In this document: in pieces, positions 1 through 47,365 of the stretch
Numbering within the stretch: position 1 is the stretch's first letter
Layout: the number at the start of each line of letters is the position of its first letter
Virus record (IMG/VR): IMGVR_UViG_3300035670_000356
Span: 1 to 47,365 of that record
Source: a virus
Direction: 5' to 3' (one strand)
Length of the DNA: 47,365 nucleotides
Made by a program: the position numbers and the translations under genes
The notes under the pieces: model-generated
The model's database searches: none
Told to the model about the DNA's origin: nothing
Seen by the model: only the letters and a program-made list of their open reading frames with translations

Positions 1-393
1 TTCATCGAAGTAACGAAGTACGCCGCTCCTGGTAACTTCATGCTCGGTGAAATCGGACGTCTTTATGACTGCGTGTTCATTGAGACCACTCAGGTCCGTA
101 AGGTTGTCGGTGGTGCAGGTACCAGCTACACAGCTGATACAGCAGTAACCCCAACAGTCACAGCTGGTGGCGGATATATCTCCCCAGCAGAGTTCACCGG
201 TAACGGTGGCTCAGACCGCTATGACGCTATCTTCATTGGAGATAACGCATTCGGTCACGCTATCTCACTTCCAGTCGAGCTCCGCGATGGCGGTATCCTT
301 GACTTCGGTCGTGAGCATGCGCTTGCTTGGTACTCAATCTTCGGTCTCGGTCTAATCACTGACCAGGCTGTTGTTATTGCAGAAACCAACTAG
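1..393 (+). CDS. Major capsid protein, C-terminal part (N4 gp56-like)
   Basis: The frame is open from base 1 and ends at TAG 391-393, so the first part of the gene lies outside the window. The visible ~130 residues carry an EIGRLYDCVFIET segment, a variable loop rich in Thr and Gly, then DAIFIGDNAFGHAI and a closing DFGREHALAWYSIFGLGL stretch ending in a short acidic tail. This order (ligand-like ET segment, GDNAFG, late Gly-rich WY segment) is what I know from the C-terminal half of the N4 gp56 family of HK97-fold major capsid proteins. It would form the icosahedral shell. It is followed by a strong hairpin and another head-region gene. The internal Met at 40 is not a real start. Family assignment is by recalled pattern, not by search. 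Confidence 0.75.
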   Translation, partial: FIEVTKYAAPGNFMLGEIGRLYDCVFIETTQVRKVVGGAGTSYTADTAVTPTVTAGGGYISPAEFTGNGGSDRYDAIFIGDNAFGHAISLPVELRDGGILDFGREHALAWYSIFGLGLITDQAVVIAETN

Positions 394-405
394 TTTCAAA
401 TGTAT

Positions 406-431
406 GGGAGTGGGTGTAACAGCCCACTCCC
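406..431 (+). terminator. Hairpin after the capsid gene, no U tract
   Basis: A perfect 9-bp inverted repeat, GGGAGTGGG at 406-414 and CCCACTCCC at 423-431, encloses an 8-base loop 13 bases after the capsid stop codon. No run of T follows, so it is not a standard intrinsic terminator. It may lower read-through or protect the 3' end of the abundant capsid mRNA. Confidence 0.5.
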
Positions 432-468
432 TACAACAACATCGAGTTAATAAATCGGAGGAACAAAA

Positions 469-837
469 GTGGCTAATAAAGCAAAACCGACAGACTTTAC
501 TGGTCGTCAACGCGAAGCCCTAGCAAAAGAGTTTGCTGAAGAGCAAGCTAGTCGTGCAAACGAGATGTCGTTAGCAACAGCAGAAGCCGCCTACAAGGCA
601 GAGCATGAAGTAATTGATGCTACTAGCCCTAAAGGATTGACAACTGTAGTTGTTGAAGATATCAAGAAGACAGGTGCAAAGGGAGACACCGTTGTTATCC
701 GTGTAGCGGATGACATCGAGAATATGACTCTCGGCGCAGGAACAAGCTATAGCTTTAAGGCAGGGCAAAAGTACGAGGTAACTCGTGATGTTGCTCGTCA
801 CCTTGAAGAAAAAGGCTACCTGGCTGGAATTCTCTAA
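469..837 (+). CDS. Hypothetical head-region protein (122 aa)
   Basis: The gene starts at GTG 469, eight bases after a CGGAGG ribosome binding site, and encodes 122 residues. Residues 1-45 are charged and Ala/Glu-rich and look helical. The C-terminal half is beta-like and ends with a VTRDVARHLEEKGYL segment. I do not recognise a family with certainty. Its place directly after the major capsid gene and before a connector-like gene suggests a head decoration, head completion or connector protein. It is flanked by hairpins on both sides, so it may be a small transcription unit of its own within the structural operon. Confidence 0.6.
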   Translation: MANKAKPTDFTGRQREALAKEFAEEQASRANEMSLATAEAAYKAEHEVIDATSPKGLTTVVVEDIKKTGAKGDTVVIRVADDIENMTLGAGTSYSFKAGQKYEVTRDVARHLEEKGYLAGIL

Positions 838-854
838 AGCACTTTGACGCGGGG

Positions 855-890
855 CAGCGGGCACAGTAAAGGGCCCGCTGTTTCGTTTAG
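855..890 (+). terminator. Terminator-like hairpin
   Basis: CAGCGGGC at 855-862 pairs perfectly with GCCCGCTG at 873-880 around a 10-base loop. The stem is followed by TTTCGTTTAG, a broken T-rich tail. It sits between the stop of the previous gene and the ribosome binding site at 898, and fits an intrinsic, probably partial, terminator. Confidence 0.65.
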
Positions 891-908
891 TTTCAACAAG
901 GAGTGTAC

Positions 909-1973
909 GTGGCAACCCTAGCTGACTTGGTTTCTAAGGTTCGTATGGAGCTAGGTGACCTACCCAAACAATTTACTAAAACCTTCGTTGGTGATGGTTC
1001 TACAAAAGACTTTGAGTTAGGCGTCAAGCCCGTAGACGTGTCTACGCTAGTCGTGACCGTAAACAATACCCCTGTAGCAAATCCAACTGGTTACACAATA
1101 GAAGCTGGTTATGGGGTCATCCATTTTACTTCCGCGCCTGCTAGCAACGCCGCGATTAAAGTAGTGGGTAGCGTATTTAGATATTTCTCAGATGCTGAGG
1201 TCGAGTACTTCGTTAATACTGCAGTTACCCAACACATCTATAACCGCTCTGATTCCTATGGTAGAAGCATGACTCTCAAGATGCTCCCAGAGGTAGAGGT
1301 TTACCCAGTAACAATTCTTTCTACTATCGAAGGCCTATACACACTGGCTACAGATTCAGCCTTCGACATCAACATCTTCGCTCCAGACGGCGTGACCATT
1401 CCGCGTTCCGAGCGTTACCACCAGCTAATGAACTTGATTCAACAGCGCTCTGAGCAATACCGCCAGCTCTGCGCAGCGTTGAATATCGGCCTATGGCGTA
1501 TCGAAGTTGGAACTCTACGCCGCGTAAGCCGCACCACCAACAAGCTTGTACCTATCTTTATGCCACAAGAGATTGACGACTCTCGCCGTCCAGAGAGAGT
1601 GTTCTTACCGAACGATATGACTGGACGTACGCCCACACCTACTACGGCTGGAATCTACGACATCATCTTGTACCAGGGCGATAGCTGGTACGCGATATTT
1701 GATTTCCCTGATTCAACGGATTTCTCTGACCTAGTGTTTAAAGCACAGATTAGAACCTATCCTAACTCCCCTTCTCTATGGGGCGAGTTCACTATTACAG
1801 TAGAAGATGCTCCTACTAAGAAGCTTCGTCTAGCACTTACTAAGGCACAAACTGAAAGAATTCCTGCTCGTGCATTCTGGGATTTGCAGGCTACATCCCT
1901 TAGCGATGACACCTTTGAAAAAACATACATTCGTGGCCAAGTATTCTGCGAGCGCGAAATAACACAGGATTAA
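909..1973 (+). CDS. Putative connector or fibre-adaptor protein (354 aa)
   Basis: I place the start at GTG 909 because AAGGAG at 898-903 lies five bases upstream; the in-frame GTG at 903 overlaps that site. The N-terminal ~180 residues hold a helical start ([14 protein letters not shown]), a beta segment and a helix with [16 protein letters not shown], resembling small head-tail connector or neck proteins. The last ~110 residues ([17 protein letters not shown] through an [11 protein letters not shown] pattern) match a beta module I know from baseplate and fibre proteins such as the BppU N-terminus. The gene lies between head genes and the fibre region, so it could link the two. The exact role is uncertain. 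Confidence 0.55.
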
Positions 1974-1974
1974 C

Positions 1975-3492
1975 ATGGCAGACGAGATTATTGTTACGCC
2001 CGCCGATGTTGTAACTGTAGAAGTATCAACCGGTACAGCTGGCGCACAAGGACCTACGGGTCCTACAGGTCCTACAGGCCCTGCTGGTTCTGCATCAACA
2101 GTTCCAGGCCCTGTTGGTTCAACTGGTCCTACGGGTCCTACTGGACCGCAAGGTGTAACTGGACCGACTGGACCACAAGGAGTAACTGGTCCGCTTGGAC
2201 CGCAAGGTCCGTCTGGACCAACTGGACCTAGAGGTGAACTCGGTCCTACAGGTCCGACAGGTGCTGCTGGTACATCAGTAACAATTCTTGGTTCATTAGC
2301 AAATCAATCTTTACTTCCTGCTGAGGGCGACCTCGGTGATTCGTATTTAATTAACGGCGACCTCTACGTCTGGGATGGCGATGAGTGGGTTAACGTTGGA
2401 ACAATTCAAGGCCCTGCTGGTCCGCAAGGTATACAAGGAGCAACAGGTCCACAAGGTATTCAAGGCGAGCCTGGCCCACTTGGACCACAAGGTGAAGTTG
2501 GTCCAACAGGACCACTTGGTCCTACTGGTGCAACTGGTCCGCAAGGCGAAGCTTCAACTGTAACTGGTCCTACCGGTCCACAAGGTGAAGTCGGACCGAC
2601 AGGTCCTACCGGACCGCAAGGTGAAGCATCAACAGTTGCTGGACCAACTGGACCCCAAGGTGAGATTGGACCAACAGGTCCGCAAGGTGAAGTGGGCCCA
2701 ACTGGTCCGCAAGGATTAGTTGGAGAAACAGGACCAACTGGTGCTCAAGGAATTCAAGGCGACACTGGTCCGACTGGTCCTACTGGCCCACAAGGAACCG
2801 GCGTAACAATACTTGGTTCTTATTCAGATTATTCTTCTTTAGTCGCAGCACATCCAACAGGTAACACTGGTGATGGATACATTGTCGGCGGAGATTTATA
2901 TGTCTGGGATGGAACACAATGGGTAAATGTTGGAAGCATTCAAGGACCAACAGGTTCCACAGGTCCGACCGGACCAACGGGTGCTACTGGACCAATTGGT
3001 GAAACTGGACCAACGGGCCCAGAAGGAAACTTTTATGTAAGTGCTACTGCGCCATCATCTCCAATCGAAGGTGATGTCTGGTTTAACACTAACAATGCAC
3101 GCAACTATGTTTACTACGACTCTTACTGGGTTGAGTGGGCATCATCTGATATCGGCCCTACTGGACCTGCTGGTCCAACTGGAGCAACCGGACCTGCATC
3201 AACAGCTCCTGGTCCAACTGGTCCGACCGGACCTACCGGACCTACTGGTCCACTTGGTCCAGCATCAACTGTTCCAGGACCTGCTGGTATTCAAGGACCG
3301 ACTGGACCAACAGGTCCAACTGGTGCAGCATCAAATGTAACTGGACCTACTGGAGCTACTGGACCAACAGGTCCTGCTGGTGATGCTGGTCCTGCAAGCA
3401 CAGTTCCAGGGCCAACAGGGCCAACAGGTGCTACTGGGCCTACTGGGCCTGCAGTTGATACGTTGCACCCGTTCCTCTTTGGAGTTATTTAA
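1975..3492 (+). CDS. Collagen-like tail fibre protein (505 aa)
   Basis: The protein is dominated by Gly-X-Y triplets, mostly Gly-Pro-Thr, Gly-Pro-Gln and Gly-Ala-Ser, which should form a collagen-like triple helix. The collagen is interrupted by two copies of a ~50-residue beta module containing VTILGS and DLYVWDG-x-x-WVNVG (about residues 101-145 and 281-325) and by a third module with [13 protein letters not shown] and YYDSYWVEW. Collagen-like shafts are common in phage tail fibres and make thin trimeric stalks; the short modules may act as trimer registers or receptor-binding knobs. It begins the adhesin region. Start ATG 1975 is one base after the previous stop, with an AGGA site upstream. 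The DNA is highly repetitive and a recombination hot spot. Confidence 0.85.
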
Positions 3493-3535
3493 ATAAATTA
3501 ATAAAGTAAACTTGATAGGATAAGGAAGGAAAACA

Positions 3536-3865
3536 GTGGCAATAACGTATAAAGTGTTGGGCCAAGCTGTCACAACGGCTTCGGTCAACTCTGACGTATA
3601 CACCGTGCCTTCTAACACTGAGGCCGTAATCAGCAGCATCGTGGTAGCTAACCGCGGGTCTGATAACACCACCTTTAACGTGGCCGTTCGTCCTAATGGA
3701 GCAACATTAGAGAACAAGCACTACGTGGCATACCAGGTGGGCATAGACCGCAACGACACTACCGTGCTCTCATTCGGCATCACTATGGATGCTGGCGATG
3801 TGCTCACAGTCACAGCTGCCAACAACAACCTAAGCTTTAATGTCTTTGGAATGGAGACCGCATAA
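3536..3865 (+). CDS. Small beta-rich fibre-associated protein, cassette copy A (109 aa)
   Basis: Start GTG 3536 follows AAGGAAGG. The protein is short, rich in Val, Thr and Asn, with alternating hydrophobic residues (VYTVPSNTEAVISSIVVAN, then DTTVLSFGITMDAGDVLTV), so a single beta sandwich is likely. It is clearly related in pattern to the 110-residue product at 7636 (VIATNTSADDANIYIYV and FAVNNGDVVKVAG) and more weakly to the one at 7977. These three sit at matching positions in the two fibre cassettes. The fold recalls small trimeric fibre-tip or fibre-cap proteins, but no function can be assigned from sequence. It ends by TAATG overlap with the next gene. Confidence 0.7.
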   Translation: MAITYKVLGQAVTTASVNSDVYTVPSNTEAVISSIVVANRGSDNTTFNVAVRPNGATLENKHYVAYQVGIDRNDTTVLSFGITMDAGDVLTVTAANNNLSFNVFGMETA

Positions 3866-4134
3866 TGGCAGGCTTCGTTTCGCTATCAGGAAGTAGCGCT
3901 AAGTCCAAGCAAAACTTCTATGGCTTTAAGTACGACCCCGTAAACGACGCACTGACTATTGAAGAGTTTTTATGGGGTAATACAGAAGTAATAACGCTCC
4001 CACAAGTAAACGATGATGGAACGCTGTATGTTGAATACGACGATACTTACTATACAAATGCTGTAACTCCTTACGAGTTATCATTTTCGTGGGATACTAC
4101 AAACTACGACCAGCTCATTATGGAGGTTAACTAG
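3865..4134 (+). CDS. Small hypothetical fibre-cassette protein, copy A (89 aa)
   Basis: This gene overlaps both neighbours (TAATG before, TAGTG after), implying coupled translation with the adjacent fibre genes. The product is acidic and aromatic-rich (YGFKYDPVNDALTIEEFLW, LYVEYDDTYYTNAV). It holds the same position as the 92-residue product at 8417 in the second cassette, and both end in a Met-Glu-Val sequence, but overall similarity is low. It may be a fibre chaperone or a small structural subunit. I do not recognise a family. Confidence 0.65.
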   Translation: MAGFVSLSGSSAKSKQNFYGFKYDPVNDALTIEEFLWGNTEVITLPQVNDDGTLYVEYDDTYYTNAVTPYELSFSWDTTNYDQLIMEVN

Positions 4135-6206
4135 TGGCTTCTCAGATTTTTAACTTAGGTAAGCTTCGCTTTACCTATAAAGGCGCCTATAGTGGCTCTA
4201 CTGAGTATCAGCTTAATGATGTAGTCAAAGCTAGCAATAAGCTTTACGTATACATCAATGCCGCAGCGACTACAGGCACGGCAGTCTCAAACACCTCATA
4301 TTGGGCAGTAATGATTGAAGGATTTATTGACCCTGCCTCTGGTACCGCTGGTCAAACTTTAACTACTAACGGGACTGACTATGTATTTTCTGACCTAGCC
4401 CTTGTTCCAGACCAAGATACTCACGATGGAAAGATTCTAACCACAGATGGCACAGACGCCTCTTGGACTGATTCTTTAACTGACCTTGAGTTAACCGGAG
4501 ATATCGCTGGATTGGGTGCGCTGTTTGGTGGACCAGAGGCAAAAAACGATTACGAAACTCTAGGTACAAATGTTAAGACAATATCAAATAAAGCTTTAAC
4601 AAGTAACATCGCAACGATTACAACCTCTACAGCTCATGGATTTTTCCCATTTCAATTTGTAAATGTTGATTTAACTATCCCAGATGCCGCATTTGATGGT
4701 GAACGGGAAATTATTGATACTCCTACGCCTACTACATTTACATTTGAGTCTGTATCTGGAAACATTGCATCAACCGCAGTAACAGGTTCTGTATCTGCGC
4801 TTCCAGGATACACAAACGCAGTTGCAGTATTTGGCGTAGACGCAGATGACTATTCTCAGATTGTGTTTAGAAACGCTTCTAGTGCAGCGGCTGCTTCTAC
4901 TGACTTTATCGCTTATGCAGATAACGGAACAGACTTTGCTGGTTATATTGACATGGGTATTACAAGCTCAGGCTTTAACGACCCTGAGTTCACTATCACA
5001 GGCGCAAATGACGGATACATCTTTATGTCTGCTCCTGCAGGAACTACAGGTTCTGGAAATCTAGTTCTAGCAACTAATGACACAGGGTCTGAAAACAAGA
5101 TTATTTTTGCAGCTGGCGGTTTAGGTTCTGACAACACCCAAATGGAAATTACGCCAGACGTCAATGTTCACATTGAAATCCCAACGCCTTCCACATCATC
5201 TACTACAGGTGCTTTAACCGTAGTCGGTGGTGTAGGTGTTCAAGGTGATATGAACATTGAAGGCTCTGTCTCTATCGTTGGTAACCTTACCTTTGGTGGC
5301 GGTTCAACTACTACTGAAAACCTAACCGTTACAAACCCTATTGTTTTCGTAGGCGATAAGAACGACGCAGATATCGTAGACCTCGGTCTTGTTGGAGAAT
5401 ACGCAACTACTATTACTCCAGAAGTTGCAACTGTAAACAACAAAGCTCTTGCATCTAATGTAGCTACTCTTACAACAGCCTCTGCTCATGGCTTCTTAGT
5501 TGGCGATATCGTAACAATCACAGATGTAGATGCTACATTTAACGGTACCTACCAGATTACTGGTACTCCGCTATCTACAACTTTTACTTATGCTAAAACT
5601 GCTTCAAACGTACCAAGCACCGCAGTTTCTCCAACAGGCACAGCGACAGTAAACAAGCGCCGTAAGTTTGCGGGTGTTTTGCGTGATGCCTCTGATGGAG
5701 TAATTAAGTTTTACAAAGATGGAACTACTAAGCCAACTACAACCGCTAACTTTGGTGAGGCTGGAGCGGCCTATGCTGATATCCAAGTAGCTGGTATAAC
5801 AGCTAATGGTCTAGTATCCCTAAGCGGAACTGTTGATATACAAGAAATGCGTGAAACAGTTGTATCAACAACAATCTCAGCAAACGCTATTGCTGCAGAC
5901 TGGTCTGCTGGAAATATATTCTGGGTAAGTAGCACTCCGTCAGCTAACTTCACAGTTAACCTTACTAACGTACCTACAGATAACGACCGCGTTATGACTA
6001 TTAACGTATTTGTTACTCAAGGAGCGACTGGCTACCTTCCAAACGCGTTAAGCATTAATGGGTCTGGCGCAACTATTAAATGGCCAACCGCAGCTGCTCC
6101 AACTCCAACTTCAATAGCTGGAAGAATTGATGTTTTCACATTCACACTAATTCGTCTAAGCGGTGCGTGGACAGTACTAGGCTCAGCTAACCTGAACTGG
6201 GGGTAA
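4134..6206 (+). CDS. Long tail fibre protein, cassette copy A (690 aa)
   Basis: Start GTG 4134 follows GGAGG and overlaps the previous stop. Residues ~10-62 form one aromatic module (YKGAYSGSTEYQLNDVV ... YWAVMIEGF) resembling carbohydrate-binding modules of the CBM5/12 type. Two copies of a ~70-residue module with SN-I/V-AT-I/L-TT and HGF motifs follow, near residues 148-222 and 433-507. Between them lies a segment containing KIIFAAGG, MEITPDVNVHIEIPTPST and GALTVVGGVGVQGDMNI, typical of repetitive phage fibre shafts. The C-terminus (NIFWVSSTPSANFTVNLTNV to the end) is also shared with the fibre at 8695. It is probably a trimeric receptor-binding fibre. It is the shorter paralogue of that gene, with one binding module instead of six. 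Confidence 0.85.
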   Translation: MASQIFNLGKLRFTYKGAYSGSTEYQLNDVVKASNKLYVYINAAATTGTAVSNTSYWAVMIEGFIDPASGTAGQTLTTNGTDYVFSDLALVPDQDTHDGKILTTDGTDASWTDSLTDLELTGDIAGLGALFGGPEAKNDYETLGTNVKTISNKALTSNIATITTSTAHGFFPFQFVNVDLTIPDAAFDGEREIIDTPTPTTFTFESVSGNIASTAVTGSVSALPGYTNAVAVFGVDADDYSQIVFRNASSAAAASTDFIAYADNGTDFAGYIDMGITSSGFNDPEFTITGANDGYIFMSAPAGTTGSGNLVLATNDTGSENKIIFAAGGLGSDNTQMEITPDVNVHIEIPTPSTSSTTGALTVVGGVGVQGDMNIEGSVSIVGNLTFGGGSTTTENLTVTNPIVFVGDKNDADIVDLGLVGEYATTITPEVATVNNKALASNVATLTTASAHGFLVGDIVTITDVDATFNGTYQITGTPLSTTFTYAKTASNVPSTAVSPTGTATVNKRRKFAGVLRDASDGVIKFYKDGTTKPTTTANFGEAGAAYADIQVAGITANGLVSLSGTVDIQEMRETVVSTTISANAIAADWSAGNIFWVSSTPSANFTVNLTNVPTDNDRVMTINVFVTQGATGYLPNALSINGSGATIKWPTAAAPTPTSIAGRIDVFTFTLIRLSGAWTVLGSANLNWG

Positions 6207-6210
6207 TTAA

Positions 6211-7167
6211 ATGCCTTTTGTTAGCTCTGTTCGTGGAAGCTATGGCAGTCAAGGAAGACGCAGACCTCAAACTGGTCGCTTAGGTGCTGGTAGTACAGGC
6301 GGCTCAATTACTGAAGTTGGTGGTTACAGAATACATACATTCACCGCAGTTGGTACTAGCACTTTTGTTACTGACGGTGTAGGAACAGTTGAGTACTTAG
6401 TTGTAGCTGGTGGCGGTGGCGGTGGAGGATGGGGCGGCGGCGGCGGTGCTGGTGGATATATTTCTGGAACAACATCGGTTGCTTTAACAACTTCTTATAG
6501 TGTAATAGTTGGAAGTGGTGGAGCCCGCGGTACGTCTGTATATACAGCTGGTTCTGATGGTGGAAACTCTTCTGCGTTTTCTTCAACTGCTATTGGTGGC
6601 GGTGGTGGTGGCTATTTTAATAGAAATCCTGGCCGCTCAGGGGGTTCGGGAGGCGGACCTGGAAGCCATGACGCTAATGGAACTGCAGCTGCTTCTCCTG
6701 GAGCTGGTACTTCTGGGCAAGGATTTTCTGGCGGAACAACTCGTGTGTATTTTAGAAATAATAATACTAGTGGTTGGTATCCAGGAGCTGGCGGCGGCGG
6801 CGGCGCTGGTGGTGTAGGAGGAAGTACGCAACAAGATGGTGGAGGAAATTGGGGACGTGGAGGAGTGGGTGGTTTAGGAATATCAAACTCTATATCAGGG
6901 TCCTCGCTTTTTTATGCTGGCGGTGGCGGTGGGCATAGTCCTGGAAGTATTGAGGGAGACAGCGGTGGAGAAGTTTACAACGCTCCAGGTGGTTCTGGAG
7001 TAGGCGGTCAAGGTGGAAATTATGCGGTCACTGATAATCTTTCTTACGCTGGGACAAGTGGAACAAATGGTCGCGGTGGTGGAGGCGGAGGTTCTTGGGG
7101 TGGAAATGATGCAAATGCTATTGGTGACGGTGGTTCTGGCACAGTAATTATTAGGTATCCAATCTAA
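6211..7167 (+). CDS. Glycine-rich fibre or adhesin protein, copy A (318 aa)
   Basis: After a basic N-terminus ([19 protein letters not shown]) and a short beta module ([14 protein letters not shown]), the protein is built of long Gly runs broken by aromatic and Ser/Asn residues ([27 protein letters not shown]), ending in [11 protein letters not shown]. This matches the Gly-rich phage adhesin type, in which polyglycine-II sandwiches carry exposed host-range loops, as established for the T-even-like adhesin gp38. It is paralogous to the 360-residue product at 11610, with the same N-terminus (MPFVSSVR), the same YRIH-TFT or -SFT module and a similar end. The gene follows its long fibre in both cassettes, as gp38 follows gp37, so it may be a fibre-tip adhesin. 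Confidence 0.8.
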
Positions 7168-7634
7168 TGGCCGCAATTGATTTTCCTAATTCGCCGATAC
7201 TTGGCGAACAGTTCACAGCTAATAACACTACTTGGGAGTGGGATGGCACAACGTGGACTGTTATTCGCACACCTGTTGTCGGCCCTACGGGCCCAGCTGG
7301 TTTAGAGGGAGCGACTGGTCCTACCGGACCGCAAGGCGCTACCGGACCTACTGGTCCTACTGGCTCAACCGGTGCTACAGGTACTTGGACAACAACATCA
7401 GAGACTCCTCCAGCAGGAGCAACTCAAGGTGATGCGTGGTTCGACCCTAATTCAGGCGCAATTTTTATTTTTTATGATGGATACTGGGTTGAGACTGGTG
7501 CAGCACCAATCGGACCTACAGGTCCAATAGGACCAACTGGTCCAACCGGTGCACAGGGCGAACTTGGCCCAACAGGTCCAGCTGGTTCATCCAGCGCAGG
7601 AAGCATTGGTCTATCGTGGTGGTTAGGAGTATAA
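7167..7634 (+). CDS. Short collagen-like fibre protein (155 aa)
   Basis: The start codon overlaps the previous stop (TAATG). The N-terminal ~35 residues (AIDFPNSP-x-L-x-E-x-F plus a WEWDGTTW segment) form a small module shared with the product at 13083. Two Gly-Pro-Thr collagen tracts follow, split by a beta module with [23 protein letters not shown] that is also found in the 505-residue fibre at 1975. The end is GLSWWLGV. It is a likely fibre or fibre-attachment protein, and it marks the junction between the two copies of the fibre cassette. Confidence 0.8.
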
Positions 7635-7635
7635 A

Positions 7636-7968
7636 GTGGCAGGAATAGAACGACTAGGTGTAACAAAGCTGACGACCTCAGTCGCATTTGGCTCTTCAGG
7701 AACCACCATCTTCACAGCATCGGATAACTACCTATGCTCTGTTATCGCTACCAATACCTCTGCTGACGATGCAAATATCTATATTTATGTAATTCCTTCC
7801 GGCGCAACTACCGAATCTCAATATGCGTTGATGGCTCATAACCTATTGCTTCCTGGATACAATAGCTATGAGACTTTCCGCTTTGCGGTGAATAACGGAG
7901 ATGTAGTGAAAGTTGCTGGAAGCGCAGATGTGTCTTACTACATTCAGGGCCTAGACCAGGTCACTTAG
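7636..7968 (+). CDS. Small beta-rich fibre-associated protein, cassette copy B (110 aa)
   Basis: Start GTG 7636 follows TTAGGAG. The 110 residues show the same size and strand pattern as the product at 3536 (GSSGTTIFTASDNYLCSVIA, then a VVKVAGSADVSYYIQG end), which makes this its counterpart in the second cassette. It has a predicted all-beta fold without a signal peptide or membrane segment. The role is unknown but is probably structural in the fibre apparatus, given the fibre genes on both sides. Confidence 0.7.
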   Translation: MAGIERLGVTKLTTSVAFGSSGTTIFTASDNYLCSVIATNTSADDANIYIYVIPSGATTESQYALMAHNLLLPGYNSYETFRFAVNNGDVVKVAGSADVSYYIQGLDQVT

Positions 7969-7976
7969 GAGAGTAA

Positions 7977-8417
7977 ATGCCAGGATACGCATACCCAGTA
8001 GATGCAGTAGCTTCTGCTGGAACAGCTAAGAGTGTTAGCTTCCTTGTCACAGACACTGCCTCTTCTTCTGCTACCACTATCTTTACTGCTACTAGTAAAA
8101 CCCGAGTGAATTCAATCGTTGCCGTCCACACTGGTGGCAGCGACACAGGCATTCTTCCTGTTGAAGTTTATGTAGGCCGCGGCACCCCAACGGTCAAGCA
8201 CCTCATTGCCAAGAACCGTGTGCTCAAAAACAACTTCGTAGTACTGCCTATCGTCTCTGGCGATAGCCGAGTCGGCGAGGACGGCGACCCTACAACCAGC
8301 GGGTATAACAAAGTTCTTCCAGAATTTATCCTTCAAACAGGAGACAAGCTATACGCAACCTGTCCATTCGAGGATGTAATCCAGCTCCACATCGAGCTAA
8401 CCGAGGGGGTTAAATAG
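7977..8417 (+). CDS. Hypothetical beta-rich fibre-cassette protein (146 aa)
   Basis: Start ATG 7977 follows AGGAGAG. The product begins MPGYAYPVDAVASAG and contains TTIFTATSKTRVNSIVAVHTGG, a pattern akin to the small beta proteins at 3536 and 7636, so it may be a third, longer and more diverged member. The second half (GDPTTSGYNKVLPEFILQTGDKLYATCPF) has the LQ-x-GD signature typical of edge strands in phage beta-sandwich proteins. Copy A of the cassette has no separate equivalent, so this gene is either an addition in copy B or a loss from copy A. No function is recognised. Confidence 0.65.
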   Translation: MPGYAYPVDAVASAGTAKSVSFLVTDTASSSATTIFTATSKTRVNSIVAVHTGGSDTGILPVEVYVGRGTPTVKHLIAKNRVLKNNFVVLPIVSGDSRVGEDGDPTTSGYNKVLPEFILQTGDKLYATCPFEDVIQLHIELTEGVK

Positions 8418-8695
8418 TGTCAAATACGCCTGTATTCATCAATATTGACGGCAATACCTCAACTACCCTAACCACTTCCAACCTAGAGGACATTGCAGAT
8501 AAAGTCTTTTATGGAGCAAGGCAGGACAGGGAAACAGGAAAGGCTTATATTGATATCATTGCTGGAGGAACTGCTATCTCGCTAGGTGATTCCTACTCGG
8601 CTCGTCCTGATGACTATTTTAACTGGATGTGGAGTAGCAACACTCTACGTTTTAGCGTATCCGCAACTGGCCACATTCTGATGGAGGTATACTAA
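8417..8695 (+). CDS. Small hypothetical fibre-cassette protein, copy B (92 aa)
   Basis: Start GTG 8417 overlaps the previous stop (TAGTG) with a GAGGGGG site upstream, and the end overlaps the next start (TAATG). The product is short and mixed in composition (DIADKVFYGARQDRETGKAYIDIIAGG; YFNWMWSSNTLRFSVSATG). It occupies the place of the 89-residue product at 3865, directly ahead of the long fibre gene. It could be a fibre chaperone or spacer subunit. I do not recognise a family. Confidence 0.6.
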   Translation: MSNTPVFINIDGNTSTTLTTSNLEDIADKVFYGARQDRETGKAYIDIIAGGTAISLGDSYSARPDDYFNWMWSSNTLRFSVSATGHILMEVY

Positions 8696-11601
8696 TGGCT
8701 CAGATTCTTGACCTGGGCAAATTCCGCTTTGACTTCAAGGGAGTCTACTCTGGCTCAACAGAGTATGAGCGCAACGATGTGGTCCAATACGGCGGTAACG
8801 TTTACTGCTATACCTTAGGTACCGCAAGCACCGGCAACCTCCCAACAGATACGGCTTTCTGGACTTTGATGGTCGAAGGTTTTAATTATCGCGCTGCTTG
8901 GGATGTAGCAACTCAATATCTTCTAGCTGACGTGGTTTCTTACGGTGGTAAGGTTTACATTGCTCTTCAAGACACTATTGGTGATAACCCAGTAACTTCA
9001 GGTTCTGATTGGGCGGTTCTTGTTGACGGTATCCAGTACGAAGGCGAATGGTCTTCAGCTACTAGCTATCAAAAAGGCGACGTAGTTAAGTACGGTGGAA
9101 ATATATATATTGCTAATGCTAATAGTATTAACTCAGTCCCAACTACTCCTTCTGTAACTTGGGAAATTCTTGTCTATGGTGTCGAATGGAAAGGCGCCTA
9201 CAACGACGCTACTGCCTACAAAGTAAACGATATTGTTTCATATGGCGGTAAGTCTTATATCTGTATTTTAGCTTCTACTGGAAACGAGCCAGCAGCTAGC
9301 CCATCTAACTGGGCAATCTTCTCAAGCGGTTTTCAATGGGAAGGACAGTGGTCTTCTTTAACAAACTATCAAGCTGGCGATGTAGTTTCCTACGGCGGTC
9401 TTGTATATGTAGCTATTGCTGACTCACTTAATAGCGCTCCAACAGACACGCTTTATTGGGCAGTGCTTATCGAAGGCATCGCTTGGAAAGGCGAATACTC
9501 AGGGGCTACCACTTATAACAAAAACGATATTGTTTCTTACGGCGGTTCATCTTGGATTGCTAAGCAGAACACTCAAGGCAACGCTCCGGTAGTAGGAGCT
9601 AACTGGGATACTCTAGCTGCCGGTACATTCCCATCATTCGCTGGCGCTGCTGGTTACTTCCTAAGCAACGACGGAACATCTGTCGTATGGACAGACTCAG
9701 TTACGGTCTCAGAACTTACCGCGAATGACAAAATTTATGTAGGCCCTGATGCTGAGCAGATGGAAACTGACATCGCTCTCACCAATGCGGCCGCAGTATT
9801 TAGATTTGATAATGGCTCAGAAGATGAGCTATTCGCTCAGATTGCCTTTAAGAACGCTGACCCAACATCGTCTACAGACATTATTGTCTATTCAGACAAT
9901 GGTGGCGATAGCTACGGCTGGGCATCCTTCGGTGTAACAGGCTCTGACTTTGGCGACCCACTCTTCCCGCTAACAGGAAACAACGATGCTTATGTCTTCT
10001 ACGATGCTCCTCTAGAAGTTACCTTAACAGTAACTGATAAAGAGCTTACTTCTAACGTAGCAACTTTGACCGTTAGCGAAACTATTGACCCTGCAGAAGT
10101 ATATGTCGGCTCAATCGTGGATGTAACTGGCGTAGACGCAACCTTCAACGGTACCTATAGGCTAACGGCAGTAGATGACGTAGCGGGCACAATCTCATAC
10201 GCCAAGACCGCCTCTAACGTAGCCTCAACCTCTGCCTCTGGAACTGTTGTAAGCAACGCAGGTTCACAAGGTAACTTGGTCTTTGCTACTGGTGCTAACG
10301 GTTCTGATAACAAGATTATCTTTGCAGCTGGTGGTTTCGCATCTGGTAATACGCAGATGGAAATCACTCCAGATGTGAACGTCCACATTGAAATTCCAAC
10401 ACCTTCAACCTCACCGTCTACTGGTGCTCTCACTGTTGTGGGTGGCGTAGGTATCCAAGGTGACATGAATATCCAAGGTAACGTTGCAATCGTAGGTACC
10501 ATCTCATTCGGCGGTTCTGGAACTACAGTTACCACTCAGAACCTTGCGGTTTCTGACCCAATCATCTTCTCTGGTACCAACAACGTAGATGACCTTGTAG
10601 ACCTAGGTATCGTTGGCGAGTACACAGTAGATGTAACTGATGTAGTAACTAGCGTAAATAACAAGGCTCTTACATCTAACGTAGCTACCCTAACCACTAC
10701 CACCTCACATGGATATTCTGTATACGATGTAGTGGTTGTAACTGGCGTAGGTGTTCCGTTTGATGGAACTCACGTTATTACCGCGGTAACTTCAACCACA
10801 TTTAGTTTTGCTAAAGAAAACGCAAATGTAATCTCAGCAGCGGTAGACCCAGTTGGAACTGCTACAAAGACACGTGAGCGTAGATGGCGTGGATTTGTTC
10901 GTGACGCCTCTGACGGTGTAACTAAACTATTCCAAGGCTCTACTGCAAAGCCAGGAACCACAGTTGACTTCAGCAATGCTGGCTTAACTTATGCAGCGTT
11001 GCAGGCAGGCTCTTTTACAGCAGATGCTATTACAGCAGTAGCCACTGGTATCACCTCTACTACTGGAACTAACGCGCTAAAAGACTTAACACTTAGCGGT
11101 AGCGCAAACACTTTTGGTACATCAACTATTGCAGGTAACTTTACAGTCTCTGGCGACCCGACCTTCTCCGGAAACCCTATATTTAGTGGAACCCCGTCCT
11201 TTACTGGAACTCCAACCTTTACTGGCGGCGTTCGTGTTCAGGAAATGATTGAAGATGTTGTAGATGTAACCCTGTCTTCTAACGCGGTAACTCTTGACTA
11301 CAGCGCTGGTAACATTTTCTGGACTACTAACACACCATCAGCAGCAATGACCTTTAATATTACAAATGCCCCAACTACAGATGGCAGAGTGTTTACTGTA
11401 AACGTTCTTGTTACTCAAGGCACTACTGGATATATTCCTACTACCCTAACTATTAATGGAAGCGCAACTACCATTAAATGGGCTGCAGGAGTTGCTCCAA
11501 CTCCAACATCAAGCTCTGGAAAGATTGACATCTTTACCTTTAACATTGTTCGCAGAGCTTCAGCGTTTACCGCATTAAGCTCAGCTAACCTCAACTTCTA
11601 A
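8695..11601 (+). CDS. Long tail fibre with six CBM-like repeats, cassette copy B (968 aa)
   Basis: Residues ~15-312 are six tandem ~50-residue modules, each with a W/Y-x-x-x-T-x-Y start, a D-V/I-V-x-YGG core and a closing W plus hydrophobic-G turn. They resemble CBM5/12-type chitin or glycan binding modules. The rest is colinear with the 690-residue fibre at 4134: a KIIFAAGG plus MEITPDVNVHIEIPTPST shaft, two SNVATLT modules (about residues 445-522 and 650-727), a VRDASDGV segment and a similar C-terminal domain. Matching protein blocks differ at many third codon positions, so the duplication is not recent. It is probably a long trimeric receptor-binding fibre with multivalent glycan binding. 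It overlaps the upstream gene by TAATG. Confidence 0.88.
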   Translation: MAQILDLGKFRFDFKGVYSGSTEYERNDVVQYGGNVYCYTLGTASTGNLPTDTAFWTLMVEGFNYRAAWDVATQYLLADVVSYGGKVYIALQDTIGDNPVTSGSDWAVLVDGIQYEGEWSSATSYQKGDVVKYGGNIYIANANSINSVPTTPSVTWEILVYGVEWKGAYNDATAYKVNDIVSYGGKSYICILASTGNEPAASPSNWAIFSSGFQWEGQWSSLTNYQAGDVVSYGGLVYVAIADSLNSAPTDTLYWAVLIEGIAWKGEYSGATTYNKNDIVSYGGSSWIAKQNTQGNAPVVGANWDTLAAGTFPSFAGAAGYFLSNDGTSVVWTDSVTVSELTANDKIYVGPDAEQMETDIALTNAAAVFRFDNGSEDELFAQIAFKNADPTSSTDIIVYSDNGGDSYGWASFGVTGSDFGDPLFPLTGNNDAYVFYDAPLEVTLTVTDKELTSNVATLTVSETIDPAEVYVGSIVDVTGVDATFNGTYRLTAVDDVAGTISYAKTASNVASTSASGTVVSNAGSQGNLVFATGANGSDNKIIFAAGGFASGNTQMEITPDVNVHIEIPTPSTSPSTGALTVVGGVGIQGDMNIQGNVAIVGTISFGGSGTTVTTQNLAVSDPIIFSGTNNVDDLVDLGIVGEYTVDVTDVVTSVNNKALTSNVATLTTTTSHGYSVYDVVVVTGVGVPFDGTHVITAVTSTTFSFAKENANVISAAVDPVGTATKTRERRWRGFVRDASDGVTKLFQGSTAKPGTTVDFSNAGLTYAALQAGSFTADAITAVATGITSTTGTNALKDLTLSGSANTFGTSTIAGNFTVSGDPTFSGNPIFSGTPSFTGTPTFTGGVRVQEMIEDVVDVTLSSNAVTLDYSAGNIFWTTNTPSAAMTFNITNAPTTDGRVFTVNVLVTQGTTGYIPTTLTINGSATTIKWAAGVAPTPTSSSGKIDIFTFNIVRRASAFTALSSANLNF
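8737..9630 (+). repeat. Six tandem CBM-like repeats
   Basis: Each unit of about 150 bases encodes a module with the core D-V/I-V-x-Y-G-G-x-x-Y/W followed by a Pro and a W. The units share the core but not exact DNA sequence, so the array is a diverged tandem duplication kept by selection on the protein. Confidence 0.8.
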
Positions 11602-11609
11602 GGAGTAAC

Positions 11610-12692
11610 ATGCCCTTTGTAAGTAGCGTTAGAAACAATTTTGGTATTCAAAAAAGACCTTTTCCTATTAGTGATGGTAAAGGGTCTGTAACCTCTTCTG
11701 GCGGTACGATAACCACTCTTGGTGGTTATCGTATACATTCTTTTACATCAACAGGTAGTTCTTCATTTACATTTACTGTTTCTGAAAATGTAGCTGGAAA
11801 TGGGTCCATACGAAGTGATGGAACTTTAAACACTGGGTCTGGTACAACGGGAGCCCTAGTAGAGATTTTAATGGTGGGAGGCGGAGGCGCAGCTGGAAAC
11901 TATTCTGGTGGCGGGGGAGCTGGAGAAGTACTTTCAATATCTCGAATATTAACTGCGGGCACGTATTCGTTAAGCATAGGGTCTGGAGGAACTGGAAGTA
12001 ATACTGGAACCTGGAATGATAATAGGCATGGACAAGATACCACCGGTTTTGGAGAAACAGCTAAAAGAGGTGGTGGAGGAAAATCTTCTGACAACGATAC
12101 AGATGGTGGAGTCGGTGCAAACGGAACGCTAACCTCTGTTGGAAATGGTGGTGGCGGTTCTTCACGTACTGCTGGTTATTTTGGTACTGTAGGAACTTCA
12201 GTAGGAGCTGGAGTGACTCGTTACGGGGGTAATCGTGGTGGGCAAATATCCAGTGGTGGTGGTTCTATAAACCAAGGCCCTAACTATCCTGGTGGCGGAG
12301 GCGGAGGAGCAGGTGCTTCTGTAACTGGAGATACTGGCGGAACTACATCTAATAACTCTTCTGGTATTGGTGGTATTGGAGTTGTAAATTCTATTTTAGG
12401 CACCGCATACTATTGGGGCGGCGGAGGAGGTGGGGGAGTTTATTATAATAGCCCTGCAACTACTGCTGGCTCTGGAGGACTTGGTGGAGGCGGTGGAGGA
12501 GGAAATGTTAATCCTGGTTTAGGTGGCGGTCAAGCGTTAAACGCTGGTGGAAATGGGCAGGCAGTCTCCCCATATAACGGAGGAAGTGGTGGCGCTAATA
12601 CTGGCGGCGGCGGTGGTGGTGGTAGAGGCGAAACTGGCGGAACTGGCGGAAATGGCGGCTCAGGAATTGTTGTAGTACGGTACCGTATATAA
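11610..12692 (+). CDS. Glycine-rich fibre or adhesin protein, copy B (360 aa)
   Basis: The N-terminus ([12 protein letters not shown]) and the YRIHSFTSTGSSSFTF module match the product at 6211, after which come long Gly runs separated by short polar or aromatic loops (GGGGGGGVYYNSP, GGGGGGGRGETGG) and a similar end (GSGIVVVRYRI). It is most likely a Gly-rich adhesin of the polyglycine-sandwich type that caps the long fibre encoded just upstream. Between the two copies the ends are conserved while the loops differ, as expected if the loops set host range. Start ATG 11610 follows AAGGAG. Confidence 0.8.
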   Translation: MPFVSSVRNNFGIQKRPFPISDGKGSVTSSGGTITTLGGYRIHSFTSTGSSSFTFTVSENVAGNGSIRSDGTLNTGSGTTGALVEILMVGGGGAAGNYSGGGGAGEVLSISRILTAGTYSLSIGSGGTGSNTGTWNDNRHGQDTTGFGETAKRGGGGKSSDNDTDGGVGANGTLTSVGNGGGGSSRTAGYFGTVGTSVGAGVTRYGGNRGGQISSGGGSINQGPNYPGGGGGGAGASVTGDTGGTTSNNSSGIGGIGVVNSILGTAYYWGGGGGGGVYYNSPATTAGSGGLGGGGGGGNVNPGLGGGQALNAGGNGQAVSPYNGGSGGANTGGGGGGGRGETGGTGGNGGSGIVVVRYRI

Positions 12693-13073
12693 ATGCGTTT
12701 TAAATCGTCGCAAAATATCTTTAAAGATTTTGGGGAAGTGTTTGACCCAAATTGGATGGACTCTGACAAAATAATTTTACCTCCCAAAACTGATTGGGAT
12801 TACAAACGCGAAATGCGTTTTGAAGATGTAAATATTTGGGAAGTCATTTATGAGCAAGGCGGAGCTGTTGCAGTATATGCGGCTTGGGACCCATATGCAG
12901 AGTTTTATTTGGTAAGAGTAGGTTGGTTTAAAGAAGTTCAAGGCCACGGCTTTGAGACATACTACGGACCAGGAGCTCAGAAACAAGTGCAAAAACGTGC
13001 AAAAGAATTAGGCATTCATCTCTGCACTCAACAACATTGGGTAGAGCCTGAAGATATGTGGCTATACCAGTAA
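12693..13073 (+). CDS. Hypothetical protein (126 aa)
   Basis: The start codon directly follows the stop of the Gly-rich gene. The product is aromatic-rich and soluble-looking (WEVIYEQGGAVAVYAAWDPYAEFYLVRVGWF, then YYGPGAQKQVQKRAKELGIHL, ending WVEPEDMWLYQ). There is no collagen, Gly run or repeat, unlike its neighbours, so it is probably an accessory protein rather than a shaft. Possible roles include a fibre assembly factor. I do not recognise a family, and the first cassette has no equivalent. Confidence 0.6.
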   Translation: MRFKSSQNIFKDFGEVFDPNWMDSDKIILPPKTDWDYKREMRFEDVNIWEVIYEQGGAVAVYAAWDPYAEFYLVRVGWFKEVQGHGFETYYGPGAQKQVQKRAKELGIHLCTQQHWVEPEDMWLYQ

Positions 13074-13082
13074 ACTGTCAAG

Positions 13083-13448
13083 ATGGCCATCAACTTTCCA
13101 GACAGCCCTGCGCTAAATGAGCTATTCGGAGTAGGCGACCAGATTTGGTACTGGGATGGCTATGTGTGGCGCATCAGCTTAGCTCAAGGAGCTACTGGTC
13201 CTACTGGTCCAACCGGACCCATTGGACTGACAGGCGCTACTGGTCCTACAGGACCACAAGGAGTTACTGGCCCAACTGGTCCAACAGGACCGACTGGTGC
13301 TCAAGGTATACAAGGTATTACTGGTCCAACTGGTTCTACAGGACCAACAGGACCGACTGGTCCGGTGTTCCAAAACATTGATGGTGGAACACCAACTACA
13401 ATTTATGGTGGCTCATCAATTATTGACTGCGGAGGTCCAACCGGCTAA
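13083..13448 (+). CDS. Short collagen-like fibre protein (121 aa)
   Basis: The N-terminus ([29 protein letters not shown]) is the same small module as in the product at 7167. A Gly-Pro-Thr collagen tract of about 55 residues follows, then a short unique tail. It overlaps the next gene by TAATG. It is probably a fibre subunit or attachment piece. Because it holds the position after the Gly-rich gene in cassette B that the 155-residue gene holds in cassette A, it marks the end of the second copy. Confidence 0.75.
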
Positions 13449-15154
13449 TGGCTGTCAGAGTTCAATTTAGACGCGGCACCGCTTCAGAGTGGGCATCCGC
13501 TAACCCAATTATGTCTCAAGGTGAAGTCGGCTATGAGTATGACACTGGCCGATTCAAAGTAGGTAATGGTACACAAGGCTGGAACTCGCTTCCATATTCT
13601 TCAGGTGTTACTGGCCCTACTGGTCCTAGCTCTACTCTTACAGTTGGAACTGTAACAAATCTTTCTCCCGGCGCTGCCGCTACTGTAACAAATAGCGGAA
13701 CATCTACCGCAGCAGTTTTTAATTTTGGAATTCCACAAGGCGTAACTGGACCAACAGGTTCAACTGGCCCAGTTGGTAACGCAGGTCCTACTGGACCAAC
13801 CGGAGCAACTGGACCAACTGGAGCTGCATCAACAGTTACTGGTCCTACCGGACCTACTGGAGCAACGGGACCACAAGGTGTTCCTGTTCGACTTCTTGGT
13901 TCTGTTGCAGATGTACCTTCACTTCCATCTACTGGTAATACTTTAGATGATGCTTACATTGTTGAATCTGATGGAGATTTATATGTGTGGGACGGCAGTG
14001 CTTGGTTTAATGCTGGCCCTATTGTGGGTCCACAGGGTGACACTGGACCGACAGGCCCCACAGGCGATACAGGCCCCACAGGACCTACAGGTGCTACTGG
14101 AGTTGTATCTGTAACTGGTCCTATCACCAACACTGGAACATCAACCGATGCGGTAATTGGTATTGACCAATCATTACTATCTTTAACTCTTTCACAAATT
14201 TCTGATGCTGGAACGGCAGCTGGAAAGAACTATCCAACTACCGGTGATGCAGTCGCTGGTGAGGTAGTACTAGGGGATGACTCTCGTTTATCAAATGAGC
14301 GAACACCAACAGATAACTCAGTAACCACTGGCAAGATTGCAGACTCTAACGTAACCACTGGCAAGATTGCAGATTCTAACGTAACAAATGAAAAATTAGC
14401 TAACGACAGCATTACTATTGGAACTACTGAGATTGTTCTTGGAACAACGGCAACATCTATTTCAGATTTAACAATATCTAACTTAATAGTAGATGAATCC
14501 ATAGTGTTTGAAGGCTCTACATCAGACGCCTACGAAACTACTTTGCAGGTAACAGACCCAACTGTGGATAGAACAATAACTATCCAAGATGCTTCTGGAA
14601 CCCTACCCCTAGCTGAGCACGTCCTAGCTTCATTAGGTATGCCGACTACCAATGCGGTAGACGTAGCTCCAAGATGGGACAACCAGTCGGCTGCTCTTGT
14701 CAGTGGCACGGTATATATGACGTTCTTCACTCCGCTAAAGGATATTGAGATTGACGATATCTCGGTATCTTCAGCAGGTACCGCTTCTGCTGGAACAACC
14801 CTGGCTCGTTTCGGTCTCTACACTTACGACGAGACCACAGCAACACTTGTAGCTAGAACTGCTAGCGACACCACCATATTCTCGGTGCGTAACACTCTGT
14901 ATACAAGAACCCTTAACGCCACTGGTGGATATCCACTTACTTACACACTCAAAGCTGGAGTTCGGTATGGGCTTGCAGTTGTTTGGGTTGGAACAACACC
15001 TGGAACTGCATATGTCGCATACGGTTTCCCACCAGGGTCAGTAGCAGGATTGAGTCCAAAACTAAATGGAGCAATCACAGGTCAAACAGATTTGCCAACA
15101 ACTGGAACACCAGTAACAACTCAAAACATCGGACTATGGGGTAGGTTATCGTGA
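13448..15154 (+). CDS. Tail fibre with Mtd-N domain and collagen-like tracts (568 aa)
   Basis: The N-terminal ~50 residues ([35 protein letters not shown] plus WNSLPY) match the N-terminal domain of the major tropism determinant family, a module that anchors receptor-binding proteins to the baseplate or fibre. Collagen-like Gly-Pro-Thr tracts follow, with a further copy of the DLYVWDG-x-x-W module seen in the fibre at 1975. Next come a short duplicated [10 protein letters not shown] segment and a beta domain with [11 protein letters not shown]. The C-terminal ~170 residues (from about residue 396) look like a separate beta-sandwich tip. It is probably a receptor-binding fibre. No reverse transcriptase or template repeat is nearby. 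Confidence 0.8.
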
Positions 15155-15276
15155 TAGAAAGAATTGATTTAGGAATTGACCCATTAACTGGGGTACGGAA
15201 ATATGAAGTTCGGGATGCAAGCACTGGGGAGGTTATAGGCTACGATTATGTAGCTCCAGAATCCGAACCTAGTTAG
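15151..15276 (+). CDS. Small hypothetical protein (41 aa)
   Basis: GTG 15151 overlaps the stop of the preceding fibre gene (GTGA) and the frame runs to TAG 15274-15276. The product begins [20 protein letters not shown] and is acidic overall, without Cys or a membrane segment. It fills what would otherwise be a gap and is probably translated by coupling with the fibre. It may be a small fibre-associated factor. Support rests on the overlap and the protein-like composition only. Confidence 0.5.
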
Positions 15277-15283
15277 GCCTTGC

Positions 15284-16345
15284 ATGAAAGTCGCTGTTTA
15301 CACCATAGCTTTAAATGAAGAACACTTTGTATCCAGATGGTACGAGTCAGCTAAAGATGCCGACTACCTACTAATTGCAGATACCGGTTCTACAGATGGA
15401 ACTCCAGATACTGCAGTTAATCTAGATATAAATGTCTACGACTTGTCTATAAAACCCTGGAGGTTTGACGACGCCCGCAACGCATCATTGGCTTTAATAC
15501 CAGCCGATATTGACTACTGCATCGCACTGGATATGGATGAAGTACTCATGCCAGGTTGGCGAAAAGAACTAGAAAAGGCCCACACCCATAAGTGGACACG
15601 ACCACGATACAAATACACGTGGAGCTGGAATCCTGATGGCTCGCCAGGATTACAGTACGGCGGTGACAAGATTCACCTACGCCATTACTATCGCTGGAAG
15701 CACCCTGTACACGAAGTCATAGTCCCTGACAGGATTGCGGAGACTCAAGGGTGGACAAATCTGGAGATACATCACTATCCAGATAGCACTAAGTCTCGTG
15801 GCCAGTACTTCCCACTTCTTGAGCTGTCAGTTAAGGAAGACCCTAGCGATGATAGAAACGCATTTTATTACGCTAGAGAATTATTTTTTCACGGGCAATT
15901 TGAGAAATCAATTGCTGAATTCCAAAGACATCTGAGCTTACCGCGAGCTACCTGGCGGCCAGAACGCGCCGCCTCCATGCGCTACATTGCAAAGATGTCT
16001 GACAACCCGACAGAGTCAGAGGCTTGGTTTAAGCGAGCTATAGACGAAGTGCCAGATAGACGAGAGGCCTATGTAGAGCTAGCCAAGCTTTACTACGAAC
16101 AAGCTAGGTGGGCAGAGTGTCTGCAGGTTTCTGAGAAAGCTTTAGAGATTAAAGACAAGCCATTAGAATATCTGTGCGAGGAGTTTGCTTGGGGTTCAGA
16201 GCCCTGGGATTACGCGGCAATCGCATCTTACAACTTAGGTCTTTTTGATAAAGCACTTAAATATGGAGCCAAAGCCGTAGAATTGAATCCACAGGACCAA
16301 AGGCTTAATAACAACCTGGTCTACTACCAGCTTAAGGAGGCGTAG
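15284..16345 (+). CDS. GT2-family glycosyltransferase with TPR-like C-terminus (353 aa)
   Basis: The N-terminal ~200 residues form a GT-A glycosyltransferase: a starting beta strand with ALNEE (9-13), the nucleotide-sugar motif DTGSTDGT (33-40), and DMDE (83-86) as the metal-binding D-x-D. Residues ~200-345 are helical repeats of TPR type (FHGQFEKSIAEFQRHL; YVELAKLYYEQARWAECLQVSEKAL; YNLGLFDKALKYGAKAVELNP). Small GT2-TPR proteins of this kind transfer sugars to proteins or glycans. It lies between the fibre genes and tail genes, not among nucleotide-modification genes, so a phage structural protein or host surface glycan is a likelier acceptor than DNA. No membrane segment is visible. Confidence 0.85.
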   Translation: MKVAVYTIALNEEHFVSRWYESAKDADYLLIADTGSTDGTPDTAVNLDINVYDLSIKPWRFDDARNASLALIPADIDYCIALDMDEVLMPGWRKELEKAHTHKWTRPRYKYTWSWNPDGSPGLQYGGDKIHLRHYYRWKHPVHEVIVPDRIAETQGWTNLEIHHYPDSTKSRGQYFPLLELSVKEDPSDDRNAFYYARELFFHGQFEKSIAEFQRHLSLPRATWRPERAASMRYIAKMSDNPTESEAWFKRAIDEVPDRREAYVELAKLYYEQARWAECLQVSEKALEIKDKPLEYLCEEFAWGSEPWDYAAIASYNLGLFDKALKYGAKAVELNPQDQRLNNNLVYYQLKEA

Positions 16346-16878
16346 TGCGAGCCTATACTCCGGGCGGAAGATTTGATTCAGATTTTGAATTAGACTCTAT
16401 GGGCGATGGAATAACCGCTGACCTAACAAACCCTGCTGGTACTACCGCTGAGTGGTGGATATTCGACAGAGTCAATAGCACTAAAGACCCGATATACGAT
16501 GTAGAGCCAATCGGAGGCGGACGCCTCTGGACTGGGCCCTACACCCTATCGGTTATTAGAGCCTCAATTACTCAAGGTGCTACCCCAGTCACTGACCGAG
16601 GTTTCTATAACGCCGATACGCTACACCTAACTTTGAACGTAGATGACCTACGCCGTGTAAGCCCTGACTTGTTTAACGACCGAGGCTTAGTCAAGTCGGC
16701 AATTGACTTATCAAACAGGTACCGCCTTGTTTGGAAAGAACAGGTCTACCGACCATTTAAGACTCAACAAGCTGGACAGGTTTCAGATAGACACACCATC
16801 ATCACCTTAGATTGCATACAATTAATGCCAGACGAGCTTGTTAACGACACTCAGTTCTTGGCGTACGCCCAAGCCTAG
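16345..16878 (+). CDS. Putative head-tail connector or neck protein (177 aa)
   Basis: Start GTG 16345 overlaps the previous stop (TAGTG) and follows AAGGAGG. The product is mixed alpha/beta with beta-like segments (GRLWTGPYTLSVIRASITQGATPV; ADTLHLTLNVDDLRRV) and ends in a beta segment DRHTIITLDCIQLMP. It has no motif I can name with certainty. It is the first tail-side gene after the fibres, and size and position fit a head-completion or neck protein. It could also be another fibre-related protein. Confidence 0.5.
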   Translation: MRAYTPGGRFDSDFELDSMGDGITADLTNPAGTTAEWWIFDRVNSTKDPIYDVEPIGGGRLWTGPYTLSVIRASITQGATPVTDRGFYNADTLHLTLNVDDLRRVSPDLFNDRGLVKSAIDLSNRYRLVWKEQVYRPFKTQQAGQVSDRHTIITLDCIQLMPDELVNDTQFLAYAQA

Positions 16879-16886
16879 GAGGAAAT

Positions 16887-17060
16887 ATGAAGGGTAAGAA
16901 GAAGGTCGAAAAGGTAATGAAAGAGTACAAAGAAGGAACTCTTCATTCAGGCAAAGACCCTAAGGGTCCAAAGAAAGCCAAGAAGGTAACCTCTAAAAAG
17001 CAGGCTGTAGCCATTGCTATGTCTGAGGCTGGAATGGCAAAGAAGAAAAAGAAAAAGTAA
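16887..17060 (+). CDS. Small Lys-rich protein, DUF6496-like (57 aa)
   Basis: ATG 16887 follows CTAGGAGGAAAT. The 57 residues are very basic and contain MKEYKEGTLHSG and KKQAVAIAMSEAG, the pattern of DUF6496, a short family common in phage genomes (G-T-L-x-S-G and QA-AIA-SEA). It ends in a run of Lys. It heads a chain of tiny basic genes and hands over to the next through TAATG. The function is unknown. A nucleic-acid-binding role is suggested by the charge only. Confidence 0.75.
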   Translation: MKGKKKVEKVMKEYKEGTLHSGKDPKGPKKAKKVTSKKQAVAIAMSEAGMAKKKKKK

Positions 17061-17227
17061 TGCCAAAGAAACGTATTGGTCAGTCAGTGGGTAAAGCCCC
17101 TACTAAGGCTGTGAACATTGCCCTTACTGGTAGTAAGTACTCTTCTGGCGGACAGAAAGTAAAGCGTAAAAAGGGTGGCGTTATCAGAAAACCTAAAGCC
17201 ACTATTCGCTACAAGAGGGGTAAGTAA
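17060..17227 (+). CDS. Small basic protein (55 aa)
   Basis: ATG 17060 shares its first base with the preceding TAA and the frame ends at TAA 17225-17227. The product starts MPKKRIGQSVGKAPTKAVNIAL and ends in basic residues (KRKKGGVIRKPKATIRYKRGK). There is no ribosome binding site of its own, so translation by termination-reinitiation is likely. It is probably a nucleic-acid-binding or virion-packaged basic peptide. No known family is recognised. Confidence 0.65.
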   Translation: MPKKRIGQSVGKAPTKAVNIALTGSKYSSGGQKVKRKKGGVIRKPKATIRYKRGK

Positions 17228-17445
17228 TGGCCAAAAAAGAAAAGCCTGCAACCATTAAAGCTGGCGGAGCTCCTCACGTTGTCTATAAAAAAGACAAAAA
17301 AGTTATAGTTGACCACCTTGGAAAGAAGGGTGGCAAGTGGGACAAGATAGATTTAACTAAACATACAAAAGCTAAGTCTGTGAAGGAAGGGGTTAAAGCC
17401 GTAAAGAAATGGCATAAAACCCGTCCGCATAAGAAAGGCAAATAA
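17227..17445 (+). CDS. Small Lys-rich protein (72 aa)
   Basis: This gene overlaps both neighbours by TAATG. The protein is strongly basic (VVYKKDKKVIVDHLGKKGGKWDKIDL, then a KSVKEGVKAVKKWHKTRPHKK end). The YKKDKK-V-IV-DHLGKKGGKWD segment looks like a beta hairpin followed by a helix, so it may have a small folded core. Charge suggests DNA or RNA binding, but this is inference. Confidence 0.7.
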   Translation: MAKKEKPATIKAGGAPHVVYKKDKKVIVDHLGKKGGKWDKIDLTKHTKAKSVKEGVKAVKKWHKTRPHKKGK

Positions 17446-17615
17446 TGGTCAAAAAAGAGAAGCCAGTCTGGGACAAAAAAGACCCAACTCCAGGTAAGTC
17501 TAGTAAACTTAGTAAGAAGCAAAAAGCTTCTGCCAAGGCTAAAGCTAAAGCAGCGGGGCGCCCCTACCCGAATCTAGTGGACAACATGGCTGCGGCCAGA
17601 AAGAAGAAAAAATAA
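17445..17615 (+). CDS. Small basic protein (56 aa)
   Basis: ATG 17445 overlaps the previous TAA, and TAA 17613-17615 overlaps the next ATG. The product begins MVKKEKPVWDKKDPTPGKS, continues with an Ala/Lys-rich helix (SKKQKASAKAKAKAAG), then GRPYPNLVDNMAAARKKKK. The RPYPNLVDN segment before a basic tail recalls short conserved phage peptides, but I cannot name a family. It is part of the same coupled cluster. Confidence 0.65.
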   Translation: MVKKEKPVWDKKDPTPGKSSKLSKKQKASAKAKAKAAGRPYPNLVDNMAAARKKKK

Positions 17616-17716
17616 TGTGCGCTAAATGTGGATGCGGGTGCAAGCCTGGTAAGCCAGCGAAGGGATGTAAGTGCTCATGCGCGACCTGCAAATCAGCCAA
17701 AAAGAAAAAGAAGTAG
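17615..17716 (+). CDS. Cys-rich metallothionein-like mini-protein (33 aa)
   Basis: ATG 17615 overlaps the preceding TAA. The 33 residues hold eight Cys in a C-x2-C-x-C-x-C and C-x-C-x-C-x2-C arrangement (CAKCGCGC near the start, CKCSCATC near residue 18-25), then a Lys tail. Paired C-x-C clusters of this density are typical of metallothionein-like metal binders. No disulfide-exporting signal peptide is present, so metal binding in the cytoplasm or the virion is more likely than disulfides. The stop at 17714 lies in an A/G-rich run, and the -1 frame continues into a second Cys cluster (see 17677-17772). Confidence 0.6.
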   Translation: MCAKCGCGCKPGKPAKGCKCSCATCKSAKKKKK

Positions 17717-17772
17717 TTTGCGGGTGCGGTAACTGCGCTTGCGGAAAGGACAACAATGGCCAAAACTCCTAG
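17677..17772 (+). other. Minus-one-frame Cys-rich extension of the metallothionein-like gene
   Basis: In the -1 frame relative to the gene at 17615, an open frame runs past the stop at 17714 and encodes a VVCGCGNCACG segment with four more Cys, ending at TAG 17770-17772. The two frames meet within AAAAAGAAAAAG at 17699-17710, which contains A-AAG repeats able to slip by -1. A shift there would give one ~52-residue protein with twelve Cys. An independent start at ATG 17677 would also read this segment but has only a weak upstream site. A one-base assembly error is the main alternative. Confidence 0.4.
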
Positions 17773-18049
17773 CTTTATGAAGGGCAAGTATACAAAGTCT
17801 AAGGACGAGAAGATGGATGCTCGCCTTACTAAAAAGGCTGGCCTAGATAAAGAAGACAAAGAAAAGTTTGAAAAGATGGACAAGGCTCACGGCAAGAAAA
17901 AGAAGCCTAAGACCATTGCTGAAGATAAGAAAATAGACACAGCTCTTATCAAGAAGATTAAAGCCAAGGCTAAAGCCCATGAGAAAAAAGAAGGTAAAAA
18001 GGGCGAAGAGGCTGAGGAAAAACGAGAAAAGAAGAAGGAAAAGAAGTAA
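17756..18049 (+). CDS. Lys/Glu-rich small protein (97 aa)
   Basis: ATG 17756 follows AAAGGAC. The product starts MAKTPSFMKGKYTKSKDEKMDARLTKKAGL and then becomes a highly charged Lys/Glu/Ala helix with a KKEKK end, probably a long single helix or disordered. The motif KMDARLTKKAGLDKEDKEKFEKMDKAH suggests a small folded N-terminal part. It closes the cluster of basic mini-genes and is followed at once by a strong terminator. Possible roles are a nucleoid-like DNA-condensing protein or an internal virion protein; neither is shown. Confidence 0.65.
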   Translation: MAKTPSFMKGKYTKSKDEKMDARLTKKAGLDKEDKEKFEKMDKAHGKKKKPKTIAEDKKIDTALIKKIKAKAKAHEKKEGKKGEEAEEKREKKKEKK

Positions 18050-18082
18050 AGCTTGGGCCCCCGAAAGGGGGCCTTTTGCTTT
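18048..18082 (+). terminator. Strong, possibly bidirectional intrinsic terminator
   Basis: GGCCCCC at 18056-18062 and GGGGGCC at 18067-18073 form a 7-bp GC stem with a GAAA tetraloop, followed by TTTT at 18074-18077. Outside the stem AAAGC (18048-18052) and GCTTT (18078-18082) are also complementary, so it may work on both strands. It ends the mini-gene operon. Confidence 0.9.
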
Positions 18083-18092
18083 ATTATTGAAC

Positions 18093-18111
18093 TGGTTCCA
18101 TGCGGGAACCA
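18093..18111 (+). other. Small inverted repeat downstream of the terminator
   Basis: TGGTTCC (18093-18099) and GGAACCA (18105-18111) form a perfect 7-bp inverted repeat with a 5-base spacer. It lies in the 109-base gap between the terminator and the next gene, where a promoter for the tail operon would be expected. It could be an operator or an RNA hairpin. I see no clear -35/-10 pair in this gap. Confidence 0.4.
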
Positions 18112-18158
18112 AAGCTGTACCCCTGCGTTTGACCTTGATACTCCACTAGGAGCTTGCC

Positions 18159-18332
18159 GTGCCCTACTTGTTTGAAGATAAGTACCGAAAGGTATCGGAG
18201 CCTACTGAGGCGGATTTTGCCCGTGGCTTAGCCGATAGCAATGCCGAAAAAACACGCAAAGGTACGCAGAACTTTTTAGCAGGGCTGGTAGTGGGTATCT
18301 TGTCAGCACGCACGGGAAAACGGCGTAGATGA
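18159..18332 (+). CDS. Small hypothetical protein (57 aa)
   Basis: GTG 18159 lies seven bases after AGGAG (18147-18151), a good ribosome binding site, and the frame runs to TGA 18330-18332, overlapping the next start. The product begins MPYLFEDKYRKVSEPTEADF and ends with a short hydrophobic stretch (FLAGLVVGILSA, 12 residues) and a basic tail (RTGKRRR). The hydrophobic part is too short for a certain membrane helix. It is the first gene of the tail operon after the terminator. The role is unknown. Confidence 0.65.
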   Translation: MPYLFEDKYRKVSEPTEADFARGLADSNAEKTRKGTQNFLAGLVVGILSARTGKRRR

Positions 18333-18646
18333 TTAATGACGTTCTCTCTAGCTCACTAAAGAAGCTAACAAAAACACTTACAGCGGATATCCGCAAAGAC
18401 GCCCTTATTGCTGGGTGGCCTGTGGCATTGGCCGACTCCTTGTCTGTAAAGATTGAGCGCAACTCCCTATCGGTTGAGTACCCAGAAGACTTTTCTCAAA
18501 AGATTGAAGACCTTGAGTATGGCGACGGCATGTCTACACCTAGACCTGTGCTACGCCGGTTTGCCTCTAAGCATAAGTTGAAACTGAAGAATGACATTAC
18601 TGAGGCGAGCGCCGACTGGTTGTTTGAAGAAGGGATACTTCCATGA
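18329..18646 (+). CDS. Hypothetical neck-region protein (105 aa)
   Basis: ATG 18329 overlaps the previous stop and its end overlaps the next start (ATGA), so it is translationally coupled on both sides. The N-terminal half is helical and basic (LSSSLKKLTKTLTADIRKDALIAGWP), followed by a strand pair (LSVKIERNSLSVEYPE) and DLEYGDGMSTPRPVLRRF, a turn rich in Gly and Pro. Size and location just ahead of the tail terminator and sheath genes fit a head-tail connector or minor tail protein. I do not recognise the family. Confidence 0.6.
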   Translation: MINDVLSSSLKKLTKTLTADIRKDALIAGWPVALADSLSVKIERNSLSVEYPEDFSQKIEDLEYGDGMSTPRPVLRRFASKHKLKLKNDITEASADWLFEEGILP

Positions 18647-19254
18647 GTTTTATCCTTGCCGAAGACGCTGCCCTAAAAACAAAGATGCAAGGCATCGTAG
18701 TTCCTGACGAAAAGAATGGAACACGCTCAGTACAAGTCTGGTTTGCTAATCCAGATGTTGAGACTCGCCAGCAGTCGTATCCCTATATCACAATAGAACT
18801 TATTGGAATTGACTGGGCTAACTATAGACAGCACTCAGGTTATCTTGAAGATAACGACCGCCAAGGAACTGTTACCCCAATTAATGGAGAAGTGTTTAGA
18901 TATGAATCCCCAGCTACTTGGGATTTGCTTTATCAAATAACAGCTTATTCTCGTCATCCACGCCATGACAGAATTATCGTAGCCCACTTATTGGGCCAAG
19001 ATTTTGTAGCAAACCGCGGGTTTCTACCCGTGCCTAATGACCTAGGAACAGAAACTTCCTGGCGTCACATTGTTATGCAAGATTTCGCTAAGCGCGACAC
19101 CATAGAGGACGGACGTCGGTTATACCGAAGTGTGTTCACTGTACTCGTGACTAGTGAAGGAACCCCGACCGACGGAGATTCTGTCGCCTGGGTTGAAGAT
19201 GTACTGATAAACGAAAACCCAACCTATATCCCATCCGACTACGAAGAGTTGTAA
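18643..19254 (+). CDS. Putative tail terminator / sheath stabiliser (203 aa)
   Basis: The product has a pattern typical of contractile tail terminators (T4 gp15 type): an N-terminal helix, a beta segment with PYITIELIGIDW, RYESPATWDLLYQITAYSRHPRHDRIIVAHLLG, and a late VFTVLVTSEG strand. Such proteins bind the last ring of tube and sheath and join the tail to the neck. The gene sits immediately before the sheath gene, where T4-like and other myoviruses place it. Assignment is from position and fold-like pattern, not from a unique motif. Confidence 0.65.
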   Translation: MSFILAEDAALKTKMQGIVVPDEKNGTRSVQVWFANPDVETRQQSYPYITIELIGIDWANYRQHSGYLEDNDRQGTVTPINGEVFRYESPATWDLLYQITAYSRHPRHDRIIVAHLLGQDFVANRGFLPVPNDLGTETSWRHIVMQDFAKRDTIEDGRRLYRSVFTVLVTSEGTPTDGDSVAWVEDVLINENPTYIPSDYEEL

Positions 19255-19292
19255 TACTCGTAAACCAAAGAAACTAACTAAGGAGAAAACCA

Positions 19293-20780
19293 ATGGCATA
19301 CTTACGGCCAGGAGTATATGTTGAGGAAACCCTCAACCCTATTCCGCCTGTCGTAGGCGCTAATGCAACATCTGTTGCTGCTTTTCTTGGCGCTGCCGAC
19401 AAGGGTCCTCTAAACCCAACACTTGTGACTTCGTGGACTCAGTACACAAGCCTTTACGGTTCATGGGGCACAGAAAACACTCTCACAACCGCTGTCTACC
19501 TTTTCTTTGCAAATGGTGGAAATCAAGCGTACATAAAGAGAGTTCCAGGTGCAGGCGCATCATCCGCTACTAGAGTGTTTGATGACCGTTCTGTATCTAC
19601 TGACCCAACTCTTGCTCTTACCGCTTCAAGCGTAGGAACATGGGGCAATTCAGTTTATATAACAATCACTAACTCCACATTAGCTGACCACTTTGATGTG
19701 ACTGTCTTCTATGGAGGAACTGGAGCTGCAAACGTAGTTGAGCGTTTTACTGACCTCAACATGACAGCTTCTAGCCCACGTTACGCAGTGAGCGTAATTA
19801 ACGCAGGCTCTACTTATGTACAAGCATCAGACGAAGGCTCAACAGCTACCGGTGGAACAAGAAACCCATCTGTAGTTTCTCTAGAGCCTCTAGCTGGTGG
19901 CGCAAACGGCTCAGCTGTAACAGAAAGCGATATCGCTAACTCTGCTGTAGCCCTAGACACAGTTACAGAATCACTAGTACTAAACGCTCCTGGAGTTACA
20001 ACCTCAGCAGCTGTAAACGTACTACTCTCATACGCTGAAGGTCGCGACGATGTGTTCATAGTTATTGACGCTATTAACGACACCGTTGCTAACCAGATTG
20101 TTAGAGCAGCAGCTTACACAGCTAGCTCACTAGGTGCGGTTTACTATCCAAACCTAACAATTCCAAGCCCTACCTCAACAGCTGCAGGAGCAACAGTTAC
20201 TGCAAACGTTGGTGGAGCTATCGTTGGACAGTTCATGTCTACAGATGCTTCTCGTGGTGTCTTCAAGGCTCCAGCTGGTATCAACAACAGAATTGCAGGA
20301 GCAGTGTCTGTTCCTAAGTTAACTAACGCAAACTTGGACGCTATGAACTCCGCGTCTGCGCCGGTTAATGCGATTCGTTATATCCCAGGCAGCGGAATTG
20401 TAGTAATGGGCGCTCGTACCCTTAAAGCAGGGTATGCAGACCGTTACGTCCCAGTTCGTCGTTCCCTCATTTACCTACGCAAGGCTTTGACTGACCTCAC
20501 AACCTTCGCAGTATTTGAGCCAAACGATGCTGTGCTCTGGCGAACAATTAATTCCACGGTATCAACCTTCTTGACAGATTTCTGGTCACAAGGCGGTCTT
20601 CGTGGAGCAACTCCAGCCGAAGCGTTCTTCGTTAAGTGCGACTCCGACACCAACCCATTGATTAAGATTGAAAATGGAGAGGTAAACATTGAAGTCGGTG
20701 TAGCCCTACAACGCCCAGCTGAATTCGTCATTATTAAAATCGGTCAATACGACGGTGGAACAACCGTCTCAGTGGCGTAA
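19293..20780 (+). CDS. Tail sheath protein (495 aa)
   Basis: The start follows AAGGAGAAAACC. The N-terminus MAYLRPGVYVEE-x-x-NPIPP and VAAFLGAADKGP are hallmarks of contractile tail sheath proteins, as are the FFANGGNQAYIKRV segment near residue 75 and the C-terminal domain with YVPVRRSLIYLRKAL, NDAVLWRTINSTVSTFL, SQGGLRGATPAEAFFVKCD and VGVALQRPAEFVIIKIGQ. The length is in the normal range. The C-terminal arms interlock neighbouring subunits and drive contraction. It proves a myovirus-type tail and is followed at once by the tube gene. Confidence 0.97.
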   Translation: MAYLRPGVYVEETLNPIPPVVGANATSVAAFLGAADKGPLNPTLVTSWTQYTSLYGSWGTENTLTTAVYLFFANGGNQAYIKRVPGAGASSATRVFDDRSVSTDPTLALTASSVGTWGNSVYITITNSTLADHFDVTVFYGGTGAANVVERFTDLNMTASSPRYAVSVINAGSTYVQASDEGSTATGGTRNPSVVSLEPLAGGANGSAVTESDIANSAVALDTVTESLVLNAPGVTTSAAVNVLLSYAEGRDDVFIVIDAINDTVANQIVRAAAYTASSLGAVYYPNLTIPSPTSTAAGATVTANVGGAIVGQFMSTDASRGVFKAPAGINNRIAGAVSVPKLTNANLDAMNSASAPVNAIRYIPGSGIVVMGARTLKAGYADRYVPVRRSLIYLRKALTDLTTFAVFEPNDAVLWRTINSTVSTFLTDFWSQGGLRGATPAEAFFVKCDSDTNPLIKIENGEVNIEVGVALQRPAEFVIIKIGQYDGGTTVSVA

Positions 20781-20792
20781 GGAGAATAATCA

Positions 20793-21389
20793 ATGGCTAC
20801 TAGCAATATCTCGCGTTTTTCTAAGCTCGCAACAGACCCGTTGCGCAGTTTTAGATTCTACGCAGAATTTACGCCAGCTGAAACAGCTGCGTATGCGGGG
20901 AACAATAACTTCACCAAGTTTACTGGTGGGTTTACTAATATCTCGGGTTTATCAATTAACACCCAGAGCATTGGATACCGCGAAGGTGGATACAACACTA
21001 CTCTGCACCAGATTCCAGGGATGACCACCTTCTCCCCAGTTTCTTTCCAACGCGGAACTCTCTTCGGAGAAGACCAAGCTATCAAGTGGATGCGCGGCCT
21101 CTTTGCTGCTGCTGCCGGAGACGGAATTGCAGTAACACCAGATGCAAGCTCATTCCGCTGCAACGTTAACATCTGGGTTCTAGACCACCCTATTGCAGAC
21201 CAGGGCGAGAACGCGTTTAAGATGCGGTTCAAGATTCACAACGCTTGGATTAGCAGCCTTAGCTACTCAGACCTCAATGCAACAGACAACCAAATCTTGT
21301 TCGAGACAATGCAGCTCGTACATGAGGGTCTATCGGTATCCTTTACCGACTCAGCAGGAAATCCTTTAGCAAGTCAGGCAAAGGGATAA
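20793..21389 (+). CDS. Tail tube protein (198 aa)
   Basis: The sequence DPLRSFRFYAEF near the start and FTNISGLSINTQSIGYREGGYNT, TFSPVSFQRGTLFGEDQAIKWM and a late LNATDNQILFETMQLVHEGLSVSF match the T4 gp19-like tube family, whose members form the hexameric inner tube. The length of 198 residues is normal. It directly follows the sheath gene with GGAGAATAATC upstream of ATG 20793, the usual order in contractile phages. Confidence 0.95.
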   Translation: MATSNISRFSKLATDPLRSFRFYAEFTPAETAAYAGNNNFTKFTGGFTNISGLSINTQSIGYREGGYNTTLHQIPGMTTFSPVSFQRGTLFGEDQAIKWMRGLFAAAAGDGIAVTPDASSFRCNVNIWVLDHPIADQGENAFKMRFKIHNAWISSLSYSDLNATDNQILFETMQLVHEGLSVSFTDSAGNPLASQAKG

Positions 21390-21412
21390 AACTACTTTAA
21401 GGAGAACAATTC

Positions 21413-22207
21413 GTGACTGAAAAGCTAATAACAGACGCGTCGCTACTCGAAGAACTTACCAAGAAGATTGAGGAACCGGCTGCAGAAATTAAAACTGTAG
21501 CCCCTTCCAACACTGAGGTAGCTCTTCCCGGCGGCTTTGTTAACCGGGAAGGCTCCTTGGTGAAGTACGCCGAGGTACGAGAACTAACAGGAGTTGATGA
21601 AGAAGCAATTTCTAAATCAGGTTCTGTTGGCCGAGCGCTCAACATGATGTTGACCCGAGGCCTTGTAAGCCTTGGAATGGAAACGGCACAGCGAGAAGAC
21701 CTTGACAGCCTTCTTTCAGGAGACCGGGACGCAATCTTGATAGGAATTCGTAAGTGCACCTTCGGTGACACAATGCAATTCCAAATTAAGTGTCCGCACT
21801 GCGACACAGATTTAGATGTGACTGTAGACCTCAACAAAGACATACCTTACCGAGAACTAGAAGACCCAATTAATAATCGCACGTTCACGTTCAAGTCAAA
21901 GCTTGGAGAAGTACTTGTGAAGCTTCCAACTGGAGCTACGCAACGAAAGTTGATGGAGAACACCGACAAGACAGTGGCTGAGTTAAACACAATGCTGCTA
22001 GCTGGTTGTGTCTCTAGTATCAATGGCACTCCTTCTTTAGGAGCATCTACTGTTCTCAAGTTTGGAATGGCTGACCGTGAAAAGCTTATTAATGAAATCC
22101 TTGACCGTAACCCAGGTCCACGCCTCGGGGAGGTGAGTACGGCCTGTGAGGCATGCGGCGAGAACATCGCAATGCCGTTGAGCCTGGCCGACTTATTTCG
22201 TCTATGA
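21413..22207 (+). CDS. Tail assembly chaperone, gp26-like (264 aa)
   Basis: Start GTG 21413 follows AAGGAG. After an acidic N-terminus comes LPGGFVNREGSLVKYAEVRELTGVDEEA, the opening typical of the T4 gp26-like baseplate family (Pfam T4_baseplate). Two C-x2-C pairs, C127/C130 (CPHC) and C245/C248 (CEAC), probably form one zinc site. The position between the tube and tape measure genes is that of the tail assembly chaperone pair in many phages, where a shifted product is made by frameshift. The frame ends at TGA 22205-22207 in a C-TGA-C context, while the +1 frame continues open as a protein-like tail (see 22182-22352). Confidence 0.75.
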   Translation: MTEKLITDASLLEELTKKIEEPAAEIKTVAPSNTEVALPGGFVNREGSLVKYAEVRELTGVDEEAISKSGSVGRALNMMLTRGLVSLGMETAQREDLDSLLSGDRDAILIGIRKCTFGDTMQFQIKCPHCDTDLDVTVDLNKDIPYRELEDPINNRTFTFKSKLGEVLVKLPTGATQRKLMENTDKTVAELNTMLLAGCVSSINGTPSLGASTVLKFGMADREKLINEILDRNPGPRLGEVSTACEACGENIAMPLSLADLFRL

Positions 22208-22352
22208 CGAAAAGGATTACGAAAGCTTACTAGACCAGTATGAGATATTAACTAGAGCCTTTCCAGGCTGGACGTTAGAAGACATACGAAGTCTTTCGGT
22301 AAGAGAACGAATGAACTGGATTTTAAGAGCTCAAAGAAAGAGAACTAAATAG
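22182..22352 (+). CDS. Plus-one-frame extension of the tail assembly chaperone
   Basis: In the +1 frame an open stretch runs from 22182 to TAG 22350-22352 and encodes a protein-like tail (DEKDYESLLDQYEIL, then RAFPGWTLEDIRSLSVRERM, then basic). It has no ATG, GTG or TTG start in its own frame ahead of the conserved part, so it must be made by a frameshift. CTA at 22202-22204 followed by TGA-C matches the logic of the prfB +1 site (CUU UGA C). A shift there yields one fused protein of about 312 residues, parallel to the G/GT chaperones of other tails. Confidence 0.65.
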   Translation, partial: AWPTYFVYDEKDYESLLDQYEILTRAFPGWTLEDIRSLSVRERMNWILRAQRKRTK

Positions 22353-22365
22353 GAGGTGATGTCAG

Positions 22366-24627
22366 ATGTCAGTGCTTAGAGGCATGAATATTGGTGGCGG
22401 TAGAAACCAGACAAAAAAAGTAGAGTTGGTTTCTGAGTTAATTGCTGAATACCAAAAGCTAAACCAAGTACTTGAGAAGACCAAAACTCTCTCAGCCGAC
22501 ATCGCCAACAATTTAGAAAAGAGCAAAACTGCTGTATCCATGGCTGGTGGCCGTGGCGGCGGTGGCATAATCCCTGGTAAAGAAGGCCAGTTCGTAGACG
22601 AACCAGGTTATTCATCTTCAGCACAAGCAGCTGCTGAGGAATCTGCAAGTGGAATGAAATTTGGCAGGTTCTTAGGAACTACTGCCGTAGCTGCTGTTGG
22701 TTCAGCAATTGCTGGTATGCCAACTAATGCTCAAGTAATGGAAAACCGCTTTATAGAACAGCGCATGGCTTTTATGAGTGGCCGTGGAGTAGGAGCTGTT
22801 CGTGGTCAGCTAGCTGCTGCCGCAATGGGTGGAATTGTTACTAATGAACTAGATGCCGCTAGAGCTGCTGCAGCTGGTATGAGCTTTGGACTCATGCCTG
22901 GTGCAAATGCAAATGTAATGGGCAATGCCGCCACATTTTCTTATCTATCGCCAGGCGCAGGTTTAGAAGGTGGAATGAGAGCTACTGCAGCTCTTAACCA
23001 AGCTGGTAGCGTAAACAGACTTCGTATGCTTGGTATAAACGTCAGAGGCAACGACGGCTTCATGCGTGACGTAAAAGACATTGCCAATGAAGTTTACGAC
23101 AGAATTTTAAAGCCTGCCGCAGGCAACCGCCCAATAACTAGAAAAGCGATTGCCCTATCGCTTCAGTCCGGTGGCGCGTTAGATATGTTCCTGAATCAAT
23201 ATTTCGGCGGAGACCCAGTACTTAGACAAGGTGTAGTAAACGCTATCTTGCAAAGAGCTGGTGGCGGAGAGATATCTAAGGAAGCAGTAGTTGAGTCTGG
23301 TTTAGTGCCTGATATCGCTCAATCAGAGTCTGAAAGAATGGGCCAAGCTTTCAAAGGTATTCAAGCTTCTACAGACCCAATGATTAAGGGAATAATTGAA
23401 GCAAATGAAAAACTAACAGCTTTGGGCAGAGCATTTGAAGAGTTTGCTAAAACTGGAATAGGTCAAGCAACGTTAGCCCTTAAAGGTTTTGCTGCTCAAT
23501 TAGCCACAGGTGGCAATGGCGCAATGGGTGGTTTTATGGGCGTATTTTTAGGAAGTTTAATGGCTAATGTTATTCGCCCGCTATTTACAAAAATTGGCGC
23601 GATGATGGGGATTGGTGGCGCTGCTGGAGCTGCAGGAGCGGCTGGAGCTGCTGGCGCTAAAGGAAAAATGGGTTTTGGGAAGTTAGGACTCGCTTCTATT
23701 GCAGCTTGGTTAGCTACCATGGGCTTAGACAAAATGTTTGGCGACGATGTTTCAGAGGGTACTAGAGAAAAAGGCTTAGCTGCTGCAAGCATTGGAACTT
23801 ATGCGCTAACTGGCGCAGCGCTTGGTAGTTTTCTTCCAGGTCCTGGCACTGCGATAGGTGCTGTTCTTGGAACAACGTACGGAGCATTTAAACATGGAGG
23901 AACTCTTTTAGGCCTTGGAGGAGACGCATCTGACGACCCAGGCTCAATGATGGGCGCGGTAAAACCTTTTAGTGGAAACTACAGAATCACATCTAACTAT
24001 GGTGAAGTCAGACACTTAACCTTTCCTTCTGGAATAAAAAGCCCTTCATATGGCAAGCCTCACGGTGGAATTGACTTTGGTACACCTATGGGGACTCCGA
24101 TATACGCCGCACAAGACGGAATCGTAGAGTCCACCCCTTACGACTCGGATGGTTTTGGAAACTACATAAAAATAAAACACAGCAATGGACTAGAGTCTTT
24201 TTATGGGCACCTTGCTTCTAAAGAACGCAGTGGAGGTTCAGCTGTACGAGCTGGAGAATTAATTGGTTACAGCGGTAACAGTGGACAAACTACCGGTCCA
24301 CACTTGCATTTTGAAGTTAGACGCAACGGCGAAAAAATACATCCTAATGCCCTTTTAGAAGGAGCTGGTGAAGTTTCTGGCTCAAATGCTGGAGTGTACG
24401 CCAACTCTCAAATGGCTTCTAGTATTCAGTCTCTTCTTCCAAGAATGAGCACTGGCTTTCTTCCAGGAATTGGTGGAGGAGACGGCGGCTCTTCTGTTTC
24501 TTATGGCGGCGTATCAGTAACTATAAATATTCCTAAAGGCACCGCAATGGACGAAACAAAACTAGCAAAAGAGATTAAACGAGTTTTATCTGACGAAAAC
24601 CAGTTAAGAATGGCGGTAACTAGATAA
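22366..24627 (+). CDS. Tape measure protein with M23 peptidase domain (753 aa)
   Basis: Start ATG 22366 follows AGGAGGTGATGTCAG, a very strong site. The N-terminus is helical (residues ~18-50), followed by Ala/Gly-rich helices with hydrophobic segments (FLGTTAVAAVGSAIAG; MGGFMGVFLGSLMANV; IGGAAGAAGAAGAAGAKG). The C-terminal part is a LytM/M23 metallopeptidase: PHGGIDFG with H566 and D570, and GPHLHFEV with H646 and H648, forming the zinc site. M23 enzymes cut peptidoglycan cross-bridges, here probably at the tail tip during DNA entry. About 560 residues remain for measuring length, so a fairly short to mid-length tail is expected. Confidence 0.92.
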   Translation: MSVLRGMNIGGGRNQTKKVELVSELIAEYQKLNQVLEKTKTLSADIANNLEKSKTAVSMAGGRGGGGIIPGKEGQFVDEPGYSSSAQAAAEESASGMKFGRFLGTTAVAAVGSAIAGMPTNAQVMENRFIEQRMAFMSGRGVGAVRGQLAAAAMGGIVTNELDAARAAAAGMSFGLMPGANANVMGNAATFSYLSPGAGLEGGMRATAALNQAGSVNRLRMLGINVRGNDGFMRDVKDIANEVYDRILKPAAGNRPITRKAIALSLQSGGALDMFLNQYFGGDPVLRQGVVNAILQRAGGGEISKEAVVESGLVPDIAQSESERMGQAFKGIQASTDPMIKGIIEANEKLTALGRAFEEFAKTGIGQATLALKGFAAQLATGGNGAMGGFMGVFLGSLMANVIRPLFTKIGAMMGIGGAAGAAGAAGAAGAKGKMGFGKLGLASIAAWLATMGLDKMFGDDVSEGTREKGLAAASIGTYALTGAALGSFLPGPGTAIGAVLGTTYGAFKHGGTLLGLGGDASDDPGSMMGAVKPFSGNYRITSNYGEVRHLTFPSGIKSPSYGKPHGGIDFGTPMGTPIYAAQDGIVESTPYDSDGFGNYIKIKHSNGLESFYGHLASKERSGGSAVRAGELIGYSGNSGQTTGPHLHFEVRRNGEKIHPNALLEGAGEVSGSNAGVYANSQMASSIQSLLPRMSTGFLPGIGGGDGGSSVSYGGVSVTINIPKGTAMDETKLAKEIKRVLSDENQLRMAVTR

Positions 24628-25952
24628 TGGGAAATCTAAATGGTTCACCTAAAAACAACGCTCAAAATACTCCCAGACCAACTCCAAGTCCAAGTCCTGG
24701 AGTAGGACTAGTAACTCCAGTTGGGGCCACTGTTACATCAGTTACTACTAAAACCTCTTTTACATCAAAAATAAAAAACTGGTGGAAATCACAAGGACAG
24801 CTATCTACTTCAAGCATCCCTGTTTGGCAAGCCTACGCAGGTACGACTGTCGCTCCTGGCTCAGGACTATCCCGTGGAGCAAGTTTTGTTGCTTTTGCAG
24901 ATAAACAAGCGAGTAAAGCGAACAGCACCAGAAATGAACCAAAGACAGCTGCACAACATCTACAAGATTTAAAAAAGATAGAAAAAGATATAGAAGCGGC
25001 TAATAGAAAAGACCCAAAACAAAAAAAGTTGCCTCCACCAAATCCAAGCGAATACGACTGGAATCTACCACCACATAGATGGAGCCTTCCTCTTAGCTCC
25101 CAAACCGTTAATAATATTGAAAATCAAGAGCCTTTTGGTGTACGAGGAGAACCTCATGATGCCTATAGGCGCGGTCGTATCTGGTGGAAAGCTAATTATG
25201 GTCTTGACATAAACTACGGAAAAGATAAAAAATCTGTAAAGCTAGGTCAAGGAGACAACGATAGGAAAATTGGTTTCCAATTTCTTTGGAATCCAGAAAC
25301 CTTTGGAACCCAAGTCGCTGTGCAAATGGAAGCTGTCCCTCAACCAGCGGATATATTCCTAGGGGTTAGCGGCGCTTTCCCAGCTACTGAGGTAATCTCA
25401 TTTAATATCAGAATAGATAGAACTAACGACTTTGCGTGCGCTGCAGCCCGTGTTCCAAGACCTCGTCTTCAAGACAACACATTTAACCTAATACAGTACG
25501 AGCGCGGTTTTGCTGCTGGTGATTCTACTAGCGCTGCACGCTACATACTAACGGACTCAATAGGAAAAGAACGCGTTACAGACTTAAAAGAGTTTTATTC
25601 TGTTAGCGGAGGTTTTTTCTATTACGGAGACCGTCTAGAACAAAAAATTGCCGACTTGTTGAACTACGGAACAATAGCCGACATAGAGTACTTGTACAGC
25701 GCTATAAACGGTAAGGGTCCTGGTAACGGAAAACCATGGATAAATGGTAGAGGCAGAAAAACTGCAGACATAGGTTTCCTAATGCCAACCCTACTGCATG
25801 TTGATATTGGACCTCTTTCTTATGAAGGTTACGTGACTAACCTAAACGTAAACCACATAGCTTTCACTCCAGATATGGTGCCTATCCGTACTGATGTGAG
25901 CTTCTCTATGAACCTATTGGCAACTGTCACTCTTAGTAATAGCGAGGAGTAA
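24627..25952 (+). CDS. Baseplate or tail protein, function uncertain (441 aa)
   Basis: The start overlaps the tape measure stop (TAATG). A Pro-rich, disordered-looking N-terminus (NTPRPTPSPSPG) is followed by KIKNWWKSQGQ, a charged helix (~115-135), then KLPPPNPSEYDW and a folded C-terminal ~280 residues with beta segments (IGFQFLWNPETFGTQVAVQME; GAFPATEVISFNIRIDRTND; PTLLHVDIGPLSYEGYVTNLNVNHIAFTPDMVPIRTDVSFSMNLL). The latter pattern is typical of baseplate hub proteins near LysM and gpD-like genes in contractile tails. I cannot name a family. Confidence 0.6.
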   Translation: MGNLNGSPKNNAQNTPRPTPSPSPGVGLVTPVGATVTSVTTKTSFTSKIKNWWKSQGQLSTSSIPVWQAYAGTTVAPGSGLSRGASFVAFADKQASKANSTRNEPKTAAQHLQDLKKIEKDIEAANRKDPKQKKLPPPNPSEYDWNLPPHRWSLPLSSQTVNNIENQEPFGVRGEPHDAYRRGRIWWKANYGLDINYGKDKKSVKLGQGDNDRKIGFQFLWNPETFGTQVAVQMEAVPQPADIFLGVSGAFPATEVISFNIRIDRTNDFACAAARVPRPRLQDNTFNLIQYERGFAAGDSTSAARYILTDSIGKERVTDLKEFYSVSGGFFYYGDRLEQKIADLLNYGTIADIEYLYSAINGKGPGNGKPWINGRGRKTADIGFLMPTLLHVDIGPLSYEGYVTNLNVNHIAFTPDMVPIRTDVSFSMNLLATVTLSNSEE

Positions 25953-25953
25953 T

Positions 25954-26235
25954 ATGTCTATAAAACTAGGCTCCAGGTACGAACTTTCAGTAGTTGACTA
26001 CCTGTCATTAGACATTCTTGGAGACTCATACCCAGTCGTCTTTTATGAGTTTGAAGACTTGGGTACTTTAACATACCAAGAGTACCCTTGGAAAGAAGGC
26101 GACAGATTAGACAACATAGCTGTTAAGTTTTATAGAAATCCTCGTCTATGGTGGGTTATAGCTGAAGCAAACCCTGAAATAGAAGACATTCAGTACATCC
26201 CCGCTGGAACTGTTTTGAGGATTCCAAGTGTATAA
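25954..26235 (+). CDS. LysM-domain baseplate protein, gp53/gpX-like (93 aa)
   Basis: The 93 residues contain a YQEYPWKEGDRLDNIAVKFYRNPRLWWVIAEANPEIE core ending in IPAGTVLRIPS. This is the LysM pattern found in small tail proteins of contractile phages (P2 gpX, T4 gp53 N-terminal type), where it stabilises the central hub. It lies directly ahead of the gpD-like hub gene and overlaps it by eight bases, as is usual. GAGGAG is the ribosome binding site. Confidence 0.85.
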   Translation: MSIKLGSRYELSVVDYLSLDILGDSYPVVFYEFEDLGTLTYQEYPWKEGDRLDNIAVKFYRNPRLWWVIAEANPEIEDIQYIPAGTVLRIPSV

Positions 26236-27547
26236 AGCAACAGTTTCTTTACCTACAAGTTTTAGCCAACCAGACCGAATACATAGAGCCTGGATTCGCC
26301 AAGCTCCTTATGAGCACGAGTTTGCTGAAATTAAATTCCGTGAATGGGGCATTGATTTATCTCGGGTTAAACCTGGAACCCCTATAGAGCTAACCATAGA
26401 CACAAAGAAGTTTGTAGGCTATATACACGACGTGAAATCAGATATGTCAGCTACCACTAACTTCACTACAGTGTCGGCAATAGGCGCCTCCTATGTAATG
26501 AAGCAGCCAAACCAAACAATATATAAAAACATAACTGCCAGTGAAGTAGTCAAAAAAATAGCAATCAAGTATGGCTTCTCATATAACATCGAGCCCCATC
26601 CCCGAGTTTATCCACAGATATCTCAAGCTGGTCTTACTGATTGGCAGCTCATGGTCCGTTTAGCAAAACAAAACGGATACTTTTTAATAGTAGACGGCAC
26701 TACCCTGCACTTTAAACCGCTTTTAAAAGACTTTAACGACAACATACAAGAGGCTAAATACTTTGCAAGAGGTGAGGTTGGTTTTAAAAACAAAGACCTG
26801 CTTTACACCTTCTATCCTGTAATTGGTGAAACTTTGTCACACGCTGGGGCTGATAAATCAGCAGTAGCTGTTTCTGGAATAGACCCCATAACAGGAGAAA
26901 TACTAAAAGTAGTAAAGCAAGTACGAAGCACACCAACAAGAAAAAACTCTCAGACAGAACTTTTTGATAGGTACGCTACTTCTGTCGTAGCAAGTGATTT
27001 TGCTACAGCAAAATACGAAGCAGACGCCGCAGACGAGAACAGTAAGTTTCCTTATAGAGCTGAGATGGAAACAATTTGCAAAGGCAGCCTAAGACCAGGT
27101 ATGCCTGTATATGTAGATAACGTAGGAGCTGAGCATTCCGGGTATTGGACAGTCTTAGAGTCTATTCATAAAATGGAAGAAACTTCTCTAAATGTTATGA
27201 ACTTTACTTCTGAGTTTAAATTGGGAACAGACTCACTAGGCAGAGTAAACTCAGGAAGCGTTGAAACAAAACCTATAAATAATGGAAACAGAGTTTTAAT
27301 CCCTAATGTAAGACAAACGCGAATTGTGCCTAAAAGCAATTTAAAAAGTCCATCTGTTAGGGTAAAGCCAACCGGAGATGTTAGGTTAGTGACCTCTAAA
27401 AATAGAACAGCCCCTAACAAAAAGTTTTATGAGATAGCACAGAACACTTGGAGCTCAGACCAGGGAAACCTTAAAACTAAAACCCCAGAAAAACGACGCT
27501 CAGCTCTAGCAGCTGCAAAGGTAAGAACCCATGCTTCCAGATTCTGA
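26228..27547 (+). CDS. Baseplate hub protein, gpD/gp27-like (439 aa)
   Basis: Start GTG 26228 overlaps the preceding gene. The first ~330 residues show the gpD-like pattern: two beta barrels with the ITASEVVKKIAIKYGFSYNIEPHP segment, TDWQLMVRLAKQNGYFLIVDGTTLHF and a late GSLRPGMPVYVDNVGAEHSGYWTVLESIHKM strand pair. Proteins of this family form the trimeric hub at the end of the tube and hold the spike. The C-terminal ~100 residues are basic and low in hydrophobicity, probably a flexible extension. The spike gene begins inside its 3' end. Confidence 0.9.
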   Translation: MYKATVSLPTSFSQPDRIHRAWIRQAPYEHEFAEIKFREWGIDLSRVKPGTPIELTIDTKKFVGYIHDVKSDMSATTNFTTVSAIGASYVMKQPNQTIYKNITASEVVKKIAIKYGFSYNIEPHPRVYPQISQAGLTDWQLMVRLAKQNGYFLIVDGTTLHFKPLLKDFNDNIQEAKYFARGEVGFKNKDLLYTFYPVIGETLSHAGADKSAVAVSGIDPITGEILKVVKQVRSTPTRKNSQTELFDRYATSVVASDFATAKYEADAADENSKFPYRAEMETICKGSLRPGMPVYVDNVGAEHSGYWTVLESIHKMEETSLNVMNFTSEFKLGTDSLGRVNSGSVETKPINNGNRVLIPNVRQTRIVPKSNLKSPSVRVKPTGDVRLVTSKNRTAPNKKFYEIAQNTWSSDQGNLKTKTPEKRRSALAAAKVRTHASRF

Positions 27548-28217
27548 ACATCGTTATTACGGCATGTACAGGGCTACAGTTGTTGATAACAACGACCCTG
27601 AAGAGTACGGCCGAGTAAAGCTAATAGTTCCTCAAGTTACAGGTCTTGAGCCAACAGAGTGGGCATGGCCTGTAGGCGGAGCTATATCTCAAATTAAATG
27701 GCCATACGGAAGCTTTTATACAACCGCAGACCAAGCAATAGGAGTTAGTACACCTACTTTGGTAACTGGGTGGACAGAGTCTGACACTAACAAAATGTCG
27801 TTAAGCGGAAACCGCATATATGTAGATGAATCCGGAGATTATTTTGTTCAGTTCTCCTGTATGTTTACCAAAACTAGCGCTAACTCAGGAACAGCCGATA
27901 TGTGGTTTAGGGTAAATGGAGTGGATGTCCCATACAGTAACACCCGAATTACCCTTGCTGGAAGCAACGCTGAAATAACAATGACTGTTAGCCTTATTTT
28001 AGACTTAGAAGCTGGAGACTATGTAGAATTTGTTTCATCAGCTAGTGCAACAAACACATTTTTAAGCGCTTCTTCAGCAGGTGTTGGGCCAGGGGTACCT
28101 GGAATAATCGCTACTTTAAACTTAATAGGTAAATGGAAACCACAAGAGAACACTGGCGTATGGGCCATGTTTGAGGGTGGAGACCCTAACTTTCCGCTTT
28201 GGATAGGAGCATTCTGA
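27531..28217 (+). CDS. Baseplate spike protein, gpV/gp5-like OB fold split by an inserted beta domain (228 aa)
   Basis: The N-terminal part (residues ~9-55: YYGMYRATVVDNNDPEEYGRV, VPQVTG, WAWP) and the C-terminal part (~203-228: VWAMFEGGDPNFPLWIGAF) are both halves of the gpV/gp5 OB fold. Between them, residues ~57-199 form an inserted beta-sandwich domain (WPYGSFYTTADQ; IYVDESGDYFVQFSCMF; VNGVDVPYSNTRI; LDLEAGDYVEFV; PGVPGIIATLNLIG). The insert resembles TNF/C1q-like domains seen in environmental phage fibres. The protein should sit under the hub as the central spike. No beta-helix tip is present, so the insert may be the host-contacting part. Confidence 0.85.
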   Translation: MLPDSEHRYYGMYRATVVDNNDPEEYGRVKLIVPQVTGLEPTEWAWPVGGAISQIKWPYGSFYTTADQAIGVSTPTLVTGWTESDTNKMSLSGNRIYVDESGDYFVQFSCMFTKTSANSGTADMWFRVNGVDVPYSNTRITLAGSNAEITMTVSLILDLEAGDYVEFVSSASATNTFLSASSAGVGPGVPGIIATLNLIGKWKPQENTGVWAMFEGGDPNFPLWIGAF

Positions 28218-28627
28218 TGACTACTTCAGCAATATCACTGCCTTTTTCTTTTAATAATTTCGGTCAGCTCTCCTCTAGTAGTGACCCTAAAAAGATATGG
28301 CAAGACCGCGTGTTGTTAGTCCTCATGACAAGATTTGGTGAACGAGTTATGAGACCAGACTTTGGCTCTAATGTTTCCGCGACTCTTTTTGAGCCAGATT
28401 CGGTTGCCATAGAAACCATACGCCGGACCATCTCTGAAGCTTTTTCTGAATGGTTAGGAGACCTAGAGTTAACAGCTATAAATCCAGTGTTCAACCCCGA
28501 CACTGGAGCGCTAAATGTAAGCGTGACCTACCGACTTCCTACAGGGGAGGAGGACACAGTGCCCTTAAAAACCGCTATCCTTAGTAGGTCAGGAGACATA
28601 ATCCAGGAGATACCTAACAATGGCTGA
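28217..28627 (+). CDS. Baseplate wedge protein, gp25/gpW-like (136 aa)
   Basis: I choose ATG 28217, which overlaps the preceding TGA and has TAGGAG about nine bases upstream; the in-frame TTG at 28199 lies within that spike gene's end. The protein carries RVLLVLMTRFGERVMRPDFGSNVSATLFEP and TIRRTISEAFSEWLGDLEL, which match the T4 gp25-like wedge family, including the conserved F-G-E-R and P-x-F-G-S positions. It would anchor the sheath to the baseplate. The next gene (gpJ-like) overlaps, as is usual. Confidence 0.92.
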   Translation: MTTSAISLPFSFNNFGQLSSSSDPKKIWQDRVLLVLMTRFGERVMRPDFGSNVSATLFEPDSVAIETIRRTISEAFSEWLGDLELTAINPVFNPDTGALNVSVTYRLPTGEEDTVPLKTAILSRSGDIIQEIPNNG

Positions 28628-30314
28628 TGCTAGCAACTTTATCCCACAGGTGGACTACACCTCCAGGGATTATGAATCTATCCGAGAAGACCTCATTAAT
28701 CTCATTCCTAACTATGCCCCTAACTGGACGAATAGAGACCCGTCTGACTTTGGTATAACACTTATTGAGTTGTTCTCTTATATGGGGGACTTGCTCAACT
28801 TTTATATAGACCGTGCAGCCAATGAAGGGTTCTTAGCTACAGCTAGTCAACGAGATAGCATTCTAAGAATTGCTTCTATGCTTAATTACACCCCAACTGA
28901 AAGCTCTCCTGCTAGAGCAACTTTGACGTTTACTAACACAAATGCGGTAACAAAAACCATACCCGCTTTAACTCAGATTGCAACAACAGCTATCGTTGAT
29001 GGAGTAAGCACACAAATAATTTTTGAAACAGATGAGGAAATAGTAGTCCCAGCAAAAGTTGGAGCTGTTAACGGAGTTGCTGAAGTAGACGCAACGCAAG
29101 GGTATACAGTTACTAATGAGCTTTTAGGAACCTCAACCGGCAATCCAAATCAAGTATTTAAACTCGCACAGTCTCCTGTTATAGGTGACAGCGTGTCTTT
29201 GTCTGTAAACGGGATTACTTACAACTTCATACCGTTTCTTATTGACGCTACATTGTTTGACCCTGTCTTTACAACCTTCTCTGATTCTGAAGGAAGTACG
29301 TACGTACAATTTGGTGACGGTGTTGGGGGAAGAATACCTCCCACTAGCTCTACCATAACAGCTACTTATAGAGTTGGAGCTGGCTCAGCTGGTAACGTTC
29401 CGGTTAATAAATTAACTTTCTTTTTAACAAACGTAACCGCTGGAGTAACGGTAACAAACCAATCTGCAGCAATTGGAGGGGCAGACGAAGAAGCTACAGA
29501 CTCAGTTCGCACCAATGCTCCATTAGCGTTACGAGCTTTAAATAGGTCTGTGTCCTTATCTGATTACGCCTCTACAGCGCTTCAAGTTCCAGGAGTAGCA
29601 AAAGCTAATGCTGAAGCTGAAGTTTATTCAAGCGTGCTTCTTTACATAGCTCCTTTTGGAGACCCAGGCGTTATAGGCGGCTCAACTACTCCAACATTTG
29701 ATGATTTAGCAACAAGAGTAGAGCAGTACTTTATAGAAAAAGCTCCGCCAAATACAACGCTAACTGTTCTCCCACCTTCTTACGTAGAAGTTAACTTAGA
29801 AATGACCATATATGTACTCCCACAATACAAACAAACAATAGTTCAGAATCAAGTCCTCTCAGCAGTTAGAGAGCTGTTTGATTTTGACAATACATTCTTT
29901 TCAGAGACCATACCTATTCAGTATATTTTGTCAGCTGCAGGTCAAGTAACTGGTGTTGATTACGCAACAATACAGTTATACAGAAGAGACTCTGATGAGC
30001 AGCTATTTAATATGAGCAATATTGCTAGAACGTCAAACATAGCAACCATTACCACCTCTGTAAACCATGATTTTACAGTTGGTCAAAAAGTTCGTGTTGA
30101 TAACCCATCTAATACATCACTTGATGGGGACCATGTAGTTTTATCAGTTACCTCAAACACGTTCACTTTTGCAAGCATTGGCGGAAACATTGTTTCTGGA
30201 CCAGTGAGCACCGGCACAGTTAGAGCTCTAGAAATAGAAACTCTAGTGTGCGGTGTAGATGAAATACCTCAAGAAGGCACCTTCAACATAGAAGTTGAAG
30301 GCGGGATAGCTTAG
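28620..30314 (+). CDS. Baseplate wedge protein, gpJ/gp6-like (564 aa)
   Basis: The N-terminus (DYTSRDYESIREDLINLIPNYAPNWT; DPSDFGITLIELFSYMGDLLNFYIDRAANE) is the standard opening of the baseplate J-like family. Later parts have GGADEEATDSVRTNAPLALRALNRSVSLSDYA and VPGVAKANAE, also characteristic. Residues ~465-535 contain an added ~70-residue module (ARTSNIATITTSVNHDF ... NTFTFASIGGNI ... GTV) that is shared with the long fibres. It forms the wedge heteromer with the gp25-like product upstream. The rest has normal family length. Confidence 0.92.
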   Translation: MADASNFIPQVDYTSRDYESIREDLINLIPNYAPNWTNRDPSDFGITLIELFSYMGDLLNFYIDRAANEGFLATASQRDSILRIASMLNYTPTESSPARATLTFTNTNAVTKTIPALTQIATTAIVDGVSTQIIFETDEEIVVPAKVGAVNGVAEVDATQGYTVTNELLGTSTGNPNQVFKLAQSPVIGDSVSLSVNGITYNFIPFLIDATLFDPVFTTFSDSEGSTYVQFGDGVGGRIPPTSSTITATYRVGAGSAGNVPVNKLTFFLTNVTAGVTVTNQSAAIGGADEEATDSVRTNAPLALRALNRSVSLSDYASTALQVPGVAKANAEAEVYSSVLLYIAPFGDPGVIGGSTTPTFDDLATRVEQYFIEKAPPNTTLTVLPPSYVEVNLEMTIYVLPQYKQTIVQNQVLSAVRELFDFDNTFFSETIPIQYILSAAGQVTGVDYATIQLYRRDSDEQLFNMSNIARTSNIATITTSVNHDFTVGQKVRVDNPSNTSLDGDHVVLSVTSNTFTFASIGGNIVSGPVSTGTVRALEIETLVCGVDEIPQEGTFNIEVEGGIA

Positions 30315-30321
30315 GAGAAAC

Positions 30322-30783
30322 ATGGCAGCCGTATACCCAGGGTCAATACGTTCTTTTACTACAAAAGCAAACAACGTTGACGTAATTGACGCGTCACATC
30401 CAAATCTTATTCAAGAAGAGGTTGTGGCCATCCAAAGCACTCTAGGCACTAATCCAGCTACCTCTTCAACAGGCTCTGGTGTTTATGTATCTACTTCCAC
30501 AGCCTTTGCTACAGTAAAAGCAAGATTAGATAACATTGAAAACGGTGTTTTAGGTGACGTCCACACTCAGTACGCAAAAAATGTAGGTGGTAGCACCATA
30601 ACCCCATCAGCTGCTGCAACAAAAGGACTAGTCATTAGAGCTGCGTCTGGTCAAACAGCTAACCTACAAGAATGGCAAGATTCTTCTGGTACTGTAGTTT
30701 CATATATTGATAGCGATGGAGTTTTAAACGCAGACAGCAGCGCACGAGATAACTTAACAGTCATAACCTGGCTTTTTGGATAA
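30322..30783 (+). CDS. Small tail or fibre protein (153 aa)
   Basis: Start ATG 30322 follows TTAGGAG. Residues 1-70 (MAAVYPGSIRSFTTKANNVD; NLIQEEVVAIQSTLGTNP) form a module I know from short phage tail proteins that often precede fibres. The second half contains GLVIRAASGQTANLQEWQDSSG-x-V and IDSDGVL, a short shaft repeat common in fibre proteins. It may be a short tail fibre or attach fibres to the baseplate. The exact role is not shown by sequence. Confidence 0.75.
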   Translation: MAAVYPGSIRSFTTKANNVDVIDASHPNLIQEEVVAIQSTLGTNPATSSTGSGVYVSTSTAFATVKARLDNIENGVLGDVHTQYAKNVGGSTITPSAAATKGLVIRAASGQTANLQEWQDSSGTVVSYIDSDGVLNADSSARDNLTVITWLFG

Positions 30784-30786
30784 TAA

Positions 30787-32841
30787 ATGGCTAGATACGG
30801 CGATAGTTTCTACGGCCTTGCGTACTACGGTGCTGCAACACTTGTTGACTTTGACGCATCACCGTTTTTGGCTACGCCAACTGACTATGGAAAAATAACC
30901 GTAACCTGGACTGAACCAACAGGTTCCTGGGACAAACTGCGGCTTATTAGAAATCCTTTTGGCTTCCCAATGACTCCAGACGACGGAGACCTGTTGGTTG
31001 CAAGCACGCAAGCTGATGACGATGTAATCTATGTTGACATTGGTCAAGTTCCAAATAACTCTGGATTGCTAGAAGGCCATACCTATTACTACGCAATATT
31101 TGTTAGAGAAACCACCCAGTACACTTGGGTAAAAGCTGGAGAAGCTCTTGGAGTATCCGTTAGAGACTACGGAACTGTAGACCAAATGTATGAATACCTA
31201 CCCGCTATATACAAGGTAAACAATGTATTTTCTGCGTCTGACAACGACACTGAGATAAATGACGACTTATACAACTTTCTAAATATCCTGGCTTTTGAAT
31301 ACGACTTTTTTAAAACTTTAGCGCAAAATGTCAGTGAAAGGTTTGACACTCTAAACCTAGATGGGCGACTTATACCCACGCTTATGAATGAGTTTGGCCT
31401 TGTATATGAACCTGAAATTGGGTTACAACAAGCAAGAATTCTACTTAGAAATGCAATCCGCATCTTCTCAAACAAAGGTAACTTATTTGGTTTAAAGACT
31501 TACGTTACAGCTTTTACTGGGTTTAACTGCGAAATAGGTGAGCCTGTAAATCTTATGTTAGATGTTAATTCCGGCTCTTTTAAAGAAACAATTGGATTAT
31601 GGGAGTCAGAAAGCAATGTAACTTTAACTCGTGGTACTTTGACTTCTGAAACACCAGCGGTAGCGCCTTATGAAGAGCCATTATCTCCTTCTAATTACCC
31701 AAATTTACAAAAAGGGTTTTTAAAGACTACAGCTACTTCTGCGGGAGAAATGACATTTTCTTGTGGGGTTTCCAACCCTAAACTAAAAGGAATACCTGTA
31801 ATAGCGGGTCATACGTACACCCTTAGTTTATATAGTTGGGCTAAAACAACTGCAAGAACTGTAGTTGTTGATATTCATTGGTTTGATAGAAACGAAACAT
31901 TTTTAGGCTCAACAGGTGAAGCGTCATACACTAACTCAGTAGGGGTATGGACTAGAAGCCCTGGTTCAACCGGCTCAGCTCCAGCAGAAGCTTACTTTGC
32001 TGTTCCACAAGTACGGATTGAAGCCGCGGCGTCTGGTGAAGTGCATTACATTGATGCGGTTCAATTTGAAGAGTCAGCATCTGTAACCACCTACGTAGAC
32101 CCAAGAAGAGTAGACATTATATTAAAAGCAAATAGAGTTAATTTAATTAAAAACCCAAGCTTTGAATCTTCAGGAGGTTTAAGCTATTGGGAAGAGTCTA
32201 ACGGTGCCGATTTGGCATATCCGCTTTCAGTATCACAAGAGGCTACTAATCCAATAAGTGATGAATTTGATTCTGTAGATAATCTAGTTAATATTTGGTT
32301 AAATGTGACTAACACCACAGACGCTCATATTAGAAATGTAGAACCAATAGAGGTTGTTCCTGGGGAACAGTACGCATTAAGCAGTTATGTATGGGGACCA
32401 GTTGTATATGGAACTCCGACTGAACAAGTCACCGCAACGATAGCTTGGTTTGATGAGTCGGATACTTATATTTCATCCTCTTCAGGAGATGCCGTAGTCC
32501 CATCTCTTGCTGCGTGGGTTAGGCCTTCAGTTGTAGGAACTGCACCAACTAACGCTAGATATGCAAGAGCTACTTTTATTTTTGGAGCTTCGCCTGGAGC
32601 CCTTACTGTTTATGGTATGGACGGCGTGCTGCTGGAGAGGTCTTCGTATGTGGCTCCATACTTTGACGGCTCTTATGGGTACAACCAACTTTCAGATTTA
32701 GTGTGGGAAGGCACCCCAGGATTAAGTAGAAGCCATTACTATAAAAATAGATTAGTTATTCAAGACAGGCTTGCTGAAACAGTAGGTAACTACATAATCC
32801 ACGGCATTCCGTGGGCAGTATTCGTCGCCCAGCCTGACTAG
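30787..32841 (+). CDS. Baseplate gpI-like tail protein with CBM-like C-terminus (684 aa)
   Basis: The N-terminus has YGDSFYGLAYYG followed by a fibronectin III-like domain (~20-125). Residues ~135-245 contain MYEYLPAIYKVNN, FLNILAFEYDFFKTLAQNVSERFD and FSNKGNLFGLKTYVTAFTG, the pattern of the gpI-like tail protein family that binds gpJ in wedges. The rest holds two beta-sandwich domains; the second begins LIKNPSFESSGGLSYW, a signature of CBM4/9-type carbohydrate-binding domains, and the first has a matching WESESNVTL / YIDAVQFEES end. The fusion brings glycan binding into the baseplate. It ends the tail operon. Confidence 0.88.
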   Translation: MARYGDSFYGLAYYGAATLVDFDASPFLATPTDYGKITVTWTEPTGSWDKLRLIRNPFGFPMTPDDGDLLVASTQADDDVIYVDIGQVPNNSGLLEGHTYYYAIFVRETTQYTWVKAGEALGVSVRDYGTVDQMYEYLPAIYKVNNVFSASDNDTEINDDLYNFLNILAFEYDFFKTLAQNVSERFDTLNLDGRLIPTLMNEFGLVYEPEIGLQQARILLRNAIRIFSNKGNLFGLKTYVTAFTGFNCEIGEPVNLMLDVNSGSFKETIGLWESESNVTLTRGTLTSETPAVAPYEEPLSPSNYPNLQKGFLKTTATSAGEMTFSCGVSNPKLKGIPVIAGHTYTLSLYSWAKTTARTVVVDIHWFDRNETFLGSTGEASYTNSVGVWTRSPGSTGSAPAEAYFAVPQVRIEAAASGEVHYIDAVQFEESASVTTYVDPRRVDIILKANRVNLIKNPSFESSGGLSYWEESNGADLAYPLSVSQEATNPISDEFDSVDNLVNIWLNVTNTTDAHIRNVEPIEVVPGEQYALSSYVWGPVVYGTPTEQVTATIAWFDESDTYISSSSGDAVVPSLAAWVRPSVVGTAPTNARYARATFIFGASPGALTVYGMDGVLLERSSYVAPYFDGSYGYNQLSDLVWEGTPGLSRSHYYKNRLVIQDRLAETVGNYIIHGIPWAVFVAQPD

Positions 32842-32870
32842 AAAGTTTTTCCTAGTGGTGTAGTCTAGCC

Positions 32871-32885
32871 CCTCCATCAAGGAGG
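32871..32885 (+). promoter_or_regulatory. Hairpin that masks a ribosome binding site
   Basis: CCTCC (32871-32875) and GGAGG (32881-32885) are perfectly complementary around ATCAA, and GGAGG is the ribosome binding site of ATG 32891. When folded, the site is hidden, so translation initiation may be controlled. The stem is only five base pairs. Confidence 0.45.
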
Positions 32886-32890
32886 TACTG

Positions 32891-33529
32891 ATGAGACTAC
32901 AAACTGTAGTAATCATAGGAAATGGCAAGACTTCTAGAGCAAATGTAGAAGCAATACTTAGTGATGTAATAACCGTACATAAAGAAAATATTCAGTTTGC
33001 TTTTATAGCAAGAAGCACGCAGTCTGAAGGCATCATATGGGCTCAACAGTACGTCGCTGAGCAGGGCCGAGTTGGCGTTGTATATGGTTCAGATTTATCC
33101 CTAGACCTAAAGAAACTAAAAGAAGACAACGCTGGTAGAACCATAGAGTTCTATGTGCTTTGGGATGATGAAGACTACGACTGCTTAGAGGCAGTTAGTT
33201 TTTGCCAAGAGAACAACATAGCTATGTTCGACTTAACAAATGGGCTCATAGCTATAAAACCATCTGTAAAGATAGAACAACCTGTACTAGTGGAGATGCC
33301 TGAAGTAGAAAAGATAACTAACCCTGAAGCTGGTTTAGTTAAAAAAGTTATTAAAACCGATGAGGAAGAGGAAGAAGAAGAGGAAGAGTTTGAGGACGAT
33401 GAGGAAGAGCTAGACTCCGAAGACATCATCCTTGAAGGTATACAAGAAATTGCTAGGGTGTTTGCCATGGCGATTGCTGCAGAACTCAAGACGATACTAA
33501 AGCCTGAGGCTGACAATGAAGATAAGTAA
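32891..33529 (+). CDS. Hypothetical protein with Rossmann-like start and acidic tract (212 aa)
   Basis: Residues 1-15 (LQTVVIIGNGKTSR) and a further beta-alpha pattern (FAFIARSTQSEGIIWAQQYVAEQGRVGVVYG; TIEFYVLWDDEDYDCLEAVSFCQENNIAMFDL) suggest a Rossmann-like alpha/beta fold, perhaps nucleotide binding. A Glu/Asp-rich tract of about 25 residues (from about residue 156) is followed by an amphipathic helix. I do not recognise the family. It opens the replication region, behind the masked ribosome binding site, so an early regulatory role is possible. Confidence 0.6.
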   Translation: MRLQTVVIIGNGKTSRANVEAILSDVITVHKENIQFAFIARSTQSEGIIWAQQYVAEQGRVGVVYGSDLSLDLKKLKEDNAGRTIEFYVLWDDEDYDCLEAVSFCQENNIAMFDLTNGLIAIKPSVKIEQPVLVEMPEVEKITNPEAGLVKKVIKTDEEEEEEEEEFEDDEEELDSEDIILEGIQEIARVFAMAIAAELKTILKPEADNEDK

Positions 33530-34367
33530 ATTGGCACGAGAGTGGCTGGTTTACTTTTCTAACCACCCTCATGTCCGCATAAACACCCGCTCTTTAGTTG
33601 AGCGAGGCCTAAGCCGTAGGAAGAGCCAATCAGTCATTAGGGAGCTTCTAGAGGCAGGTTATTTGAAGTCTAGAAAGAACTCCCGGATAGGTACAAAGCT
33701 AGAGCTAGACACTACCACTCTGGTATCGTCCGATATAGCTGTATATAGCCATACTGGCTCAAGCTATATTTCTAATAGCGAAATAGCTCCAGCTGTATTT
33801 CTATATAAGCAGGTTAGTGAATATTTGTCCGACGGAGTCGGACCTAAAGGAGAAACCATGGGTTGGGATATATTCAAACCGACGAGTGACCCCAAAGCCG
33901 AAATGCTTGAAGAGCGTCGTAAGTTTGAAGAGCGCAAGAAAGCCGAGTACCGCGAAGAGCGTTCCAAGAAGCAAGCCGAGAGGCGAGTCCACCGCTCTAA
34001 GGTTCCCACCGACCTATGGAAGTCCCAAGATGTGGCGCATGAGTTTGCCGACCGCCTTATGGACTTTTGGGATATCCCGCCGTTCCGCGTAATTAATTCC
34101 AGATTCGTCCCCGCGCTTGCACAGATGAGAAAGACCCTAGATACCAACGGCACCATAGAGCTCGTTATGATGGAGCTGTTCTTTGGTTCTATCCAGCATG
34201 ACAAGTACAACGATGCGGACCACCTATGGAGAGCCTTTATCAAGATGGCCCCTTCTTTCGTTGAGCAAGCCCGTCGTTCTGTAGTTACACCAGAGGAGGC
34301 TGTGACCAACAAGATTGATGCCGAGGTTCAGGCAGACAAGAAGCTATCTAGGTTTGAGGAGGAATAG
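33516..34367 (+). CDS. Winged-helix DNA-binding protein, possible replication initiator (283 aa)
   Basis: The first ~60 residues (LAREWLVYFSNHPHVRINTRSLVERGLSRRKSQSVIRELLEAGYLKSRK) form a winged helix-turn-helix. A charged helical linker follows (~135-165, Arg/Glu/Lys-rich), then a folded C-terminal helical domain (DLWKSQDVAHEFADRLMDFWDIPPF; LAQMRKTLDTNGTIELVMMELFF). The combination and the position directly upstream of a DnaC-like loader and DnaB helicase resemble phage initiator proteins of DnaD/gpO type. It overlaps the next gene by TAGTG. Confidence 0.6.
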   Translation: MKISKLAREWLVYFSNHPHVRINTRSLVERGLSRRKSQSVIRELLEAGYLKSRKNSRIGTKLELDTTTLVSSDIAVYSHTGSSYISNSEIAPAVFLYKQVSEYLSDGVGPKGETMGWDIFKPTSDPKAEMLEERRKFEERKKAEYREERSKKQAERRVHRSKVPTDLWKSQDVAHEFADRLMDFWDIPPFRVINSRFVPALAQMRKTLDTNGTIELVMMELFFGSIQHDKYNDADHLWRAFIKMAPSFVEQARRSVVTPEEAVTNKIDAEVQADKKLSRFEEE

Positions 34368-35053
34368 TGTTCGATATAAACGAAGTGCCTATCCGACGTA
34401 GGACTTGGATACAGATGGCAAACCTGCCAAAGGCCCGTGTGGGCTGGGAATTGGGTGACTGTACAGACGTACCCCAGGCTGACCTAGAACGGGTCTCTAA
34501 ATGGCTCACAGGGCTCTACAAGGGCATCGTGGTCGGCGCCACAGGAAAGGATACGTGCGGCGTAGGACTACTCCTCTACGGCCTTCCAGGGCGCGGTAAG
34601 ACGGCATTGGCAGCCTCTATCCTCCAGGAAATCATGCGCCATGCCACTCCTGAGGCCTTAAAGATGGAGGATGGCAAGGTCTTGGTACGCCCCTGCTACT
34701 TCACGACTTTTAGCGCCCTTCTAGACCTGAAAGGCGCCAATATGGATGAACCTGAGGAATCAGAGGCAAGCCTGTTCAACGGCATATTTGGGACCAACAA
34801 GTCCGATGCCTACAATGTCAGGGTCTTGGTCTTAGATGATGTCGGGCGCGAACACGCCAGTCTCTCTGGCTGGCAGAAGAGTGTTCTTCATCACTTGCTT
34901 AGGACCCGCTACAACAACGGTCTTCCAACTATCGTAACCTCAAATGTGTTGAAGAAAGAATGGGCTGCTCTCTACGGTGATGCAACCGCATCTTTTGTAG
35001 ACGAAGCCTTTGTTCCCCTATCAATGGACAACGAAGACTTGAGGAGACTATGA
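34367..35053 (+). CDS. DnaC-like AAA+ helicase loader (228 aa)
   Basis: Start GTG 34367 follows GAGGAGGAA. The protein carries a Walker A motif GLPGRGKTA with Lys78, a Walker B LVLDDVG, and sensor-like TSN in IVTSNVLKKEW, all as in DnaC-type loaders. It lacks an obvious zinc finger. It probably loads the DnaB-like helicase encoded at 35753 onto DNA opened by the upstream wHTH protein. It overlaps the following gene. Confidence 0.85.
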   Translation: MFDINEVPIRRRTWIQMANLPKARVGWELGDCTDVPQADLERVSKWLTGLYKGIVVGATGKDTCGVGLLLYGLPGRGKTALAASILQEIMRHATPEALKMEDGKVLVRPCYFTTFSALLDLKGANMDEPEESEASLFNGIFGTNKSDAYNVRVLVLDDVGREHASLSGWQKSVLHHLLRTRYNNGLPTIVTSNVLKKEWAALYGDATASFVDEAFVPLSMDNEDLRRL

Positions 35054-35349
35054 ACGAGTACCGGCTATTGCAGGTGTTCCTAAGCACAAGCTCTACAAAC
35101 CCAGGCCCAGGAATTTTTGAGGTTTACGGAGATGAAGAGCAGAACTTGAAATGTTCATGCCCAGGATTTAACGTCAAAGGAACATGCAAGCACACTAAGT
35201 ACGTGAACCTGCGTATTGATGAGAACGATGGTGTGTATCCTGTTGAAATTTCAACTAAAGCTTCGGTAGCCGAGGCTGAATTGGCTAAGAATGACCCCGA
35301 TAAATTTAGGGAATTCCTAATTAAATACGGGAAAATTGAGGTTTTCTAA
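35050..35349 (+). CDS. SWIM zinc-finger protein (99 aa)
   Basis: C35-x-C37 ... C46-x-H48 (CSCPGF then CKHT) is the C-x-C-x8-C-x-H SWIM signature, a zinc-binding DNA or protein interaction motif. The remainder is a short helix-strand frame. It overlaps both neighbours and sits between helicase loader and helicase, so it probably acts in replication or repair. Stand-alone SWIM proteins in phages have no fixed role. Confidence 0.8.
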   Translation: MNEYRLLQVFLSTSSTNPGPGIFEVYGDEEQNLKCSCPGFNVKGTCKHTKYVNLRIDENDGVYPVEISTKASVAEAELAKNDPDKFREFLIKYGKIEVF

Positions 35350-35756
35350 TGCAGAACGGGGATATAAGCAACGCTTTGCCTCCACGGTTCTTGGTTACGC
35401 TTGATGTGATAACTGATGAATACGTGGACGAGCAGAAGATTTGGCGCATAATCCCCGTCAAGAGAACTAAGACGCACTACAACAGACTTGTTTTAAGTCA
35501 TCTATACGTGACTTCCTTAAAGCGCGGGTGGACCTTAGAACTGATTGGATATGGGAAAACAGACGAGGAGATGGTTGAAGTAATGCAATATCTTGACCAG
35601 TACGGCACTAATCCGTTTAGATATGCCTCTGGGTACAAGTCAATTGACGCACTTGTCAGCCAATTGCCATACAGGCCAGAGATTGCAGGAGTTATAGATA
35701 TGCCAACGAACCTACTTCGTTACGGAAGTTGGGGAATGGATTTCCCACGACTATGA
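35349..35756 (+). CDS. Hypothetical protein (135 aa)
   Basis: The gene overlaps the stop of its upstream neighbour and its own TGA overlaps the helicase ATG. The product has strands in its N-terminal half (PRFLVTLDVITDEYVDE; IWRIIPVKRTKTHYNRLVLSHLYVTSLKRGWTLELIGYG) and an acidic helix (KTDEEMVEVMQYLDQYG). No known motif is visible. Placement inside the replication operon suggests a replication-related role only by association. Confidence 0.6.
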   Translation: MQNGDISNALPPRFLVTLDVITDEYVDEQKIWRIIPVKRTKTHYNRLVLSHLYVTSLKRGWTLELIGYGKTDEEMVEVMQYLDQYGTNPFRYASGYKSIDALVSQLPYRPEIAGVIDMPTNLLRYGSWGMDFPRL

Positions 35757-36979
35757 CAAACGAATCTCGCTTACTTAGTTCTGCAATTGCTCACCGCGAT
35801 TTATCTCCATTGTTCGAGCGCGGTGCCCGCGACTCTTGGTTCGTAGATGAAGAAGACCGCCGTATATGGGTGTTTCTGCGCACACACTTTTCAAAGTATG
35901 GCGAGTGCCCAAGCATCGAAGTTGTTAACGATAACTTCCCTACCTACAAGCTTTTAGATGTTGCAGACTCCATTGACTACCTAATTGACGACCTGATTGC
36001 AAAGCGTCGCAAGGTTGCAACTAGCAACATGTTGCGTGAGGCAATTACAAAGATTGAAAGAGAGCAAGACCACGAAGGAGCCTTACTTGCTCTGCAGAGC
36101 GGTATCGTTCAAATTGAGCAGAGCGGTCTTAGCCAAACCTCTGATGTAAACCTAATCAAGACCACCGAAGAGCGGTGGGAGGAGTACCAAGCTCTTAAGT
36201 TAAACCCGGGACTACTTGGATGGCCTACTGGATTTCCAACTATTGACTCTGTAACTAATGGTTTACAGAACGGCCAGTTGTTAGTTCTAACCGCTCAACC
36301 AAAGACCGGTAAGTCCACGTTGCTTATGCAGATTGCCCATAACATTCACAAGGCTGGAGCTGTTCCGTTGTTCCAGTCTTTTGAGATGAGTAACTCTGAA
36401 CAGCAGAAACGTTACGACATTATGCGAGCGCAGATTTCTTATCAGCGTTTGATTACAGGTACTCTCACTCCAGAAGAAGAGGCTCGTTACAGAAACTCAC
36501 TTTCTGATATGTCTGAGGACGAGCATAACTTTTGGTTGGTAGATGCGGTTAACGGAGCCACAGTTTCAGCTATTGCTAGCAAAGTTCAGACGCTTCAACC
36601 TGACATCATCTTTATTGATGGCGTTTATCTAATGATTGATGAGCAGAGCGGAGAGTCCAACACACCTCTTGCTATTACTAACATAACTCGTTCTCTAAAG
36701 CGCCTAGCTCAGAAGTTTAATAAACCAGTATTTATAACAACTCAGTCTTTGACATGGAAGATGCGCAAAGGCAAGGTCACTTCGGACTCAATTGGTTACT
36801 CATCTTCGTTCTTCCAAGACGCGGACGTACTCTTTGGTCTTGAGCGAGAAGATGAAAACATTGACGACACTCGTATATTTAAAGTCATGAACGCAAGAAA
36901 TTCTGGGCCAGTAGAGACCTCACTTTTGTTTACATTCGACACTGGACAGTTCAGAGAACTAACAGGCGATGACATATGA
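35753..36979 (+). CDS. DnaB-like replicative helicase (408 aa)
   Basis: I choose ATG 35753, which overlaps the previous TGA, over an in-frame TTG at 35729 without support. The N-terminal ~110 residues are helical like DnaB-N (ESRLLSSAIAHRDLSPLFERGARDSWF). The RecA-like C-terminal domain has Walker A AQPKTGKSTLL (Lys187), a FQSFEMSNSEQQ segment, Walker B PDIIFIDGVYLM and KPVFITTQSLTWKMRKG, consistent with F4-type replicative helicases. It should unwind DNA ahead of the polymerase, loaded by the DnaC-like protein. Confidence 0.9.
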   Translation: MTNESRLLSSAIAHRDLSPLFERGARDSWFVDEEDRRIWVFLRTHFSKYGECPSIEVVNDNFPTYKLLDVADSIDYLIDDLIAKRRKVATSNMLREAITKIEREQDHEGALLALQSGIVQIEQSGLSQTSDVNLIKTTEERWEEYQALKLNPGLLGWPTGFPTIDSVTNGLQNGQLLVLTAQPKTGKSTLLMQIAHNIHKAGAVPLFQSFEMSNSEQQKRYDIMRAQISYQRLITGTLTPEEEARYRNSLSDMSEDEHNFWLVDAVNGATVSAIASKVQTLQPDIIFIDGVYLMIDEQSGESNTPLAITNITRSLKRLAQKFNKPVFITTQSLTWKMRKGKVTSDSIGYSSSFFQDADVLFGLEREDENIDDTRIFKVMNARNSGPVETSLLFTFDTGQFRELTGDDI

Positions 36980-37935
36980 CAATAGAAGAGATGGAGGAGA
37001 TTCTTGCCCGTCTCAATATGGATGTGGTAGGAATCAACGGCTCCGAAATACGTTCGTTTTGCCCAGGTCATTTAGAGATTAAGGGTAAGGAAGACTCCAA
37101 CCCTTCTTGGTATATAAATTCAGACACTGGCGCTCACATATGTTTTTCTTGTGGTTTTAAGGGCAGTCTTTTATCCCTAATAGCGTATGTAAAAGGCTTT
37201 AAGGATGTTCACGGAAATCTTGATTACGCAGATGCAAAAGATTGGCTGTACTTAGAGAATACTGACTTGTCGCTCCTTTTGGAGAGGGCTGAAAGAAAAC
37301 CTAAAACTGAAGATGTATTCAAAGAGGTGACTGAGATTAGCGACGCCCGCTTAGCTATTTTCACAGACCCTCCCGCTGATGCCTTGTCGGCTCGCGGTTT
37401 GACCCTAGCTGCTGCTAGAAAATATCAATTGTTGTGGGACCCCAAACACAGCAACTGGGTCACGCCCATACGTGACCCTTTTACAAACGAACTTATGGGG
37501 TGGCAGGAGAAAGGTTATGAGAAACGCTTTTTCAGGAATTATCCTACCGGGATTGAAAAGGGCAAAGCCCTCTTTGGTTTTGCTCAGTATTCTGGCGGGC
37601 GGCTTGTTGTTGTTGAATCTCCTCTAGATGTTGTACGCCTAGAGTCGGTTGGCGTTTCTGGTGGGGTTGCTACCTTTGGAGCCCTAGTGACCAAAGAGCA
37701 GATAAACCTCATTAGAGGCGCCGACCAAATATTTTTTGCGTTTGACCATGATGACGCTGGTAAACTTGCTTCTGAAAAAGTTTTGGAACTGTCTTCTAAA
37801 TATCAGTTTGAAGCTTGGTTCTTTAACTACTCACACACAGATATGAAAGACGTGGGCGCTATGAGTAAGTCTGAGATACTTCAAGGACTTGAGAGCGCTC
37901 GCCATTCTTTACACGGTTCAAAGGCATTAACGTGA
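36976..37935 (+). CDS. DNA primase, CHC2 zinc finger plus Toprim (319 aa)
   Basis: The CHC2 zinc finger is seen as C29-x2-H32 and C56-x2-C59 (FCPGH and CFSCG). The Toprim part has VVVESPLDVV with catalytic Glu214 and FAFDHDDAG with D257, D259 and D260. It is shorter than cellular DnaG and lacks the C-terminal helicase-binding domain, as in many phage primases. It is overlapped by the helicase stop and probably synthesises RNA primers for lagging strands. Confidence 0.92.
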   Translation: MTIEEMEEILARLNMDVVGINGSEIRSFCPGHLEIKGKEDSNPSWYINSDTGAHICFSCGFKGSLLSLIAYVKGFKDVHGNLDYADAKDWLYLENTDLSLLLERAERKPKTEDVFKEVTEISDARLAIFTDPPADALSARGLTLAAARKYQLLWDPKHSNWVTPIRDPFTNELMGWQEKGYEKRFFRNYPTGIEKGKALFGFAQYSGGRLVVVESPLDVVRLESVGVSGGVATFGALVTKEQINLIRGADQIFFAFDHDDAGKLASEKVLELSSKYQFEAWFFNYSHTDMKDVGAMSKSEILQGLESARHSLHGSKALT

Positions 37936-38141
37936 ATAGTTACGAAGATGCCATTAAAGTTGTAAAAGAGTTCTACTACAGATGTCCAAATATAGAGGAC
38001 CACAAGTGCTATACCTGGTGGCGTCACGAACAATGCGCTGTGCTCATGGCTATTCTTTTTGTTTTAACCAAAGACCCAGTCTACGACTTAGGTGAGTCGG
38101 GAGATTGGTGGGATAGGTTTTTTGATGACATTCAAAGGTGA
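37932..38141 (+). CDS. Small hypothetical protein (69 aa)
   Basis: GTG 37932 overlaps the primase stop. The product is acidic and aromatic-rich with a Trp/Cys cluster (FYYRCPNIEDHKCYTWWRHEQCAVL) and ends in GDWWDRFFDDIQR. The three Cys and two His could bind metal, but no family is recognised. It overlaps the SNF2 gene start, so it is probably translated by coupling. Confidence 0.6.
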   Translation: MNSYEDAIKVVKEFYYRCPNIEDHKCYTWWRHEQCAVLMAILFVLTKDPVYDLGESGDWWDRFFDDIQR

Positions 38142-39708
38142 GCTACTTCCATATCAACCAGAGGCCGTTGACAAGATGTGTGAGCGGAAAAAGATGCTGG
38201 TTGCTTATGACTTGGGGTTAGGCAAAACAGTATTAACTATTGCCGCTTTAGAGCGCTTAATGGATGAGGGTGCGATTACAGAACCTGGAATTATTATCTG
38301 TTTGTCTAGCTTAAAGTATCAATGGTCTAATCAGATTAAAAAGTTTACCGAGGGCACGTCTAAGTCAATCGTTATAGACGGCACTCCTAAGCAGAGAGAA
38401 GACCAGTACAACAAAGCCTACCGTTGGAAAGACTCAAAAATAGACTACGTAATCGTTAACTACGAGCAGGTAGTGAACGACTGGAAGTTTATACAAAAGC
38501 TTCCTAGGGGTTTTATTGTTATTGACGAGGCTACAGCTATCAAGTCATTTCGTTCTAAAAGGTCTAGAGCTGTAAAGAAACTAGCAGACGCTCCTTACAA
38601 GTTTGCTCTTACCGGCACTCCAATTGAAAATGGTAAACCAGAAGAGCTATTCAGCATAATGCAGTTTGTAGATGACAAGGTTTTAGGGAGGTTTGATATC
38701 TTTGATGCAGCATTTATTGTACGTAATCATTGGGGTGGTGTTAGGCGGTATAGGAACCTTCCTACTTTGCATTCTCGTCTTAAGGAAGCTTGTGTTAGGA
38801 AATCGCAAAAAGACCCAGATGTCGCCCCGTATCTTCCAGATGCTATTTATAAAGAACCGATACAAGTAGTTCTTGACCGTAAGTCTGCAAAGTTATACAA
38901 ACAGATAATTGACGATGTTCTAATTGACTTAGACACAGCGCAGACTATCTTTGGCTCAAACTTTAATTTGTTGGCTCATTATGGATACGACCGCTCCTCT
39001 TCTCAAGGCGATGAGCTACGAGGCAAGATAATGTCTAAAATTGGATGCTTGAAGATGCTTTGTTGTTCTCCAGAGCTTTTACGGACTAGCGCCAGAAAGT
39101 TTTCACAAGCAAATGGGGAAGGCTCTGCGTATGCCTATGACCTAGAACAGGCAGGGCTTTTAGACGGCCTTCCCAATACAAAGCTAGATATCCTTATAGA
39201 TTACGCTAGTGATTTTTTAGCACAACAAGAGACAAACAAACTAGTCATATTCTGCACTTACGTTGACATACTCGACATGATTGCAGAACGCCTGGGCCCA
39301 GATATGTGTCGGATTTATTCAGGACGCATAGACGCTAAGACTAAAGAGGAGAACAAGGTTGCTTTCAATACAGACCCTGCTGTACGTGTGCTTATATCTA
39401 GCGATGCTGGGGGGTATGGTGTTGACCTACCGGCTGCTAACCAACTTATTAACTTCGATTTACCTTGGTCTTCTGGTTCGGCAACACAGCGAAACGGAAG
39501 AATAAATAGGGCTTCTTCGGAATGGCCCACCATAGTCATACAAGACATCCTTGTCAGCGGTTCTATTGAGATTCGACAACACGAGGCTCTTCAACAGAAG
39601 AACGCCGTTGCCTCAGCGGTCATAGATGGACAAGGCATAAATGACAAGGGCGGGGTTGACTTAACTATCGGTAGTCTGACCCAGTTCCTTCGGGCTGCTG
39701 CTGTTTGA
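38125..39708 (+). CDS. SNF2-family DEAD-like ATPase/helicase (527 aa)
   Basis: I prefer ATG 38125 because the conserved start F-K-G-E-L-L-P-Y-Q follows; the in-frame GTG at 38092 would add eleven unrelated residues. Motif I is DLGLGKT (29-35), motif II IDEATAIKS, motif III LTGTPIENG, and the second RecA-like domain ends with INFDLPWSSGSATQRNGRINR (motifs V and VI). SNF2 enzymes move along double-stranded DNA. In phages such proteins may remodel replication forks or recombination intermediates. No methylase or nuclease partner is adjacent. Confidence 0.9.
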   Translation: MTFKGELLPYQPEAVDKMCERKKMLVAYDLGLGKTVLTIAALERLMDEGAITEPGIIICLSSLKYQWSNQIKKFTEGTSKSIVIDGTPKQREDQYNKAYRWKDSKIDYVIVNYEQVVNDWKFIQKLPRGFIVIDEATAIKSFRSKRSRAVKKLADAPYKFALTGTPIENGKPEELFSIMQFVDDKVLGRFDIFDAAFIVRNHWGGVRRYRNLPTLHSRLKEACVRKSQKDPDVAPYLPDAIYKEPIQVVLDRKSAKLYKQIIDDVLIDLDTAQTIFGSNFNLLAHYGYDRSSSQGDELRGKIMSKIGCLKMLCCSPELLRTSARKFSQANGEGSAYAYDLEQAGLLDGLPNTKLDILIDYASDFLAQQETNKLVIFCTYVDILDMIAERLGPDMCRIYSGRIDAKTKEENKVAFNTDPAVRVLISSDAGGYGVDLPAANQLINFDLPWSSGSATQRNGRINRASSEWPTIVIQDILVSGSIEIRQHEALQQKNAVASAVIDGQGINDKGGVDLTIGSLTQFLRAAAV

Positions 39709-39775
39709 TTTTGTCAAATGTGGCCCAGCTCACACGCCGAGTCCTGTTATATAGTTTTAAGCCTATATTTTAGTG

Positions 39776-39800
39776 TTTTAAGGTGTTAAAATATTTAAAT
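39776..39800 (+). promoter_or_regulatory. Candidate operator for the ribbon-helix-helix gene
   Basis: TTTTAA-GGTG-TTAAAA (39776-39791) is a perfect 6-bp inverted repeat, and the start codon is preceded by a second palindrome, ATTTAAAT (39793-39800). Another TTTTAA lies at 39755-39760. The surrounding 90-base gap is AT-rich. Short palindromes directly upstream of their own gene are typical operators of ribbon-helix-helix repressors. No clear -35/-10 pair is visible. Confidence 0.5.
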
Positions 39801-39954
39801 GCCTAATGCACCTAAGACGCCTACCCGTACCATCCGCGTATCGGACGAGCTGTGGACCGCTGTTCAGGCTAAGGCTGCCCAAGAAGCGGTAACCGTGACT
39901 AGCGTAATTATTAAAGCTTTAGAGGAATACGTCTCAGGTATTGACAACAACTAG
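39799..39954 (+). CDS. Ribbon-helix-helix transcriptional regulator (51 aa)
   Basis: ATG 39799 opens a 51-residue frame ending at TAG 39952-39954. The sequence is the classic RHH pattern: a short strand TRTIRVSDELW, a helix WTAVQAKAAQEAV, then SVIIKALEEYV. Such proteins dimerise and place the beta ribbon in the DNA major groove. There is no nearby toxin gene, so it is likelier a stand-alone phage regulator than an antitoxin. The gene has no strong ribosome binding site close to ATG. Confidence 0.8.
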   Translation: MPNAPKTPTRTIRVSDELWTAVQAKAAQEAVTVTSVIIKALEEYVSGIDNN

Positions 39955-39996
39955 CTCTTGGCTCTAAGTTTGTACCCAACCTAATGGGAGGTACAA

Positions 39997-40419
39997 ATGA
40001 CAATGCCAGAAGCAATTTCGCTAGACATTATAAAGTCAGAAGTTAGACAGTATCAAGCTCTTAAAGATGAAGTAGAGCTACTTAATAAAAGAAAAGACGA
40101 CGTTAAAGGTCGTATATTTCAAAGCGCTGAAACTCAAGGAGAACAGAACGACAGAGGTCATTTTGTTCTAGAGATTGATGATGAAGTAAGCGGTATCAAG
40201 CGAGTAGTTAAACAACGACGCGCTTCTAAATCTTTTAATCCAGAAGCAGCAGAGGTACTTCTTACACAGAAAGAACTACGCGACTCATGCGTTAAAACTG
40301 TTGAGTTGTTGGATGAAGACGCCATTATGGCTGCTTACTATGAAGGCAAGTTAACTGATGCCGACATTGATTTAATGTTCCCCGACAAAATTACCTGGGC
40401 TCTTATTCTGGAGAAGTAA
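39997..40419 (+). CDS. Hypothetical protein with coiled-coil start (140 aa)
   Basis: ATG 39997 follows GGGAGG. Residues ~10-40 (IIKSEVRQYQALKDEVELLNKRKDDVKGRIF) look like a coiled coil; the rest is mixed and acidic, with FNPEAAEVLLTQKELRDSCVKT and MFPDKITWALILEK. The coiled coil plus a compact domain resembles small recombination or host nuclease inhibitors, but I cannot name a family. It overlaps the next gene by TAATG. Confidence 0.6.
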   Translation: MTMPEAISLDIIKSEVRQYQALKDEVELLNKRKDDVKGRIFQSAETQGEQNDRGHFVLEIDDEVSGIKRVVKQRRASKSFNPEAAEVLLTQKELRDSCVKTVELLDEDAIMAAYYEGKLTDADIDLMFPDKITWALILEK

Positions 40420-40877
40420 TGTCTTCAGACTTTATTGAGGAGACTTTTTCAGGTCTCGATGCTTATTACCCAAATAGTAAACGTAAGCGTCGTCCTGTTG
40501 AGACAAAGAAACAAGTAAAGTCTGAGTCTTGGGAAGATGATTTTTACGAAAAGATGATTGGTGGTGTGAACAGACAAATGTATACATTGGGTTCACTAGC
40601 CAAAGCATTGAACAGGTCCCCAAAGACATTGCGTCAATGGATGGACGATGATAAGTTTCCACTTGCGCCTTACAGGCTTCCAGATAAAACTGGACGTAAT
40701 GGAAAGGTCTACGCCGGTCGTAGGCTTTACAGTAAGGCTATGGTGGAGGCTGCGGTAAAGATATTTACCTCAGCTGGACTGCTACACGCGGATAAGGTAG
40801 ACTGGTCAATGCACCGGAATCTCGTTGATGAGATTGCCGAGGCGTGGGCCACAATCCGCGCAAACGAACTAACCTAA
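40419..40877 (+). CDS. MerR-like HTH DNA-binding protein (152 aa)
   Basis: After a basic, flexible N-terminus (SKRKRRPVETKK) residues ~54-115 contain YTLGSLAKALNRSPKTLRQWMDDDKF, a MerR/excisionase-type helix-turn-helix with the wing RRLYSKAMVEAAVKIF. Such proteins bind DNA as regulators or architectural factors. The position between replication genes and the single-strand-binding protein suggests control of early expression, but no operator can be pointed out. Confidence 0.75.
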   Translation: MSSDFIEETFSGLDAYYPNSKRKRRPVETKKQVKSESWEDDFYEKMIGGVNRQMYTLGSLAKALNRSPKTLRQWMDDDKFPLAPYRLPDKTGRNGKVYAGRRLYSKAMVEAAVKIFTSAGLLHADKVDWSMHRNLVDEIAEAWATIRANELT

Positions 40878-40890
40878 GGAGAAAAAGGCT

Positions 40891-41556
40891 ATGGCCATTC
40901 AGCAAGATGCCCCCGATGCTTCAGCTTATTTAACTGAAGACTCAATTGATGAGCGACCAGCTCAATCAACAACCAAGATGTCTGACGACATCGTTAAGTC
41001 CGGATGGGAAGCCGCAGAGAAACTTTCTGTTAGCTCATCCGATTTCCCAACTGAGGTTCGCTTTGTAGAAGGCGAATATCTCGTTCTCAAGTTCCTCGAT
41101 GCAGACGGCCCGTTTGCAAGTTACAAGCAACACTTCCTTAACAAAACAGGTAAGCGTTCTTACACTTGCTTGGGTGCTGTATGTCCTCTTTGCACAAAGC
41201 TTGAGGACCGTCCAGAGAACAAGCGTGCTTTTTCAGTGGTTAACTTTAGCCACGAAGAAGGACCAAAGAAGCAGATGATTGTTGCAGGCGCTCGCCTGTT
41301 TCAGGCAATTCACGCTGCTCACTTCTCTCCACAAGGACCGCTCAATCAAAACTATTGGGCTGTACTTCGTACAGGAAAGAATGCTGCAACCTCTTACACA
41401 ATCATGCCTGTAAAAGAGCGTGACTTGATGGAGGATTGGAAGATTGACCCTGCTATGGCCTCAGAGGCTATTGCAAACGTTGAGCCATATACGGCTGACG
41501 TAATTCAGAAACATTCAGTAGAAGAACTAGACGATATCGCGTCAGCACTTCTATAA
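40891..41556 (+). CDS. Single-stranded DNA-binding protein (221 aa)
   Basis: ATG 40891 lies close downstream of AAGGAGAAA. The central segment has FVEGEYLVLKFLDADGPFASYKQHFL, then CLGAVCPLC, a Cys cluster like the zinc site of T4 gp32-type and actinophage SSB proteins, and a VVNFSHEEGPKKQMIVAGARLF strand pair. The tail is acidic (VEELDDIASALL), typical of SSBs that recruit partners through their C-terminus. It sits just before the DNA polymerase. The hairpin at 41564 follows the gene. Confidence 0.75.
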   Translation: MAIQQDAPDASAYLTEDSIDERPAQSTTKMSDDIVKSGWEAAEKLSVSSSDFPTEVRFVEGEYLVLKFLDADGPFASYKQHFLNKTGKRSYTCLGAVCPLCTKLEDRPENKRAFSVVNFSHEEGPKKQMIVAGARLFQAIHAAHFSPQGPLNQNYWAVLRTGKNAATSYTIMPVKERDLMEDWKIDPAMASEAIANVEPYTADVIQKHSVEELDDIASALL

Positions 41557-41563
41557 GTAATTG

Positions 41564-41595
41564 GAGGCGACGGCCAACGTGCTGGTCGTCGCCTC
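41564..41595 (+). terminator. Long hairpin after the SSB gene
   Basis: A 13-bp stem with one G-T pair (41564-41576 with 41583-41595) and a 6-base loop fills most of the gap before the polymerase gene. There is no clear U tract, only TAAACTTA. It may be a weak terminator or an RNA-processing or 3'-end stabilising element that lets SSB be made in excess of the polymerase. Confidence 0.65.
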
Positions 41596-41615
41596 TAAAC
41601 TTAGGGGTCGCATAT

Positions 41616-43595
41616 ATGAACATAATTACTACACCTGACGCTCTTAATGAGATGGTGTCTCATTACTTAACTCAAGACGCTTTTGCTTTTGACGTGGAGA
41701 CTGTTGGTCCTAACAGAGGCATCACAGTATTAAATGAGGTTTTATGGATTACCTTCGCTACACACGGGAGATGCGATGTTATTCCTATGGGACACCCAAA
41801 CGGCGAGTTCATAGAGGAGATTTTTCCTTTAACAGGTCAGGGAGAGAAGCGCCAACAGCAGGGCCTTGTAGTACGACCCACTGATTATTCTCGGGATAAG
41901 AAGAAAGCCACAAAAGTATTTGGCCCACCTCCCGAGCAGTTATATCCTGGAGAAGTTTTCAAGGCTTTGGAGCCTTTGTTTTTCTCCACTGAGATTCTTA
42001 AGATAGGCCACAATTTGGTATTTGACTTAACTTCTGTAGCTAAATACTACAAGGGTCGAATTCCAGAGCCTCCTTATTTTGACACTATGGTTGTGTCTTT
42101 TATTGTTGATAACCGTAATAAAAACAAGTGCGGTTTAGATGATTGTTTAAAGCGCGAGTTTAATTATGAGATGGTTAAGGGCGTTGGTAAAGAGGTTGAA
42201 AAACACTCATTTGATGAGGTAGCAAAATACGCATATCTAGACGCCAAATACACTTTCTTGTTGTGGAAAGCTCTTCTTCCCAAAGTTGAGGCTGCAAACT
42301 TACAGAAGGTAGTGGCTCTTGAGATGGATGTCTTGAGCGTTCTTTGCGACATGAAGCTAACGGGTGCTCTTATAGATGTAGATGAACTAGGCAGATTGAA
42401 AACAGCACTTGAGCAAGACCTTGAACGAACCAAGGCTGAGATATGGAAAACCGCTGGAAGAGAGTTCAATATAAACTCTAATACTGAGAAGCAGTGGCTT
42501 TTGTATAGCCCAAAGGATTCCGGAGGTCGAGGGTTAAAGCCAAAGCTTCTTACTACTAAAGGCTTAGAAAAGGACCGAGAGGGCAAAGAGTTACTTCTTA
42601 CGGATTACTCCACTTCATCAGAGGCACTAGAGCCCTATAGAAACAAGGACCCGTTTGTAACAGCCTTGCTTGAGTATGCTGATATCAACAAGTTATTGAC
42701 TACTTACGTAACCCCGTATCTAGGTGGTGAAGTTGTTAGGACAGTAGGCGGAAAGTCTCGTACTGAATACAAGGACAGCCTTTTAATTAAGGGGCGTATC
42801 CACGCTGACTTTATCCAGCATGGTGCTGAAACTGGGAGGTTCTCAAGCCGTAATCCAAATCTGCAGAATGTTCCTTCCCCCCACACTGCTCATGGAAAAT
42901 CTATTAGAAATCTTTTTATAGCTCCTAAAGACCATACGCTCGTTGTTGCTGACTACAGCCAGATTGAGCCTAGAGTTATTGCTTCGTTTTCCAATGACCC
43001 GATTATGGTCAAGAACTATTTAGAGGGCTCAGATATCTATACAACCGTAGGAGAAACAGTCGGCGTAGACAGAAAAGCTGGAAAAGTTTTAGTCTTGTCT
43101 ATGGCTTATGGAGTAGGTCCAGATAAGATTGCTAGGTCAATTGGTTGTTCAATAACAGCAGCTAAAGAATTACTCAATCGTTTTGGCGAGAGTTTCCCAG
43201 CGGTAGCTAGTTATAAGTCTAAGGTTCTAGGAGTTGCTAGACGAGGTAGGCCTCCTTTCGTAACGACCATAACAGGTCGTCGTAGGTATCTTCCCGAGAT
43301 GCTGTCAAAAGAACCAGGCCTTCGTGCAGCTGCAGAACGACAGGCTTTTAATACAAAGATTCAGGGCTCAGCCGCGGATATCATCAAGATAGCCATGGTG
43401 CGGGCGCACTCAATGGTTCCAAAAGAGGCTAAGATAATCCTCACAGTTCATGACGAATTGGTGGTCACAACCCCAGACCATTTGGTAGACGATACGGTCT
43501 CTAGATTACGAGAGGCTATGGAAGGAATCCAAGTGCTTCAAGTCCCGTTAGTGGCCGACATTACTACTGTTAAAAGATGGGGTGACGCTAAATGA
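41616..43595 (+). CDS. polA: Family A DNA polymerase with 3'-5' exonuclease (659 aa)
   Basis: The exonuclease domain begins with D26-x-E28 (FAFDVET), then GHNLVFDL and YAYLDAKYTFLLW. Polymerase motif A is DYSQIEPR (from D446), motif B RKAGKVLVLSMAYG (490-499), and motif C VHDELV (H612-E614). There is no 5'-3' exonuclease domain. The residue equivalent to E. coli Phe762 is Leu494, a variant known to reduce speed and often raise fidelity. The SQIEPR form differs from the common SQIELR. It is the replicative polymerase, next to SSB and upstream of RecA-like genes. Confidence 0.95.
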   Translation: MNIITTPDALNEMVSHYLTQDAFAFDVETVGPNRGITVLNEVLWITFATHGRCDVIPMGHPNGEFIEEIFPLTGQGEKRQQQGLVVRPTDYSRDKKKATKVFGPPPEQLYPGEVFKALEPLFFSTEILKIGHNLVFDLTSVAKYYKGRIPEPPYFDTMVVSFIVDNRNKNKCGLDDCLKREFNYEMVKGVGKEVEKHSFDEVAKYAYLDAKYTFLLWKALLPKVEAANLQKVVALEMDVLSVLCDMKLTGALIDVDELGRLKTALEQDLERTKAEIWKTAGREFNINSNTEKQWLLYSPKDSGGRGLKPKLLTTKGLEKDREGKELLLTDYSTSSEALEPYRNKDPFVTALLEYADINKLLTTYVTPYLGGEVVRTVGGKSRTEYKDSLLIKGRIHADFIQHGAETGRFSSRNPNLQNVPSPHTAHGKSIRNLFIAPKDHTLVVADYSQIEPRVIASFSNDPIMVKNYLEGSDIYTTVGETVGVDRKAGKVLVLSMAYGVGPDKIARSIGCSITAAKELLNRFGESFPAVASYKSKVLGVARRGRPPFVTTITGRRRYLPEMLSKEPGLRAAAERQAFNTKIQGSAADIIKIAMVRAHSMVPKEAKIILTVHDELVVTTPDHLVDDTVSRLREAMEGIQVLQVPLVADITTVKRWGDAK

Positions 43596-44041
43596 TTTGG
43601 CCTTTTAGAAAAAAAGATGAGTACAACTTAGAGATGGGTTCAGTGCCTTTGAGCACTCTTGTCAGATGGTATTTATATGATGCAGGTGTTGTAAATCCAA
43701 ATAAAGCAGCTTCTTATTTTGAGATGACGCCCGTGTCTGAAGAGGGTTCAGAAAAAGAAGAAGCAGACAGCGCTAAAAGAATTGAAGCAGTTATTCCGTT
43801 GTTTCCATATTTAGCCGTGTTAGCAGAAGTAAACGCTAGAGTAATCTCTTCTCTACAAAAAGATGAATTAGTAGAGGCTGGAATGGACCCCAGCAAGTTA
43901 GAGAATGAGTTAGAAAGCATGAAAGAGTTTTATGAACAACTTGGCTTTACCGGTTTAATTACAGCTTTTAGTGCTGCAGCTGAACTCGGTTTAATCACCA
44001 TAACTGGTGAGTTCTCAGAAATACAAAACTTGGAGATATGA
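43592..44041 (+). CDS. Hypothetical protein (149 aa)
   Basis: ATG 43592 overlaps the polymerase stop. The product starts with a basic segment (MIWPFRKKDEY), then helical segments (PLSTLVRWYLYDAGVVNPNKAASYFEM; IEAVIPLFPYLAVLAEVNARVISSLQKDELVEAGM; LENELESMKEFYEQLGFTGLITAFSAAAELGLI). It looks all-helical and soluble. I do not recognise a family. Position suggests a replication-accessory role. Confidence 0.6.
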   Translation: MIWPFRKKDEYNLEMGSVPLSTLVRWYLYDAGVVNPNKAASYFEMTPVSEEGSEKEEADSAKRIEAVIPLFPYLAVLAEVNARVISSLQKDELVEAGMDPSKLENELESMKEFYEQLGFTGLITAFSAAAELGLITITGEFSEIQNLEI

Positions 44042-44042
44042 A

Positions 44043-44390
44043 ATGAGCGACTGGTGGACAAAAAAACTAACAAATCAAACCCCTCAACAACAGCCTTACC
44101 AACCTACTCCTCCTGTTGTACAACCACCCCCAGCGACACATACCCCGAGTGGAAACAGGCTCCCACAAAGCGCTATGAACGCGTCACTATGTCCGAACTG
44201 TTCGAGCGGGAATTATGGGAAGAGTACCCCGGAAGCAAGAGCCCGGTGTTACGACTGCGGGTATCCAATACAACAGTCAGGGTCAGGAGCACCTGGAGTG
44301 AACGTACCGACCAGTGGTCCGGTACAGTCAGCTAAACAAGTTAGCACCTCTAGTTCTTTTAGTATGACTCCACAAGAGAAGCTGGGATGA
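44043..44390 (+). CDS. Zinc-ribbon protein with Pro/Gln-rich start (115 aa)
   Basis: I choose ATG 44043, seven bases after GGAGA; the longer in-frame start at 44007 lies inside the previous gene. The N-terminus is flexible (QQQPYQPTPPVVQPPPATHTP), then CPNC and CYDCGYP make two C-x2-C pairs about 18 residues apart, a zinc ribbon. The C-terminus is Ser/Thr-rich. The role is unknown; zinc-ribbon proteins near RecA-like genes may bind DNA or transcription factors. Confidence 0.7.
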   Translation: MSDWWTKKLTNQTPQQQPYQPTPPVVQPPPATHTPSGNRLPQSAMNASLCPNCSSGNYGKSTPEARARCYDCGYPIQQSGSGAPGVNVPTSGPVQSAKQVSTSSSFSMTPQEKLG

Positions 44391-44394
44391 CAAA

Positions 44395-45450
44395 ATGGGT
44401 TTAGATAAAATAAAAGCTTTAATAAATAAGAAGTACGGTGACGGCACTATGGTCATCGCTTCTGATGTCATACCGAGCGGACGCTTGCCGTCAGGTTCTT
44501 TGGCTTTGGATGTTATTTTAGGTGGCGGTTGGCCAACTAATAAATGGCATGAGATTGTTGGAGAAGCAAGCAATGGTAAGACAGCTTTAGCTTTAAAGAC
44601 TATTGCTGCTAATCAAAAGCGAGACCCTGAGTTCACAACTATGTGGGTTGCTGCTGAGCAGTGGGTTCCTGAGTATGCTGAGATGTGTGGAGTAGATTTA
44701 ACTAGAGTCTATGTACTAAACACAAATGTTATGGAAATTGCTTTAAATACAGTCCTAGAAGTTGTAGAGGACAAAGAAATAGATTGTGTAGTTATTGATT
44801 CGCTTCCCGCTTTGGTGCCTTCAGCTGAAGACGAGAAGATGATGGAAGAGTTTACAGTTGGTCGCGCAGCTATGCTTATGGCTAAGTTCTTCAGAAAGAT
44901 GGAGAAAGCCGGAAGCCGAAGCCTAACTAAAACTGAGCGCCCATTCATAGGCTTAATAATTAACCAGTATCGTATGAAGATTGGTGTTTCACAATATGCT
45001 GACCCCCGCACTACCCCAGGTGGCGAAGCTAAGAACTACTTTTTCTTTACTCGTGTAGAGGTCAGGCGAGATGAATGGATTGAAGTTGGTAAAGGTCAGG
45101 GGAAAAAAAGAATTGGTCAGACTATCAAGTTTCAGACTAAGAAGAATAAGACAGCTCCTCCGTCGCAGTCGGCTTTCGTTGACTTCTACTTCGCGGATGG
45201 AGGCCCTGTATCTAAGGGCGATTTTGATTTCGCAAAAGAAATTGTTGCTCTCGGATACCTATACAAGGTCATTGCAAGAGCGGGCTCGTACCTCAGGTAC
45301 GAAGGAAGACAATGGCACGGTGCCGACGCAATGTTAGATTCGTTGCGGGAAGAGATTGACCTTAAAGAAAAATTGGAGCGGGAGGTGCTAGACGTGGTCA
45401 AAACTGTAGGGACTTTAGGCGCCGACCCCATTGACATAGATGAGGAGTGA
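44395..45450 (+). CDS. RecA/UvsX-like recombinase (351 aa)
   Basis: The Walker A GEASNGKTA (Lys62), MWVAAEQWVPEYAEM, the Walker B segment IDCVVIDSLPALVP and GLIINQYRMKIG with TTPGGEAKNYFFFTRVEVRR match the RecA ATPase core. The start SGRLPSGSLALDVILGGGWP is also RecA-like. The C-terminal domain differs from cellular RecA and suits a phage UvsX-type recombinase. It should form filaments on ssDNA for recombination and recombination-dependent replication. Confidence 0.9.
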   Translation: MGLDKIKALINKKYGDGTMVIASDVIPSGRLPSGSLALDVILGGGWPTNKWHEIVGEASNGKTALALKTIAANQKRDPEFTTMWVAAEQWVPEYAEMCGVDLTRVYVLNTNVMEIALNTVLEVVEDKEIDCVVIDSLPALVPSAEDEKMMEEFTVGRAAMLMAKFFRKMEKAGSRSLTKTERPFIGLIINQYRMKIGVSQYADPRTTPGGEAKNYFFFTRVEVRRDEWIEVGKGQGKKRIGQTIKFQTKKNKTAPPSQSAFVDFYFADGGPVSKGDFDFAKEIVALGYLYKVIARAGSYLRYEGRQWHGADAMLDSLREEIDLKEKLEREVLDVVKTVGTLGADPIDIDEE

Positions 45451-45775
45451 AGGACAAAAGCGCTCAAGAGCCCACGAAGAACGACTTGCCCGTCTGGTTG
45501 GTGGTAGCCGAAACGCTGGCTCGGGTGCTTTTTGGTCACGTAAGGGTGATGTCAGGTCTGACGACCTACTCATCGAGCACAAATGGACAGGAAAAAAGTC
45601 CTTCACAATGAAGTCCAGCGTCCTAGAGAAGATAGTTGAGGAAGCTATCCTAGACGGCAGGACGCCTGTACTTGGTTTCAGTTTAAACAATGAGAACTAC
45701 ATAGTATTGACTGAGGACGACTTTTTGGAAATGCGTGAGTATCTGTTAGACTTAGCCGGTACGGAGGAGAAGTAG
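45440..45775 (+). CDS. PD-(D/E)XK endonuclease, Holliday-junction-resolvase-like (111 aa)
   Basis: The protein has RLARLVGGSRNAGSGAFWSRKGDVRSDDLLIEHKWTGKKS, in which D41/D42, E46 and K48 fit the D-x(n)-E-x-K active site of small phage resolvases. A helix follows (SSVLEKIVEEAILDGRTPVLGF), and a final FLEMREYLLDL helix. Placement just downstream of the RecA-like gene, with an 11-base overlap, suits a role in resolving branched DNA. A general nuclease role is also possible. Confidence 0.8.
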   Translation: MRSEGQKRSRAHEERLARLVGGSRNAGSGAFWSRKGDVRSDDLLIEHKWTGKKSFTMKSSVLEKIVEEAILDGRTPVLGFSLNNENYIVLTEDDFLEMREYLLDLAGTEEK

Positions 45776-45798
45776 AGCCCTAATTAAGGAGCCCTACC

Positions 45799-46107
45799 CT
45801 GCCTGGTCAAGATGTAGATGACTGGCGTTATGCTGCGAAATGTCGCGGTATGGATACCGAACTTTGGTATCCGCCAAGAGATAAAGACTTATATAAATTA
45901 ATAGCTGATAAAGCTAAAGCTGTTTGCTTTGGTAAAGATGGCAAGCCTGAGTGTCCAGTGCGCAAAGAATGTTTGTTGGAGGCTGACCGGATGGACGAAC
46001 CCCATGGAATATGGGGCGGGCTGTCCCATCGTGAGCGTAATGCTCTAAAAAGAAAAGCTGAAAAGAAAGGCCTGACGCTAGCTCAGTGGGTGAGCTTAGA
46101 CGACTGA
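45799..46107 (+). CDS. WhiB-family transcriptional regulator with CTG start (102 aa)
   Basis: The only in-frame codon with a good ribosome binding site is CTG 45799, seven bases after AAGGAG (45786-45791); ATG 45850 would remove the first cluster Cys. With CTG, the four cluster Cys are C15 (AAKCRGMD), C43, C52 and C58. WhiB hallmarks are CPVRKECL, GIWGG (GxWGG turn) and ERNALKRKAEK with a basic tail. The C43-x8-C52-x5-C58 spacing differs from the usual C-x2-C-x5-C because of an insert (FGKDGKPE). WhiB proteins bind a [4Fe-4S] cluster and sigma factor. Phage WhiB can silence host genes. Confidence 0.88.
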   Translation: MPGQDVDDWRYAAKCRGMDTELWYPPRDKDLYKLIADKAKAVCFGKDGKPECPVRKECLLEADRMDEPHGIWGGLSHRERNALKRKAEKKGLTLAQWVSLDD

Positions 46108-46138
46108 TGTGGTAAGTTCCTCCATGAGAGGAGAACCC

Positions 46139-47023
46139 ATGGCTATTCAAAAAGAGAAAAGAAGCTCTGCTATGTCTGCGTTCTTGAAGGCTAAGGATGA
46201 TTCAACAAGAGTATTAGGAAAAGTAGAGCGGTACGTGATGGCTCGTAAGCTATCCGTTCCGTCTGGAAGAAAAGATAACTGGATACACCCATCTCAGATG
46301 GTGTCTAAGTATTGGTGCCACAGAGCATCGTTCTTTCATATATTAGGTAAAGAGCCCGCAAAACAACCTACTAATCTTTCTAGAGAACTGGTGTTTGAGC
46401 AGGGTCATAGGATTCACGATATTTGGCAAACCTGGTTCGGACAGATGGGTAACCTCTACGGACGTTGGGAATGCGAGCAGTTGATGTGCAAAAACAGTTG
46501 GTGGGATACGAGCCCTAGCAACTGCCCTATGTGTAAGGGGCCTTGGATTAAGTACAAAGAAGTCCCACTTGAAAGCAAGGAATATATGATTACCGGTCAT
46601 GCTGATGGCTGGTTAAAAGGTTTTGGTGACGACCTTTTATTAGAGGTTAAGTCAATTGGAGTTGGTAGTTTCAGATACTACTCAGGCAACCGTGGTTTTA
46701 CTGATGCTGATTTTGCAGACGCTTGGAAGAACTTAGACACTCCATTTGAGTCGCACATCTCACAGGCGCAGGTTTACATGAAGCTGTTGGAGATTATGGG
46801 AGTAGACAACCCACCACAAGAAGCTTTGTTTATCTATGAGTCCAAGGTCAACCAGGAAGTCAAAGAGTTTGTGATTCCTAAATCTAACTTTGGTATAACT
46901 GAGCTTTTTGATGCAGCAAAGATGATTGTTGAGTGTTTGGAGAACAAGCGTCCTCCTATATGTAACATTTCTGGTCCTCAAGGGTGCAACAGCTGTAAGG
47001 AGTATTTCTACGATGAAGTCTAG
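46139..47023 (+). CDS. Cas4/RecB-like PD-(D/E)XK nuclease with Fe-S Cys and zinc ribbon (294 aa)
   Basis: I choose ATG 46139, with GAGGAGAA just upstream; the in-frame ATG at 46109 is not needed. The nuclease core is GHADGWL with D156 and LLLEVKS with E169 and K171. C60 (YWCHR) and C275, C283, C286 near the end fit the four Cys of a 4Fe-4S Cas4/AddB-like fold. A second cluster, C112, C117, C129 and C132, forms a probable zinc ribbon inserted between the Fe-S Cys and the core. It should process DNA ends for recombination; no CRISPR genes are present. Confidence 0.85.
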   Translation: MAIQKEKRSSAMSAFLKAKDDSTRVLGKVERYVMARKLSVPSGRKDNWIHPSQMVSKYWCHRASFFHILGKEPAKQPTNLSRELVFEQGHRIHDIWQTWFGQMGNLYGRWECEQLMCKNSWWDTSPSNCPMCKGPWIKYKEVPLESKEYMITGHADGWLKGFGDDLLLEVKSIGVGSFRYYSGNRGFTDADFADAWKNLDTPFESHISQAQVYMKLLEIMGVDNPPQEALFIYESKVNQEVKEFVIPKSNFGITELFDAAKMIVECLENKRPPICNISGPQGCNSCKEYFYDEV

Positions 47024-47365
47024 TTTGATTGTTGACTCCGCTAGTAATAACGCCATAGAGTCTTTAAACGCTCAGGGATTGCCCCTACCTTTAGACGCAG
47101 AGCTTGAGAAGCCAAGTATTCCTACTGATATTACTACTATCAGTGATGATGACTTGATGGAGCTTTACACAAAGTTTGTTGCTTACTCCGACTTTGTCAA
47201 CACCCAGCTTTCTTGTGCTTTGATTGACGAAAAAGATATAGAGCGTCGCATAGAGTTTGAAGAGGCTAAGGTGTTTTTAGAGTTGCACAGCGCCTCTAAA
47301 TCTAGCACCGTGACTTTAATAAAAGCACAGGTTGATGCTAATGAAGATATAGCAAGATTAAAAAG
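47013..47365 (+). CDS. Hypothetical protein, N-terminal part (runs off the window)
   Basis: ATG 47013 lies within the end of the previous gene, with AAGGAG upstream, and the frame is open to the window end (at least 117 residues). The product has an acidic, helical pattern (DDDLMELYTKFVAYSDFVNTQL; DIERRIEFEEAKVFLELHSAS; LIKAQVDANEDIARL), likely a coiled coil. I cannot name a family; its full length is not visible. Confidence 0.65.
   Translation, partial: MKSSLIVDSASNNAIESLNAQGLPLPLDAELEKPSIPTDITTISDDDLMELYTKFVAYSDFVNTQLSCALIDEKDIERRIEFEEAKVFLELHSASKSSTVTLIKAQVDANEDIARLK

Follow-up and report, generated by a model that had tools for sequence, protein, structure and literature searches.

Metallothioneins are small proteins with cysteines in CxC and CxxC spacing. 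An ORF of 33 residues (ORF1) in the window (here, the whole analyzed stretch of 47,365 nucleotides, an IMG/VR virus record) resembles them in its small size, its 8 Cys, and its CxC and CxxC spacing; it differs from them in its Lys tail, and neither ORF1 nor a hypothetical fusion of it with a Cys cluster past its stop matched Pfam or PHROGs at E values up to 1. Among the open-licence papers listed, none dealt with metallothionein-like genes in phages of this kind. Translationally coupled tandem genes, joined by TAATG, ATGA, or GTGA overlaps, correspond to the cassette leading up to ORF1 and to most of its relatives but differ from the -1 frame cluster behind ORF1, which lacks a canonical start at the overlap. 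In viral overprinting, or overlapping genes with internal starts, a second frame is entered by a start inside another gene (PMC8227390, in excerpt), as may be the case here; both partners here are tiny Cys-rich peptides, and the -1 kind is not de novo, because it occurs elsewhere as a stand-alone gene. Genes with -1 frameshifts, such as dnaX (PMC3711429, in excerpt), Escherichia coli copA (PMC5009743, in excerpt), and Bacillus subtilis cdd, share with this locus an extension in the -1 frame, and the window also has the Lys codons and a hairpin, but the slip site and hairpin are not conserved among the relatives. Finally, Streptomyces sigR, with its GTC start (PMC5472188, in excerpt), is likewise an actinobacterial case of coupled genes with a noncanonical start, although it is a chromosomal sigma factor gene and the codon here would be GTA.

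The window belongs to a contractile-tailed phage (sheath at 19293 to 20780, tube at 20793 to 21389), and the mini-gene cassette adjoins the phage tail genes. An actinobacterial host, as implied in an earlier note on this DNA, is likely, because the window's DNA polymerase has its best matches in Streptomyces phages (about 40%) and its glycosyltransferase is 63% identical to that of Actinomycetia phage DSL-LC01, which is of lake origin. In DSL-LC01 (L442, OQ999401.1; loci are given by L numbers), the related glycosyltransferase adjoins genes annotated as tryptophan halogenase and WhiB, with no annotated mini-gene cassette beside it, and a Cys-cluster pattern gave one match in that genome, which was not above the backwards control.

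Three Lys-rich mini-genes (starting at 17060, 17227, and 17445) precede ORF1 and are chained to it by TAATG overlaps (Table 1). The ORF1 TAG is followed by TT, whereas in other such genes the stop runs into a start codon, as TAATG or TAGTG. The earlier note had described a 33-residue product with eight Cys, a third cluster (VVCGCGNCACG) in the -1 frame past its stop, and an A/G-rich run shortly before that stop; the first was reproduced base-exact, the second lies in the ORF ending at 17772, and the run is where it was placed. The six frames of the window hold a single CxCxxCxC, the one at this site, and 20 first-order Markov sequences of window length gave a total of one. A four-base Shine-Dalgarno motif was found within 20 bases of 31 of the 47 gene starts listed in the window, and 17060 and 17615, two of the five starts in the cassette, are without one. 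Terminator-like sites in the scanned stretch numbered 3, with 3.1 expected by chance. An Rfam search of 16800 to 18400 returned nothing at an E value of 0.5, the DNA of 17000 to 18400 had no match in phage records, and tblastn of the 56-aa gene against phages had none either, to which the BLAST low-complexity filter may contribute.

Table 1. Features of the mini-gene cassette and the -1 frame ORF, in window coordinates
Feature	Position	Strand	Basis and remarks
Lys-rich gene, 55 aa, first of the tandem mini-gene cassette	17060..17227	+	ORF list, sequence; TAATG is the overlap of stop and next ATG; no Pfam or PHROGs match at E up to 1
Lys-rich gene, 72 aa	17227..17445	+	ORF list, sequence; TAATG overlap to the following gene; no match in PHROGs search at E 0.01
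56-aa gene, PHROG 34011 (unknown function)	17445..17615	+	phrog_34011, E 2.6e-19; TAATG overlap with ORF1
ORF1, metallothionein-like peptide, 33 aa, 8 Cys, Lys tail	17615..17716	+	ORF list, translation (MCAKCGCGCKPGKPAKGCKCSCATCKSAKKKKK); 85 distinct ORF1-type genes among fetched viral contigs
AAGGGA, possible Shine-Dalgarno motif for an internal -1 start	17660..17665	+	5 bases to GTG 17671, 11 to ATG 17677; sequence, relatives and controls
-1 frame ORF, candidate starts GTG 17671 (33 aa) and ATG 17677 (31 aa)	17671..17772	+	Translation (VLMRDLQISQKEKEVVCGCGNCACGKDNNGQNS), adds 4 Cys; holds the third Cys cluster; ORF1 stop without start codon
AAAAAGAAAAAG, possible slip site, frame-0 codons AAA AAG AAA AAG	17699..17710	+	Sequence; absent from six relatives
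TAG, ORF1 stop	17714..17716	+	Sequence; -1 frame across TAG reads GTA GTT TGC
Hairpin, 13-bp stem, 3-base loop	17717..17745	+	Fold; six bases past the second AAAAAG; not conserved
Third Cys cluster CGCGNCAC, -1 frame	17719..17742	+	Sole CxCxxCxC of the window's six frames; recurs in relatives
Lys-rich gene, 97 aa	17756..18049	+	ORF list; first 17 bases overlap the -1 ORF; AAAGGA at 17745-17750, within the -1 ORF, lies ahead of it; relatives in 44 loci
Intrinsic terminator-like hairpin 3' of the cassette	18055..18074	+	Position past the last gene is the only support

ORFs related to ORF1 were collected by pattern and via neighbor genes, so that the loci are not a random sample; two pattern scans of viral contigs gave at least 119 stretches each, and further members exist. 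Among the fetched loci, 310 ends of Cys-containing, Lys-rich mini-ORFs were interrogated for a following frame that carries three or more Cys. Such frames with a start codon lay in -1 in 72 cases, in frame 0 in 8, and in +1 once; those without a start lay in -1 in 7 cases, in +1 in 7, and in frame 0 once (L215). Five of the start-less +1 frames have an ATG 5 to 11 bases before the stop, L117 has one 38 bases before it, and L355, which has none, looks like chance. In other relatives, the third cluster forms a tiny independent gene that has a start codon of its own (MPECKCGNCGCGKKDPNG in L100, 18 aa; MPECKCQNCTCGKGGSNGSQG in L132, 21 aa), placed at the preceding gene's stop or close to it. The first codons of 206 ORF1-type entries were ATG (193), GTG (7), ATC (3), and ATT (1); the remaining two entries, with GCT and ACT, resemble antisense frames that are open by chance. 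The ATC codons are in L328 (5107 to 5112), L381 (1436 to 1441), and L395 (3384 to 3389, reverse complement), and the ATT codon is in L117 (4564 to 4569), which also has an in-frame ATG further upstream; these entries suggest near-cognate starts. Searches by tblastn with three Cys-rich queries (a 58-aa relative, a 46-aa relative, and the hypothetical 52-aa fusion) gave no matches in 50,697 phage records when the low-complexity filter was active. In genome_contigs, the exact DNA pattern of ORF1 had four unrelated matches, none with an N-terminal Cys cluster and a Lys tail.

The start-less third cluster in -1, defined by the absence of ATG, GTG, and TTG from the ORF1 stop to the first Cys, was found in 7 of the 85 distinct ORF1-type genes of the fetched viral contigs (the window, L020, L324, L333, L348, L426, and L428). 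One further gene (L248) has the same layout with GTG at the stop in a GTGA overlap, and the other 77, which have other sequence in that position, served as controls. The -1 sequence behind ORF1 is VVCGCGNCACG in the window, VSTCACGGCGCG in both L020 and L333, VTCKCGNCSCG in L324, VTCGCGGCTCQ in L348 and L426, and VENTTCKCGSGCC in L428. A canonical start at the stop overlap is absent in all seven, and the window reads GTA GTT there. The cluster thus retains its frame and Cys pattern in the absence of the start that the family normally has there. The group comprises two ORF1 lineages, with L020 and L333 near copies. Third-position changes were the most frequent in the -1 core (32 versus 18 and 17) among five of the seven cases; L333, which is identical to L020 in this part, and L428, in which the spacing differs, were left out of the count. 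The earlier note had named unrelated second-frame sequence in homologues as evidence against its reading; this did not apply to the start-less subset, where six further loci carry the -1 cluster, but 77 of the 85 genes differ there. A scan for one narrow junction pattern matched only the virus of the window and L324. L426 and L348 have the same third cluster and the same following gene behind different ORF1s, which indicates that the modules recombine.

These comparisons support the -1 cluster as a recurring coding unit rather than an isolated artifact. Its recurrence in the same arrangement among related uncultured phages suggests a genuine product, reached via an overlapping start or ribosome slippage, and not a sequencing slip. 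An error of sequencing or assembly, whether in the A-run or at the start codon, which the earlier note had offered as an alternative for the A-run, is very improbable. The A-run does hold two runs of five A, and the source is a metagenome assembly, but six relatives have the same layout in different letters, and a second contig (IMGVR_UViG_3300036770_001877, 64,251 bases) is identical to the window at the ORF1/-1 site while differing from it at 7 bases elsewhere over 20,150, although it may rest on the same reads. Six of the seven differences are packed into 67 bases of the tail sheath gene (20306 to 20372); the other is at 17325.

The -1 reading is most readily accounted for by an overlapping gene started inside ORF1, which is favored over -1 frameshifting and noncanonical re-initiation and to which about an even chance is given. 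The third cluster would form the main part of a small gene in its own right, which shares the last part of ORF1 in the -1 frame. Its start would lie within ORF1, at GTG 17671 or ATG 17677, downstream of AAGGGA (17660). The product would be a peptide of 31 to 33 aa whose short N-terminal part is dictated by the letters of ORF1 and whose four-Cys cluster would probably bind metal. In the start-less subset, which lacks the stand-alone start of the relatives, the start within ORF1 would substitute for it. Translation of the -1 gene, its start position, and metal binding by both peptides are what we infer from the letters.

In all seven start-less genes (eight of eight including L248), the -1 frame is open from the K-G-C-K-C start codon/K-C pair to the ORF1 stop, compared with 21 of the 77 controls. 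An in-frame ATG lies in this open stretch in 7/7 start-less genes and in 16/77 controls (Fisher, 5.4e-5, kinship ignored). The cases represent two lineages only, however, and when codons were redrawn from control usage, an open frame with ATG had a chance of 0.13 to 0.17 for one of them and of 0.07 for the remaining one; with each lineage counted once, the joint chance is about 0.01 and not 5e-5. In the lineage of the window, the ATG arises from TCA before TGY, and L428 has further ATGs; in the second lineage (L020, L333, and L348), it arises from AAA before TGY in the motif AAAGGA-5 nt-ATG, which was found in 0/77 listed controls. The window, L324, L426, and L428 have AAGGGA-5-GTG and AAGGGA-11-ATG. 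L248, with GTG at the stop, has no internal in-frame ATG. Several observations count against an internal start: in 16 of the 77 controls, an internal ATG is followed by no Cys cluster; as a Shine-Dalgarno motif, AAGGGA is weak and stands 11 bases from the window ATG; and K-G-C-K-C alone tends to create such starts. AAGGGA-5 nt-GTG is also present in 14 of the 77 controls. Among the 16 controls with an internal ATG, 15 have an ordinary junction start, and L406 reads ATA at that point (position 2569, AAATAAAAAAG), in a -1 frame gene that lacks a start and is not rich in Cys; its counterparts in L330 and L332 (KKKVAFWDTKNP...) start with ATG or GTG in ATGA or GTGA overlaps.

Synonymous differences, counted over 83 distinct ORF1 letter sets (75 of them controls), were lower in the overlap than before it in both lineages (CATCK lineage, 9/66 versus 28/73; CNTCK lineage, 4/33 versus 12/36). 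Control subsets matched for the upstream part were as low in 653 of 46,434 cases for CATCK and in 6 of 92 for CNTCK, the latter a weak test on the smaller lineage. Recombination could also be a source of the low synonymous divergence.

Programmed -1 ribosomal frameshifting toward the 3' end of ORF1, which would give a minor 12-Cys fusion beside the 8-Cys peptide and which in the window would involve a slip on AAA AAG with a pause at the hairpin (Table 1), is rated as rather unlikely. The recurrence of a start-less Cys frame in -1 in seven genes favors it, as does the lack of a start-less +1 class apart from L117 and the chance-like L355 frame. Two AAAAAG runs precede the stop in the window, and its hairpin is strong (-16.7 kcal/mol, z of -3.1, folded within 17711 to 17755), but neither property extends to the relatives. 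In five relatives, the hairpin z values were 0.12, -0.51, 0.23, -0.15, and -1.57, so that of the six folded only the window is strong, and a fold of the alignment had two-sided changes in 1 of 16 pairs. The A-rich slip run is confined to the window, where it consists of five consecutive A, twice, without an A AAA AAG heptamer; the relatives' tails read CGA AAG AAG AAG (L324 and L426), CGG AAG AAG (L428), or AGC AAG AAG AAG (L020, L333, and L348), so that no slip site is common to the group. The CGA AAG of L324 and L426 speaks for frameshifting, since the title of a 1999 paper by Mejlhede reportedly gives it as a -1 site in B. subtilis cdd. A -1 shift in E. coli copA that leads to a putative copper chaperone, as an excerpt of PMC5009743 has it, is a precedent. 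Fused homologues, sought as CxCxxCxC or CxCxGCxC in frame within 60 residues past the ORF1 motif, were found in 0 of 136 motif occurrences (open frames, copies included), which counts for a separate gene and against frameshifting, and a slip near the stop would not require the -1 frame to be open well ahead of the Lys tail. The earlier note had suggested comparing homologues for fused or split forms: split forms exist, with the third cluster as a separate gene elsewhere, and fused ones were absent among these occurrences. Its interpretation is supported in part, by the recurrence of the -1 cluster; the proposed frameshift to a longer form is weakened by the window-only slip run and hairpin, the absence of a fused homologue, and the better fit of an internal start. 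Frameshifting is possible above all in the phage of the window, and the pattern of the group fits an internal start better.

Three other routes were considered and rejected. Transcriptional slippage needs longer A runs, and those here are of five A only. An excerpt of PMC3711429 gives slippage runs of more than 7. Stop-codon readthrough would not reach the cluster, which lies outside frame 0, and a start at the GTG within ORF1's own ATGTG, an idea taken from an excerpt of PMC9841429, leads in the -1 frame to GTG CGC TAA.

Termination followed by re-initiation at a noncanonical codon (GTA overlapping TAG or TAA, or GTT), which would yield an 18- to 19-aa peptide as in the stand-alone relatives, is considered improbable. 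GTA lies across the stop in 7/7 start-less genes, but it is forced there by AAG plus TAR, and the codon that follows (GTT, ACC, AGC, or GAA) is in no case start-like. Coupling of stop and start is the rule in this family, with the 72 Cys-rich -1 next frames that have a start; GTG takes the place of GTA in L248, and GTGA overlaps provide a GTG in both L088 and L300. The near-cognate first codons of the family (ATC and ATT, as counted above) and the GTC start of Streptomyces sigR (PMC5472188, in excerpt) also favor re-initiation, although the ATT case, L117, is the one with an in-frame ATG 38 bases before the stop. Re-initiation further leaves the upstream open frame and its ATG unexplained, both of which are accounted for by an internal start. 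Still less probable is a relic, in which loss of the start codon has left the cluster untranslated: the TAGTT of the window is one base from the TAGTG that opens another cassette mini-gene in L100, but the Cys core is kept in the seven cases while other residues change.

These ORFs tentatively suggest that uncultured phages, probably of freshwater actinobacteria, may carry exchangeable arrays of metallothionein-like mini-genes in which one Cys cluster lies out of frame behind another. One message might thereby provide two metal-binding capacities (an 8-Cys peptide and either a 4-Cys peptide or a 12-Cys fusion), with the ribosome determining their ratio through frameshifting or an internal start, a proposal that remains more doubtful than the internal start itself. 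The family of tiny Cys-rich phage genes has a candidate second-frame product of a kind that rules based on an adjacent start codon miss. If translated, it would provide a compact system for testing whether the balance between two metal-binding peptides is set by phages at the ribosome, and which of three entry routes (internal start, slippage, or noncanonical re-initiation) is used.

Other Cys-rich ORFs were encountered in the same loci. L135 (4306 to 4482) and its relatives encode peptides that begin MCKSCGCGC... and end in LDxxxxGxLEGSDFAALRKKKK with an EF-hand-like loop, so that a Cys cluster is joined to a calcium-loop-like tail; their matches to Pfam Dockerin (E value of 0.047) and EF-hand (E value of 0.16) were both below cutoffs. 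The motif CxCxNCxCGK was also present in other small phage frames (L252, L285 [LTSETVQRITEWIQKAEKSNPDCKCTNCSCGKSEEAND], L288, L297, and L299) and hence may be a portable tag. Cys-filled minus-strand frames in L002, L003, L006, L010, L013, and L015, which mimic Cys-rich ORFs in naive scans, are probably antisense to repetitive tail-fibre genes.
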